Below, one piece after another: positions 1 to 64,000 of a DNA stretch of 64,000 bases. The stretch spans positions 47,497,218-47,561,217 of the forward strand of contig NC_068569.1 of NCBI RefSeq assembly GCF_025698545.1. Direction: 5' to 3'. The notes under the pieces were generated by a model. It ran no database searches, had not been told where the DNA came from, and saw nothing but the letters and a program-made list of their open reading frames with translations. Position numbers and translations under genes: made by a program. Positions within the stretch are counted from its first letter, which is position 1. Each line of letters opens with the position of its first letter. This stretch comes from Gossypium raimondii. Its lineage: Eukaryota > Streptophyta > Magnoliopsida > Malvales > Malvaceae.

Positions 1-1240
1 GAATATATTGCGATATGTGAAAAATCGTGAGTATCCAGATCAGGTAACGGAGAATAATAAGAGAGCATTGAGAAGAACGGCCATTGACTATGTCCTAGAT
101 GGAGAGATCCTATACAAAAAAGGGAAGGATCAAGTATTGTTAAGATGTGTGGACACAGTGGAAGCTAGAAATATTCTGGAAGAGGTCCATGAGGGTATCT
201 GCAGAACGCATACAAATGGTTTCATAATGGCCAGGCAGATCATGAGATTTGGGTACTACTGGTCCAGTATGGAAAGAGATTGCATCAATTATGCTAAGAA
301 GTGCCATAAATGCCAAATTTATGGCGATAAAATACATGCACCTTCTTCACCTCTTCATGTTATGACTTCTCCATGGCCTTTCTCTATGTGAAGTATGGAC
401 GTCATTGGGCTAATATCACAAAGGCTTCTAATGGGCATCGCTTCATCTTTATGGTTATTGACTACTTTACCAATTGGGTGGAAGCTGTCTCATATGCAAA
501 TGTCACGAAGTCAGCAGTTAGTAGATTCTTGAAAAAGGAGATCGTATGTCGATATGGAATGCCTGAGAGGATCATATCTGATAATGTGCTGAATTTGAAC
601 AATAGCGCGATAGTAGAAGTCTACAGTCAATTCAAGATCAGAAATCATAACTTGTCGCCAGATCGCCCAAAAATGAATGGCGGAGTAGAAGCACCCAATA
701 ATAATATCAAAAAAATTGTAAGAAAAATGACTGAGACTTACACAGACTGGCATGAGAAATTACCATTCGCCCTCTTTGCTTATAGAACATCTGTCAAGAC
801 TTTGACTGGGGCAACACATTTCTCTCTGGTTTATGGGATGGAAGCAGTTTTACCTATTGAGGTGGAAATTCCTTCTCTCTAGGTATTGGCTGAGTTGAAA
901 TTGGATGATGTAGAATGGGTTCAATCTCGTTATGATCAGTTGAACTTAATATAAGGAAAAAGGCTAAAGGCTATTCAGCACGGTCAGATGTATCAAAAGC
1001 GAATGATGCGAGCCTACAATAAAAAAGTTAGTCCTTGAGAATTCCACGATGGGGAACTAGTTTTGATAAAGATCCTTCCTATACAAAGGGATTTTAGAGG
1101 AAAATGGATGCCAAATTGGGAAGGTCTATATGTTGTAAAGAAGGCCTTTTCAAGGGGAGCTTTGATCTTGAGCGAGATGGATGGCAAAGATTTGTTAAAC
1201 CCTGTAAACTCAGATTCGGTTAAGAAGTACTTTTCTTAAA
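1..1240 (+). pseudogene. Ty3/gypsy (Tat lineage) integrase, copy A, broken
   Basis: The window opens inside the pol gene of a Tat-lineage gypsy element. The translation parallels bases 18371-19609 of copy B almost without length change. The HHCC zinc-binding region (VHEGIC...CHKCQIY) lies at about 185-325 and is followed by the catalytic core. The first catalytic Asp is present here (SMDVIG, about 395-412), the second is in IISDN (about 570-590), and the Glu is in NGGVEA (about 675-695). In-frame stops at 389-391, 880-882, about 952 and about 1036 make it non-coding. An integrase would insert element DNA into the genome; this copy cannot be made as one protein. The upstream RT and RNase H lie outside the window. 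Confidence 0.9.
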
Positions 1241-2460
1241 AAAAATAAAAAGAGAGAGAAAGAAGGGGAAAGAAAATGGAGGCCGAGGCGAAAACCCGCA
1301 AAGGGCGCCTTGAGTCCAAAGGGGATTTGAGTTGAAAACCCAGAAAATGACAGCTCAAATGTTGATCAAGTGGGGCATCCGGTGATTTTACTATGATTGA
1401 ATCAGTGGGAAAGGGGACGCGACATCTTGGGGCATCGACAGAGTACTGTAGATCTCCTAAGCACATGTCAAACTCAGAATGGTCTTCAGAAAGTTTTTAC
1501 AGAGAAGTTCAAGCTGCGATATCTGGGGCACCTAGTCTTCATACTATTTTTTTTGAATTTGCTGTCTTGGAATACTTTATTCTTTTTCAAGATAAGTGTT
1601 TCCAATCAATTTTTCTTCTATTCTTATTATTCTTGATGATTTATTTATCTCGTATTTTATTCTCAATAAATTTTATCTTGTTCATTATGATAATCTTGTT
1701 CAAGAATTTTCCATTGAAATAGCGATTAATGGGCTAATAATACTTTTACAAAGGAAGTTTTGCATATTACTGTGGGGGTTTCTAAATAATACAGGGACCT
1801 GAAACAAGACTATTGTTTGGAACGCACCAGGTTTAAAGGTTAAAAATCTGAGAAGGAAGAGTCTAAATTAAGATTATTTCTTTGGATTTTGTTGTCAAAG
1901 GCATTGATTGAACAAAATGACAAGGTGACAGGTTGGTGGCAAGGCTTACATGAACAAGCAAGCAGCAATCACCAAGCAATAAAAAGGGGTTTCCTTGGAG
2001 AAGAGAATCCTTCATTTGTGCATAGGCATTTGGTATAACACCCTGAGATTGGTATAAAAGACCAAAGAGCTTCACATTCTGCATCCTTGAATTGCGATAG
2101 GAGAGGACTGAGAAAAGACCAGATTTTTTCTACCCTTGGGTTACAGTGAGAGAAAGATGGTACAGATGTTGCATCCCAGTAGATTGAACTTTGAAGTTCA
2201 CAGTGGGGGACAATTTGATTAAGTGTTTTTTAGAGATGCTAGCCGATCAAGAGGACGTTGTAGTACGTCAGTGATACGACTTTAATAAACTTTGAGTAAT
2301 GACTGCCTAAGTGATAAAGAATGATCATTCTCAAAAAACAATATTCTACATTCATTCAAATGTCATTCATACACGTCTAGTTAGGAGTATTTGATTCATT
2401 CTGATCATGGCATCCTAATCACTAGGCATAATTAGGTTCATAGATGAATTATACAGGTCA
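1241..2460 (+). other. 3' non-coding region of gypsy copy A, proximal part
   Basis: This is non-coding sequence between the integrase stop and the tandem array. It starts with a purine-rich run (1236-1290) and is collinear with 19610-20850 of copy B, sharing for example the stretch around TTGGGGCATCGACAGAGTAC (1429-1448 and 19847-19866). Short open frames here do not match anything and are not conserved between the two copies. It behaves as the long 3' untranslated segment typical of Tat/Ogre elements. Confidence 0.75.
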
Positions 2461-3660
2461 TGTTCCCCAGAGAACAAACCGGTGAAGATACCAGTCTTGT
2501 CTCCCTGAGCAGCTGTGGAATAGGTTAAAAATGGCAGATCTTGCCTTCCTGTACTGGCAGTGAAGCAGATTGAAGACACCAGTCTTATCGCCTTGACGTT
2601 GCAATGGAATAGATTAAAGCCACAACGGCGAGTCTTACTTCCCTGGCATTGTAGCGGAGCAGATTGAAGCCACAACGGTGAATCTTACTTCCCTGGCATT
2701 GTAGCAGAGCAGATTGAAGCCACGACGGCGAATCTTATCTCCCTAGCATTAAGGCTTGGATTTGCTGAAGTGGAGCGGATTGAAGCTGTGGGCAGCGAAT
2801 CCTATCTCTTTGGCATTACAGTGGAATAGATTGAAGCCACAACGGTGAATCTTACTTCCCTGGCGATGTAGTGGAACAAATTGAAGTCACGACGGTGAAT
2901 CTATTTCCTCGATATTACAGTGGAATAGATTGAAGCCACAACGGCAAATCTTACTTCCCTAGTGGTGTGGTGGAACAGATTGAAGCTACGACGGTGAATC
3001 TGGTTTCCTCGACATTGCAATTAAAAAGATTGAAGCCACAACTGTGAATCTTACCTCCCTGGTGGTGTAGTGGAATAGATTGAAGTCATGACGGCGAATC
3101 TTGTTTCCCCGACATTGCAATTAAACAAATTGAAGAAAATAATCCTATCTCCCTGAAGTTGCAGTAGAGCGGATTAAAATCAGATCTTATCTCTCTGAAG
3201 TTGCAGAATAGCAGATCGCATCCAGTTTTATCTCTCTGAAGTTGTAGTGGGGCAGATTGAAGAAAATAATCCTATCTCCCTAAAGTTGCAGTGGAGCGGA
3301 TTAACATCAGATCTTATCTCTCTGAAGTTGCAAAAGAACAGATCGCATACAGTCTTATCTCTCTGAAGTTGCAGTGGAACAGACAGAAGAAACCAATCCT
3401 ATCTCCCTGAAGTTTCAGTGGAGTGGATTAAAAAACAAATCTTATCTCCATAAATTGCAGAAGAGCAGGTCGCGTCAACTCTCAGTAGAACAAATTGAAG
3501 CTACAAGTCATATCTCCTTGAAGTTGCAGTAGAGCTGATTGAAGATAGCAAATTTTGTTCTTTTTAGAAGTTAAAAAGTACAAATCCTATCTCCCTAACG
3601 TTGCAGTAGAGTGGATCGAAGCACCAATTCCTATACCTCTGAAGATGCAGTAGGATGGAA
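2461..3660 (+). repeat. Tandem repeat array in 3' UTR of gypsy copy A
   Basis: Degenerate head-to-tail repeats fill this stretch. The left part (about 2560-3130) repeats a unit of roughly 50-60 bp around 'AGATTGAAGCCACAACGG' and 'CTTACTTCCCTGG'. The right part (about 3130-3660) repeats 'CTATCTCCCTGAAGTTGCAG' with GGATTAA and CAGATCGCAT spacers. The right-hand unit type is shared with copy B (20851-21650); the left-hand type is not seen there. Tat-lineage elements are known for hypervariable 3' UTR arrays that can seed satellite DNA. Confidence 0.8.
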
Positions 3661-3760
3661 TGAGGCTACTTGAAGAAGAGGAACACGAAGATCCAGCATG
3701 ACCAGGCAAAATTGGCCATTTTTAAAGTCTTTACTTCGTTCCCGTTACACGATAACGACC

Positions 3761-3773
3761 AAAGAGGGGCAGC
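3761..3773 (+). other. Polypurine tract, gypsy copy A
   Basis: AAAGAGGGGCAGC lies directly before the LTR start TGTAATA. The same 13 bases sit before the LTR of copy B at 21858-21870. This position and composition fit the primer for plus-strand DNA synthesis. Confidence 0.75.
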
Positions 3774-6001
3774 TGTAATAGCTCATTTTGCCCGGCCCAA
3801 ATACAATTAATTTTAAGCCCAGTACACCAAACCATTAACCCAATATGGCCCAAAATTATTTCCGAAAACCCTAGCCCTTTTGCCCAGCGCCACAGCAGCA
3901 ACCTCACCCACGTCGCTCTGTACACGTCGCGCACGTCTCCTCTAGTACCCACCTGCAACAGAAGCACGCACCACAAACAGTGGGAATGATCGAAAATATA
4001 GAAAAAGTTGTAAGAAGGTTGTTTTTTTGGCTTTCTCTATAAAGATTCGGCTATATAAAGCCAAATATTTTTTTTGTAAAATGGTTACACAATTGGAGAT
4101 CTAAAAACAAAGAAACAAAAAATCAAAAGGAAACATTTTTTTAAGGTGACGAATTAGTTCCGTTTTTTCCCTCTTCCTTCTACTGTTTTTTTCTTTCATT
4201 TTTCTCCTATTTTTTTAAAACAAATTAACGAGAGAAGGAGAAAAGATTCTTACCTGTGTGGAGGAGGGCGTAGCCTTATTTGCTTCGTTCAAATCGGAGT
4301 CGGAGGAGAGCTTCAAGTCCATCGAGGTGGTTGCGGCTGCTGGCGAAAGTTGGGTTAAAGAAAACCCTAGCAGAGGATTTCCTCCTCTGTTTTCTTTTTA
4401 TTTTTTGAAGGGGGAAAATGAAATGTGTTTTTTAGAAAATTTTTTGTTTTTAATTATAAAAGCAAAACGGCGCCATTTGGTGTGGGCTGGATCCGCGCGT
4501 CGACCCGACCCGCAAGCAGGGTCCGCGCGTCCTTGCCCTAAATGGGAAATTTGCGCAAGTGGTCCCCCTATTTTTCGTAGTATGTTTAAATCAAATATTT
4601 TTGTTTCAATTCGACCTGTACTAAAACACAACGTTCTGAAAGGTGGGATTAATTTCCCTTTTGGTCCCTTGTTTTTACAGTGTGTTTAAATTAAATTTAT
4701 TATTTCCTTTAAATTTCACTGTACATTTTATTTTTGTTTTAAATTGGTCTAATGCTGTGTAGTGTTTTGAAAGCAGGATTAATTGCCCTTTTTGGCCCTT
4801 CATGTTACGCATATTTTGCAAATTAGTCCTCTGTTTTAATTTGATTTTGTTTTTCTTCTCTCTTCAATTTTGTTTTGATTATAATTTAGTCCATTGTGTT
4901 TGTTTTTACTAATTAAGTTAAATATTAGTTTGTTAATATTATTATTGCTATTAAGTTACTTTTATTATTATTATTGTATTATATATCACCATTATTTTTA
5001 GTATTATCGATCATTGTTATGTTTATTTTTATTTTACTTATTTTTCAAGCATATATAGCATTTTACTACATATTACTTTATTTTAGAATTATTTGGTATG
5101 TAGTTTTATTTCAAGTCTGTTTTATGTATTAATTATTTTTTAAATTATTTTCATATAACATTTATTTAAATTTATGGTATCTATTAAATCGTTTCATTAA
5201 ACATTCTTTTAAAATATATTTGTATATTTGTTTGTTTTAAAAAAGGTTTGTTTTTATTAAAGCATTAAAATCATTTTATTTCTTAAATTTTTTAAAATAT
5301 TTGGCATTCACGTTTTTCGAGAAGGATTGTATCCTAACTTAATGGATTTCAATTTTTTCGATGAATTTAGAGAGCCAAATATTTATTTTGCAATAAAATC
5401 ACACGGATTCAAATAAAAGCTTATTCTCGGGAATTCAAAAATGTTGGGTCCTAACTCATTGGACACGACGTTTTGTCATCTCGAAATAAGAATTTCTAAA
5501 AAAAAAGGCAATATTCAGTATTTGGAATTTTGAGAAATTGTGCCCTAACTTACTGGGTTTCGATTTTCTTCATTAGACCTAAATAATCGAATATCCTTCT
5601 TAGGTTTAAATGCATGAGTTTTAAAAATCAAAAGACAAACTTAATTTTGAAGATTAAAAAATGTTACGCCCTAACTCACTAGGTGTGATGTTTTATTTCT
5701 TTGAAATTAAAATGTTTTATTATTTTAATTCATTCAAGATAAAAAAATTTCTTTTAAAATCTTTTTCAAATTTTCGACACTAAGACATTAAACAATCAAT
5801 TTGGTATCGATTTTGGGCGTTACGAGGGTGCTAACCCTTCCTCGTGCATAACTGACTCCCGAACCTGTTTTCTCAAATTTCGTGGACTAAAATCGTTTTT
5901 AAGGTGAGCTGATCACACCTCAATAAAGGACCGGTGGCGACTCCAATTTTTGTTTTTAAAGTCGATAACTAGTTTTTGTTTTCAAAAAAACGGTTTCGAC
6001 A
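3774..6001 (+). mobile_element. 3' LTR of gypsy copy A (about 2.2 kb)
   Basis: The LTR is bounded by TG (TGTAATAG, 3774) and CA (GGTTTCGACA, 6001) and matches the 3' LTR of copy B (21871-24060) in layout and in long stretches. A TATA box at 4051-4060 (CTATATAAAG) is about 280 bp from the left end, giving a short U3. The 3' part carries the block 'GGCGTTACGAGGGTGCTAAC' (about 5816-5835) that is present in all three LTR segments of the window. Open frames inside it are unconserved. Outside its right end (6002 on) the similarity to copy B stops, so this is the right edge of copy A. Confidence 0.85.
4051..4060 (+). promoter_or_regulatory. LTR TATA box, gypsy copy A
   Basis: CTATATAAAG at about 280 bp into the LTR, in the same relative place as TATATAAAGG in the copy B LTR (22161). 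It is the likely core promoter of the element. Confidence 0.6.
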
Positions 6002-8409
6002 GTGAAAATTTAGGAGTGATTAAATTATGAGATTTTTAAGTATTTTATATAAATGGGCTTTAAAGTTTGTGTTGTTTAAAATTGAATATTTTAATTTGAT
6101 ACCTATGGGATGTTGTTGTCCGGTGATTACGTGTAAATGTACACGATCGTAAAAGTAATAAGTAGTAAGTAAAGAGTATCATTTTCACAGGGACTGTTGA
6201 GTGAATTATTTGCAAAGGTGATTTTAATCAATTTGGTTAAAAACAAAATAAAGAAGGAATATTGTTGATGAAATTTGTAATTTAAATTATGAAAGTAATC
6301 AGAATTCAAACATCCACAAAATAAAACAATATGTCTTGTAGAAAATAATCACAACAGGAAATAAACACAAGGAATAATATAACATAACATGAATAGACTA
6401 AAATAAAATATTTCATTTCAACAAGAATTCATTAGTAGTCATAAAGAGAATATCATGAATGGTTCGTGGCAATATGAAAATTCATTAAACCCATTTAATT
6501 AAGGCATAGGCTCTTCCCGAAGTCCTATTTTGTTCCTAAGTTAATTAGCAAATCCCTATGTCAAGGAACTAACTTAGAAATCACCCTCTCGGGCATTTAC
6601 ACAGTTTATGCATACAACAATTATCTTCCGAAATCGACATGATATGCACCATTTAAGTTTTACGTCTATTACCTATTACCTATTACCTCTTCTCAGATTA
6701 AATATTTAATTCAATTACCTACAAATGTTGGTCATACATTCACAAGTATAAACATTAATTAAAACTAAAAGAATGAAATAATCATTTGCACAATGAACTC
6801 AAATTAAGAATCATATCCATTTTAAATAAACAAAAATAAGTCATGTCATATTAAATTGAAAATATAAAGATGAGATGCAATCTTGTATCTCAACATAGAA
6901 AACAATAATTTAACAGTAAAGAGAAGGGTAAGAATGAGCAACCGATGGGGGCTATCCACGACCATTTCACAATGCGAAGAGTAAACAGCTGAATGTAGGG
7001 GGCTATCTACGGCTGCTCATTGCGAGTTCCCATAGTGGCTTTCCTGCTCATCTTTAAGTTAAAATCATCTAAACATTTTCAAGTCAATCTCCTAGTTGTT
7101 CTCATTTCGGCAAGTGATTGCCTTATTTTGTGAAACTAAGTGTTTAACAAGCCATGAATAAGGAAAGAACACTTAAGAAAGAATATGAAAGATGTTGATG
7201 TTGATAGTGTGTTGCAATGATGAATGGAAGTCTCATTTTATAACTTAAGTGCCCATGTCAAAAGTAGCAAACAAATCTTCCATAACCTCCATGATTTGTG
7301 TCGTCCCTTGTATGGTAGAAGACTAAGTCTTCCTTACTAAATTTAGCAAGGAAGTTTCCTTAATTCCCTCTTCCTTTTGTTGTTGTCCCTTAGTGTGATC
7401 TTCCTCGCTATATTTAGCAAGGAAGTTAGCTTTGCCCTCTCCTTGTGTGGCCGACCAATATGTGGTCCAAATGCAGTGGTTGTTAATTGCTATTTTTAGC
7501 AGTAGGTGGATGGTTGAAGGCCTTTTAAGGAATTTTTCATGCTGGTTTTATTTGGTGCAATATCGGGTCATACATGCTATACTTGGGAGTCTAAAAGGTT
7601 GGTTATGGACTACTAATTTTAGCAGTGAATTTTGCCAACTTATTTTCGGTAAAATTGGGTAAATGAAATTGGTTTTGGGCTTCTTATTTAGACAATCCAT
7701 GTCATTGCATTTATCATCGTTTCAACCTATACCTGTCTAAGACCTAAATACAATCAAAATTCTACCATCATTTCCCTTAGCCCAATTAATCAACAAAAAT
7801 AACAAAATAACATGTATTTAGCATAAAATTCGTAAACTTAACACATTCCTATGGAAATAATAAAATATCATGAAATTAAGTATAAAACCATAGAAAGTAT
7901 TATAGTTTTACTCATAATTTGCATAATTTATAAATAAAAGAGTATTGACATATCTATATATTTTGGAGTTTACAGTGTATATAATTTGTTAGTCATTCAA
8001 GTGGTCAAATTTGAAAGTTTTCACAGATATCAATTAAATCATGTATATAAAATTGTCAATATCCATGTAATTATTTAAATGCATATGATGGAAAATGGAT
8101 AATTGACTTTCACTACTTATTAGAACTTGAAATTTGCCTAAAGGGAAATTATTTATTCTATCAATAGTGAAAATTATGGTGATAAATTAATATTTTGTTA
8201 GATATATATATATTTGAATGTCCAAATACAATGTGTATATTTGATGAAAATTATTGATTTGTCCGTAAAGATTATTAGCATTTATTTATGATGGTATATT
8301 TTAGTATCTACCCAAAAGAAAACTAGGTTATACTTGGATTATTTGCAAATCTGAATTCAATATTTTAGCATTTATGTATCATTTTCCTTTTATGTATTAT
8401 TTTGCAGCT
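6002..8409. other. Non-coding AT-rich DNA between two retroelements
   Basis: No open frame in this stretch matches a protein I recognise and none is long. It contains a stretch with TACACGATCGTAAAAG...TTCACAGGGACTG (about 6138-6198) and repeated phrases such as TTAGCAAGGAAGTT (7353 and 7420 areas). I suspect a non-coding retrotransposon derivative, but I see no LTR pair, so I leave it unclassified. Confidence 0.5.
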
Positions 8410-9325
8410 ATTTCTTTTCATTTGCAAGTTTCATCTGTTACCTTATTTAATGGGTTAAACTTCTTTGAATGGAGTGAACAAGTCTAGTTCCATTTAGGTG
8501 TCTTGGATATTGACTTGGCACTATTATAAGATAAACTTGTTGTTATTACTGATTGAAACAGCAAGGAAGATATGTTATACCATAAATAATGGGAATGATC
8601 AAACAAATTGAGTTTTATATTTTTATGAATGATTATTGCCAACAACATTAAAACTACAATTCCACAAACTAAAAGTGCGAAAGAATATCTTATGTTTGTG
8701 GAAGAATGTTTTTGTTCTATGGATAAGCCGCTCGTTGGTACTTTAATGGCACAACTCATGACCATGAAGTATGATGGATCAAGGGAATGCAAGAACATAT
8801 CATCATGATGACTAATATTGTAATAAGGCTAAAGACCTTAGGGATGATGTGGATGACTCTTTTTTAGTGCAACTCATATTGAACTCATTACCTCCGAATT
8901 ATAGGCAATTTCAAATTAATTGTAACATTATTAAATATAAGTAGGATGTGAACGAATTGACTAGTAAGCTCAATTAGGAGAAAGCAAGGTTAAAGAGTCA
9001 AAGAAGTAATTCCATCAACCTTGTGGATCAAGGAGGTGGCAAAGGACTTAAAGCAACAACCAACAAGTTTAAGAAGAAGAAAAACTTGCTGTCAATGTTT
9101 CTAATGGAGATAAAAAGGAACAAATGGCAGATAAGTGTCACTTTTGTAAGAAAGGACACTATCAAAAAGATTTCCAAAAACACAAAGCTTGGTTCGAAAA
9201 GAAAGGTGAATTTTATGTTTTTGTATGTTTCGAATTAAACTTAATTGAAGTTCATAATAATACTCAGTGGTTAGATTCTATTTTTACTACTCATATATCC
9301 AACATGATACATGGATTCCTTTAAA
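8410..9325 (+). pseudogene. Ty1/copia gag and start of protease, relic
   Basis: Translation in shifting frames gives a copia-type Gag. The order is an N-terminal segment with FNGLNFFEW (about 8445), a middle segment with KPLVGTLMAQLMTMKYDGS (about 8725-8780), a CHFCKKGHYQKDF zinc knuckle (about 9135-9175; the final Cys of CX2CX4HX4C is replaced by Phe) and a protease start WLDSIFTTHIS (about 9270-9300). There are many stops and shifts. It ends abruptly where the truncated gypsy LTR begins (9337). The family is the same type as the RT relic at 25009-33236, so both may be parts of one old element. Confidence 0.8.
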
Positions 9326-9336
9326 TCCAAACCACA

Positions 9337-9589
9337 AACCCAGCTACGGGTTAAAAATTTCTATTTAAAATCTTTTCAAATTTTCGACATCAAGACATAA
9401 AATAATCAAATTTGGTACCGATTTTTGGGCGTTACGAGGGTGCTAACCCTTCCTCGTGCGTAACAGACTCCCGAACCAGTTTTCTCAAATTTTTCAGATC
9501 AGAATTGTTTTTAAAGGATCGGTGGCGACTCCAATTTTTGTTTTTAAAGTCGATAACTTATTTTTGTTTTCAAAAAAATGGTTTCGACA
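9337..9589 (+). repeat. Truncated 5' LTR of gypsy copy B
   Basis: Matches the last about 270 bp of the 3' LTR (from about 23786 to 24060), with a small internal deletion of the 'GGTGAGCCGATCACACC' stretch. It begins at the phrase ACGGGTTAAAAATTTCT shared by both and ends in GGTTTCGACA. The first about 1.9 kb of the LTR is gone and copia gag sequence abuts it. The promoter is therefore lost. Confidence 0.85.
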
Positions 9590-9592
9590 GCT

Positions 9593-9610
9593 TGGCGACT
9601 CCACTAGAGA
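9593..9610 (+). other. Primer-binding site, gypsy copy B
   Basis: TGGCGACTCCACTAGAGA begins three bases after the LTR end CGACA. It starts with TGG, as expected for complementarity to a tRNA 3' CCA. I believe Tat/Ogre elements often use tRNA-Arg, but I did not verify the tRNA. Confidence 0.6.
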
Positions 9611-10224
9611 CTTTCGAGAGTCGAGCCATAAATTGACTATTTGGTATCTTTTTGTCGAAAATTAAAGATTTTTTAAAACCATGATTTCCCTTTTGCATTC
9701 ATTGGTTTTTTATTGTTATATATCTGCTTGATTAGCTTAAGATTGTTAGCTTATGTGCATTTTGCATTTCATGGTCAATTTTACCCCTCTAAGTGGGAGT
9801 GAGAAGCTAGTCCTTCGTGAGGTTTTCACCTCCGTGCAGGGTAGTGGATCGCTTTCGGGATACATCTGTACCTATGTCTTCGTGAGATTTCCATCTCCGT
9901 GTAGCCATAGGGAAATGTGTCCCCCTAAACTGAACTCGGTCTGTATGAGCCTATAATGGGTGAAGATCGAGGAATCTGTTGGTTCGGGTACCCTTACTCT
10001 AGAAGCCAAAACCTCATATAGTGAACCTTAGGAGCCTACCCTATGTAGAATTACTTTGAACCTTAGTAGACACCTAATTAGGAATTTTTACTATTTTTTG
10101 GTTGTATTGTATTTAATTGTTACTGATTTCTTGTGTTTTACTCTGATTGCATGGCATTACAATTACATGGCATTCCATCATAAAGGCGTTGGTTCATATT
10201 CGGTTGCTAAACAGAAAGCTTACC
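9611..10224 (+). other. Leader (5' UTR) of gypsy copy B
   Basis: About 610 bp between the PBS and the ORF1 start. It has short unconserved frames only. The phrase 'CGTGAGGTTTTCACCTCCGTG' type repeats twice (about 9817-9837 and 9880-9900), which could form small stem-loops. Confidence 0.5.
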
Positions 10225-12315
10225 ATGGGAAATGGGTTTCTTGATAGAGTGGAGGACAATGCGGCTGTCCGAACTTGGGCTGAGATGGCACAGCGCGAAA
10301 AAGGTGATAGTTTGGCCGAGGGATACGTATCAGAATTATGGGACTTCACCCGTGTCAGCGTAGCTCAAAATAACTTGCAAGAGTTGAAGGAGATTTGGGA
10401 TCAGTGGAATAATGAGGTTAGGCAGTTATTCTATTCAAATTATGGAGATTTACCTTATTTACTTGATATGAAGGTAGACAAGCGTCTTTTTCGAGCTCTT
10501 GCCCAGTTTTGGAACCCGGCCTACAGTTGCTTCACGTTTGGAAAGGTTGATTTGGTGCCTACAATAAAAGAGTACGTGGCATTACTTCGGTGTTCGAGGA
10601 TTCAGGTAGACAGAATCTATTCGAAAGCGGTAAATATGTCAACCTTCTTGAGGAAGCTGATGAATATAACGGGGATGAGCGAGCAATGGGTTACAGCTCG
10701 GATTAAGCAAAAGGGGGATAGCAGGTGCATTCCTTGGAAAACTTTGAAAGACCTCATTTTAGCGCACCCAGACACGAGGAAGAAGGTAGATATCTTTGCT
10801 TTAAGTATTTATGGTTTGATTGTGTTTCCTAAGACATTGGGGCATGTTGACGAGGCGGTTACTGACTTATTCGATCGGCTTGATAAGAGAGTTACGCCAG
10901 TCCCGGTAATTTTGGCAGAAACCTTCAGGTCGCTGAATGTGTGCCGAAGAGCGGGAGAAGGTAGGTTCATTGGATGCGCGCAGCTCTTACTTGGTTGGTT
11001 CCACAGTCACTTTTGGAAGGAGGATAAGGTTTCATATCGGGTCTTCTCTAAAAGCTATTCACCATTGAAAGAGGTAGTGGCTACTCCTAGGAGAGATGAC
11101 ATCTCGGAGGAGAAATGGATGACAATTTTTCAGAATTTACAGGAGGAGGATATTGAGTGGAGAGCTCCGTGGTTGCTTCCAGATGAGGTTCTATATCGGT
11201 GTGAGGATTTCGACTGGGTTCCTTTGATTGGAATTTGGGGAGCTGTTGGTTATGCCCCACTGTTAGTGTTGAGGCAATACAGGTCAAGACAGTTTGTGCC
11301 TGCAACTCATGGACTGGCTGAGTGTGAATTCTCGTATAAAGATGATGGGTACAAAAAGAAAGCTCGTGATATGGCCAATGCGTGGAATCAAACTCGCCGT
11401 ATGAAGAGATTAGCTGTGGGTCCAATGACAACTCTCGAGTACAACGAATGGTGGGTTAAGAGGATCAACGATAAGATTCCTGGGCCAAGTCTGGAAAATA
11501 GTCAGTCGATAGAAGAGCATTTGCGTGTCGTCCCCACTGAGCTGGAGATCATAAAACAAGACTTTGAAAGGAAGAATGCAGAATTAGAGCAGAAAATAGA
11601 GCAGATGGAGGAAGAAAAGGTAAATTTCAGACTGGATGTAGATGTTCAGAAACTCGAGGCTGATAAACTAAGAAAGGGGAAGAATAAGGCTGAGGAAGAG
11701 CTAGATAGCTTAAAGACCGACTATAAGAAGCTGCGTTTGTCGATGAGAACTGCAGGGCTCGGAAAAACTTCAGAGCAGTGGCGTGAAGAGATTCGAGAAG
11801 AAAAAAACAGGTCAGACAGGTGGGAAAGAAAATTCCAAGAAATGCAAGCACGAAATGAAGCCTTAGAGAGGAGCTTGTTAGAGAGCCAAAAGGAAAAGGG
11901 AGAACTAAAAGACAGAGTAGCTGAGTTAGAAGGGTCTCTTCGTCAACATAGAAGTCGAAATTCTGTAATAGAGTTGAAAGCAAGCCTGAGTAAGATCGAA
12001 GAAATGAAGGGTAAAATAAAAGAGTTAGAAGTAGCATTACAAAGTTGTGAGGGTCGAATCAAGCATCTAGAGGCAAAGGAAGGTCGTCAGAATGAGCAGC
12101 TTCATTATTTCCAAGATCAAGTCAGAAATAGGGATCACGTTATGGGAGAAGCTGTGGTGCAGATTCGTGAAGTGGCAGATCACTTGCAAACTTTGGCGGT
12201 ACAAGCCGACACGTTGAGCGTAAAGTTTGAGCTAGAGTCAGATCGAGGACAAGAGTTAGCATCGTTGCTTAAAAAGATCAAGGTCTTAAGTATTAGGGCA
12301 AAGCCATATTTGTAG
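10225..12315 (+). CDS. Tat-element ORF1 protein (plant-mobile-domain-like, coiled coil)
   Basis: Uninterrupted frame of 696 codons. I chose ATG 10225 because it sits in a good context (ACCATGGG) and opens the segment MGNGFLDRVEDNAAVR that I associate with this cotton family; the frame itself extends upstream to 10147 without support. Residues about 1-430 form a compact alpha-helical domain with conserved phrases such as FWNPAYSCFTFGKVDLVPT. It resembles the plant mobile/DUF7745-type domain carried by Tat elements. Residues about 430-690 are a long charged coiled coil rich in E, K and L. Its role in the element is not established. It is oddly intact when gag and pol of the same copy are broken. 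Confidence 0.85.
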   Translation: MGNGFLDRVEDNAAVRTWAEMAQREKGDSLAEGYVSELWDFTRVSVAQNNLQELKEIWDQWNNEVRQLFYSNYGDLPYLLDMKVDKRLFRALAQFWNPAYSCFTFGKVDLVPTIKEYVALLRCSRIQVDRIYSKAVNMSTFLRKLMNITGMSEQWVTARIKQKGDSRCIPWKTLKDLILAHPDTRKKVDIFALSIYGLIVFPKTLGHVDEAVTDLFDRLDKRVTPVPVILAETFRSLNVCRRAGEGRFIGCAQLLLGWFHSHFWKEDKVSYRVFSKSYSPLKEVVATPRRDDISEEKWMTIFQNLQEEDIEWRAPWLLPDEVLYRCEDFDWVPLIGIWGAVGYAPLLVLRQYRSRQFVPATHGLAECEFSYKDDGYKKKARDMANAWNQTRRMKRLAVGPMTTLEYNEWWVKRINDKIPGPSLENSQSIEEHLRVVPTELEIIKQDFERKNAELEQKIEQMEEEKVNFRLDVDVQKLEADKLRKGKNKAEEELDSLKTDYKKLRLSMRTAGLGKTSEQWREEIREEKNRSDRWERKFQEMQARNEALERSLLESQKEKGELKDRVAELEGSLRQHRSRNSVIELKASLSKIEEMKGKIKELEVALQSCEGRIKHLEAKEGRQNEQLHYFQDQVRNRDHVMGEAVVQIREVADHLQTLAVQADTLSVKFELESDRGQELASLLKKIKVLSIRAKPYL

Positions 12316-12415
12316 CCCATTCTATGTAAAGAGATTTATTTTCTAATAAAGTTTTCTCAAAGTAATTGAAATTAGAATTAAACGCCTTTTCTGCATTGCA
12401 TTTTCATACATCGCA

Positions 12416-15400
12416 TTGCATGCATTAGCAAATTATCAAAGGGTTCTGATTAATCAAAATCATTCCTCAGTTAACCTGGAATCTAACCAGCCAATTCAGC
12501 ATCGTTACGGTACACGAGCGAAATCAAGAAATATAGACCAAAGGTTGGAAAAGCTCGAAGGGTTCCAAAAAGAAATGCAAGATCAGCTTCAGCAGCAAAT
12601 GAAGGAGCAACTCGAGAAAATTCAACAAAGTCTGATGGATAAAATAGAAGAATCACAAGGAAGTATGATGACAAAGTTAACGCGATTATTGACCGAAGGG
12701 AAAGATAAGGGAAAGAACTCTGTAACAAATATTGAAGAGGAAGACGAGGATGGACTCCAGTATCCTCCAGGCTTCACTCCTTTACATGTGCAGCACCAAG
12801 CGAAAGTTTACCCGCGTAAATCTTTTGTTACGATTAGGCCTCAGCAAGTTCAAGCCGATGCTTCAAGGTCGATGAATTTTCAGGTCGGATCAGGCTCCAG
12901 TCCTGAGAATAATACTGCCAATCCTATTGTTCCTGATTTCGATGAGGCAGTTGAAAAAGAGAAAACAAAAGAGGAATTACCAAAGCAATTTGAAGAAAGA
13001 TGGAGGTGGATTGAGGAGAAATTCAAAGCGATAGAGACTACTGAAGGATGTCATGGGATGGATGCTAAGGATTTAAGTTTGGTACCGGATTTAGTGCTTC
13101 CGTACAAGTTTAAAATGCCAGATTTCGAGAAGTATAATGGGACCGCCTGCCCTGAAGCCTACATTACTATGTTTTGTAGGCGAATGACTGGGTATGTCAA
13201 TAACGACCAGTTATTGATACACTGTTTTCAGGATAGCCTCACGGGTCAAGTCAAAATGGTATAATCAATTAAGCCGTGCTAAGATTAGCTCTTGGAGGGA
13301 TTTAGCACAGGCTTTTATGAAGCAGTACGGTCATGTAGCAGAAATGGTTCTTAATAGGATCACTTTACAGAACATGGAGAAAAAGTCGAATGAAGGTTTT
13401 AGACAATATGCTCAGAGGTGGAGAGAGGTGGCAGTGCAGGTCTAGCCACCACTTCTTGAAAGAGAAATGACGATGCTTTTTGTAAATACGCTAAAGGCCC
13501 CTTTCATTACACACATGCTAGGCAGTGCCACGAAAAATTTTACTGATATAGTCATGAGTGGTGAGATGATTGAAAGTGCTGTAAAGAGCGGGAAGATTGA
13601 TGTTGGGGATAACAACAGACGACAAAATTCAAAGAAAAAAGAAAGTGAGATAAACAACGTGAATACACATAGCAAATCGATTACGGTGAATCAGCCCAGA
13701 AAGGTAGTGTCTGGTCAACAGGGTTCATCAAAGCAAGAATCTGGTACAAGGCCAGGTAATGAGAGGCCTCAGTTTACACCCATTCCTATGTCGTACAAAA
13801 AGTTGTATCAGAATTTATTTAACGCGCACGTTGTTGCCCCATTTTATTTGACCCCCTTACAGCCTCCATATCCTAAATGGTATGACGCAAATGCACAATG
13901 CGATTACCATGCAGGAGTTACGGGGTACTCCATAGAGCATTGTACTGCTTTTAAAAAGCTTGTTGAGAAGTTGATTCAGATGGGCGTTGTCAAGATAGAT
14001 GATACATCAGGTACGGAAAATCCATTACCCAAACATAATGATGCAGGGGTAAACATGGTAGGGGAAGGTACAGGGAAGAAGGTCAAGGAGAATATTGCTG
14101 AGGTAAAGATCCCTTTGAGGAGGGATTGGAAGGAAATGGTAAGAAGAAGATTGATTGTTTCAGATTTAGTAGAGGGTGGCAAGACCCAAAATTATTGTGA
14201 GTTCCATCAGGAGGTGGGACATGAAATTCAAAGATGTGAGAAGTTCAGAGCTCTGGTCCAGACCATGATGGATGTTGGAGAAATGGAGTTTTTTGAAGAG
14301 GAAGAAAGAAAAGAAAATATATGCGCATCGGAGTCAGAGACGAGGATTCCGAAGATAATCATCTCGCGCCCTAGGGTTACTGAAGTCAGGGCACAAATGA
14401 CACCGAAGATTGTTATTCAAAAGCCGGTGAAGTTTTTGTATAAGGATAACAAGAAGGTCCCTTGGAATTATAAATGCAAGGTAACGGTTTCGGGGAAAGA
14501 AGCTTCAGTTAGGGTTGAGAAAGAAAACCAAAAGATAGGTTCTTATACGAATGCCGAGGAGTACTGTGGTCGGATAAATGCTGAAACAGAGTCGGTGGGA
14601 GGAAAAGTCCTTGCAGCAGAGCAAAAGAAAGAGAAGAAGGCTGAATTAAGGTTATTGATTAATGAGCCAATAAAGGAAGAAGAAGCCACTGAATTCTTGA
14701 AATTTTTAAAACACAGTGAGTATAGTGTTGTAGAGCAGCTGCATAAACAGCCAGCTCGTATATCTGTGTTGACTTTGCTCAGAAGTTCAGAGGTGCATCG
14801 AAATGCGCTAATGAAGGCATTAAATGAAACTTACGTGGCAAGTGATATTTCTGTCAACCAATTGGATCGGTTGGTCAACAATATAAGCGTTGATAATTTT
14901 ATCTTCTTCAATGATGACGAAATACCATATGGAGGTATGGGGTCCACAAAAGCTCTGCACATTACTGCTCGGTGTAAAGGAAGCCTGGTGTCTGGAGTTT
15001 TAATTGATAATGGGTCTGCATTGAATGTGCTGCCCTTATCTACTCTCAATAGGCTACCTGTGGATAGCTCACATATGAAAACATGTCAAAACATGGTAAG
15101 AGCATTCGATAGGACGGAAAGGAAGGTTTTGGGGAGGATTGAGATACCGTTGCTGATAGGCCCGAATACTTATGAAGTAGATTTCATTGTAATGGATATT
15201 AAGCCTTCATATAACTGTTTATTAGGCAGACCTTGGATACATTCGGCGGGGGCCGTGCCTTCAACGCTGCATCAGAAGTTAAAATTGGTGACAGAAGGAC
15301 GGTTAGTGACAATAAATGCCAAGGAAAGTATTATTGCGTCAGTGACCAGCAATGCACCATATGTGGAGACGGACGAAGAGGCGGTGGAATGTTCTTTCCA

Positions 15401-15925
15401 AACTTTAGAGTTTATTAATACAATATTTATTGCTGAGGGGAATAGAATTCTAATACCGAAGATATCCAAGACTACAAGAATGGACCTTCAATTAATGGTG
15501 GGAAGAGGAGCTGTACCCGGAAAATGTTTGGGAAGAGATTTGCAAGGAAGAGTTGAAGCACCAGTGATGAAAGAAAAGTTTGATCGCTTTGGTCTGGGTT
15601 ATAGACCAAATGTAAAACAAAGAAGAAGGGAAATAGAGAGAAGACGGGAGAGAAGAAAGGCACGCCTGAGTGGAAATGAAGTTAGTTGGGAGCCTATGGT
15701 TTTTCCTCATATATCCAAGACCTTCGTGTCAGGAGGGTTTATTCATCCGGAACAAAGAGTGCTTGAGGTGGAAGGTGTTGAAGAAATATTGGGAGATGTT
15801 CACATCAATGCCCTACACACAGCTGAAAGAGAGACTTGGCTAGAGATTCGCCCTTACGAGCCTGGAAGTGATCTGGACAATTGGACTGCGGAAGAGATTC
15901 CTGTAGTTTTTAGAGCTTGTTCAGA
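12416..15925 (+). pseudogene. Gypsy copy B Gag-protease with G-patch
   Basis: The Gag N-terminus (12416-13260) has no ATG near its start and carries a coiled coil (about 12530-12690). The retrotransposon Gag core follows (KWYNQLSRAKISSW, from about 13254), read one frame over, so there is a one-base frameshift near 13235-13253, and a stop lies at 13443-13445. The frame is then open from 13446 to 15929. It holds two CX2H-type motifs (CDYH...C, about 13899; CEFHQEVGHEIQRC, about 14198), the aspartic protease motif LIDNGSALNVLP (about 15001-15036) and a glycine-rich G-patch-like segment (GRGAVPGKCLGR...GLGYRP, about 15500-15610). The product would be a structural capsid protein plus processing protease. 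Splicing out 15926-16155 keeps the frame into RT. Confidence 0.88.
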
Positions 15926-16155
15926 GTAAATATGCAGAACATCCTTGTCGATTTGACTTAAAATATAATTTATTTATGGATTAGGCACATCTTGGATATT
16001 ATAATAAATATACTTTTTCGTATGCATTTTTGAGCCAGTATTCTTTTATTCTTTTTGAGTAATTATTCTTTTATTCTTTTTTCTACATCATTCTTTATTC
16101 ATTTCATAATCATATTTTGATCATAAATTCATATATTCTTTGGCACCTATCATAG
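15926..16155 (+). other. Predicted intron between protease and RT of gypsy copy B
   Basis: GT at 15926 (AGA|GTAAAT) and AG at 16155 (CATAG|GT) bound a 230-bp, very T-rich segment. Without splicing, a stop at 15927-15929 separates protease from RT, and the RT frame is different. Removing it joins codon 15924-15925+16156 in frame to the sequence that reaches 16175 and on into RT. A comparable intron at this position is known in Ogre elements. No transcript evidence is available here. Confidence 0.65.
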
Positions 16156-18310
16156 GTCCCCAGATATCAATGATATGAGTGACGCTGCTTCAGACTCAGA
16201 ATCACCTTTCAAACGAGATAGATGTTTAGAAGGATCACAGAATTTTGAAGATGACGTAGACTGCGATGTATCTCCGGACTTATTGAGAATGGTAGAAGAG
16301 GAGGATAAGCAAATCTCACCTCATAGAGAATCATTGGAGATTGTGAGTCTAGAGGAAGGAAAAGAAGTAAAGATCGGAACTGACATTTCTGCCAAGACAA
16401 GGCAAGACCTCATTGAGTTACTCCGTGAATTCAAAGATGTCTTTGCATGGTCATATCAAGATATGCCTAGGTTAAGCACTGATATTGTGGTGCACCGTCT
16501 TCTCATAAAAGAGGATTGCAAGCCAGTTCAGCAGAAGCTCAGAAGAATGAGGCCTGACATTGTGCTAAAGATAAAAAAAGAAGTCAATAAGTAGTTTGAT
16601 GCCGGGTTCTTGCAAGAGGTTAAGTATTCAGAATGGGTAGCTAATGTTGTCCCTGTCCCTAAGAAAGATGGGAAAGTGCGAATGTGTGTAGATTATAGGG
16701 ATTTGAACAGAGCTAGTCCAAAAGATAATTTTTCGTTGCCTCACATTGATACTTTGGTAGATAATACTGCAGGTTATTCATTGTTTTCTTTCATGGACGG
16801 TTTTTCTGGATATAATCAAATAAAGATGCACCCAGAAGACATGAGAAAGACCACATTTATCACTTTATGGGGAACGTTCTGTTATAAAGTGATGCCCTTT
16901 GGATTAAAGAATGCGGGGGTAACTTATCAAAGAGCTATGGTAACTTTATTTCATGACATGAGGCACAAAGAGATTGAGGTTTATGTTGACGATATGATTG
17001 CGAAATCCAGAACGGAAGAGGAGCATGTTCAAGTTCTGCGAAAATTATTTTTGAGACTAAGAAATTTCCAGCTCAAGCTTAATCCAACAAAATGCACCTT
17101 TGGAGCTAGGTCGGGAAAGTTGTTAGGCTTCATAGTCAGTGGGAAAGGAATTGAAGTTGATCCAGACAAAGTCAGGGCAATATGAGATTTGCCTCCACCA
17201 CACACACAGAAGGAAGCACGGGGTTTTCTGGGAAGATTGAACTACATTTCTCGGCTTATCTCACAACTGACTGAGAAATGTGATCCCCTATTCCGTCTCC
17301 TAAAAAAACATAATCCAGGCGTATGGAATGAAGAATGCCAGAAGGCTTTTGACAAAATAAAACAATATTTGTCTAATCCTCCAGTGCTATCACCACCTAA
17401 TCCGGATAGGCCATTAATACTGTATCTAACAGTATTTGACAATTCTATGGGGTGCGTGTTAGGCCAACATGATGAGACAGGGAGAAAAGAAAGGGCAATA
17501 TACTATCTCAGTAAGAAATTCACTGATTGTGAAGTGAGATATTCAGCTATTGAGAAGTTGTGTTGTGCTTTGGTTTGGACCACTCGAAGATTACTACAAT
17601 ATATGTTATATCACACGACATTGCTAATTTCAAAGTTAAACCCCTTAAAGTATATGATGGAGTCGACTGCTTTGAATGGAAGGATGGCCAGATGGCAGAT
17701 CTTGCTTTCTGAATTTGACATAGTGTATGTGAGTCAGAAGGCTGTGAAAGGGAGCGCAATAGCTGACTTCTTAGCTAGCAGAGCCTTGGTAGATTATGAG
17801 CCTTTGAACTTTGATTTCCCAAATGAGGATTTGATGTATGCGACAACCGTTGAAGAAAATCCCCAAATGGATCAGGTGTGGAAGTTAAATTTTGATGGAG
17901 CCTCAAATGCTGTGGGTAATGGAATTGGGGCAGTCCTAATATCTCCAAGCGGAGATCATTATCCTTTTGCTAGCAAGCTGGATTTTGATTGTACAAATAA
18001 TATGGCAGAGTATGAAGCGTGCATTATGGGCATTCGTGCAACCATCGAGCGAAAAATCAAAGTGTTAGAAGTGTATGGGGATTCTGCACTAGTGATATAT
18101 CAACTCAAGGGAGAATGGGAAACAAGGGACTCTAAACTGATCAGTTATCGAAAGATGGTTCTCGAATTGATGGACGAGTTTGATGACATTACTTTTTGTT
18201 ATCTTCCACGAGATGAGAATCAAATGGTTGATGCGTTGGCTACCTTAGCCTCCATGATCCGAGTGAATAGGTTAGAGGACATGAAGCCTATCCAGATGAG
18301 TATTTTTTAA
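16156..18310 (+). pseudogene. Gypsy copy B reverse transcriptase plus two RNase H domains
   Basis: One frame runs from 16156 and is broken only by in-frame stops at 16592-16594, 17183-17185 and 18308-18310. An N-terminal linker leads into the RT fingers/palm, with WVANVVPVPKKDGK (about 16636-16680), FMDGFSGYNQI (about 16790) and the active site YVDD (16982-16993). The gypsy-type RNase H follows (about 17400-17640, LTVFDNSMGCVLGQ), and then a second, archaeal-like RNase H (about 17880-18260) with NFDGAS, MAEYEA and YGDSALV as metal-binding positions. The dual RNase H is a hallmark of the Tat lineage. The enzyme would copy element RNA to DNA and degrade the RNA strand. Absence of frameshifts over about 2 kb suggests a fairly young pseudogene. 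Confidence 0.9.
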
Positions 18311-19609
18311 ACCCCGACTTATTGCTATAATGTCGAGGAAGAGGGGAAGGATAATCATCCTTGGTATTTGAATATATTGCGATATGTAAAGAATCGTGAG
18401 TATCGAGATCAGGCAACGGAGAATGATAAAAGAGCACTGAGAAGATTGGCTATTGACTATGTTCTAGATGGAGAAATCCTGTACAAAAAAGGGAAGGATC
18501 AAGTATTGCTAAGATGTGTGGATGCAGTAGAAGCTAGAAAAATTCTAGAAGAAGTCCATGAAGGTATCTGTGGTACACATGCAAATGGTTTCACAATGGC
18601 CAGGTAGATCATGAGATTTGGGTATTATTGGTCTACTTTGGAAAGGGATTGCATCAGCTATGCTAAGAAGTGCCATAAATGCCAAATTTATAGTGATAAA
18701 ATGCATGCACCTCCTTCACCTCTTCATGTTATGACTTCTCCATGGCCTTTCTCTATGTGGGTTATGAAGGTCATTGGGCCAATATCGCCCAAAGCTTCTA
18801 ACGGGCATCGCTTCATCTTTGTGGTTATTGACTACTTTATCAAATGGGTGGAGGCTGCTTCATATGCAAACGTCACGAAGTCAGCAGTTAGCAAATTCTT
18901 GAAAAAGGAAATCATATGTCGATATGGAATGCCTGAGAGGATCATATCTGATAATGCACTGAATTTGAACAATAGTGCAATAGCGGAGGTCTGCAGTCAA
19001 TTCGGGATCAGACATCATAACTCATCGCCATACCGCCCAAAGATGAATGGTGCAGTAGAAGCAGCTAATAAGAATATCAAGAAAATTGTGGGAAAGATGA
19101 CCGAGACTTACAGGGATAGGCATGAGAAATTACCATTTGCTCTATTTGCTTATAGAACGTCTGTCAGGACGTCGACTGGGGCAACACCTTTTTCTTTGGT
19201 TTATGGCATGGAAGCAGTTTTACCTATTGAGATAGAAATTCCTTCTCTCCGAGTATTATCTGAGTTGAAATTGGATGAGGCAGAATGGGTTCAATCTCGT
19301 TATGATCAATTGAACTTAATTGAAGGGAAAAGGCTAAAAGCTGTTTGGCATGGTCAAATGTATCAAAAACGGATGATGCGGGCCTACAACAAAAAAGTTC
19401 GTCCTAGAGAATTTAATGAGGGGGAGCTGGTGTTGAAAAGAGTCCTTCCTATACAAAAAGATTTCAAAGGGAAATGGATGCCAAATTGGGAAGGCCCATA
19501 TGTTGTAAAGAAAGCTTTTTTAGGGGGAGCTTTGATTTTGAGTGGGATGGATGGCAAAGACTTGCCAAACCCTGTAAACTCGGATTCAGTTAAGAAATAC
19601 TTTTCTTAA
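18311..19609 (+). pseudogene. Gypsy copy B integrase, missing first catalytic Asp
   Basis: Continues the RT frame after the stop at 18308-18310, with one more stop at 18605-18607. The HHCC finger is visible (VHEGICGTHANG...KKCHKCQIY, about 18558-18690). The core has Asp in IISDNALNLNN (about 18940-18970) and Glu in NGAVEAANK (about 19045-19070). At the first catalytic position, where copy A reads SMDVIG, this copy reads VMKVIG (about 18760-18778), so the Asp is replaced by Lys. A C-terminal DNA-binding region follows, with GPYVVKKAF, to the stop at 19607-19609. Confidence 0.9.
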
Positions 19610-20850
19610 AAAAAAGAAAAAGAAAAGAAAAGCAAAGAAAAAAAGAAAGAAAGAAAAAAGGAGAAGAAAGAAAGAAAAGAAAAAAAGGGAAAATGAGAGG
19701 CCAATGTGAAAACCGTAAAGGGCACTTTAAGACCAAAGGGGATTTGAGTTGAAAACCCGGAAACGGGCGGCTCAAATGCTGATCAGGTGACGCATTCGGT
19801 GATCTTGCAATGATTGAACCAGTAGGAAAGGGGACGAAACATCTTGGGGCATCGACAGAGTACTGTAGATCTTCTAAGCACATGTCGGATTCAGAGTGGT
19901 CTTCAGGAAGTCTGTGCAGAGAAGTTCAAACTGCGATATCTGGGACACCTAGTCTTCATATTATTTATATTGAATTGCTTATTCTTTGAATACTTTATCC
20001 TTTTCCAAGATACGAGTCAATTCCTCTTTTATTCTCAATATTATTGATAATTTATTCATTTCGAGCTATGCTCTCAATTCAATTCTATCTATTTATTGTT
20101 TTTTTTCTTTTGGCAAAGCATGTTGCATTAGAATAACGATTAATAGAGTAATAAAACTTTTACAAAGGATTTTGCATATTACTTTGGAGGTTTCTAAATA
20201 ATATGGAAACCTGAAACAGGACTATTGTTTAGAACATACTTGGTTTAAAGGTGGGAAATCTGAGAGGGAAGAGTCTAAATTAAGACTATCTCTTTGGATT
20301 TTATTGTCAAAAGCATTGATTAAACAAAATGACAAGATGTCGTGTTGGTGACAAAGCGTCAATGAACTAATAAGCAATGATCACCTTGTAATAAGAGGAT
20401 GCTTTCTCGGAGAAGAAAATCTTTCATTTGTGCATAGGCATTTGGTATGACACCCTGAGAATGGTATAGAAGTCCAAAGTGATTCACATTGCGATAATGG
20501 AAGATCGAGAAGTCATGTTTTTTTACCCTTGGGTTATAGTGAGAAGATGATACAAATTTTGTGTCCCAGTGGATTAAACCCTGAAGTTTACAGTGGGGGC
20601 AGGTTGATTAAGTGTTTCTGCGGAGATGCTAGCTGAGCAAGAGGACGTTCTAGTGCGTCAGTGATAAAGTTTTAGTAAACTTTGAGTAATGATAACCTAA
20701 GCGGGGTCATTCTCTAAAAATAATATTTTACATTCATTCATACACGTCTAGTTAGGAGCATTTGATTTATTCTGATCATGACATCCTAATCATTAGGCAT
20801 AATTAGGTTCATAAATTGAGTTATACAGGTCATGTTCACCAGAGAACAAA
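19610..20850 (+). other. 3' UTR of gypsy copy B, proximal part
   Basis: Begins with about 80 bp of almost pure purine (19607-19690), then AT-rich non-coding DNA collinear with copy A 1241-2460. No conserved open frame. The first purine run is not the PPT, because the LTR starts only at 21871. Confidence 0.75.
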
Positions 20851-21650
20851 CCGGTGAAACTTCAGTCTTATCTCCCTGAAGTTGCAGTGGAGCAGACAGA
20901 AGAAATCAATCCTATCTCCCTGAAGTTGCAGCGGAGTGGATTAACATCCAAATCTTATCTTTCTGAGGTTACAGAGAGCAGATCGCATCCAGTCTTATCT
21001 CCCTGAAGTTGCAGTAGAGCAGGAAGAATAAATCAATCCTATCTCCCTGAAGTTGCAGCGGAGTGGATTAACATCCAGATCTTATCTTTCTGAGGTTGCA
21101 GAGAGCAGATCGCATCCAGTCTTATCTCTCTGAAGTTGCAGTGGAGCAGGAAGAATAAATCAATCCTATCTCCCGGTTGCGGCGAGTGGATTAACATCCA
21201 GATCTTATCTTTCCGAGGTTACGAGAGCGATCGCATCCGCCTTATCTCCCGAAGTTACAATGGAGCGGTGAATAAATCAATCCTATCTCCCGGTTGCGGC
21301 GAGTGGATTAACATCCAGATCTTATCTTTCCGAGGTTGCGAGAGCGATCGCATCCGATCTTATCTCCCGAAGTTGCGGTGGAGCGAGCGAATAAATCAAT
21401 CCTATCTCCCGAAGTTGCGTGAGTGGATTAACATCCAGATCTTATCTTTCTGAGGTTGCAGAGAGCAGATCGCATCCAGTCTTATCTCCCTGAAGTTGCA
21501 GTGGAGCAGGCAGAATAAATCAATCCTATCTCTCTGAAGTTGCAGTGGAGCGGATTAACATCCAGATCTTATTTTTCTGAGGTTGTAGAGAGCAGATCGC
21601 ATCCAGTCTTATCTCCTTAAAGTTACAGTGGAGCAGACTAATGATAGCAA
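20851..21650 (+). repeat. 127-bp tandem repeats in 3' UTR of gypsy copy B
   Basis: Six or so head-to-tail copies of a unit starting CTTATCTCCCTGAAGTTGCA. Unit starts at 20994, 21121, 21241, 21359, 21481 and 21608 give lengths of 127, 120, 118, 122 and 127 bp. Each unit contains two half-units (TCTCCCTGAAGTTGCAG and TCTTTCTGAGGTTGCAG). The three shorter units, 21121-21480, carry an unusual set of changes from about 21174 on (see findings). The 105-codon open frame across it is just a repeat translation. Confidence 0.88.
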
Positions 21651-21857
21651 ATTTCGTTCTTTTGAGAAGCTACAAGGTATCAATCTTATTTCTTTGTTGT
21701 TGCAGTAGAGTGGATTGAGGTACCAGTTCCTATACCTCAGAAGATGCGGTAGGATGGAATGAAGCTACTTGAAGGAAAAGAGCCCAAGTCCAAAGACAAC
21801 GAGCAAAATTGGCCATTTCTAAAGTCTTTGCTCTGTTCCCGTTACACGATAACGAGC

Positions 21858-21870
21858 AAAGAGGGGCAGC
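21858..21870 (+). other. Polypurine tract, gypsy copy B
   Basis: AAAGAGGGGCAGC immediately before the LTR start at 21871, identical to the tract of copy A. Confidence 0.75.
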
Positions 21871-22160
21871 TGTAATAGGTCAATTTTGGCCTGACTAAAA
21901 AGCTAATAGCCCATTACTAAACCCAATTAACCCAAGCCTAGATTAAACCCAAATTAGCCCAAATATTAGCCCATAACAAAAACAAAACAATGAGAACTTA
22001 GAAGCGACCTACATTGCGGCGGTTTAAAAGACGCGTCCACAAGAATCACCTGCGTCTTCGCTTGCACGTCCGCTCGCACAACGCCCACGCCTACAATGAG
22101 CCACGAACGACATCAACAAGGGGGGAGCAAAAGAAAAACTTGTAAAAATAATTAGAGGGC

Positions 22161-22170
22161 TATATAAAGG
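22161..22170 (+). promoter_or_regulatory. LTR TATA box, gypsy copy B
   Basis: TATATAAAGG, at the same relative place as in the copy A LTR. It may still drive read-out transcription into downstream DNA. Confidence 0.6.
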
Positions 22171-23228
22171 GGATTGATTTTTGTAATGGGGAGCAAATTT
22201 GGGTATTGAAAATTAAAGGAAATAAAGAGGAAAAATAGAAAAGCAAGGATTTGAGAGGTGATTAATTTTGTTTTCTGGGATCTTTTATTATTTGATTGTT
22301 TTTCTTTTTGTTTGTTTTGTGGTTTTTCTTCCTTCTTCCTAAGAACAAAACACGAAAAGGGTGAGGGAGGAGGACTTACCATTCAGATCGCTCGGAGGGT
22401 GTCCGATTCATCGACTTCAGTCGGAAATGGAAAGGATTTGGAGCGAAAGAGAAAAGAGGTCATGCGCAAATCTTCAAATGGCGAGGGGAAATGAGTTTTG
22501 GGTTTGAAATGGGTTCAAAATGGGCCATTTGCACTATTGGTCCTTTGTTTTTTTTGGGTGATTAAATCGCTTTTTTTATATTTTAAATTAGGCAATATAT
22601 TTTAATGCTATTTCTAGTTCAATCCATGTTGTTTGCTTGCAGTGCTTGAGCGGTTTGGATAATTTGCTCTTTTGGTCCTCCTTCATTACGCGTGATTTAA
22701 TTTGCTCCTTTTCTCATTTTTAATTTTCAATTCAAATTTTAAATTCTATTTATTTTCAACTTAATCCTTAATTTGTTATGTTAAGTTTTTAAATATATTA
22801 TTAGTATTGTTTATTTGTATCATTATCACTGTATTATTATAAGTACTTTCTATTTTATTATTGTTAATATTATTATACTTTTATATATATATACGCATAT
22901 GTATGTTTATGGATATAGGTACATATTTTAAATGGTTTCAAAATATATATACATGTTTTACATATTTCATTATTACTTTATTTTTCTTAGTTTTTTTATG
23001 CATACGTACGTATAGTTACATTTTATGATTTTCACATCGTTTTTCTTTTTTTTTAAAGAAATCCAAATATATGTTTTTTATATGTATATACATACACTAG
23101 TCAATATTATTAAATGTATTTCCTGCATGTTTCTTGCATGTATATATATTCACAATTTATTAATATATTTTGCTTATATTTTTATTTTGTTTATTTGTAT
23201 TTATTTCTATATTTTTAGATGCCTATAC

Positions 23229-23233
<5 letters not shown>

Positions 23234-23268
<35 letters not shown>
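23234..23268. repeat. (AT)n microsatellite
   Basis: About 17 AT dinucleotides in a row inside the 3' LTR of copy B. Confidence 0.95.
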
Positions 23269-23269
<1 letters not shown>

Positions 23270-24091
23270 CTTTATTATATACGCTTTGATATATGCATAT
23301 ACATTTTTTAAAATTTATTTATGTACCATATTTTATTTTGTAAATACATGTACATATATAATTTAAATTAAAGTAATGATTTCATGTTATGCATCAACAT
23401 TTTATCATACTTTTAAAAAATATGTTTTGGTTTCGTCAAAGCATTAAAATCGTTTTTATTTTTAAATTTTTTAATATTTGGCAATCATGATTCTCAAGAA
23501 AGATCGTGTTCTAACTTACTAGATCGTGATCATTTTTTTTCGATGAATTTAACAAGCTAAGTATTTATTTCACAATAAATTTGAAATTTTCAAATAAAAG
23601 TTTATTCTCGGGAATTCAAAATGTCGGGTCCTAACTTACTGGTCGTGACATTTCGTTATCTCGAAATAAGAATTTCTAAAACAAAAAGCAATATTCGGTA
23701 TTTTGAAGATTTAAAATATTGTGCCCTAACTTACTGGGTGTGGTGTTTTATTTCTTTGAAATGAGAATGTTTTATCATTTTAAACCCATTTACGGGTTAA
23801 AAATTTCTATTTAAAATCTTTTCAAATTTTCGACATCAAGGCATAAAATAATCTAATTTGGTACCGATTTTTAGGCGTTACGACGGTGCTAACCCTTCCT
23901 CGTGCGTAACTGACTCCCGAACCTGTTTTCTCAAATTTTGCAGATCAGAATTGTTTTTTTTGGTGAGCCGATCACACCTTAATAAAGGATCGGTGGCGAC
24001 TCCAATTTTTGTTTTTAAAGTCGATAACTTATTTTTGTTTTCAAAAAAATGGTTTCGACAATATTGTTTTAGGTTCAGGAAATATTATTGA

Positions 24092-24980
24092 TGTAACACC
24101 CTATACTTAACCCAATAATCAGATCAAATATAGGAATGCTACATTAAATATCATAGTGTTAACCGATCAAAATTTAATATGCAAGGTTTCATTTGGAACT
24201 TATTAGTAACTTATCGAGTCATTGATTAACCATAATCAATGATAAGAAAGAGCTCGATAAATTTCTTAAACATTTTAATATTTAAGACATTGTTTTAAAG
24301 TGAAATATGATTTTTGTGAAAAACAGGGCACATGACCTTGTGTTTAGGCCGTGTCTACAACATGACCGTGTGGCTAGGCCATGTAAGTCTTTGAGGCCAT
24401 GTGGTTCAAAAATTGCCCAATTTCCAACACTCACATAGCCATGTGAATAGACTGTGTGGGTCACACGACCGTGTGGCTAGCTCGTGTAACTCACAAACCC
24501 CGTGTAGGCCAAAGTTGAAGGAAATTTTGCAACTTTTAAACTTTTGCACCTTAGTCCCTACATATCAAATTTCAATAGAAAACCTACCAATTGATAATTT
24601 AAACATTTAAAGCCACCATAACTCCATCATACCATCTTACTATTCAAACATTTAGATTAAGTTCTTATAATTTATAAAGTTTATAAAGTTTACATTTTAG
24701 TCATTCCTAATAGAAACACACACTAAATACCTATGTATATGCCATTCTAACCAAAATTTAGAAGTCAGACTCTTTTGGCCTTAGGATGTGATGGGACGAG
24801 CAGGTCTTGAACCACATCTAGCTTCCCTTTGATCTAACCTACGCGTTAAAAGAAAACGCGTTAAGCTAGAATAGCTTAATAAGTATTGCAAGAATTTAAT
24901 CGGAAAACTACACATTATAATATAAATATTCATACATAAATATCCATAAGGGTAATATTATTTGAAGAAATTTCACTTAC
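24092..24980 (+). mobile_element. Probable LTR fragment of a chromovirus-type gypsy element
   Basis: Starts with TGTAACACCCTA, a common start of plant Del/Tekay LTRs, and contains repeated 'CATGACCGTGTGGCTAGGCC'-like phrases (24360-24490) that I recall from cotton LTRs. It has no coding sequence and no matching partner LTR in the window. Class assignment is recall only. Confidence 0.4.
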
Positions 24981-25008
24981 TAATTTATGATTTATTTACA
25001 TGGCCCAA

Positions 25009-25289
25009 AGTAGATTAGATGAAATCTATGAAACAAAATAAAGTATGGGACATTGTCAAATTGCTAAAAGGTTCAAAATAAGTTGGATGTAAAGGATACA
25101 TGACTCAAATGGAAATATCGAACAATATAGAGCCAGACTTTTTGTCGATGGTTACACTTAGGAGGATTGTATTGATTATAAATGGATGTGAAAACAACAT
25201 TTCTAAACGAAGATCTTAAGGAAGAAGTTTACATGGACCAACTTGAAGGTTTTACAGTTGAAAGAAAATGTCATATGATGTTTAAACTA
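25009..25289 (+). pseudogene. Ty1/copia RT relic, left part
   Basis: Frame-shifting translation gives KSMKQNKVWDIVKLLKGSK (about 25020-25080), then NNIEPDF- and EEVYMDQLEGFTVERKCHMM-like pieces up to FKL at 25281-25289. This is the N-terminal half of a copia reverse transcriptase. Its continuation (SIYGLKQ-type sequence) resumes only at 32860, after the DNA transposon. Confidence 0.8.
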
Positions 25290-25706
25290 CACCAAAACAG
25301 ACTTTTAGCGGCGTTTTTAGTGGCGTTTGGATAAAAAACGCCGCTAAAAATCAATCATTAGCGGCGCAATCTAAAAAACGCCGCTAAAGATCGAGTATTA
25401 GCGGCGCTTTTCTGAAAATGCCGCTAAAAATGAGCATTAGCGGCGTTTTCCAAAAAGCGCCACAAAAACCTAAACCTAACGGTGTCGTTTTCTTGAGTTT
25501 TTGGGGATTTAGCGGCGTTTTTTAAGAAGCGTCGCTAATGCTCTGGTCTTTAGCGGCGTTTTTGAAGAAGCGCCGCTAATGCTCTGGTCTTTAGAGGCGT
25601 TTTTGAAGAAGCGCCGCTAATGCTCCGGTCTTTAGCGGCGTTTTTGAAGAAGCGCCGCTAATGCTAAGGACTTTCGCGGCGTTTTTTAAGAAGCGCCGCT
25701 AAAAAC
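25290..25706. repeat. Left terminal and subterminal hairpin array of the 7.57-kb transposon
   Basis: Repeated TTTAGCGGCGTTTTT...AAGCGCCGCTAA units, regular with a period of about 42-60 bp between 25500 and 25700. Each unit is itself an imperfect palindrome. The outermost about 24 bp match the right end in inverted orientation. Confidence 0.9.
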
Positions 25707-25899
25707 ATTTTATCTTAATTGGTTTATTTATTTAAATAAAATTTAATTTATTTCTAATTGAATATTTAAAATCTTTAGAAAAAAATAATGACACGTAGAA
25801 ATAATTTGAAATAAAACACATGGAAAAATTAAAATACTATTATTTAAAATAATTTTAAAGTTTTTGGGTACATGATTACTAATTGTTTTTAGTTTGTAT

Positions 25900-26500
25900 A
25901 TTAAAATTTTCTTATATAATCGTAAAAGAAATAGTATTAATTTTAAATTATTGAATTAATTATCACTATAGTTTAGGGTTTTAGTTTAGGGAGTATGGGT
26001 TTAGGGATTATGGTTTAAGGGTTGGGATTTAATGTTTAGGGTTAGAGGGTTAGGGGTTTAGGGTTAGATGTGTTAGGGGTTAAGAGTTAGGGATTCAGGG
26101 GTCGGGTTAGGATTTTGGGTTTAGATTAATTTTTTTAATTTATATTTTAAATATGTTCTTATATAATTGTAAAAGAGATAATAATAAATTTGTTTAGGGT
26201 TTTTAGTTTAAGGTATATGATTAATTTAAGATTTAAGGCTGATTTAGGAGTTCATATTTTAAGGTTTAGGGAGTACGGATTTAGGGATTATGGATTAGCG
26301 ATTATGATTTAAGGGTTGGGATGTAAGGTTTAGGGGTTAGGGGTTTAAGGGTTAGATGTTAGTGTTTAAGAGTTAGGGATTTAAGGTTTAGGGATTCAGG
26401 GATCGGGTTAAGGTTTTGAGTTTAGATTAATTATTTTTTAATTTATATTTTAAATATGTTCTTATATAATTGTAAAAGAGATAATAATAAATCAAATATA
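25900..26500. repeat. Duplicated block with telomere-like TTTAGGG variants
   Basis: The phrase CTTATATAATTGTAAAAGA recurs at about 25912, 26158 and 26461. Between these lie two blocks (25975-26130 and 26200-26430) of degenerate TTTAGGG/TTAGGGG motifs. The block was therefore copied in tandem with units of about 250-300 bp. It is internal to the transposon and too irregular to be a real telomere. Confidence 0.7.
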
Positions 26501-27310
26501 TTGAAATTATGAGTATATAGTTTAAATTATTTAAGAGATATATAATAGATAGACTTTATATGTATTGAATGGTTAATTTAGGGTTTAAGGTTAAGGTTTA
26601 CTTGAGATTTGTTAAATGATAAAATTTTATACAATTAATTAATGCTTTTATATTAAAAAATTAATATTTAAATAATATTAGTTTAAATAGAATTAATAAA
26701 TAAGTTAAAAAAGTAATAGATTGATATGGATATTTAGGTATAATTATTTATTTTGGAGAAGACCAAATTATAAGAAAAAATACAAAAATAAAATGATATG
26801 GATATATAGGTAATTATTTAATTAATTTGGATAATTCTAACTTAATAATTAATTACAACCATTTTATCATTTGTTTTCTTATTAAAGTATACAATATTTA
26901 TTTTGAGAGTACTTGGTTTTTTTATTTTATAAAAATTAATTTATAAAAAATTAGAAAATTTTAGCATAGCAAAACAGTGTCATTTGGTTCAAAATTAAAT
27001 AATTGTTAGATAAGCAATAGTGTCGTTTTTTATAAAAAAACTGCAAAAAATAAATCAATTTATAAAAACAAAATAAAAAATTTTTAGCATAGCAAAACGG
27101 TGTCATTTTGTTAAAAATGAAATAATTTTTTGCGGCGTTTTTCATAAAAATGCCGCAAAAGATAATCAATAGCGGCGTTTTTATAATAAATCAATTTATA
27201 AAAAATAAAATAAAAAATTTTCAGCATAGTAAAATAGAAATGAAATAATTTTTTGCGGGCAAAAGATAATCAATAGCGGCGTTTTGACAAAAAAAAAAAC
27301 GCCGCAAATA
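26501..27310. repeat. AT-rich transposon interior with further GCGGCG repeats
   Basis: AT-rich non-coding DNA. From 27060 the phrase AATTTTTAGCATAGCAAAAC and TTTTGCGGCGTTTTT recur three times (about 26950, 27080, 27215). This looks like an inner edge of the left subterminal zone. Confidence 0.6.
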
Positions 27311-28038
27311 TGTGTTAAAATTTTTCAAAACGCTACTCGCTCACCCCCAAAACTTGATTTTTGGTTACCCGCTCATTACTACATCTTCTTGCCATCTCAG
27401 TCGTACGCCCTAAATCCCCAAATAAAAGTTTGTTTTTCTTCAGCTGAAATCCCCCAAATTTCCCATATCCAACAACACCAGTCAATACACCTACACCAAT
27501 CACACTTCTTTTTCTTTTCATTTCACTGCACTGAATTCACTCACCATAGCTACTCCTTTTCTCTCGATCTGTTAGGGTTTCTTTTAATTTTAGGCTTTCA
27601 ATACAGTTTCCTTTTAATTTTACTGGAAGGAGTTGAAAGATAAAGGAAACGAAGAGGGGAGTAAGGCTGTTCGCTGAAATAAAGAGATAAAAAAAAAGGT
27701 TGAAGATGATGATTTTCAGGTTTTTTTTACGGTAAGGTGTTCCACGAGCACCTTCATGGAATTAACTGTGTTAAATGGAGCTGCTTCCTTTTCACTGTTT
27801 ACTTGGCATATTGGTTGGTTACAATGTATAACTCTATCTTTAGTGTAATTTCTTTGCTTTGATTATAGTAATTTGTCTAACCGGGTTGTCACTTGGCTAC
27901 AACTTTTGGAATCCATGGTTTATTGTGTGAGTGGTTTCGATGAAGCTGTGGGGAGTTTGCGATTTCATCTGTTTTAATTTTATCTACATTTTGAGTTATT
28001 AACTCTCATCTTTACACATTTTATATGCTTCCTTTCAG
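27311..28038 (+). other. Promoter/5'UTR-like DNA of unknown origin inside the transposon
   Basis: Pyrimidine-rich, of more balanced composition than its surroundings, with an open frame of 119 codons (27284-27643) that I do not recognise. It ends in a splice acceptor TTTCAG at 28038. It may be a captured upstream region, possibly of the subunit d gene, but nothing here proves it. Confidence 0.35.
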
Positions 28039-28486
28039 GCGTAGAGATCCCCAAGTTTGTTGACACAGTTACTCCTCAATTCAAACCGAAATTTGATGCA
28101 TTGGTGAGAATCAACAGCATTCTTGATCCTCTTTTACCTATCTCAGTGGTTTTGGTTTTCTTTTTCATCATCTGATTTGGTTATTACTTGTGGTTAATAG
28201 TTGGTTGAATTGAAAGAAGAAGAGCAGAAATCTTTGAAAGAGTCCGAGCGTTTGGAGAAAGAAATTGCCGACGTTCAGGAACTGAAGGTAATTGCAAAAC
28301 ACTGCCCAAATGAATCTTCTCTTTATTGTAATTGTAGTTGCAATTGTTGATTTTTGTTCTATTCTTTTTTCTTTATTTGAACAGCAAAAGATCAGCACCA
28401 TGACAATAGATGAGTACTTTGAGAAACATCCCGAACTAAAAAAGAAATTCGATGATGAGATCCGCAATGACAATTGGGGATATTGA
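28039..28486 (+). pseudogene. ATPQ: Captured fragment: mitochondrial ATP synthase subunit d, 3' exons
   Basis: Three exons with good GT-AG borders: 28039-28103 (VEIPKFVDTVTPQFKPKFDA), 28201-28287 (LVELKEEEQKSLKESERLE...) and 28385-28486 (QKISTMTIDEYFEKHPE... ending DNWGY, stop 28484-28486). Together they give about 84 residues, the C-terminal half of plant F1Fo ATP synthase subunit d, a peripheral-stalk protein of the inner mitochondrial membrane. The joined frame has no stop. The N-terminal exons are missing, so no functional protein is expected. It lies within the 25290-32857 transposon, followed by what looks like the native 3' UTR (to about 28750). Confidence 0.85.
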
Positions 28487-28763
28487 GACATGTTTGGTAA
28501 TATAAGGGTCAAGCCACAAACTTGCTACATATGTATGATTAGTAATGACCAGGAAAGGTTTCTCGTATAGAGTTACCTTTATAAAATTATGCATGCTTAG
28601 TATTGTCTTGTTATCAGAGGATCCAATAATCTTAAACCTAAAACTAGTATATCGAATAGCAAGACAGCCTTGTGTAAAGCAACAATTGGTTTTGGAATAT
28701 AATAGACAATATTTCACTTGCAGTTTGTAAAATTGTCTTGATTTTAATAAAAAGAAAATGCAG

Positions 28764-28827
28764 CATGTTGAATTGTCGGCTAGAAGAGATGTATTGAAGA
28801 TCTTCAATGAAGTCATTGATGCTACAG
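28764..28827 (+). pseudogene. Exon-like fragment, unrecognised (SARRDVLKIFNEVID)
   Basis: An acceptor-like ATGCAG precedes and a donor-like ACAG|GTAAAA follows a clean frame reading HVELSARRDVLKIFNEVIDA. A second short piece (GENGSIRLFK, about 29042-29072, before GTAGTT) may be its next exon. I do not recognise the source gene. It could be a fourth captured gene. Confidence 0.4.
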
Positions 28828-29122
28828 GTAAAAAATAGACTTTTGGTTCTTTAAAGTATATTGTACTCTCTCATTTATTTTCTTTTGAGGTAATGATGTA
28901 AATTAAGGCTAATGAGCTGTCAGATATGGTTGACAATGGTTAAATAAATACTAAGAAAAACAAAGTATTGTTGTCTATCTCTTGTTTTGTAAGTCAACTG
29001 TTTTAGTTTTATTTTTTTGGTTTTTCATGGTTGAACTGAACTGGAGAAAATGGCTCTATCCGATTGTTCAAGGTAGTTTCATAAGCTAAAACTCAACCAC
29101 TGTGATATGCATGTCAATGCAG

Positions 29123-29284
29123 TGTCGGGAGGCTTGTTCATATTGATTTTGGTTTCATCTTGGAAACATCACCTGGTGGAAATATGCGGTTCAAGAGTGC
29201 ACATTTCAAGTTGAGCCATGAGATGACTCAATTACTAGACCCATCGGGAGTTATGAAAAGTGAAACCTGGGACAACTTTGTAAG
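29123..29284 (+). pseudogene. PI4KA: Captured fragment: phosphatidylinositol 4-kinase alpha, kinase-domain exon
   Basis: One exon between ATGCAG (29122) and AAG|GTGATT (29284) encodes VGRLVHIDFGFILETSPGGN and continues MRFKSAHFKLSHEMTQLLDP. This is the activation-loop region (DFG motif) of PI4-kinase alpha, a lipid kinase that makes PI4P at the plasma membrane. Only about 53 residues of a very large protein are present. A possible decayed start of the following exon is seen near 29391. The fragment sits inside the transposon between the subunit d and VPS35 pieces, in the same orientation. Confidence 0.82.
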
Positions 29285-30559
29285 GTGATTTCTTCTTTGC
29301 TCGATTTTATACTTCTATCTTATCTGCATACCTTTCATTTTATCTTTATTGTCCAAGTCATGTGAGTTTTTTCTTTGTCAAATGCTTGCAGCTTGTGGTT
29401 TGAGTTTTTTCATTTTATCTGCATACCTTTCATCTCATCTTATTTCTATATACAGCGATGACATATTAACTGCTTATTAGTAAAATCCACAAGATCATAC
29501 ATGCAGGCACAACATCATATATGATGATGTGGTTTGATTTACTAGTGAAGTTACTTGTGCATGTGTCTTGTTACAGGATAATCATTCCTAGGTACTGTAA
29601 TGAATATTTTACTTAGTAAGTTCCTCTTTTCTTATATATAAAAATACAAATTTAACTATTTAATAATAGAATAACAAAAAATCAAATTTTGAAAACATCT
29701 AAAATTTTATAATTGAATGAGTATCCTTATAGTATATATTTTTAAAAAGTACATATTATATTTTTAATTGATATTTGAATAAATATTTTAAAAAAATAAA
29801 GAAAGAGTTAGAAGAAAGGTGAGAGGCTTGTGAAGATATCTAAAAGGAATAACAAGTTGGGGACGTGAAATGCAGTCATTGAACAGATTTGAGAAATGGA
29901 ATATTATAAGAATAGGTATTAATTAATTAGTATATTAGCTGGAGTAGAAGCCACTGGTATCTTGCGTTTCAAGTACAAGTACCTTTTATTATTTTTATTT
30001 TTATTATTATTTTTTCTAAAATATACACAATCATGGGACACGTAACCAAATAATTACGCCTCCCTTCACTATTATATTAGGGTAAAATATAAGAACAGTG
30101 ACTTAATTATATGATTTATTCTATTTTAGTCGCTAATTATTCATTTTATTTAATTATTTAATTTTTGAAATTAAATATTTAATACATTCTCTCATTAGTT
30201 GTAGATGAGTGATTGAAAAGTTGTCGTGAGTTTTTTATTAGTCTAATAACAAATTTAATCCTCTAATATTTATATGTTATATTAATTTAATTCTAAATTT
30301 AAAAAATTCAACGATCCTTAATTCTCATATATATATATATATATATATTGTGTTTATATATTTGTTTTATAATTATATATTTTGATATGTTAATATAAAT
30401 TAGCATCTGATATATTGTGAGTATTAAATTTTAATTCCACAAGTGGAATTAAAACGTTATCAGATGTTTTATTTTTATAATACTGATTTTCTTTTTATAC
30501 TACAATCTAATAACTTATATCACATTATGCAAAAGACACTCTAATAGCCCTTCTTTCAG
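29285..30559. other. AT-rich spacer between captured fragments
   Basis: Non-coding, with a short (AT)n at about 30328-30349 and (TTA)-rich runs near 29990. It contains a generic plant AT-rich repeat (about 30075-30300). The last bases are the acceptor of the first VPS35 exon (TTTCAG, 30559). Confidence 0.6.
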
Positions 30560-31923
30560 ATCATTGAGTCCCTTCCAGCTGTTCCATCCCCTGAACTTGC
30601 ATTAAGGTTGTACCTGCAATGTGTTGAGGTAATCTTGAGTCTTGACTTAAACCAACTCTGCATAACAGTCATTGGTTAAATAGTGAATTGAACCCTGAAA
30701 ATTATTTTAGATGATAACAAATTTTATTGAACTTCAAGAGATGCCATTTTTCTAATTGATAATTGGGAAAAGGCATACTGAGATAAATAATGTTGCTCAC
30801 GAGAGTGCAAGGTTTCTGATGGAACAAGTGCTTACAAGAATAAATAGCTTTATTTGTGACATTCTTAGTGCTGTTACCAATGTTCCATTAATTTATTATG
30901 TTGATTCCAAGCATTAGGGATCAATAATTTTATTTTAAAATGATGCGAAGGGGGTGCTGTCGTCATAAATCTCCCATCATTATGACTTTTAAGTTTAATG
31001 AATGGCATATTATCATTATGATATTAGCAATATATGCATAGTGAACAGTATTGCAGGCTTTGTCTTTGGTTATATTCCTTTTTGATGAAGAGAGGCTTGA
31101 ATTTTATGTTTAACTTTTTAACATGTATTTTGTCCTTGTTCTGTTTCCTGACTATCAGGCAGCTAATGGCTGTGATATTGAGCATGTTGCGTATGAATTT
31201 TTCACACAAGCGTTTTTATTATATGAAGAAGAAATTGCGGTAATTGTACTACTCAGATAAGCTATTGTTGAAGTCTGTTATGCCTTTCTAATTTGTGTAG
31301 AGTTTCATGAATGTTTATTGATCATAGGACTCTAAAGCCCAAGTGACTGCAATTCATCTGATAATTGGGACTCTCCAGAGGATGAATGTATTTGGTGTTG
31401 AGAACAGAGATACTTTGACACACAAAGCCACAGGAGTAATATTGCTTCCTCTTCTCTGATTCATTGTACTTCATTGAACTGTTTATAAAAAAAACTTAAA
31501 TATGTGTTACTTTGGTCAGTATTCAGCTCGGCTATTGAAGAAGGCTGATCAGTGCAGAGCTGTTTATGCATGTTCCCATCTATTTTGGGTTGATGATCAG
31601 GATGGCATAAAGGACGGGGAGAGGTCTGGCCTCAAAACTTGTCCTTTGGTTTAGATTTTTTTTCATGTAAACATTAAATTCATTCTAACAATAAGAAACT
31701 GAAAAAATTTGCGGTAGAGGTTGCAGGGTCCTCTAACAATAAGCAAATCACCAGTTCTGCAATCCAAGGGCTGATAGAATTAATTAATACTGAGATGCAA
31801 AGTGATTCCACAAACCCTGATAGTGTGGCGGATGCTTTCCTTGCCAGCACCTTGCGTTACATTCAGTTCCAAAAACAACAAGGCGGTGTAGTGGGTGAGA
31901 AATTCGATTCCGTTAAACTGTAA
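30560..31923 (+). pseudogene. VPS35: Captured fragment: VPS35 retromer subunit, C-terminal exons
   Basis: Exons 30560-30628 (PELALRLYLQCVE), 31159-31239 (CDIEHVAYEFFTQAFLLYEE), 31328-31435 (SKAQVTAIHLIIGTLQRMNV...), 31520-31623 (YSARLLKKADQCRAVYACSH...) and a last exon to TAA 31921-31923 (AIQGLIELINTEMQ...). This is the C-terminal alpha-solenoid of plant VPS35, the cargo-binding core of retromer on endosomes. The exon that should follow 31623 is absent. Its place is taken by a short fused segment, about 31716-31743, reading VAGSSNNK into QITSSAIQ, so an internal deletion has occurred. The N-terminal two thirds are missing. Confidence 0.87.
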
Positions 31924-32449
31924 ATTGTTGAGTCAAGTAAAGAAGTAATGCATGGCAGTTAGAGATGTAAATAGTCGTTTATTCTGGATTTGGATTTCAT
32001 ATTTGCTTGATTATATCTTTTATTAAACTGTAAATTATTGAGTCATGTAAATTGTATTATATCTTTTATTACCAAGATTTACTTGATTAAGAAAATGCAT
32101 TGTATTTTTATTACCTTGCAATGCGATAATCATAGGCTTGTTCAACAAGTCGTCTGTTGTTCATATGTATTATTTATTTTAGTTTTGATTTTAAATTTTA
32201 TTTTTACTTTAATATTTACGATAATTTGAGTTCTAACTTTTAGATTTTAATTGTGTTATTAATTTATTATTTTAAATTCTAAAACTAAATTCATTAATTT
32301 TATATTTAATTTTAAAGTTAAAATTTTATAGAAAATTTAATTTAAATAATATTTTTATCCTTAAAAGTATATTTTAAAGTTCAAATTTAAAAAATAAAAT
32401 AAAATGAAATATTTATCATAAAAATAAATATTATTTGATTAAAATATAT
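31924..32449. other. VPS35 3' flank and AT-rich DNA inside the transposon
   Basis: Begins as the probable native VPS35 3' UTR (a partial duplication of AAACTGTAAATTGTTGAGTC at 31915 and 32024), then grades into AT-rich non-coding DNA up to the right subterminal array. Confidence 0.5.
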
Positions 32450-32857
32450 TTTTTAAAGGTTATGTTTTTAGCAGCGTTTTTGCGAGAAGCGCCGGTAAAG
32501 GTTTATTCTTTAGCGGCATTTGTGATAAAAGTGCCGCTAAAGGTTAGAGTCTTTAGCGGCGTTTTTGGAAGAAGCGCGCTAAAGGTCTTGGTCTTTAGCG
32601 GCGTTTGTGGGAGAAGCGCCGCTAAAGGTCTTGGTCTTTAGCGGCGTTTGTGGGAGAAGCGCCGCTAAAGGTCATGGTCTTTAGCGGCATTTGTGGAAAA
32701 AGCGCCGCTAAAGGTCTTGGTCTTTAGCGGCGTTTGTTGGAAAAGCGCCGCTAAAGTTAGCGACGCTGTCATTAGCGGCATTTTTTGCGGTGCTTCTCTA
32801 AGCGCCGCTAATACTTTTAGTGACGCTAAAAAGCGCCGCTAAAAGCCTATTTTGGTG
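32450..32857. repeat. Right subterminal hairpin array of the 7.57-kb transposon
   Basis: About seven units of roughly 43-44 bp: TCTTTAGCGGCGTTTGTGGG followed by AGAAGCGCCGCTAAAGG. Each unit is an imperfect palindrome. The right end GCCTATTTTGGTG mirrors the left end. Confidence 0.9.
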
Positions 32858-32859
32858 TA

Positions 32860-33236
32860 AGAAGTAAATATATAGACTTCAACAAGGTTCATGGCAACGA
32901 TACATCAAGTTTAACGATACCATAAAGATTTTTGGCTTTCAAGAAAACATTGTTGATTGATGTATATACCAACAGATCAATAAGAGCAAGTTTATTTTCT
33001 TAGTTTTATATATTGATAATATTTTACTTGCTGCAAATGATTATGGTATATTGCATGAGACAAAAGTTTTCTCTCGAATAACTTTGAAATGAAACATATG
33101 GGAAAGGCATCCTATGTAATAGGAATTGAAATATTATGTGATAGATCATAAGGATTGTTAGGATTGTCTAAAAAATAACGTGTCAAAAGAGTTATGGAGA
33201 GATTTAATATGCATGATTGTTTAGCAAGGATTGCCA
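32860..33236 (+). pseudogene. Ty1/copia RT relic, right part
   Basis: Resumes the copia RT frame: a decayed [14 protein letters not shown]-like start, then KFNDTIKIFGFQEN, FIFLVLYIDNILLAAN (active-site YVDD read as YIDN, about 33007-33030) and NFEMKHMGKASYVIGIEI. Stops are present. It joins logically to 25009-25289. Confidence 0.82.
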
Positions 33237-33239
33237 ACC

Positions 33240-34187
33240 TTGTCTTTCCCTTCTTACTCAAGGATTCCGGGACAATGTTCGCTACAGAATAAAATAATTA
33301 CAATTAATAAATATCATATCACTCAATTCACAAGAATTTCAATTTTTCTATTATATTTTGTTTATTCTTCAATTTAGTCCCTAAATCATGACTAATTTTA
33401 ATTTCCATATTTACCTCAAATTTTATACTAATTAAACTCTAAGCTAAATTTTAGCTCCCTATTTTCAATTCTACTCGTTAATTTTGAATTTTTCACAATT
33501 TAGTCCCTATTGCTCAAAATTAACAATTTATTCTACAATTTAGTCCTTTTTCACTTCTAACTTAAAAATCTATCAATTTAATCCCTAATACTTAAAATAC
33601 TCAACCATGACAACAACCAAAATCTTGAACAATACTAAAAATTATAACATGAACCGGATAGCTCTAAGTACCGAAATTTCAAAAACATAAAACTTACAAG
33701 AAAATGAACTAAATTAACTAACCAATTGAAGTTTGAACGCTTGAAACCTATGGCAGTGCGTTTCTCTCTTCTTTTCTTTCTCAATTTGTTTTGCATGTAA
33801 AATAAAAGAAGAAATGGGTTTTGTTTTGTTTTGTTTTAATGCACTATTATTATTATTATTATTATTATTTTTAAGTTAACAGAATATATATTATATATAC
33901 ATATCGTAAATGTTGTTTCATTATGACCATCCATTAAAAGGAAACAAGGGTATATTTACTTATTTAGTCCCTTTGATTAATTTTAATTTATAATTCAACT
34001 TGTAACTCTTACGCGATTTAGTTCTTATACCTTAACAACTTCTAATTTCACGAAAATTACTTTACCAAAATCTAATTCACTCCTAAACTAACCTTAATAT
34101 TCAATAAAAATATTTATAGGTTCGCTTTACGGGAATGGAATCCCAAACCTCGCTTTTCATCATCTCTGACTATTAGGTCATTACAAA
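33240..34187 (-). mobile_element. Probable solo or partial LTR of a gypsy element, minus orientation
   Basis: Read from the minus strand it begins TGTAATGACCTAATAGTC and contains CCTATAAATA (a TATA-like box) soon after. It ends in CT/AG-rich DNA and repeated 'CAATTTAGTCCC'-type phrases on the plus strand, typical of cotton LTRs in my memory. It contains a (TTA)n run at 33845-33869. I found no clear target duplication, so limits are approximate. Confidence 0.35.
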
Positions 34188-34700
34188 ACGGGTCAAGCCT
34201 CGGGTAAGGTTTTTTGGGCTTGAGCCCAACCCAACTTTGCAAAAAAAAATGTTATTTTGTTGTTGTTTTCCACTATTTTGCTATTATTTCAGGATTATGT
34301 TGCTACAATTTTATTGTTATTATTTGGATATTGTATAACTCTTGTTTTATTATTAATTTTGCTATTATTTTAAAGGGGTTTGCTTATTAAGTTGCACATA
34401 TCTTAGTGTTATTTAAGTATAAAGTTTTTTAAAATTTGTTAGAAAACATTTATTTTAATGTTTTTGACATGTTATATATATTTTTAAATTTTTTATATAA
34501 AAATAAATTTAAAAAATTTTAATACGAGCAGGCTTGGTCGGGCTCGAATTTTAACATTTTTATCCAGGTTGAACTTGGGTAAAAATTTTAGTCCCATTTT
34601 TTGGGTTGGGTTGGGTCCAAACTTATCGATTGACCTAGAATTTATTAGGGCTCGGTCCGACTCGACTCATGGACAATTTGACTTGGGAAATGGTTTTAGA
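34188..34700. repeat. Dispersed repeat with GGGCTTGAGCCCAACCC-type motifs
   Basis: Phrases such as GGGCTTGAGCCCAACCCAAC and GGTCGGGCTCG (34208-34680) recur in related form at 43088-43270. No coding capacity; family unknown. Confidence 0.45.
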
Positions 34701-34961
34701 AAAAACTGATGTGGATTAAAAAGTAAAAGAAAAAACCCTTAAAATTTAGCTAGAAAAACAAACCCAAATTCAGCTTTTGAATTGTAAACATTAAATGAAA
34801 TTATCTCTATGATGCATAAACAGATCTTTTCAACAAATTGGAATATCCTATTGGTATGGCTCAAATGTTGTAGGTTCCAATTTCGTGGTTGCCATGGATG
34901 GAAAAATGTGGCTTTTCAAACATTGTGAGTTGGTCAAGAATTGAGTGCGTATACAATGGCG

Positions 34962-35048
34962 ATGAAGTTATGTGCTTGGAGTGATTTAAGTCCAGGTAGA
35001 AGGTTTTATGGGTGTTCAAATTCCCCCGTTGCTTGCTTGGTAAACTAA
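34962..35048 (+). pseudogene. GRF-type zinc finger remnant
   Basis: A 28-codon frame reads CAWSDLSPGRRFYGCSNSP, the core of a GRF zinc finger (C...NPGRRFYGC...). The N-terminal CxCG part is not seen in frame. Such domains are common in small plant proteins and in some transposon proteins. No gene context remains. Confidence 0.5.
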
Positions 35049-35341
35049 ATTAGGGTTTGATAATATTTGGGTATTTGTTTGAATGAACATTGGGTTAACA
35101 AAATATTCCATTAATCTATTCTTCTTTGATGGTGTAAGTCGCGAGGACTTAGTGCTTTGTTTGGAATTTAATTTCTATAGGTATATTCTAACATGAAATG
35201 TGTATAGTAAGTTTATATTGAAGTTTTTGTACTTAGGGTTTTGTCCTCCTCTTAAATTTTACACACAAAAAAATGTGTACGGGTTAGTTTGACTATAATA
35301 GTTAATAAATTGACCATAATAGTTCATAAATAATATATAAT

Positions 35342-35650
35342 GGGATAAATTTTAAAATTATACATGAATTTTAAATTGGTGCAATTATACACGTGAAACT
35401 CTAATTGTGGTTCAAATGTATACTTGAAACTTTAATTCGATTTAATCATACATATTTAAAGAAATAAATACATCAATTTATTTTTTATATTAAATAAATA
35501 TAATTATGTATGTATGCAATATATAAACATAAAAGGATGTTATATCAATAATTGTGTTAATAATTTACAAAATTAGATCAAATCGAAACTCATATATATA
35601 TACAATTACACATTAAATCATAGTTCATGTATAATTTTGGGATTTATCCC
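35342..35650. mobile_element. MITE-like element with about 27-bp inverted ends
   Basis: The left end GGGATAAATTTTAAAATTAT (35342) is mirrored by the right end ATAATTTTGGGATTTATCCC (35631-35650), with ACATGAA/TTCATGT extending the match. The 309-bp interior is AT-rich and non-coding. Flanks are AT-rich, so a target duplication cannot be fixed. Confidence 0.65.
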
Positions 35651-37405
35651 ATATATATTTAATATAAATATACTAGTTTAAATTATATAAATGTATTATT
35701 TATAAAAATTTATATACGAAATATAAAATCAATTATTATATAAATAATTAAAATTTACTATTTAAAACACTGTACTATATGAATAAAAAAAGATAAAATA
35801 CCATATGAATCGATTTTAAGGTATGTTTTTGGTTTTGATTTGTACTTGCGATCTATTATCTACGCACAAATTTTATAAATATTTGTAATTTTTGTTGAAA
35901 GAAACTGATTTGTTTATTTTCAAAGTTGACAAGGACTAAAAGGGTATTTACACCAATCTATTATTCAAATTATTTGAGTTATTTGAATTGTAAAATTCAA
36001 CTTGACTCAAACTCAAATCGAGTTGACTCAAATAAATTGATTCGATTAACTTGAATTTTGAATTTTTTTCGATTTTTTCGAATTGAATCAAGTTTTGTTA
36101 ACCCCTATTTGGCAATGTGAGAGTTTGGATGTATCCAAGTTTAAGACCCATCATGTACAATTATATGTGTGGGTCTCTAAGTCTCGTCATGTACTATTAT
36201 CATGCATGGGTTTCAGTTCAATTAATCAATTCTAAGATTGTTCAGATTCTTAATTTATTTGATTCTATATTTTACGATTGCTGAGGCATATAAGTGATTT
36301 TACTTCGATTGTACATATAAACTTTCAAAAGAAATTATTAATAATTATTAAACCGATGATCCTACATTAATTTAAATTAATAGTCGGATTGGTCAACCAA
36401 TCCAATTAATGAGTTTATTTTGATTAATAAATTAATTTAATTACATGGAGGGACTCTTAATTTAGCAAGACAGAGAAACATAAAATGTTAACATTGGTCA
36501 ATCTGTAAGTATACCAACACGAAAAATACAGGGATTACTAAATTTAATACATACTTAAAAAGATAAAGCACAAATATATAAAGAAAGATACTGATAATAT
36601 AAAATAGTTTTAATCCAAATCTCACCCTCTGATTATATAATCTCTCTTTTTTTCTTAACTCTCCAATTTCACATCCCCAAATCCCTTTCAGGATTTCAAA
36701 TTTTAAGGTCTGTTTCTTTTAATCTCTTTCTTTCTTTTTTACTGAAGTTTTCGTTTCTTTCATTCGATCTTTTTTCGGGATTAACTTTGTGTTTTATTTT
36801 TGTTATACAAAAATTATCTGTTTTTTGAAAATGATTTTACTTTGCCTTCTTAGCTTTAGTTCTAACTTTTTTCTTGGTTGAATACGTGAATTGTAGGTGT
36901 GGAAATGTTTCTGAAATGAATACGTGGTTGCCAATTCAGCTATGAAAATTGGACTTGGTAAGTTCATTGGTCTTACTAATCCGAAAGTTAGGGTTTTTTT
37001 ATATGAATTCTTGGTTAGTAAATTCACATTTTTTAATTTGGGAGCATGTTTTAACTAGTAATTCGGATTTCTGTGTTCAATTTTGAGCATTTTTGTTGTT
37101 GTTGTTGGTTCATTTGCAGGATTCTTCGGGCATAATTTCATAAACTGAAATGTTGTCAACTTCGATCAGGATTCAGTTTTCCAGTGTGATTCCTATGTTG
37201 TAAAACTATGAATTAGGGTTTTAGATGGTACTGGAGTTTTGTGTTTATAATGTGTTTGTTATTTTGTGTAAACCAGATAATCAAAACCAAATGTGTTGCT
37301 ATTTTGGTTGGTTTTGATTTTAGAGAATTCAAAGAACAAGCAAATTGGAAGTAGAAGTAGAAGGACAGAAAACAGTTTTGTGAACCTAATTTGGAGATAT
37401 TTTAT
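35651..37405. other. Upstream region and probable 5' UTR of DA2L
   Basis: AT-rich non-coding DNA to about 36600, then CT-rich leader-like DNA (36640-36770). Possible 5' UTR introns are suggested by acceptor-like TTTGCAG at about 37113-37119 and donor-like TTGGTAAGTT near 36960. No protein-coding exon before 37406 was seen. The promoter cannot be placed with confidence. Confidence 0.45.
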
Positions 37406-40400
37406 ATGGGTAATAAGTTGGGAAGGAGAAGGCAAGTGGTGGACGAGAAGTATACGCGCCCCCAAGGGTTGTATGTTCATAAAGATGTGGATGTTAAGAA
37501 GCTGAGAAAACTGATACTTGAATCGAAGCTTGCTCCATGTTACCCTGGCAATGAAGAGTGCTGTTATGATCTTGAAGAATGCCCGATTTGCTTTTTGGTT
37601 TGTATTTATACTGTTGTGTTGCTTCTTAAGTTTAACTCTCCAGTTGTAATTTCATTCTTTTTTTCCATCATTGCATATTTGGAAGCCTATGCTATTTACT
37701 TGTATTTTTAAAATTAGTTGTTGTTGAATGTAATACCTTGTGGTTACCTCAATATATTTTTTTTTCCCATTGTATTTTAGTATTACCCGAGTCTCAACAG
37801 ATCAAGATGTTGCATGAAAAGTATTTGCACAGGTAAACTATATGTGCATTTTCTGACTGATTCATATTGATATTGCTAGTTTTATGAAATTTTGATGGAT
37901 TTTTATTTGCACCAGAGTGTTTTCTACAGATGAAGAATCCAAACTCGACCCGTCCTACCCAGTATCCTTCACATTAATGAAGTGTTGACTGTAGAACTTT
38001 TTAATTTGATTAGTTGGCTCTGTATATATATTCAAATGTTTGCTTTCCTTGACATTTTGAGGTGTCCTTTCTGCAAAACCTCAAACTACGCTGTGGAGTA
38101 CCGAGGTGTGAAAACAAAGGAGGAAAAAGGGATCGAGCAAATTGTAAGTTCCCACTCTTTGCAAAACAAAGAAGGGTTTCAGATCCTATGATTATCATTT
38201 TAATATTTGTTTCTGCTATTTAAAACTTGCAGGAAGAACAACGTGTCATAGAAGCACAAATTAGAATGAGGCAGCAGGAACTTCAGGATGACGAAGAGAG
38301 AATGCAGAAAAGACAAGAATTCAGTTCTTCAAGCACCGCTGTTTCACCGGGGGAAGTTCAATACGGTTCAGCTGCTGGTATCAACTTATTGTGATATTTT
38401 ATTGTGTATAGTGATTCTTTGTTCCTTCGACATTGTTCCATCTAAAATTTTTTTCCTATACATTCTTGATTTTTGCAGCTCAATCCTCTGTTGAGGAGGA
38501 ACTAGTTTCTTCTCAAGATTCGCAGGCTGCCATGATGGTTCAACAACCATCACATCCTAGGACAAACAGGTAGGCAGTGTTTTATTTCTTACAGTCATAT
38601 GTTAAGAGAAAAAGAAGTGCATTTAGCATGGTTGCTAGTTTGCATTGCATTTCCTTTTTCTATTCAAATTTCGGAACTCATCTTGCAAGATTGGTCTTAG
38701 CATTTTTATTTCAAGTTGTATTCAGGTGAGGATAAAAAGTATGCTTATGCTATATTTGTTCAGAAAAGTTTTGTGTAGTCATATGTTGAGAGAAAAAAGA
38801 AGTGCATAGAGCATAGTTGCTCATTCATATCAGTGTTCATTTTTCTATTCAAATCTCAGGACTCGTCTTTTATGATTGGTTTAAGTGCCTTCATTTCAAG
38901 TTGTGGTGAGGTGAAGATAAATTATGTTTATGCTAGATTTGTTCAAAAGAGTTCTGTGCAGATGGTCCTCAAACTACAGCTGTGACTGATATTTGTTGTG
39001 GAGTTCAAAAGGGATGGTAAAAGGACTGATGGGGTTAATGTGAAAGTGTGTTTGAAGGTGAATTTTTAGTTGAAAGTTGTGTTGCAATGACTATTAAGAG
39101 TTTCCACTTTCCAGTTCAGCACCAAAGTTGTCTCTTGCTTAGCTCATGGTTGAGAAAAAATGTCAGATGACAAGTAGTTTGCCATTTCACAAGTGTTTTT
39201 GAGATCAAACTATTTATTTAGATGTGTGGCACACAGGAAAGACGAGATTTTGGATGAGTGCTTTAAGGAATGAGTTCCACTTATTGGAACAGAATGAGTG
39301 AAACAAATATAAGGGGGGGAGACCTATAATTTCAATAATGAGAACATGTGAGTTAATGGAAGATATGACATGATAGAAAGTTCAAAGAAGATGTGGATGA
39401 AAACTGTAAAGAAGCCTTAATTTTAATAAGTTCAATGAGGATCTACCTTAATTTGCCTCGGTGGTTCAATCTAGTCATATATATGTTTATTTTTGATGTT
39501 GTACCTTCTCTTTTTGTGGGGAAAAGTCACTTATCAATATTAGATGGCACAAGCCAATGAGGCATTGGCTTAATAACAAGAGGCCCTGGGAACTTTAAGG
39601 TCTCTGGTTCAAGTCCCACCAACGCATGGGTTCTCTCCATATTTATTTTGGTTCAAGTTTCACCATATGTGGGTTTTGTTTAAATTTATTCTAGTTTAAG
39701 TTTAACCATGTGTAGACTCTGTCCAAATTTATTTTAGTTTTAAGTTCAGATATATATTCTGATTATCGGTCTGATTGTGCATTTTAATGATTGATTTTGA
39801 TTGTAGTCATTCAAGTGTATTTATTGTAATTGTAAGTGTGACTGTATTTGTAACTTCTTCTCCACCAAAAAAAAAAAAAAGATGGCTAATGGAATTCAGC
39901 AATGTGCTAACTTGCTGCAAAGTATGATACGTCCTTGGTTAATGGAAGTTGTGTTATCTACAAAAATAACTATAGTACATAGCAGTGAACCTCTATTTCT
40001 TTTCTTTTTTGATGGGAGACAATGGAGTCTGGTCTGCAGATGCACAAACTGCTTCCATTGGGTAGAGAAATGATGCCAATGATTCATAGTTTGTTGATTA
40101 TAATCCTATTTTCTATGAAAGATGCTAAAGAAAATAACAATTTAAGAAGAAAGGTATCACTTTGGGTGCATTTCATTGTGGTGAACTTTCTACCTTATAT
40201 TTTAATATGCTTTTGAATGAAAAAAAAGTTGAGACGGTATTTTATTTTCTGCTGCATAAGTACAATCAGTCTCGTTCAGGCCAAAACAAGGTTTTACGCT
40301 ATTGATCTTAATGATCGGATTGAACACTGTTTCACTATCTTTTATCAAATGCTTAAATTGTAGGGATGATGAGTTTGACGTAGATCTGGAGGAAATAATG

Positions 40401-41494
40401 GTCATGGAAGCAATTTGGCAGTCGATTCAGGTATGGAACTGATTGTAGAATGTAAGCATTTCCAGCAGTAAGAAAACTCGCATTGTCAGTTCAACCAAGT
40501 GTGCTTTTCAAAATTGCCATTCTTTCATTGAAGGTTTCCTTTTCTAGTTAAAGCTTGTTACTTGGACTGGGTGTGGGTGTCAGATATAGGAATGTGTCCA
40601 ACACGGTTATGGTTAGATTTTTTTTTTTTAAATATTTTGGAGGATCCTTGAGGTCATATTCCCATATCCGTCATACATGGATACTTAAATAAAAATGAAA
40701 AGTCAGAGCAACATATTAAAGAACTAAGAGTAATTTCACATATTAAAGTGTTCAATCCTTCTAATGCTTTTCTTTATTGTCATCTTGTTGTTTATATAAA
40801 GTCTCCACTTTACCTAATATATTACATATAGGCTTTGTTTGATTTTGTTTTTCTTTAATTTTGGTCTATCTGACTGTTGATTCTTGGATTGATTAAGGAG
40901 AACAGCAGACACAGAAAGTCTAACAATGGAGATGCTGCTTCTTCAGTACATGTTTCAGTAGATCGCTATGTCTCACCAGCTATGGCCACAGTGGCCGGTT
41001 CATCATCATCATCATCGTCATCATCTCCTTCTGGTGGTTTTGCTTGTGCAGTAGCTGCCCTTGCTGAGCGTCAGCAGATCAGTGGAGAATCTTCTCTTGA
41101 CTACAATGGAAATATACCACCGTTCAATATGCTTCCTGGCAGCAGCAGGTTTTATAACAGGTTGGACCGAGTTTCCGAGAATCGTCCTGCAGAGAGCCCG
41201 GTTGACATGCCAACTGGTGGTCTGATGACACCTTCAAGAGATGAAGGGGAATGGGGAGTAGATTTTGGATCGGAGGTGGCTGAAGCAGGGACTAGCTACG
41301 CAAGTCCTGATGTTACAGAAGATATAGGTGGGATCTCAACAATACCACAACAGGATGAAATAAGGGGTAGCTTTCTAAATGTGCCCCGACCCATTGTTCC
41401 GGAAAGTTATGAAGAGCAGATGATGCTGGCTATGGCTGTATCTCTGTCTGAAGCTAAAGCTATGACAAGTAACCCTGGAGTTCCATGGCAATAG
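37406..41494 (+). CDS. DA2L: DA2/GW2-type RING E3 ubiquitin ligase (8 coding exons)
   Basis: CDS join: 37406-37597, 37781-37832, 37916-37961, 38062-38143, 38233-38377, 38479-38569, 40364-40430, 40898-41494; 1272 nt, 423 residues, no stops, all borders GT-AG. I chose ATG 37406 because it opens the family's conserved start [20 protein letters not shown]. The RING-type finger spans Cys59-Cys101 (CPIC, CC at 74-75, CTEC at 80-83, CPFC at 98-101). A charged helical region follows (residues about 120-170). Then come [14 protein letters not shown] (about 212-225), a poly-Ser run (about 260-268) and a C-terminal [15 protein letters not shown] that resembles a ubiquitin-interacting motif. In Arabidopsis and rice, DA2 and GW2 restrict seed and organ size with DA1. 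The long sixth intron holds a SINE. This is the only apparently intact host gene here. Confidence 0.93.
38594..38955 (+). repeat. Tandem duplication of about 180 bp in DA2L intron 6
   Basis: The segment from AGTCATATGTTAAGAGAAAA (38594) to about 38770 recurs, diverged, from AGTCATATGTTGAGAGAAAA (38777) to about 38955. Non-coding. Confidence 0.8.
39542..39886 (+). mobile_element. SINE in DA2L intron 6
   Basis: Body 39549-39879, flanked by the 7-bp direct repeat AGATGGC (39542-39548 and 39880-39886). The head contains a pol III box B, GGTTCAAGTCCC (39606-39617), and an A-box-like GCCAATGAGGCATTGG (39553-39568). The tail is a run of A after CCACC (39867-39880). It is in the same orientation as the host gene. 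Length about 330 bp, normal for plant SINEs. Confidence 0.8.
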
Positions 41495-43736
41495 TTTTAT
41501 GTCCAATCTATCAGCGATCGTCTTTCTCGAACAGATAATGCTGACCATGGCTGTTAGCTTGTGGAGTCTCGAGCTGTGATGAAGTGCACCAAGTAGCTCC
41601 AATGCAACCGGTTTAAAAGGTCAAGGTAGTGATGATCCCTTTCTCTTCCTCACACGATTATCATTCCATACATAGATTTTAAAATTGCAAACAGATTATT
41701 CTACCAAATCCAAGGCCGCTTGTTTTAACCAATTCATAAATGTTTTTGGGGTCCCATTTGCTACATTCAGTTTCATTTGTTAGCATGTTCATATCCCACA
41801 AACAAAACCATTTATGATGGCTTTCATTAGTACCATAGCATGCACGTCTCAAATGAAAATAGGCTTTTGTAAAGTGTAGTCTCGAACCTCGAGTTTAGTT
41901 CGGTTGGCATTAGTATTTTGCAGGAGGTTAAGGAAGGCTTCTTTTGAGTCTTGTCTTATATGTAGTCTCGTTCATTGACAGCTTACATTTTTATAGGATG
42001 CTACTCATGTCCTGTTTTGGGAAGCTAGTCAAAAAGTTGTAGAATTATAGTTTTAAGGCTACCTTATATAATGATATATACGAATATGATAACATGTATC
42101 ATGCTTTCTGGGCTTGGCCTCTATTTCTCATTAAATGATTAAAAATATTTAGGACCACATCGACCTACATGTTTCAATTATTATAATAAGAAATCATATT
42201 AGTATCTCATTCTTATTTGTCTTTACAGCGATGTCAAATCATATAATTAAGGGAGAATCTATAAGTTAAGTGGTTCCTTTTGGTGAAGAAAATATTTAAA
42301 AACTTTATAGATTTTGAGATTCTAATTTTAAATTTATTGAATTTTAACTTTTTTAAGGGTGATTTTATGTATCAATGGAGTTAGATTTTAGTTCAAAATT
42401 AGTATACTTTCAACATTTTAGTTATTATTATTATTATTATTAATAGAATTAATAGTCTAATTTGATTTTGGGACGCTAAGAAAAAAATTACTGTAAGACT
42501 TGAGTGTTGATATAGAAAATGGTCATGGGTGCGAAAAAACAAAAAATTAGTACATGATGAAGCGTGGTTTTAAAATTTAAGTGGTCGAATTGATTAGATT
42601 ATTAACTTTTGATTTGATCAATTGTTGATTACTAAAATTTTATAAAAAATTTTAAAAATTATAAAAATTGATTCAATCGTCAGTTTAGAGTGGTTTATGA
42701 TATATACGAGTTTCGACGACGTTTAGGGGTAAAATTTTATTTTGATTCTCTTAAAAATGATAAAAATTTGATTTCATCTTTTAAAAGTTATAAATATATA
42801 AACTATTAAAATAATAAAATTATATTTTTTACTATCGTAAGAATTACAATTTAATTTTATTCTCTAAATAAATTTTCTAGCTTCGTCTGTGCCGACGTTT
42901 AAACAGAATCATAAGCTAGAATACTGATCCTGTACACTTTTTTGCTTCTGGTCAGGGAACAAGATGTCAAAACGTGCAACAATGAGATGAGATGGAGAAA
43001 CCTAATAATCAGAAGATTAGATGGAAGGTTTAATCGAAAGTTGTTGTTAGCCTTCAAGGACATCACATGTTGAATTAGGTAATGAGAAGTAGAATTGTTC
43101 ATGGGTTGGGCTATTTATTCAGGTTCGAAAGCCCGCTCAAAATTTGAGAGGACTTGAGTAAAAACAATAGACCCGAAAAATAGGCTTGGCAAAAAAATTA
43201 GGCCTGTTTAAAATATGGATCAAGTTTGGGCTTAAACATTCAAGACCCAAAGCACGACTTGTTTTTAAGTCTATAATTATTTATATTATGTTATTTTTAT
43301 ATATTATGTAATTTATAACACATTAAAAAATAAACTTATATTAAATATATAATACTAATCTAATGTAAACATTAAAATAGTGTTAAGATCATTGTAAACA
43401 AATTTTAATAGATAAAAATAAAATTATTAAATATTAAATCAAAATATTATAAATATTTTTTAAAAATTAAAATAACATGGACGAGATTAAATGAGTTCGG
43501 GTTAATTATTTGCAAATATAGACAAAATTTAGTAAAATTTTTAAATAATATTTTAAATTGATTCAAACTTAAACAAATATAAAATATATTAATAGTATAC
43601 TTAAATCCAATCTAAACCCGATTTAACCTATCAACTGAGAAGGGATGCAATTATCAAGAAAAGGGCAACTTTGGTCTCAATTACTACTAAATATGTCTTT
43701 TTGTGGGCCTTTAACTTAACTTTAAAAAGTAGTCTC
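41495..43736. other. DA2L 3' UTR and downstream intergenic DNA
   Basis: The first few hundred bases are probably 3' UTR; no clear polyadenylation site could be fixed. From about 42100 the DNA is AT-rich with an (ATT)n run at 42422-42442. At 43088-43270 lies a diverged relative of the repeat at 34188-34700. No coding sequence recognised. Confidence 0.5.
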
Positions 43737-44549
43737 TAAGGCCCGGTTCTCCTCTGCTTTTTAAACGGACTTTTGCAATAAAAAGTGCTTTTCTCTTAAA
43801 AGCAAAGAAGAACTGCCATCGTTTCAGAATTTTTTTCACCATCTAAAAAGTGCTTTTTGGCTGATGGAGAAGTTAAAAATTTCAACTTTTCTTCAGCCAA
43901 AAGTCCGTTTGGCTGATTATTTCCCATTCTAACCTGTCTTCTCCCCCAAAAAAGTTTCTTTTCTCTGATTCTTTGGAGCTCTATACCCATTTTTTTCACA
44001 TTTTCACTTTCAAAGTTCTTTCGTCAGGTTCTTTGTTCTTCTTCCGCCGGTGAGTTTCTTTTCTTCTTCTTCTCTTTAATTATTTCCTCAAGTTCTGATT
44101 GTTTGATTTTTACAAAAATTTTACAGAAATTAATTGACTGATTACTTTGAAAATTAATCAGGGAAAATTCTGGCTTACTGCTTTGCTTTACTGCTTCTTT
44201 TGCCTTATTGCTTGTGCCTTACTACTTTACTGCTTTCGATTAGAATGAGGGAAAATTCTGGCTTACTGTTTTTTATTAGAATTTTCAGGGAAAATTCTAG
44301 ATTACTGCTTTGCTTTACTGCCTTACTGCTTTAACTATTAGTTGTGCCTTTACCTTACTGCTTTTTTTAGTTGATGAAAACAGATGAAAACAGAAGAATT
44401 TATCTGAAAATCTGGAATTCAAGAGAAGTTGATAAGAGGCGAAGCATTCGTGCACGAAACCTATGGTGCATACAAGACCCTTGAAGAACTTTGGGATGGT
44501 GAAATCTGAGGTAACCATATTCTAGGTGTTCGATCACATGCTTACTATT

Positions 44550-44741
44550 TATTAGCTAAGTTACCATAATCAGTAGCTAGCTCATTGTTAATATTGTTAG
44601 TTAAAATAGTTACTTGTACACACTGTCATTTGCTATTTTTTAGGATCTCATATTCATTCTAGAGACTTCATAAATTTGTATATATATTCTGTTGTAAATG
44701 ATTTTCAAGTAAGGAAAAATCATTTCACTATAAACTTCCAC
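44550..44741 (+). repeat. Left LTR of the copia element
   Basis: 192 bp, TATTAGCTAAG...AAACTTCCAC. Starts TA rather than TG in both LTRs. Confidence 0.9.
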
Positions 44742-44809
44742 ATAGTATCAGACGTTTTCTTTCTCGATCATATTCTTTGATTTTTTTTTCCTTCTTTTCT
44801 GCCATTTTC

Positions 44810-47800
44810 ATGGCTATCAATCTTGATCTTACTCAGGCTTCCAATCCTTATTATCTTCATCCCAATGAAAATCCTTCACTGGTTCTTGTTACACCTCCTC
44901 TTTCTAGCTCAAACTATCATCACTGGTCCCGTGCTATGCGTATGGCACTATTATCTAAAAACAAACTCCAATTTGTTGATGGATCTGTTCCTGCTCCTTC
45001 TCGTATCGATCCTCTGTTTTCTGCTTAGGAGAGATGCAACAATATGGTAATTTCTTGGCTTAATCATTCCATCCCTCCTTCTATTTTCAATAGTGTTTTA
45101 TGGATTGATAAAGCCTTAGATATATAGATCGATCTTCGCGAACGTTTTTCGCAAGGTGATCTTTATAGAATCTCTGATCTACAAGAGGAGATTTATGCTT
45201 TCAAACAAGATGACAAATCTGTCACTGATTACTTTACTGAGCTGAAATACTTTGGGATGAATTATTACAATTTCGACTGCTGCCTTCTTGCTCGTGTATT
45301 ACAGCTTGTTCATGTGGCGCTATTACTACTGCTCATACCTATCATGAACAGGACTATGTGATTCATTTCTTGAAGGGTTTGAATGACTCTTTTTACGCTG
45401 TGCGATCTCAAATACTTCTAATGGATCCTCTACCTTCTATTAACAAGGCATTTTCTAAAGTAATTCAACAGGAACGGCAATTCAATATTACCTCCTCTAA
45501 ATCATTTGTTAGCAATACTGTCAAATCTGCTAATGATTCATCCAGGAAATCACAATCTAGTACTTCATCTTCTACATATGTTGACAAATGTTTGTGTACC
45601 TTTTGTCAACGGCCTCGGCATACCATTGACACATGTTACAAAAAGAATGGATATCCCTCTGGTGCTAAGCCTCGTGCTCACATTTCTCGAGTACACAATG
45701 TTGTTTCTGATGATATTGATGATTCATTGGAGGATTCTAAATCTGTTGCTGCTTTTCCTGCTGGTGATTCTTCTCATAGTTCTGGTTCTAGTGTTAATCT
45801 CACTCAAGAGCAGTATGATCAGCTACTTGCCTTACTTCAGACCTCTTCCCTAGCCACTAAGCTCACCACATCTTCTCCATCTCATGTTACAAACCATATC
45901 ATGACTGATCCTACATCATCCTTTTCTCTTGCTGCTTCCGATGGTAATATTTTCACCCCTTCTTCTTCTGTTAAATTTTCCTTTTGGATAGTTGATACTG
46001 GTGCTACAGATCATATTACGCACTCTTTATCTTCTTTTACCTTTTATAAACTCATTAAACCTATTTTGTTACATTACCAAATGGATCAAAGGTTCCTGCA
46101 CATTTTTCTGGCACTGTCATATTCAATGACCATTTATGCTTAACTGATGTTCTTTATATTCCTCAATTTTCATTCAATCTCTTATCTGTTACAAAACTCA
46201 CCTCTAACCTGCCATGTTGCTTCACTTTTCATGCTTCTCATTGTACTATACAGGGTTTACCATCCTGGAGGATGATTGGTACAGCTAAGGCACAACATGG
46301 ACTTTACACCATGGATAATCCTGTCCAGCATTTTGCCTTTCCTCAACATCCTATTTCAGCCATCTCCACTACTTCACCAGACCTTTGGCATCATCGTTTG
46401 GGCCACATTTCTGATTCTCGCATCAAATTGCTTACTGGTTTTATCCCTTCCCTTTCTTTTTCTGACAATTCAGCTTGTAAGACCTGTCATTTTGCAAAAC
46501 ACAAAAAAACTTTCTTTTCCTGTAAGCCAAACTCGATCCAATAATATTTTTGATCTTATTCATGTTGACATTTGGGGCTCTAATTCAGTTGTTTCACTTC
46601 ATGGCCATAGATATTTTCTCACAATTGTGGATGATTTTACAAGATATACATGGATCATTTTGCTTAAAACCAAATCTGAAGTTCAAAATTATATTCAAAA
46701 TTTCTTTGCCTTGAAAAAAATGTAATATTCCAAAACCATTAAAATTATTCGATCTGATAATGGAAAAGAATTTGATATGCCTTCTTTTTATGCCTCTCAA
46801 TGCACAATTCTTCAAACCTCATGCACTGAAACACCTCAACAAAATGGCCTTGTTGAGCGTAAGCATCAACATATTCTCAATGTTGCTCGAGCATTACTAT
46901 TTCATTGTCATTTACCACAACTCTTTTGGGGGTGTGTTGTTTTACATTCCGTTTTCCTCATCAATAAAACCCCTACTCCACTTCTTTCCAACCTCACCCC
47001 TTTTGAAAAATTACATGGTTCTAAACCCGATTATTCCATGCTTAGATTATTTGGATGCTTGACTTTTGCATCAACTCTATCTGCCCATCGCAAAAAATTT
47101 GATTCTCGTGCAAGACAATGTGTCTTTCTTGGTTATAAGCCCCATGTTAAAGGTTATATTCTTCTTAATACCAAATCTCGAGCAATCTTTGTATCTCGCA
47201 ATACAACATTTCATGAAACTATTTTTCCTTTCCTTCATCAACACACCTATGATCACACTTCTCCAGTCAGATTACTTCAATCTGAACAACCTATGACACA
47301 CCTTCCCTACCTTCCCAACCAATTCATCCTCAACAACCATGCCAACCAACCCCACCTCTCTCTTCTCGTCCTCAAAGAACCCATCGTCCACCTCCATCCT
47401 CAACTATCAAGTGCCAGCTGCCACCAATCATTCAGGTACTTCTCACTCCATTTCTAATTGTATTTCATATCACAACCTTTCACCACAACATTTGCACTAT
47501 ACACTTGCCATTTCAGCATCCATAGAACCCAAAACCTTCAAACAAGCAAGTAAATTTCCCCACTGGAATGAGGCAATGCTAGTTGAGATTAATGCACTTG
47601 AGCAGAATAACACTTGGACTATAACTACTTTACCACCTGGTAAAACACCTATTAGGTGTAAATGGGTCTTTCGCATCAAACACCGAGCAGATGGTTCAAT
47701 AGAATGCTACAAGGACCGTTTAGTAGCTAAAGGCTACACACAGACTGAAGGAGTTGATTATTTTGACACCTTTTCTCCTGTTGCAAAGATCACCACAGTT

Positions 47801-49065
47801 CGAATTCTTCTTGCTTTAGCTATTTCGAGACAATGGCATCTCCAACAACTTGATGTCAATAACGCGTTTCTTCATAGAGATCTTAATGAAGAAGTATACA
47901 TGTTACCTCCTCCTGGATTTACTCATACGGATTCTACAAAGGTATGCAAGCTTCAAAAGTCCATTTATGGACTCAAACAAGCTAGCAGACAATGGTTCTC
48001 AAAACTCACCACTGCCTTACTCTCTCTTGGCTAACTTAATCCTCAGCTGATCATTCCATGTTTGTCAAAGAAATTTCTAATGAGTTCACTGTGTTACTTG
48101 TCTACGTGGACGATATCATATTAACAGGTACATCATTAAGTAAAATTACCAAAGTAAAGCAGTTCCTTGATATCACATTTCGAATCAAGGATCTTGGTGA
48201 TCTCAAGTATTTTCTTGGTCTTGAAGTTGCTCGTACAAGTCGAGGAATACATATTTCTCAAAGGAAATATGCTCTTGAGATATTAAAGGAATCTGGATTT
48301 CTTGATTGCAAACCTACCAAGACTCCAATAGCAGCAAAATCAACTTTCAAACTTACATCACCAGATGGAAATTTGCTTCCAAACATCACTGCTTATCGAC
48401 AACTTGTTGGTAAACTTATTTATCTCACTTCTACATGTCCCGATCTCACCTTTGCAGTCCAACAACTCAGTCAATTCATGGACAAGCCAACTACACTCCA
48501 TCTTCAAGTAGCTCACCGCGTACTTCGTTACTTAAAAGGCTGCCCTAGAACTGGAATTTTTTATCCTGCCTCTTCTTCCTTCGATCTCCGAGCATTCAGT
48601 GACTCTGATTGGGTAGGTTGCCCAGAAACTCGTCGATCTATCACAGGCTACTGCATCTTCCTTGGTGATTCCTTAATTTGCTGACGTGCCAAGAAACAAC
48701 CAACTGTTTCACGTTCCTCCAATGAGGCTGAATATAGGGCTCTTGCATCAACAGTTTGCGAAGTTCAATGGTTACACTATCTTCTTCGCGATCTTCATGT
48801 CCCTATTTCTAGTGCTACTCCACTATTCTGTGATAACAAATCAACAATTCAAATTGCGTCCAATCCTACATTCCATGAACGTACCAAGCACATCGAAATC
48901 GACTGCCACATTGTACGTGAGAAATTGCAATAAGGAATTGTGCGTTTGCCGCCATGCACTTCATCTGCTCAGTTAGCTGATCTCTTCACCAAAGCTTTAG
49001 CTGCACAACCTTTTTAAGACATTATTTCCAAGCTAGGAATGCTTAACATACATCCACCAGCTTGA
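44810..49065 (+). pseudogene. Copia Gag-Pol polyprotein, broken
   Basis: Order in the translation: Gag from ATG 44810; zinc knuckle CTFCQRPRHTIDTC (about 45596-45640); protease WIVDTGATDHIT (about 45988-46020); pre-integrase LWHHRLGH (about 46384-46410); integrase with [16 protein letters not shown] (about 46745-46775) and [13 protein letters not shown] (about 46828-46870); RT with [15 protein letters not shown] and YVDDIILTG (about 48103-48130); and RNase H/C-terminus with HIEIDCHIV. Stops at 45026-45028, about 45127, about 46723, 48032-48034, 48682-48684 and about 48931, plus frameshifts near 45250, 46060, 46540 and 47440, prevent a full product. Most stops fit C-to-T or G-to-A changes. Confidence 0.9.
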
Positions 49066-49071
49066 GGGGGC

Positions 49072-49263
49072 TATTAGCTAAATTACCATAATCAGTAGCT
49101 AGCTCATTGTTAATATTGTTAGTTAAAATAGTTACTTGTACAGACTGTCATTTGCTATTTTTTGGGATCTCATATTCATTCTAGAGACTTCATAAATTTG
49201 TATATATATTCTGTTGTAAATGATTTTCAAGAAAGGAAAAATCATTTCACTATAAACTTCCAC
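49072..49263 (+). repeat. Right LTR of the copia element
   Basis: 192 bp, four mismatches to the left LTR: G/A, C/G, A/G and T/A. Confidence 0.9.
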
Positions 49264-49274
49264 TGCTTACTATT

Positions 49275-51106
49275 TTCAGAGTTTTTCTCTAGCTCATTAT
49301 GTATAGCTATTCAAATTTTTTCTTCAAATTAGAGGTAACATTATTTTCAATTTTATGTTCATTAATGTAGACAATCAGGTTTTCTTGCTTCTTTTCCCTC
49401 ATTTTACTGTAACTTTAACTCTATATTAATAAGAATCCTTCATTAACTTGGGGTTTAGTCCATTTGATTCATACGGAGTTACTCTTAAAATGTGGCATTC
49501 AGTAGGTTAGAGTGATGCATTTGCTCGGCCATATTATAGAATGATGCTGCCACCACTGACCTCCTGCCATCAATGAGGTAAAAATGCTTAGTGATATCCA
49601 TTTGATGATTCTCTATTTATGAAGTAATTTGATCCTTAAGAAACATCCTTTTCATTATATGCTTGAATTTCTTGTTAGACTCCTAGGGTCTTTTTTTAGT
49701 ATCGGAATCTATGTTATGTCATTTAGTTTATCTATTGAATTTAGATGGGGATTTTATGTTTTTATACTATTGTCTTTAACTTTGCTCTGTTTTAGTAGTG
49801 TTTGAAACTATGTTGTGTGACTCACCAGCTTTTAGTTTATGTCTGTGCAATTTAGATGCGTAATTAATGTTTTATAGGCTTTTTTTTTAATTTTCCCTGT
49901 GATAAGTTGAGAAATTTGATATGAAAGAAACATCTAATCTTAAAGGTTTCATGCCGGTTGTGATTAACTGGAATTTATGATCATCTTGAATACTAAATTT
50001 CTGTTCTTTTATGGTTATTGTTTTTCTTTGTATAATAGAACTTTCTATAGTTCATCTTTGCTTTGCAATTAACCATCAAATGGAAGGTGGAAATATTGAT
50101 TTGTTAAAAAAAAAAGATTACACATTACATGTTTAAGATTTTGAACTCAAAAGTGGTTTTTAGAACCTAAGTTGATTTGAAATATTTGATAACAAGGTGA
50201 TGTCTCTGTATCCTATGTATGCTTTTTATATCTCTATTTTGTTTTTAGTGTGTAAAACCTGTGCTCCCCAATTCTTGTAAGTATTTTTCAATATCATTAT
50301 ATATCAACATCGTCTATTTTTGCGTTTTCTTGAGAACTCCAGTAGCTTTCTTTTCTTAAAATATTTTGGAGCTCTAGAATCTGTCTTATCAAATCTCAAA
50401 GTCCTTCTCCCCTGTATCTTCATTTGTTACCCTTGAATTTTAATGACTTGCTCAAGAAATAAATCTTGTGCAATATGAGTGTTTCCTTTGTTAAAAATTT
50501 CCGTGTGCTTCCTTCTGTTATCTTGTTGTTTCATTTTGTTGCTTGGTGTCTGGAACCCTTTAGTAAGTTATCATATTGAAAATATTTTGCTGCAATATTC
50601 ACTGTTATTGTGGTAAAATGTTTTTTTATTAATATGATGGTGTTTGTCCTGAAATAAAACCACAGGACTTGGTAACCGCATTTGGTCATTCAAATTCTTG
50701 CAAGAGCTCCATAACTTTTAAATATGATTTATTTGCTCTATGTTCATCTGAATTATAAAACTGCTTGGTAACTGTTAATAAAATTGCCATGTTGAATATG
50801 CCGTTTGTTATTATTGCCCCATACTCCAGCTTTAATGTGGCATGTTGTTTTAAGTAATCAATAGATGGAAATGGTTGTAATAAGCCTGGATAGCACCAAA
50901 TTTATATATTGATTATCAAAAAATTATTCTATGAGCCGAGAGTCATAAGTTATGCAAATGTTCAAGCAAGCAAAATAATCATGTTGCTTACCTCAAGATC
51001 TCTTTGTTTTATATTTCATTTGTGGTGCTTTCCACCACCATATAGTTGCTAAGAAGTAGGCTCTGATTATTTTTTGAATTTGTTTAAATGTAGCGTTACA
51101 TTTCAG
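49275..51106. other. Non-coding DNA inside the Harbinger relic, possibly FLX-like introns
   Basis: T-rich DNA without recognisable exons. Its composition and the acceptor TTTCAG at its end suggest captured intron of the FLX-like gene. A stretch with CCATCAATGAGGTAAAAATG (49569-49588) looks like a donor but its exon is not recognised. Confidence 0.4.
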
Positions 51107-51457
51107 CATGAAAAAGAGTAAAACATAGAGCAGGTGGAGCAAATGCAAGCTATGGAGAAGAATCTAATCCGGATGGCAAAAAAGAAGTTGAAAAGCTACG
51201 CGCTGAAGTCTTGAGTGCTGAAAAGAAAATGCATGGTAACTTCATTTTCCTATATAAATGGTACTTGGGACACAATCTGGTTGCTTCTTTTCTTTTTCTC
51301 GCACCTTTTCCCTCTGCTAACACTTGTACTGATGTTGTGTTCTTTAACAAAAATAGGAACGGTACCATATGCTGGTGGCTACATGAATCCTGATCCTTCA
51401 TATGCACCACCTTTTCAAGGTGGCATCACCTACTCTGATGGCTACAGTCGGCTGTAA
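51107..51457 (+). pseudogene. FLX-like coiled-coil gene fragment
   Basis: Two exon-like pieces. 51107-51235 reads EQVEQMQAMEKNLIRMAK and then EVEKLRAEVLSAEKK after a one- or two-base shift, with a stop near its start. 51358-51457 reads VPYAGGYMNPDPSYAPPFQG and ends at a stop 51455-51457; weaker matching sequence (NPFGNSTNVPM) continues to about 51520. The coiled coil followed by a GGYMNPDPSY...PPFQGG tail is typical of FLX/FLX-like proteins, which act in FLC activation in Arabidopsis. It is a fragment in a transposon relic, not a gene. Confidence 0.7.
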
Positions 51458-52504
51458 TGCAGACCGGTCTTGGGCCGATGAAGGCCTAATCCCTTTGGTA
51501 ATAGTACCAATGTTCCAATGCTATTGTTTGAACCGGTGAGTCAAACTGTCCCTAGCTCGGTTTGGGGAGCACCTACAATCCATCACTTGCTCGAGGTAAA
51601 CTAGGAGAAGTCGCTTGAAAGCCTTGCCTTAACCCCGGATTGTTAGCTTTATGTTGTTAAAGATATCGCAGTTAATAAAGCACCATAGATTACAATATGG
51701 GCATTCCATATTTTACCCTCAAATTAGCATCTTAGTATCCATTGCACGCTAAACTGTTCAATTGAAACTATGTTTGCTTTTAGAATAGGAGAAAGATGAA
51801 AGAATTAGGTCTTCCTTACGTTTGAAGCAATTACAAGATGAATGGCATAGTAGTCTCCAACTTTTGCGCCTGTATATATGATTTTTGGATATAATATTTA
51901 ATAATTCTAAGTATTTTTGTTTTATATTCTCAAACATTTAATCTAAGGGGTGATGAAATAGTTAGTTCGATCCATTGTTAATTGAACTATAATTAACTAA
52001 ACCTTTAGTTGAATTGAGCTTTTTTTCTGTTAAAATGATTAACCGAATCAAACCAACTTCAATTAATTTTGTCGATTTTCTATTGAATTGTTGTTTATAT
52101 AACTTTTTTTTTCTTTTGGTCCAAAGTTCATACCATTTTGAAACAATTATTGGCAAACATTACACTAAAATGGTAGTGTGCATTAAATCGAACAAAAATA
52201 TGACAAACAATGTGCATTGTCATATATTAGAACAAAAACATTATAACATTACATTACAATGATAGTTGGAACGAAATTGATAGGTGTTTAATTAATATAT
52301 GTTTTAGAGTTAAATTCACACTTAGTTTTAGGCTCTTTTTAAGTGAATTACTAAGTTTAATATTGGGTTTTAGTAATTAGATTTTAGATTTTAGTTAGAT
52401 AGTATTATGTTTGTTTAATTTTAGTGTTAAAGTAGCCCATCAAATATTCAAAACTTGGTTTTTCTTCTTTGCTCATTGATTGGATCAGTTCTGGCACATG
52501 CAGT
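51458..52504. other. Non-coding DNA
   Basis: Decayed FLX-like 3' sequence to about 51620, then AT-rich DNA without recognisable content. Confidence 0.4.
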
Positions 52505-52680
52505 AACCTACATTATTGATTCAGAAAATGTGCATGGTCGAGAAAGTGATGATGGCGTCGACGACGACAACGATGGTGATGGTGATAATGACGGTGAATG
52601 AAACAATTCAAGTGGTTTTGAAATGGAATTAACAATAGATGCTATAGCTTCTAGTTTAAATTGTAAATGTTATTGTAAAA
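52505..52680 (+). pseudogene. PIF/Harbinger transposase C-terminal remnant
   Basis: Matches 59319-59500 closely: NVHGRESDDG, an acidic stretch coded by GAY/GGY repeats, then NNSSGFEMELT. The rest of the transposase is absent. Confidence 0.75.
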
Positions 52681-53230
52681 TTTTTAGTATTTATATTTGG
52701 TATATAAATATTATCTCTTTTTAAAACTTTAATCCAAATATATGTAATATTTTAATTTGTTAGGTTTATGTTTTCTATGTTATGTTTATATGTAATATGA
52801 GTTATATATTCAAATACATTTTAAAATAAAATAATAAAATGTGTTAAAAGTATTAATTAAAAATAAAAATAATTTTATAATAATACAATTGTGTCAATAT
52901 CTAATTACAAATATTTAATTTTATATTTAAATATTCAAATATAGTTTATATATTCTAATTAAATTTTATAAATAATTAATATTAATTACTTAGGAATATT
53001 TAAAATTAATATTATATATTAAAATATTAACAATAAGTTATAATAAATTATTTTTATATTTTTGCTAAAATATCATAATATTAACTAATTTAAACATTAT
53101 TTAAATACATATTTGTTACTTTATAATATAGTGTCTAAAATGGACATTTTATTCTTCAAAAGCACTTTTTGACAGTAATACCAAACACTCAAATTTTTCA
53201 AAAGCACTTCTCAAAAGCAATAGTCAATGA
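52681..53230. repeat. PIF/Harbinger 3' non-coding region (first copy)
   Basis: AT-rich, collinear with 59501-60040, including ATATTTAATTTTATATTTAA-like stretches and the closing CAAAAGCACTT motifs. Confidence 0.75.
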
Positions 53231-53654
53231 TTTAAAAAACTTCCATTTTCAACTTATCTTTTCTATGTCTTAACTTTCAACTTTTATATGACATCAATTA
53301 TTTTAAATTATTTAATATTGAATTTAAAATAAGTTATATTTTAATTAATATATACAATTAATTCGTACATCGCAGGACTAGTTAGACATAAACTGAAAAG
53401 ATATATAACACGTAATATTTTAATAATAAAACTAACAAATTATAAAAATAAAAGTAGTAAAATTTAAAATATTACAAAATATCAAATAACTAATATATTT
53501 AAAAGTATGCATTCAGCATTTAGTTATTATATGTTAATATAAATAACTTAATTATCTTTCAACAAATAAAGACATGAGATTAAACTATATAACTCCTTTA
53601 AAATATTACAATGATTTAATTCACCATTCCTAAAATATATTCATTTTTCTTTTA

Positions 53655-54985
53655 TTTTAGTATCTAAACTCTTTTTGTTCCAATTTAATATCTAAAGTAT
53701 AGTTAAATTCCCAATTTGGTATCTAAAATAAGCCCCCATTATATTTTTTAGTCCATCATTTGACTACGTTAAAAAAGTTTTTATAGCCAATTACAAAGTG
53801 CCACGTGATATTTTTATGTAAAAAAATAAATATTTTATTTTATTAAATGTATATACACTTTAGAAATATAAAAGATATAAATATAAATATAAAAAATTCA
53901 GAAACATATATATAATCTAGAAAATAACATATAAATTATAAAAATTTTATAAAAATATGATAATTAAAAAATTAGTTGAAGTTAATAATATTATCCAAAA
54001 TGTAAAAAAATCAAAAACAATTTAAAAACAATTTTTTATAAAATTCTAAAACATATAATTCTAAAATTCTAAAAGGTAGTTAAATTTTCAGTTGAAATTT
54101 AAATACCATTTTAGTAAAAAATTCAATTTTATATATTATTTTGACTTTTAAAATTAATAATTATATATTTTAGAATTTTATAAAAACTATTTTAAAACCT
54201 TTTATAAATTATATATGATATTTTTATATTTTTAATCAATAATATATATATATATATATAATACTAAAAATATATATATGGCATGTTCTAATAGCACCAA
54301 GTGGTCGATCAATGCTCAGTCAACGTTAATCAACAATAGTAACGGTTGGTCAAAGTCAAAAATATTTTTTAATATTTAATTAGAATATGCCACATGTCCT
54401 TTTTATTTTTAGTATTATCTATATTATATTTATTAAAATTAATTTCTTTATAAAATTATAAAATATATCATTAGAAATTTTAAAAATCAAAATAATTTAT
54501 AAAATTGAAAATACTAAAAAAATTAAAAAGGATATTTAAAATTCAAGTAACTGCGAAAATAAAACTTGAAATTTATACTTTTTAGAATTTTAGAATTTTA
54601 TAAAAGAATATTTTTAAACTTTTATTAAATTACAATTTTTAAAATTTTAATTTTTTTACATTTTGTAATAATATTATTAATTTCAACTAATCTCTTTTCA
54701 ATTATAGTAATTTTTGCAAATTTAATTTTATAACTTTTTTTATAATTGATATGTTTTTTTAGCTTATATATATTTTCTGAAATTTTATATATTCTTAATG
54801 TGTATATACATTTAATAAAAAATAATTTTGTTTTTAACATAAAAACGCCATGTGGTGTTTTGTGATTAGCTATAAAATTTAGAGTAAAAGTAAAATGAAG
54901 GCATATTTTCGGTACCAAACTGAAAATTTAAGTGTACTTTAAATACAAAATCAAAACAAAAATAGATATCAAAAGACAAAAACAA
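53655..54985. repeat. Long inverted repeat of about 1.3 kb (arms about 550-600 bp)
   Basis: The left arm from about 53655 to 54240 is the inverted copy of the right arm from about 54430 to 54985. Examples are GCCACGTGATATTTTTATGT (53801) against ACATAAAAACGCCATGTGGT (54838), and TTAGTTGAAGTTAATAATAT (53972) against ATATTATTAATTTCAACTAA (54670). The loop (about 54240-54430) is not coding. Arms are diverged but collinear. It looks like a fold-back or MITE-type element; no transposase. Confidence 0.75.
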
Positions 54986-55149
54986 GTAGACTATTAAGAC
55001 CAAATCATAAATTAAACCTTTTATAAAAATTATTTAGAAATATTTTTAAACAATAAATATAAACTCCATTAGAGACATTGATTATTAGATAAGCTTTTTT
55101 TTATATAAAAGAAATAAAGAATGGGATAAAAAGTAAAAGCTTTTTAACT

Positions 55150-56691
55150 TTTAAAAAATCTTTTTTCTCATATGAAAAGGCTAAATTTTGGTTCTTTTTT
55201 AAGCCAAAAGTACTTGTGAGACTGATATTACATTTTGAACCTTATTTGTTGTCTTCTTTATTTTTTTTCCCCTTTTTTTTCTTTTGTCTGAACCCACTTT
55301 TCCTCTGGTTCTTCTTCTTCTCTACAGGTGAGTCTCTCTTTTCTTCTACTTCTCTTTAAATGTTCATTATGCAGTAAAAAGAAAACATTAATAGCCTTTG
55401 TCTCTATATTTATAGGAGACCATCACAGGCTCCACAATCCATTCCCCTCCCATCTCCTGTCTCTTTTTTGCTTCCATTTCTTTCTTCAATTATATTTTCT
55501 CTTCAAAGATTTCAACTCTTTTCTCAGGTAAATATCTCTGCTGGCTTGTCCTTGCTTTCTCCCCTCTAAAATACTCTGTTTTTGCTTTGTTTATGAGTTT
55601 GATATTATTTATGGGTGAACTTTTTTCTGGGTTTGTTTTAAATTTCATGTTTGTTTACCCTTCGCTAAAATTCTGTGTAGTAGTAGTCTTCTTGACATCG
55701 ATTTTTCGAGCAGACTTTGCTTGAGTTGGATATAACTGTTGATTTGCATGTTTGTGAGAACAAACCTATGGAATGCATCTTCCATTGGTCCTAAATTTTT
55801 ACTTAAACTGCTTCTTTTTTCATTCTTTCTGAAATCTCCTATTGGGTAGTTATATGAACTCCTCTAATACTTTTTCTCTATGGAATGGGTAAAGTCAATC
55901 GATTAGATTGTTAGTTTGATGGGTTCAATTAAAAAAGTAAAAAATTCAATTGGGTTTTTTAGTTGTTCTAACTGGTTCAATATCATTTTCTAGATAATAA
56001 TTCAAATCCATTTTCAGTTCAATCGATTTACAACATTTGAATCCATAATTTTATTTCAAGACACTACTCAACCTGAGTCGGTAATGTAACCCAAGTTTTT
56101 GCAAACTCGACCTGAACCAACATATGATAACAGCAAATATAAAGTTTATTTATTTGAAAAAATTGTCAACAAAACAAATTGAGTATGTCATGTCATACAT
56201 AAATTAAACCCTTGGTCTGCTCCTTATTTGCCAGTATATAACAAAGAAATAATTCAATGTTAAGTACTTTATATATGCACTGATATAATAAAACTGGACC
56301 AATATTGATTAATATTATTTTGAAAATAAATAATAATATAGTCAACTTTAATCGAATGATATATATATTTATTTGTTACAGTTTTATTTGTCATACAGAT
56401 AACACAATTAAGAGTTAATTAATAAAAGGGACATTAACGAATATGGAATTATCACAGTACCTCTAAATCATCATCATCATCATCATATGAATGCTCAATA
56501 AAAGAACATATGTATGTATGTATGTATAAGTAAATTGATTCAAAACACAGGTCAGTCAATTCCTCCAATGAATCCAAAATCTTAGGATCCTATCTAGATT
56601 TTGATACACATATAAAAATATATATTTGTGTGACATTTGATTTTCTTGATTGCTTTACTGGCTGAAACGAATCTGTTCGTATACACAATAG
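55150..56691. other. 5' non-coding region of the PIF/Harbinger element
   Basis: Pyrimidine-rich leader with donor-like CAGGTGAGTCT (55326-55336), then AT-rich intron-like DNA. It includes (ATC)n at 56468-56486 and (GTAT)n at 56511-56526. No coding exon seen. Confidence 0.5.
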
Positions 56692-57729
56692 ATGAGTACT
56701 TCGGCGGTTGAAGTTAGTGGTGAAAAAGTCAAAGCAATGTCGGATAAGAGATTGACAAAAATATTTTGTGATATTTGTATTAAAGAGATATTGAAAGGCA
56801 ATAGGCCTGGTACACATTTCACAAAAGATGGATTGTTGAAAATAATGACCAACTTTGAGAAAGAAACGGGCAAGGCTTTTTCACAAAGACAACTTAAAAA
56901 TAGGTGGAGTGCCCTAAAAAAAGAATGGAAAGCTTGGAAGAAACTTAAAGGCGAAGATACTGGTCTAGGGTGAAATCCTATAAAAAGAACAGTTGATGCA
57001 TCGGATGATTGGTGGGAGAGTAGGCTAAAGGTACATTAATAATTCTGAATATTTTTGTTTTTTTTCTTATTTATGAGGTTATTGATAATTATTGTTATTA
57101 AACTATCATTTTATATGTAGGTTGTGCCTGAAGCTCAAAAATTTAGAACATCGGGCATTGATCCTGAATTCGAAGGGAAGTTGGACCAAATGTTCACGGG
57201 GATAGTTGCAACAGGTGATAAAGCATGGGCACCTTCTTCTGGTACACTCCGTAGTGATTTTTTTGAGGATGTTAACAATGAAATACTTGAAGAGAATGAA
57301 GAAGAAAATGTGAGAATTGATGTTCACATTTTAAATGATATTCACATTTCAAATGATGTTCAAATTGATGGAAACGGTCAAAAAAGAAAAAACCCTGAGA
57401 TATCAAGTTCACATTTTAAAATTGGAAAAAAGAAATCCTTAAAGCAAATTGGAGGGGCTGCAAGATTGTCCAGTCAAATAGAAAAATTATGCAATGCAGC
57501 TGACAATATGAGTCAAGCTACATGTAGTTTGACTCCTGTTATGGATCCATATGGTATTCCACAAGCAGTCAAAGTGCTCGACAGCATGTCGGAAGAAGTT
57601 CCAGAAGCTAGTCCGCTATACTTTTTCGCACTTAGATTATTGCTCAACAAAGACAAGCGAATTATGTTTTTATCAATTAATCCCAAGATTAGAGCATTGT
57701 GGCTTAAGAAAGAAATGGAGGATAGTTGA
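56692..57729 (+). pseudogene. PIF/Harbinger ORF1, Myb/SANT-like DNA-binding protein
   Basis: Exon 1 56692-57030, intron 57031-57120 (GT-AG), exon 2 57121-57729; frame is kept across the join (113 + 202 codons). The N-terminal about 100 residues form a Myb/SANT-like domain (FCDICIKEILKGNRPGTHFT, RWSALKKEWKAWKKL). The rest is acidic, with a conserved C-terminus (EEVPEASPLYFFALRLLLNK...FLSINPKIRALWLKKEME). In PIF/Harbinger such proteins bind transposon ends and bring the transposase to the nucleus. One in-frame stop at 56971-56973, at a position where the family usually has Trp, breaks it. Confidence 0.85.
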
Positions 57730-57992
57730 AAATTTTCTAATCTTCTAGGGTTCAGAGATATCTATTATGTGACTAAACAACAATGCTAAACTAGTTTTAT
57801 CAATAGTTATTTACGTTTGGTTTTTGGATATTGAATTTATGTTCTACTTATTTATGTGTAATCTAGTTTTATTAATAGTTGTTTATGTTTGGTATTTGGA
57901 TATTAAATTTATGTTCTACTGATTTATACTAAATTAATTTTATCAATAGTTGTTTATATATGATTTTGGATGTTCAAATTTTTTCATAGGTG

Positions 57993-59480
57993 ATGAGTAT
58001 AGTTGAGAATTACAGCGGTGATGAAAGTGATGATGAAAGGGAAAAGAAAGAAATTTTACAACGCATTGAATGTTTTAATCGATTATTTGTTGTTGCATCT
58101 TCTTCCATGCAATTATATTACGAGAAGCATATATTGAAGCAACCATGCATGAATTCAAAACAGTCAGTGAGACACGGATCCGAGAGATCCTTGACGGTCA
58201 CGAACCACGTTGTATGATTAATTTTAGGATGCCTAAAATGGTATTCACAAGTTTGTTGAGAGTTTTTGAAACAATATACAACTTGCAAACTTCAAGAAAC
58301 ATATCTTCTGGTGAAATGTTGGGAATTTTTTTATACATCTTGGGCACCGGTGCAAAATTTTCCCAATGTCGAGAAAGATTTCAAAGGTTTGAATTAATAA
58401 TAAGTCAATAATTTGGAATTGTGCTTGAGAAAGTTTCAAGGATGGCCACTGATCTAATTGCACCCAAAGATCTTTTTTTAGCTCAATACCTGAACAAATA
58501 CGTAATGATTCTAGATATATGTCGCATTTTAAGGTTAAAATTTAATTTTATATTATTATATTTTAATATTTTTGGTCGACTAAAAAGATGCACGAGACTA
58601 ATTTGATTATTTGCTCAGGATTGCATAGGTGCAATTGATGGTACTCATATTGCCGCTATTCTTCCACCAAATGAAAAAATTCCCTATATTGGAAGAGAAG
58701 GTATCCTGACTCAAAATATTATGGCAGTATGTGATTTTAATATGTGTTTCACCTTTATCATAGCTGGATGGGAAGGATCGGCACATGACACTAGAATATT
58801 TCTTGATGCAATTCGAGATCCAAAATACAAATTTCCGCACCCACCAAATGGTTAGATATTTTATTTATATGTGATTTTTTAAATAATAAAATATAAGTTC
58901 TTTAATTGATAATTTTTATAAAAATAATTCTTGAATTAATTGTTTGTTATATTTTGACATGTAGGAAAATATTATCTTGTTAATTCTGGATATCTTCAAA
59001 TGCAAGGTTATCTTGGACCATATAAAGGTCAGCGATATCATTTACCTGACTTTCATAGAGGTAGACCAGTATCTGGTAAAGAAGAGATATTCAATCATTC
59101 ACATTCATCATTACGTAGTGTGATTGAACGAACTTTTGGTGTTTTGAAAAAAAATGGGTCATTTTAAGGGTTATGCCAAGTTATAGTTTTGAAAAACAAA
59201 CGATGATCGTTGTTGCGACAATGACGATACACAATTTTATGCGAAAATATGCCGGTCGAAATGATGCAGATTTTATGTAATACGAAGATATTAATTGGGT
59301 ATATGAGAATATTATTAATTCAGAAAATGCACATGGTCGAGAAAGTGATGATGATGACGACGACGACGATGATGACGATGATGATGATGGTGATGATGAC
59401 GGTGAATCAAACAATTCAAGTGGTTTTGAAATGGAATTAACAAGAGATGCTATAGCATCTAGTTTAATGAATTCACTTTA
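57993..59480 (+). pseudogene. PIF/Harbinger DDE transposase, broken
   Basis: ATG at 57993, then an N-terminal helical part (EKKEILQRIECFNRLFVVAS) and, after a frameshift near 58158, PKMVFTSLLRVFETIYNLQT. A stop at 58409-58411 and another shift near 58470 precede an intron. The catalytic exons (about 58617-58852 and 58964-59480) show the three acidic residues: Asp in GAIDGTH, Asp in GSAHDTR and Glu in SVIERTFG. A one-base shift lies in the A-run at 59148-59155, and a stop lies at about 59278. The tail is a run of about 14 Asp. It would cut and join transposon ends at TTA/TAA targets. Confidence 0.88.
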
Positions 59481-60341
59481 AATTGTAAATGCTATTGTAA
59501 AATTTTTAGTATTTATATTTAGTATATAAATATGATCCCTTTTTGAAACTTTAATACAAATATATGTAATATTTTAATTTGTTAAGTTTATGTTTTTATG
59601 TTATATTAATATCTAAAATGAGTTATATATTCAAATACATTTTAAAATAAAATAATACAAATGTGTTAAAAGTATTAATTAAAAATAAAAATAATTTTAA
59701 AATAATACAATTGTGTCAATATCTAATTACAAATATTTAATTATTATATTTAAATATTAAAATATAGTTTATATATTATAATTAAATTTAATAAATAATT
59801 AATATTAATTAATTAGAAATATTTAAAATTAATATTATATATTGAAATATTAACAATAAGTTATAATATTTTTTATATTTTTGTTAAAATATCATAATAT
59901 TAACTAATTTGAACATTATTTAAATACATATTTGTTACTTTATAATATCATGTCTAAAATGGATATTTTATTTCTCAAAAGTACTTTTTGGTAGCAATAC
60001 CAAATACTCAAAATTTTCAAAAGCACTTCTCAAAAGTAATTTTCCACAACATTTTTTAAAAGCACTTTTCAAAAACATTGTCAATTTAGCCCTAAAACTA
60101 TAATTTTAAAGAAATTGGGGTCCACTTTTGAACTAATTTCAAAGACTGAGCTGTTTTCCACTTTGTTTGTGTTTTCGCATCAATGCTAGCCCTCCAACAA
60201 CAGTTTGGGGTCCTTCTCAGTTGTCTCTATTCATTGACTTCAACTCATTGCCTGTTAACCCCAATCCATCTACATTTTTTTCCCTGAATTTCCCGTTTGC
60301 TTGTTCATCTCTCTCTTTGATTTCTTTGTTGTAATTCCACC
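59481..60341. other. PIF/Harbinger 3' region and NLR promoter side
   Basis: AT-rich to about 60040 (collinear with 52681-53230). From 60090 on the DNA changes composition and becomes the upstream region of the resistance pseudogene. Confidence 0.6.
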
Positions 60342-62955
60342 ATGTCTGTCATCGGAGAGGCTGCTTTTTCTGCATTTTTAGAGCTGTTGTTTGGCAAGTT
60401 GGTTGACTCTGTACTCAACTTTGTGGTCGATCACAGGCAAGTCCACCAGCAACTAAAGCTGTGGCAATCCATATTACCCGAGATCAAAGCTGTGTTGAAC
60501 CATGCAAAGGAGAAGCAGATCAAGGATGAGGACGAGGGTGTGAAGAATTGGTTGGACGATCTCCAAGACTTAGCTTACAATGTGGATGACATCTTGAACG
60601 AGTTCGCTTACCAGCAGTTACGTCTCAAGCTCCAAAAACTCAAGCTCAAGCCTGCACTAGTAAGGTACAGAAACTCATTCCTACCTGTTGTACTGGTGCT
60701 AATTTCTCTCCAACCTCTTTTCAATTCAATACTAAGATGATTTCAAAGATAAAAAAAATCACCGGTAGACTGAATAGTTTGAACACTTGAAGAAGTAATT
60801 TAGGGTTGAGTGAGATCATGTCTCAATGCGCAACTTCCAAGGAAAGAAACCCAAGTTGCAACCAACTTCCTTGATGGATGGAGCTGTGGAGTATGTTGGT
60901 AGAGCCAATGAGAAGCAAGAAATGCTTGAGTTGCTCAAAATTAACAACTCGGATGGAGTTTGCGTCCTTCCATCGTTGGCATGGGAGGGATGGGGAAAAC
61001 AACTCTTGCTTAACTTGTTTATAATGATCCCAGCATTAAGGAGTCTTTTGATCACACAGCCTGGGTATGTGTTTCTGATGAATTTGATGCAGTTAATATA
61101 ACTAAGACAATTTTACAGTCCATCACCTCTGAGCCATGAGCTTACAATGACCTGAATTTACTTCAAGTCAAGTTGAAGGAGAAGTTGTCAGGAAAAAGGT
61201 TCTTGCTGGTTTTAGATGACATTTGGAACAAGAGTTCCACTGATTGGACCATCTTACGTGCTCCTTTTGGAGCAGGAACCAGGATTATTGTAACAATTAG
61301 ACTCAAAAAGGTTTAATCTAATGTGGATTCGGTGAAAGCTTTTTACTTGGATAAACTCTCCCATCCTGATTGTTTATTCATATTTGCTCAGCATGCATTG
61401 AAAGCAAGAAACTTTGATGGGCATCTCCAATTTAAAGAAGTTGGAGAGAGCATAGTGAAAAAATGCAACGGCTTACGTTTGGCAGCAAAAGCCATTGGAA
61501 GCTTATTACGCACAGTTAAGGATCATAGTGAATGGGAAAAAATATATGAGAGCGAGATATGGAACTTACCAGAGATCTATGTGGCATAATTTCTGCTTTG
61601 CGATTAAGCTATCATTATCTTCCTCCGCATCTGAAACGATGCTTTGCATACTACTCCATATTTCCCAAAGATTATGAATTCAAAGAAGAAGAAATTATCT
61701 TATTGTGGAGAGCAGAAGGTTTCCAGCAACCAAAAGCTAAAAGTCAAGCCAAAGGTCTTGGCAACCAATATTTTCAAGACCTAATAATGTCAATGTCATT
61801 TTTCCAAATATCTAGTAAAGATAAATCTCGTTTCGTGATACATGATCATATGAATGATTTAGCTCAATTAGTTGCAGGAGAAATATGTTGTAGACTGGAG
61901 GGGGAAAAGCAACAAAAGTTTTCGCATCGTTTTTGTCACTCTGCTTATGTTAGCGATGATCGGTATCACATTGTAAAGAAGTTTGAAGCATTTTATCAAA
62001 TGACTTCTTTACGTACTTTCTTACCTTTACCCTTACCCTTACCCTTATTGATTCCAAGATATGATGAGTTCTATTTATCTAATGTTGTCTTAGATGATTT
62101 GTTGCCTGGGCTTAGCTACTTAAGGGTTCTTTCTTTGAGTGGGTATGAGATCTATGATTTGACTAACCTTTTTAAAAATTTATAAATTTTTCTAGCACCA
62201 AAATCAATTGTTTACATGATTCTTTGTGTAGTCTTTATCATTTGGAGACTCTAATATTAAGAAATTGTTCAAAGCGCAAAAATTTACCCTCGAAGATCGG
62301 ACACCTTGTCAGTTTGCATTTTCTTGATATTAGAGGTGCGGATTCAATAGAAAGGATGCCCTCTGGATTTGATCAGCTAACCAAGCTTCAAACATTATCT
62401 AATTTTGTTATAGGGAAATGTGATGGACATCTTATTAGAGAATTGTAAATTTTGTCAAACCTTGGAGGTAATTTTTGTCTTTCTGAGTTGGAGAATGTTA
62501 ATGGTCGAGATGCGAGGGAAGTTAAGTTAAATGAGAAGCCAGGGATTGATGGGTTAGAACTACATTAGAGCATAGACTTAGAGAACTATACAAGGAAAAA
62601 AGAAGTTGAAGAGTGGGTGTTGGATTTTCTTTGTCCTTAGAAAAAGCTTGAGCAACTCATTACTGAGAATTACGGTGGTCCGAAATTCGCGTCTTGGATA
62701 GATGATTCTTCCTTCAAGAATTTGTTGTCTTTGAAGCTTCGTAACTGTAAAAATTGCAAATCACTACCATCAGTTGGAAGGTTACCATTGTTAAAATATC
62801 TTTCAATTATTGGTTTCCATGAGGTACAAAAGATTGGTGTTGAGTTCTTTGGAGAAAATGAATTGAAGCCATTTGCATCATTAGAGATTCTGTCTTTTGT
62901 GAGTCTTCTAAACTGGAAAGAGTGGGACACTTGTGAAGGAGACGAGAAGATTATA
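60342..62955 (+). pseudogene. CC-NBS-LRR disease-resistance pseudogene (RPP13-like 1 type)
   Basis: ATG 60342 (ACCATGT) opens a coiled-coil Rx-N-like domain (KLWQSILPEIKAVLNHAKEK, WLDDLQDLAYNVDDILNEFA). Frameshifts lie near 60662, 60860 and 60965, and stops include about 61010, 61137 and 61317. The nucleotide-binding signatures are still readable: P-loop GMGGMGKTT (about 60978-61004, other frame), kinase-2 FLLVLDDIWN (about 61201-61230), a GLPLA-type GLRLAAK (about 61470) and a helix with FVIHDHMNDLAQL (about 61832-61870, MHD-like). LRRs follow (about 62090-62950) with further stops at about 62447, 62566 and 62640. Homology stops near 62955, so the LRR end is lost. Intact relatives are intracellular immune receptors. 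Confidence 0.88.
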
Positions 62956-63180
62956 TTAAATTATTTAAATATATTATTAACTTTCCATTTATCACGTGAT
63001 ATTTTATGGTAAGTTATTTTACAAAAACAAACTATTTTTCATAAAATAAATACAAAAAGAATATTTTTGAAAAACTATTTTTAATAGAAGAAACGAAACC
63101 TTCTTTCGGGCAAAATACCAAAAAAAGCCACTTTTTTAAATTTATCGAAATGGGCCCGGTATTTTATTATTTATCCAAAT
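62956..63180. other. Non-coding DNA after the NLR pseudogene
   Basis: AT-rich filler; nothing recognised. Confidence 0.4.
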
Positions 63181-63189
63181 GGGCCCTTT

Positions 63190-63360
63190 TCCCCTAAATC
63201 ATGTCCACGTCAGCGCGATGTCAAGGGATGTGTCAGCAAATCGCATCCACATCAGCGCGATTTGCTGACGTGGCAGCAAATCGCGTCCACGTCAGCGCGC
63301 TTTGTGGCCATGTCAGCAAAGCGCGCTGACATAGAGGCGATTTGCTACCACGTAGCGCGC
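63190..63360. repeat. Short GC-rich direct/inverted repeat cluster
   Basis: TCCACGTCAGCGCGAT-type units start at 63203, 63246 and 63286 (spacing 43 and 40 bp), interleaved with the inverted form (GCTGACGTGG...). High CpG content stands out against AT-rich surroundings. Confidence 0.75.
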
Positions 63361-63540
63361 TCCTAGGGACTCGATTTTGTCGTGTTTCCCACGTTAGGGT
63401 TTTTAAGATTTTTAGGGTTTTTGGAGAAAAAAGTAAACAAATAAGGGATTAGGGTTAGGGTTTCATAATTAAATTAATTAAAATTTAGTTAAAATTGGAT
63501 TACGTTTCGTGTTTATGAGTTTTTAAGATAAAATCAAAGC

Positions 63541-64000
63541 AGGATGATTTATCAAAAGGATTTTTGAAGTCACTCCCACGTGTACGCGCTTTTGCTACAG
63601 TAGATCCTAGAAAAATAATTTTGAGTTAACGTTTCTAAGCAAATAGTTTAAAAAAAGCTTCAAGCAGGATGCTTTATGAGAAGAATTTGTGAAATCGCGC
63701 CCTCGTGGACACGCTTTTGCTACAGTTGGTCCTGGAAGAAATAATTTCGAGTTGACGTTTTTGAGCAAATAGTTTAAAAAACGCTTCAAGCAGGATGCTT
63801 TATGAGAAGAATTTGTGAAATCGCGCCCATGTGGACGCACTTTTGCTACAGTAGGTCCTGAAAAAATAATTTCGAGTTAACGTTTTTGAGCAAATAGTAT
63901 AAAAACGCTGCAAGTAGGATGCTATTTTAGAAGAATTTGTGAAATCACGCCCTCGTGGACGCGCTTTTGCTACAGTAGGTTCTGGAAAAATAATTTCGAC
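63541..64000. repeat. 125-bp tandem repeat array running off the window
   Basis: TTTTGCTACAGT begins at 63590, 63715, 63841 and 63965, a period of 124-126 bp. Each unit also contains ATGCTTTATGAGAAGAATTT and GAAATCGCGCCC. At least four units; the array continues past 64000. Confidence 0.88.

Follow-up and report, generated by a model that had tools for sequence, protein, structure and literature searches.

A candidate Pack-CACTA transposon of Gossypium raimondii carrying pieces from four likely host source loci

Introduction

How Pack-type transposons acquire genes is still debated. We analyzed a window of 64,000 nucleotides of Gossypium raimondii DNA (the whole stretch, whose positions are used throughout), in which pieces of unrelated host genes lie between the inverted ends of a transposon, and asked how these pieces were brought together and how the element entered its present site. 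The family has likely sources, sister types and end products in one genome at approximately 1–7% divergence, which makes it possible to follow the capture joints at single-base level and to weigh the rival models against each other. Below, C1, C3, C4, C5, C11 and C193 denote sequences of this same genome.

Results

Structure of the element

The region 25290-32857 had been described in a first-pass annotation as one DNA transposon with inverted ends and hairpin subterminal arrays on both sides, and all of these features were seen on re-examination (Table 1). The element (~7.6 kb) is nested in a copia reverse transcriptase (RT) relic, whose frame, as the same annotation had stated, is interrupted at 25289 and resumes beyond 32857. 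The subterminal hairpin repeat units are 41 and 43 bp long, giving the element the subterminal repeats of a CACTA transposon. Pfam searches of all 20 ORFs of at least 60 amino acids detected no transposase, the single match being PI4K, and the ORF over the leader-like repeat gave no match. Judged by its sequence, the element is a non-autonomous Pack-CACTA. The earlier view of a multi-gene Pack-type element was retained, whereas its assignment to a GCGGCG-end family was replaced by CACTA on the basis of the ends, the target site duplications (TSDs) and a TNP2-containing relative.

Table 1. Features of the element and its flanks, with positions in the window.
Feature	Position	Strand	Remarks
copia RT relic, left flank	25040-25289	+	frame ending MFKL stops at 25289
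Left terminal inverted repeat	25290-25313	+	starts CACCAAAACAGACTTTTAGCGGCG; in most relatives CACTA precedes
Left subterminal array	25305-25702	.	hairpin units AGCGGCG..CGCCGCTAA; repeat units at 25508-25702
Left interior	25703-27337	.	AT-rich, part of the family's interior; degenerate TTTAGGG repeats ~25984-26420; second small GCGGCG array 27130-27310
Family-internal leader-like repeat	27338-27707	+	full or partial matches at many other places, 80-93%
ATP synthase subunit d piece	27708-28511	+	intron, then exons 28039-28103, 28201-28287, 28385-28486 (stop)
Fourth captured piece, DNA downstream of protein-kinase gene	28503-29097	+	93% to C11:34.53 Mb
PI4K-alpha piece	29089-29397	+	exon 29123-29284; 99% to gene at C4:3.378 Mb
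Filler, 29 bp	29398-29426	+	between PI4K piece and VPS35 block a
VPS35 block a	29427-29510	+	upstream part of VPS35 gene; 94% to C1:15.70 Mb gene
PI4K block b	29519-29630	+	more upstream part of same PI4K gene; 95%
AT-rich block, 888 bp	29630-30517	.	common to B-type elements; interior ~30080-30312 resembles repeat at 73-81%
VPS35 block b	30517-32009	+	exons 30560-30628, 31159-31239, 31328-31435, 31520-31623, then deletion-altered last exon; 96-97% to C1:15.70 Mb
Right interior	32010-32453	.	AT-rich; first part matches many other loci
Right subterminal array	32454-32833	.	43-bp hairpin units; repeat units at 32454-32760
Right terminal inverted repeat	32834-32857	-	CACCAAAATAGGCTTTTAGCGGCG, inverted partner of left end, ends at 32857
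copia RT relic, right flank	32858-33210	+	RT-like sequence IYRLQQGSWQRYIKFN resumes after element

Captured host-gene pieces and their likely sources

The cargo consists of plus-strand pieces of the ATP synthase d, PI4K-alpha and VPS35 genes, the last two present as two blocks each, and of a kinase flank, sequence lying downstream of a kinase gene. The three gene pieces, their strand and their retained GT-AG introns had been recognized in the first-pass annotation; the kinase flank had been overlooked, and four source loci were found instead of three. The same annotation had suggested that the shared orientation could allow a chimeric transcript. At exon edges placed by eye, GT was present at 7/7 donors and AG at 8/8 acceptors, with the last VPS35 exon left out of the count. 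This last exon has a 222-bp internal deletion (31733/31738), and use of the parental splice sites would lead to an early stop following GERVL. Pfam identified VPS35 (PF03635, E 1e-41), whereas ATP synthase d (PF05873, E 5e-5) and PI4K (PF00454, E 8e-5) are short pieces that scored below the gathering score, and nothing in Pfam matched the last VPS35 exon. In PDB searches, the PI4K exon matched PI4KA and PI4KB, and the ATP synthase d piece had no match. DNA matches to the source genes identify the cargo better than Pfam scores.

Likely source loci, 93-99% identical to the cargo, were detected in the same genome: C1:19.41 Mb for ATP synthase d (98.0%, positions 27708-28520 against C1:19413547-19414359), C1:15.70 Mb for VPS35 (96-97%), C4:3.38 Mb for PI4K (99%) and C11:34.53 Mb for the kinase flank (93%). 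These loci are not adjacent and are distributed over three chromosomes; an arrangement of the three gene fragments side by side and free of terminal repeats was not found in this genome. Capture at the DNA level, as had been proposed, is supported by the inclusion of introns and by the 98.0% identity to the source ATP synthase d gene. Two additional candidates were rejected. The VPS35 gene at C5:14.95 Mb (73%) was displaced by the C1:15.70 Mb gene, which is collinear with it over 3.1 kb, and the PI4K locus at C3:60.04 Mb (88%) was displaced by the likewise collinear C4:3.378 Mb. The AT-rich block matched one other locus (C3:54.08 Mb, 84%).

CACTA family and relatives

Family members were found in a genome search with the element ends, which gave 38 end loci including the window copy's own two. 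Thirty of these loci (left 6/8, right 24/30) read CACTACACC; beyond the window copy's two, five deviate from CACTA and one gave no match. The ends are paired and flanked by a 3-bp TSD in 6/6 complete relatives, rather than always occurring as separate short elements; in this count the copy at C3:10.34 Mb is represented by its inner right end, as its outer end gives no TSD. One relative of 11.67 kb (C193:67422-79091) contains TNP2 (PF02992, E 1.5e-42), DUF4218 and DUF4216, with the TNP2 domains in separate ORFs (introns or breaks). Its left end is only 77% similar to that of the window copy over ~180 bp, and it therefore represents a related subfamily rather than the same one; its right end lacks TAGTG. 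Near-identical cargo with a TSD is present at another locus, C1:33.60 Mb, suggesting mobilization in trans; the C5 copy, which is the one in the window, and the C1 copy differ by ~1.2%.

Insertion site of the window copy

The target site is uninterrupted in 8/8 fetched copia relatives, which read AAACT/TAAGAAG, versus AAACT-ACACC...GGTG-TAAGAAG in the window copy. Depending on whether the overlaps ACT and TA are assigned to the element or to the target, the left end has lost 1-4 outermost bases and the right end 3-5 bases of the terminal TAGTG. Compared with the copia relatives, the target is intact and no 3-bp TSD was found at the termini of this copy. The clipped termini, absent TSD and intact target suggest insertion by end joining. 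If this is true, a missing TSD would not exclude a genuine transposon copy, and copies of this sort would be overlooked wherever a TSD is made a condition of annotation. A mariner-like TA target duplication was also considered and rejected: in relatives CACTA lies outside CACCAAAA, and in copia relatives the right-hand TA belongs to the target.

Sister types and order of captures

Of the parental VPS35, 222 bp are missing in 13/13 element copies compared, with identical endpoints in eight, and are kept in both VPS35 genes; VPS35 was apparently acquired in one capture. PI4K is joined to VPS35 in sister element types, and ATP synthase d and the kinase flank are joined in four copies. In the window copy, an A-type part (PI4K-VPS35a, as in L042 and L043) occurs together with a B-type part (PI4Kb-AT-rich-VPS35b, as in L053, L058 and L059); its block order is a mosaic of these two related types. 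In a tree of VPS35 pieces, both VPS35 genes adjoin A-type copies (support 0.66). The relatives allow the captures to be ordered in part, this tree leaving the order of early events tentative.

Sequences at the capture joints

Within the filler between PI4K and VPS35, positions 29401-29426 are covered by three overlapping PI4K repeats (from 29363, 29333 and 29320), the last of which continues 7 bp (CTTTCAT) into VPS35. This 19-bp run (12 bp of filler and 7 bp of VPS35), the one put to a shuffle test, was reached in 0/1000 shuffles; two further runs, of 13 and 11 bp, cover most of the remaining filler. The joint with its filler was present in 6/6 other element loci tested and in 0/4 gene loci. 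An 8-bp overlap was observed at the joint between the kinase flank and PI4K. The PI4K-derived filler at one joint and the 8-bp overlap at another suggest repair with template switching. Two other joints have a different appearance: ATP synthase d and the kinase flank have only ~3 bp in common, and VPS35a and PI4Kb are separated by a short stretch without evident origin. Overlap is thus not a property of every joint, an observation against template switching.

Discussion

Proposed history and alternative explanations

We consider it likely that this non-autonomous Pack-CACTA was built by repair copying and mobilized in trans by a TNP2-type transposase, and that the window hybrid was inserted by end joining. 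An ancestral CACTA element would have gained the VPS35 and PI4K-alpha pieces, the ATP synthase d piece and kinase-gene flank being added probably later. Broken or gapped element DNA may have been repaired by copying unrelated loci, with template switching at short overlaps, and it is most likely because of such repair that the pieces abut directly. The element would then have multiplied with transposase supplied in trans. In the simplest case, the window copy, as a hybrid of two sister structures, would have been excised and end-joined into a break in the copia relic. More tentatively, the family as a whole may gain host genes mainly by chromosome-hopping repair synthesis marked by short overlaps and patched filler, as in polymerase-theta-type end joining, and not by fusion of neighbors, and an excised element may re-enter by end joining without a TSD, which the window copy seems to exemplify.

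Pack-MULEs and gene-carrying Helitrons capture gene fragments and differ from CACTA elements in termini, target duplication and transposase. That this element belongs to either group is extremely improbable: such capture is indeed documented for both (PMC1947982), but the 3-bp TSDs in 6/6 relatives, the CACTA termini and the TNP2 relative argue against them, and 9-bp TSDs would be the expectation for a Mutator element (PMC4423477). A different origin of the cargo, which we regard as unlikely, is that two nearby family members together with the intervening host DNA were mobilized as one after loss of internal ends, and that this happened repeatedly. The union of A-type and B-type parts and the internal GCGGCG array (Table 1) would fit such a process, and this is the published Pack-CACTA model, which was described with AB and BB hybrids (PMC8903248) and likewise explains hybrids; however, pieces from four loci on three chromosomes abut here without transposon sequence between them, and patched filler and an 8-bp overlap occur at the joints.

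The insertion itself may also be read differently. Canonical insertion with a 3-bp TSD, followed by trimming of both ends through slippage between short repeats, is possible though somewhat doubtful; it is consistent with the five other end loci that deviate from CACTA, the one without a match and the C193 copy's right end, which likewise lacks TAGTG, but two independent small deletions must then leave the target exactly as it is in all eight copia relatives. Insertion by end joining is the reading adopted above.

Comparison with known elements

GrTEdb gives 275 CACTA elements (PMC5467567), and the available portion of its paper contains no 'Pack-' or 'gene fragment' wording. A literature search on CACTA gene capture in Gossypium had no title on a cotton Pack-CACTA among the matches listed, and no paper pairing Pack-TIR with Gossypium was found. 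CACTA elements of Chenopodium also contain host gene fragments; those described lie in elements with a retained transposase domain (PMC8978399), whereas none was detected here. The Pack-CACTAs of Arabidopsis, rice and maize are similar in being non-autonomous, in containing host fragments, in having several source loci per element, and in the occurrence of nested-cargo sisters and hybrids (PMC8903248). The patched filler, the joint with an 8-bp overlap and the TSD-less window copy set the cotton element apart from the elements as described there, and TSDs in that CACTA set are 5 nt, versus 3 bp here.

The element type is already well documented: Tgm-Express1 of soybean, a CACTA element that contains five gene fragments and produces chimeric transcripts, is a precedent (PMC1947982). 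In both elements, exon-intron pieces of a number of unrelated host genes are present, and the sizes are similar (5.7 kb versus 7.6 kb here). Tgm-Express1 is located within an intron of a gene that is expressed, and chimeric transcripts from it were demonstrated, whereas the present element is nested in a copia relic and draws on at least four source loci; its assembly traces are unusually readable.

Assignment to the CACTA superfamily

The element has inverted ends, CACCAAAAYAGRCTTTTAGCGGCG, and subterminal arrays rich in hairpins, which, together with matches at source loci, bear out the first-pass annotation of a transposon carrying pieces of ATP synthase d (ATP-d), PI4K-alpha (PI4K) and VPS35. 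We searched the genome (750.8 Mb in 281 contigs; C1–C13 are 48–63 Mb each, and the window is C5:47497218-47561217) with both ends and obtained 2390 first-look candidates for the left end and 2270 for the right, of which 40 each were scored; the family is large, as judged by these candidates. Among 38 fetched end loci, CACTA was present immediately outside CACCAAAAYAGRCTTTTAGCGGCG at 6 of 8 left ends and 24 of 30 right ends, the remainder being the window's own two ends, five variants and one locus without a match; the family terminus is therefore CACTACACCAAAA. A 3-bp target site duplication (TSD) was found in all six relatives with both ends inside the fetched DNA (C1:24.61, C1:33.60, C13:4.80, C3:10.34 and C6:52.23 Mb, and C193:67422-79091), although at C3:10.34 Mb, which has two right ends, only the inner one gave the duplication. 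The C193 relative (11,670 bp) encoded TNP2 (PF02992), DUF4218 and DUF4216 in separate ORFs. Because of the CACTA termini, the TSDs and these domains, the element, whose family can now be named, belongs to the CACTA superfamily. A Pfam scan of all 20 ORFs of at least 60 aa within it gave a single match, PI4K.

Elements of this kind are already known: soybean Tgm-Express1, a CACTA element, carries five host gene fragments and gives rise to chimeric transcripts that are spliced (available part of PMC1947982), and Pack-CACTA elements with several source loci were reported in Arabidopsis, rice and maize (available part of PMC8903248). What makes the present element interesting is that its joints can be read and that its insertion is unusual.

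Features of the window and their matching loci
Feature	Window position	Matching locus	Identity	Kimura distance
Window element	25290-32857			
Degenerate TTTAGGG (telomere-like) repeats, left half of element	25984-26420			
ATP-d	27708-28520	C1:19413547-19414359	98.0%, introns included	1.65%
Kinase flank	28503-29097	C11:34.53 Mb, downstream of protein-kinase ORF	93%	3.4%
PI4K	29087-29397	C4:3378565-3378875	99%	0.7% (293 sites)
PI4K/VPS35 filler	29398-29426			
PI4K block b				6.7% (112 sites)
VPS35	30517-32009	C1:15.70 Mb	96-97%	2.9%
Tandem arrays, similar units (CTTATCTCCCTGAAGTTGCAG)	2611-3473; 20863-21636			
Reading frame with disease-resistance protein winged-helix domain (PF23559, E 5e-20)	61550-62185			

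Captured fragments and their joints

The matching ATP-d locus additionally has a first exon (start MSGAGKK), the PI4K locus is collinear with a second PI4K gene (C3:60.04 Mb), and a 3.1-kb stretch of the VPS35 locus is collinear with another VPS35 gene, which lies on C5. The ORF beside the fourth piece, the kinase flank, had only a kinase domain in Pfam; read by eye, it looks like a lectin-type receptor kinase. Among the 40 candidates scored (of 118), 12 other loci had ATP-d matches (75–78%) with identical ends (window positions 28006 and 28514) and a 13th shared one of these ends; these matches appear to form a further, older family of amplified ATP-d fragments.

The full cargo was also present at C1:33597274-33604743 (TSD GCA), at a distance from the window of 1.2–1.3% in VPS35 and ATP-d and 0.2% in the kinase flank, and near 63 kb on C193, where VPS35 is split by the TNP2 element and the left end was not found within the fetched stretch. 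The right end of this C193 copy, at C193:80401, lacks TAGTG (GGTGTAAAAATAT), and its subterminal sequence differs from the window's. A copy near 137 kb on C193, split by a 5.7-kb insert, has ATP-d, the kinase flank and PI4K up to about position 29245; VPS35 was not seen within the 10 kb fetched. Of 118 candidates, 40 were scored, and four copies in this set (window, C1 and two on C193) have ATP-d joined to the kinase flank.

VPS35 was compared with its source gene in 13 element copies (window, C1:33.60 Mb, C193:63 kb and ten with partial cargo), three further matches (C4:33.58, C10:54.05 and C3:11.11 Mb) being left out. The right end was seen in 11, the fetched stretch stopping short of it in the other two. 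Since bases 2714-2935 of fetched locus L057 are missing from all 13 copies (exact endpoints in eight, inside larger deletions in five) and present in both VPS35 genes, we infer that VPS35 was captured once. Read on parental splice sites, the window VPS35 after this deletion gives ..GIKDGERVL*.

Three overlapping repeats of adjoining PI4K sequence cover the filler from 29401 onward: 11 bp from 29363, 13 bp from 29333 and 12 bp from 29320. The last extends via CTTTCAT into VPS35, 19 bp in total, a run reached in 0 of 1000 shuffles (a test of this run only). This joint with its filler was present in the window and all six other element loci tested (L040, L041, L042, L043, with one change, L049 and L050) and in none of four gene loci tested. 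At its joints, the kinase flank shares AACTCAAC with PI4K and about 3 bp with ATP-d; the VPS35a/PI4Kb joint (a and b denoting the two blocks of each gene) has a few bases without evident origin. The patched filler and the kinase flank/PI4K overlap favour repair with template switching, which would have joined the captured pieces at at least two joints.

Hybrid structure and insertion

The PI4K-VPS35a part agrees with one type of sister element (A-type; C4:20.18 and C6:37.56 Mb) and the PI4Kb-AT-rich-VPS35b part with another (B-type; C13:12.60, C9:25.79 and C6:8.27 Mb), so that the element looks like a hybrid of the two. Fusion of neighbouring elements would also give this type, a hybrid structure being expected from it in the available part of PMC8903248.

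Among 40 other right-hand copia flank matches listed, the insertion site was fetched in eight, all of which read AAACT-TA(A/C/T)(G/A)AAGT; in the window, the corresponding sequence is AAACT-ACACC...GGTG-TAAGAAGT. Here, the target has neither lost nor duplicated bases, and the element lacks 1–4 terminal bases on the left and 3–5 on the right, a range set by the ownership of the overlaps ACT and TA. From these sequences, the simplest account is that the window copy would have entered the copia relic by end joining, the rival being later deletions at both of its ends.

Other cargo in the family and other window features

LRR-coding pieces (Pfam LRR, minus strand of the contig) are present in a complete sister element, C3:10344898-10351416 (L068), and the family therefore carries other cargo too. 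In L067 (element C1:24614063-24620272), 315 bp (2483-2797) are identical to contig C280 (676,078 bp), presumably the mitochondrial genome, and two more loci (C12:49.38 and C13:44.71 Mb) match across this piece at 97–98%; the piece seems to be organelle DNA acquired by this CACTA element. Elsewhere in the window, the two tandem arrays, separated by about 18 kb that contain long ORFs, are perhaps repeats within the LTRs of one retroelement.
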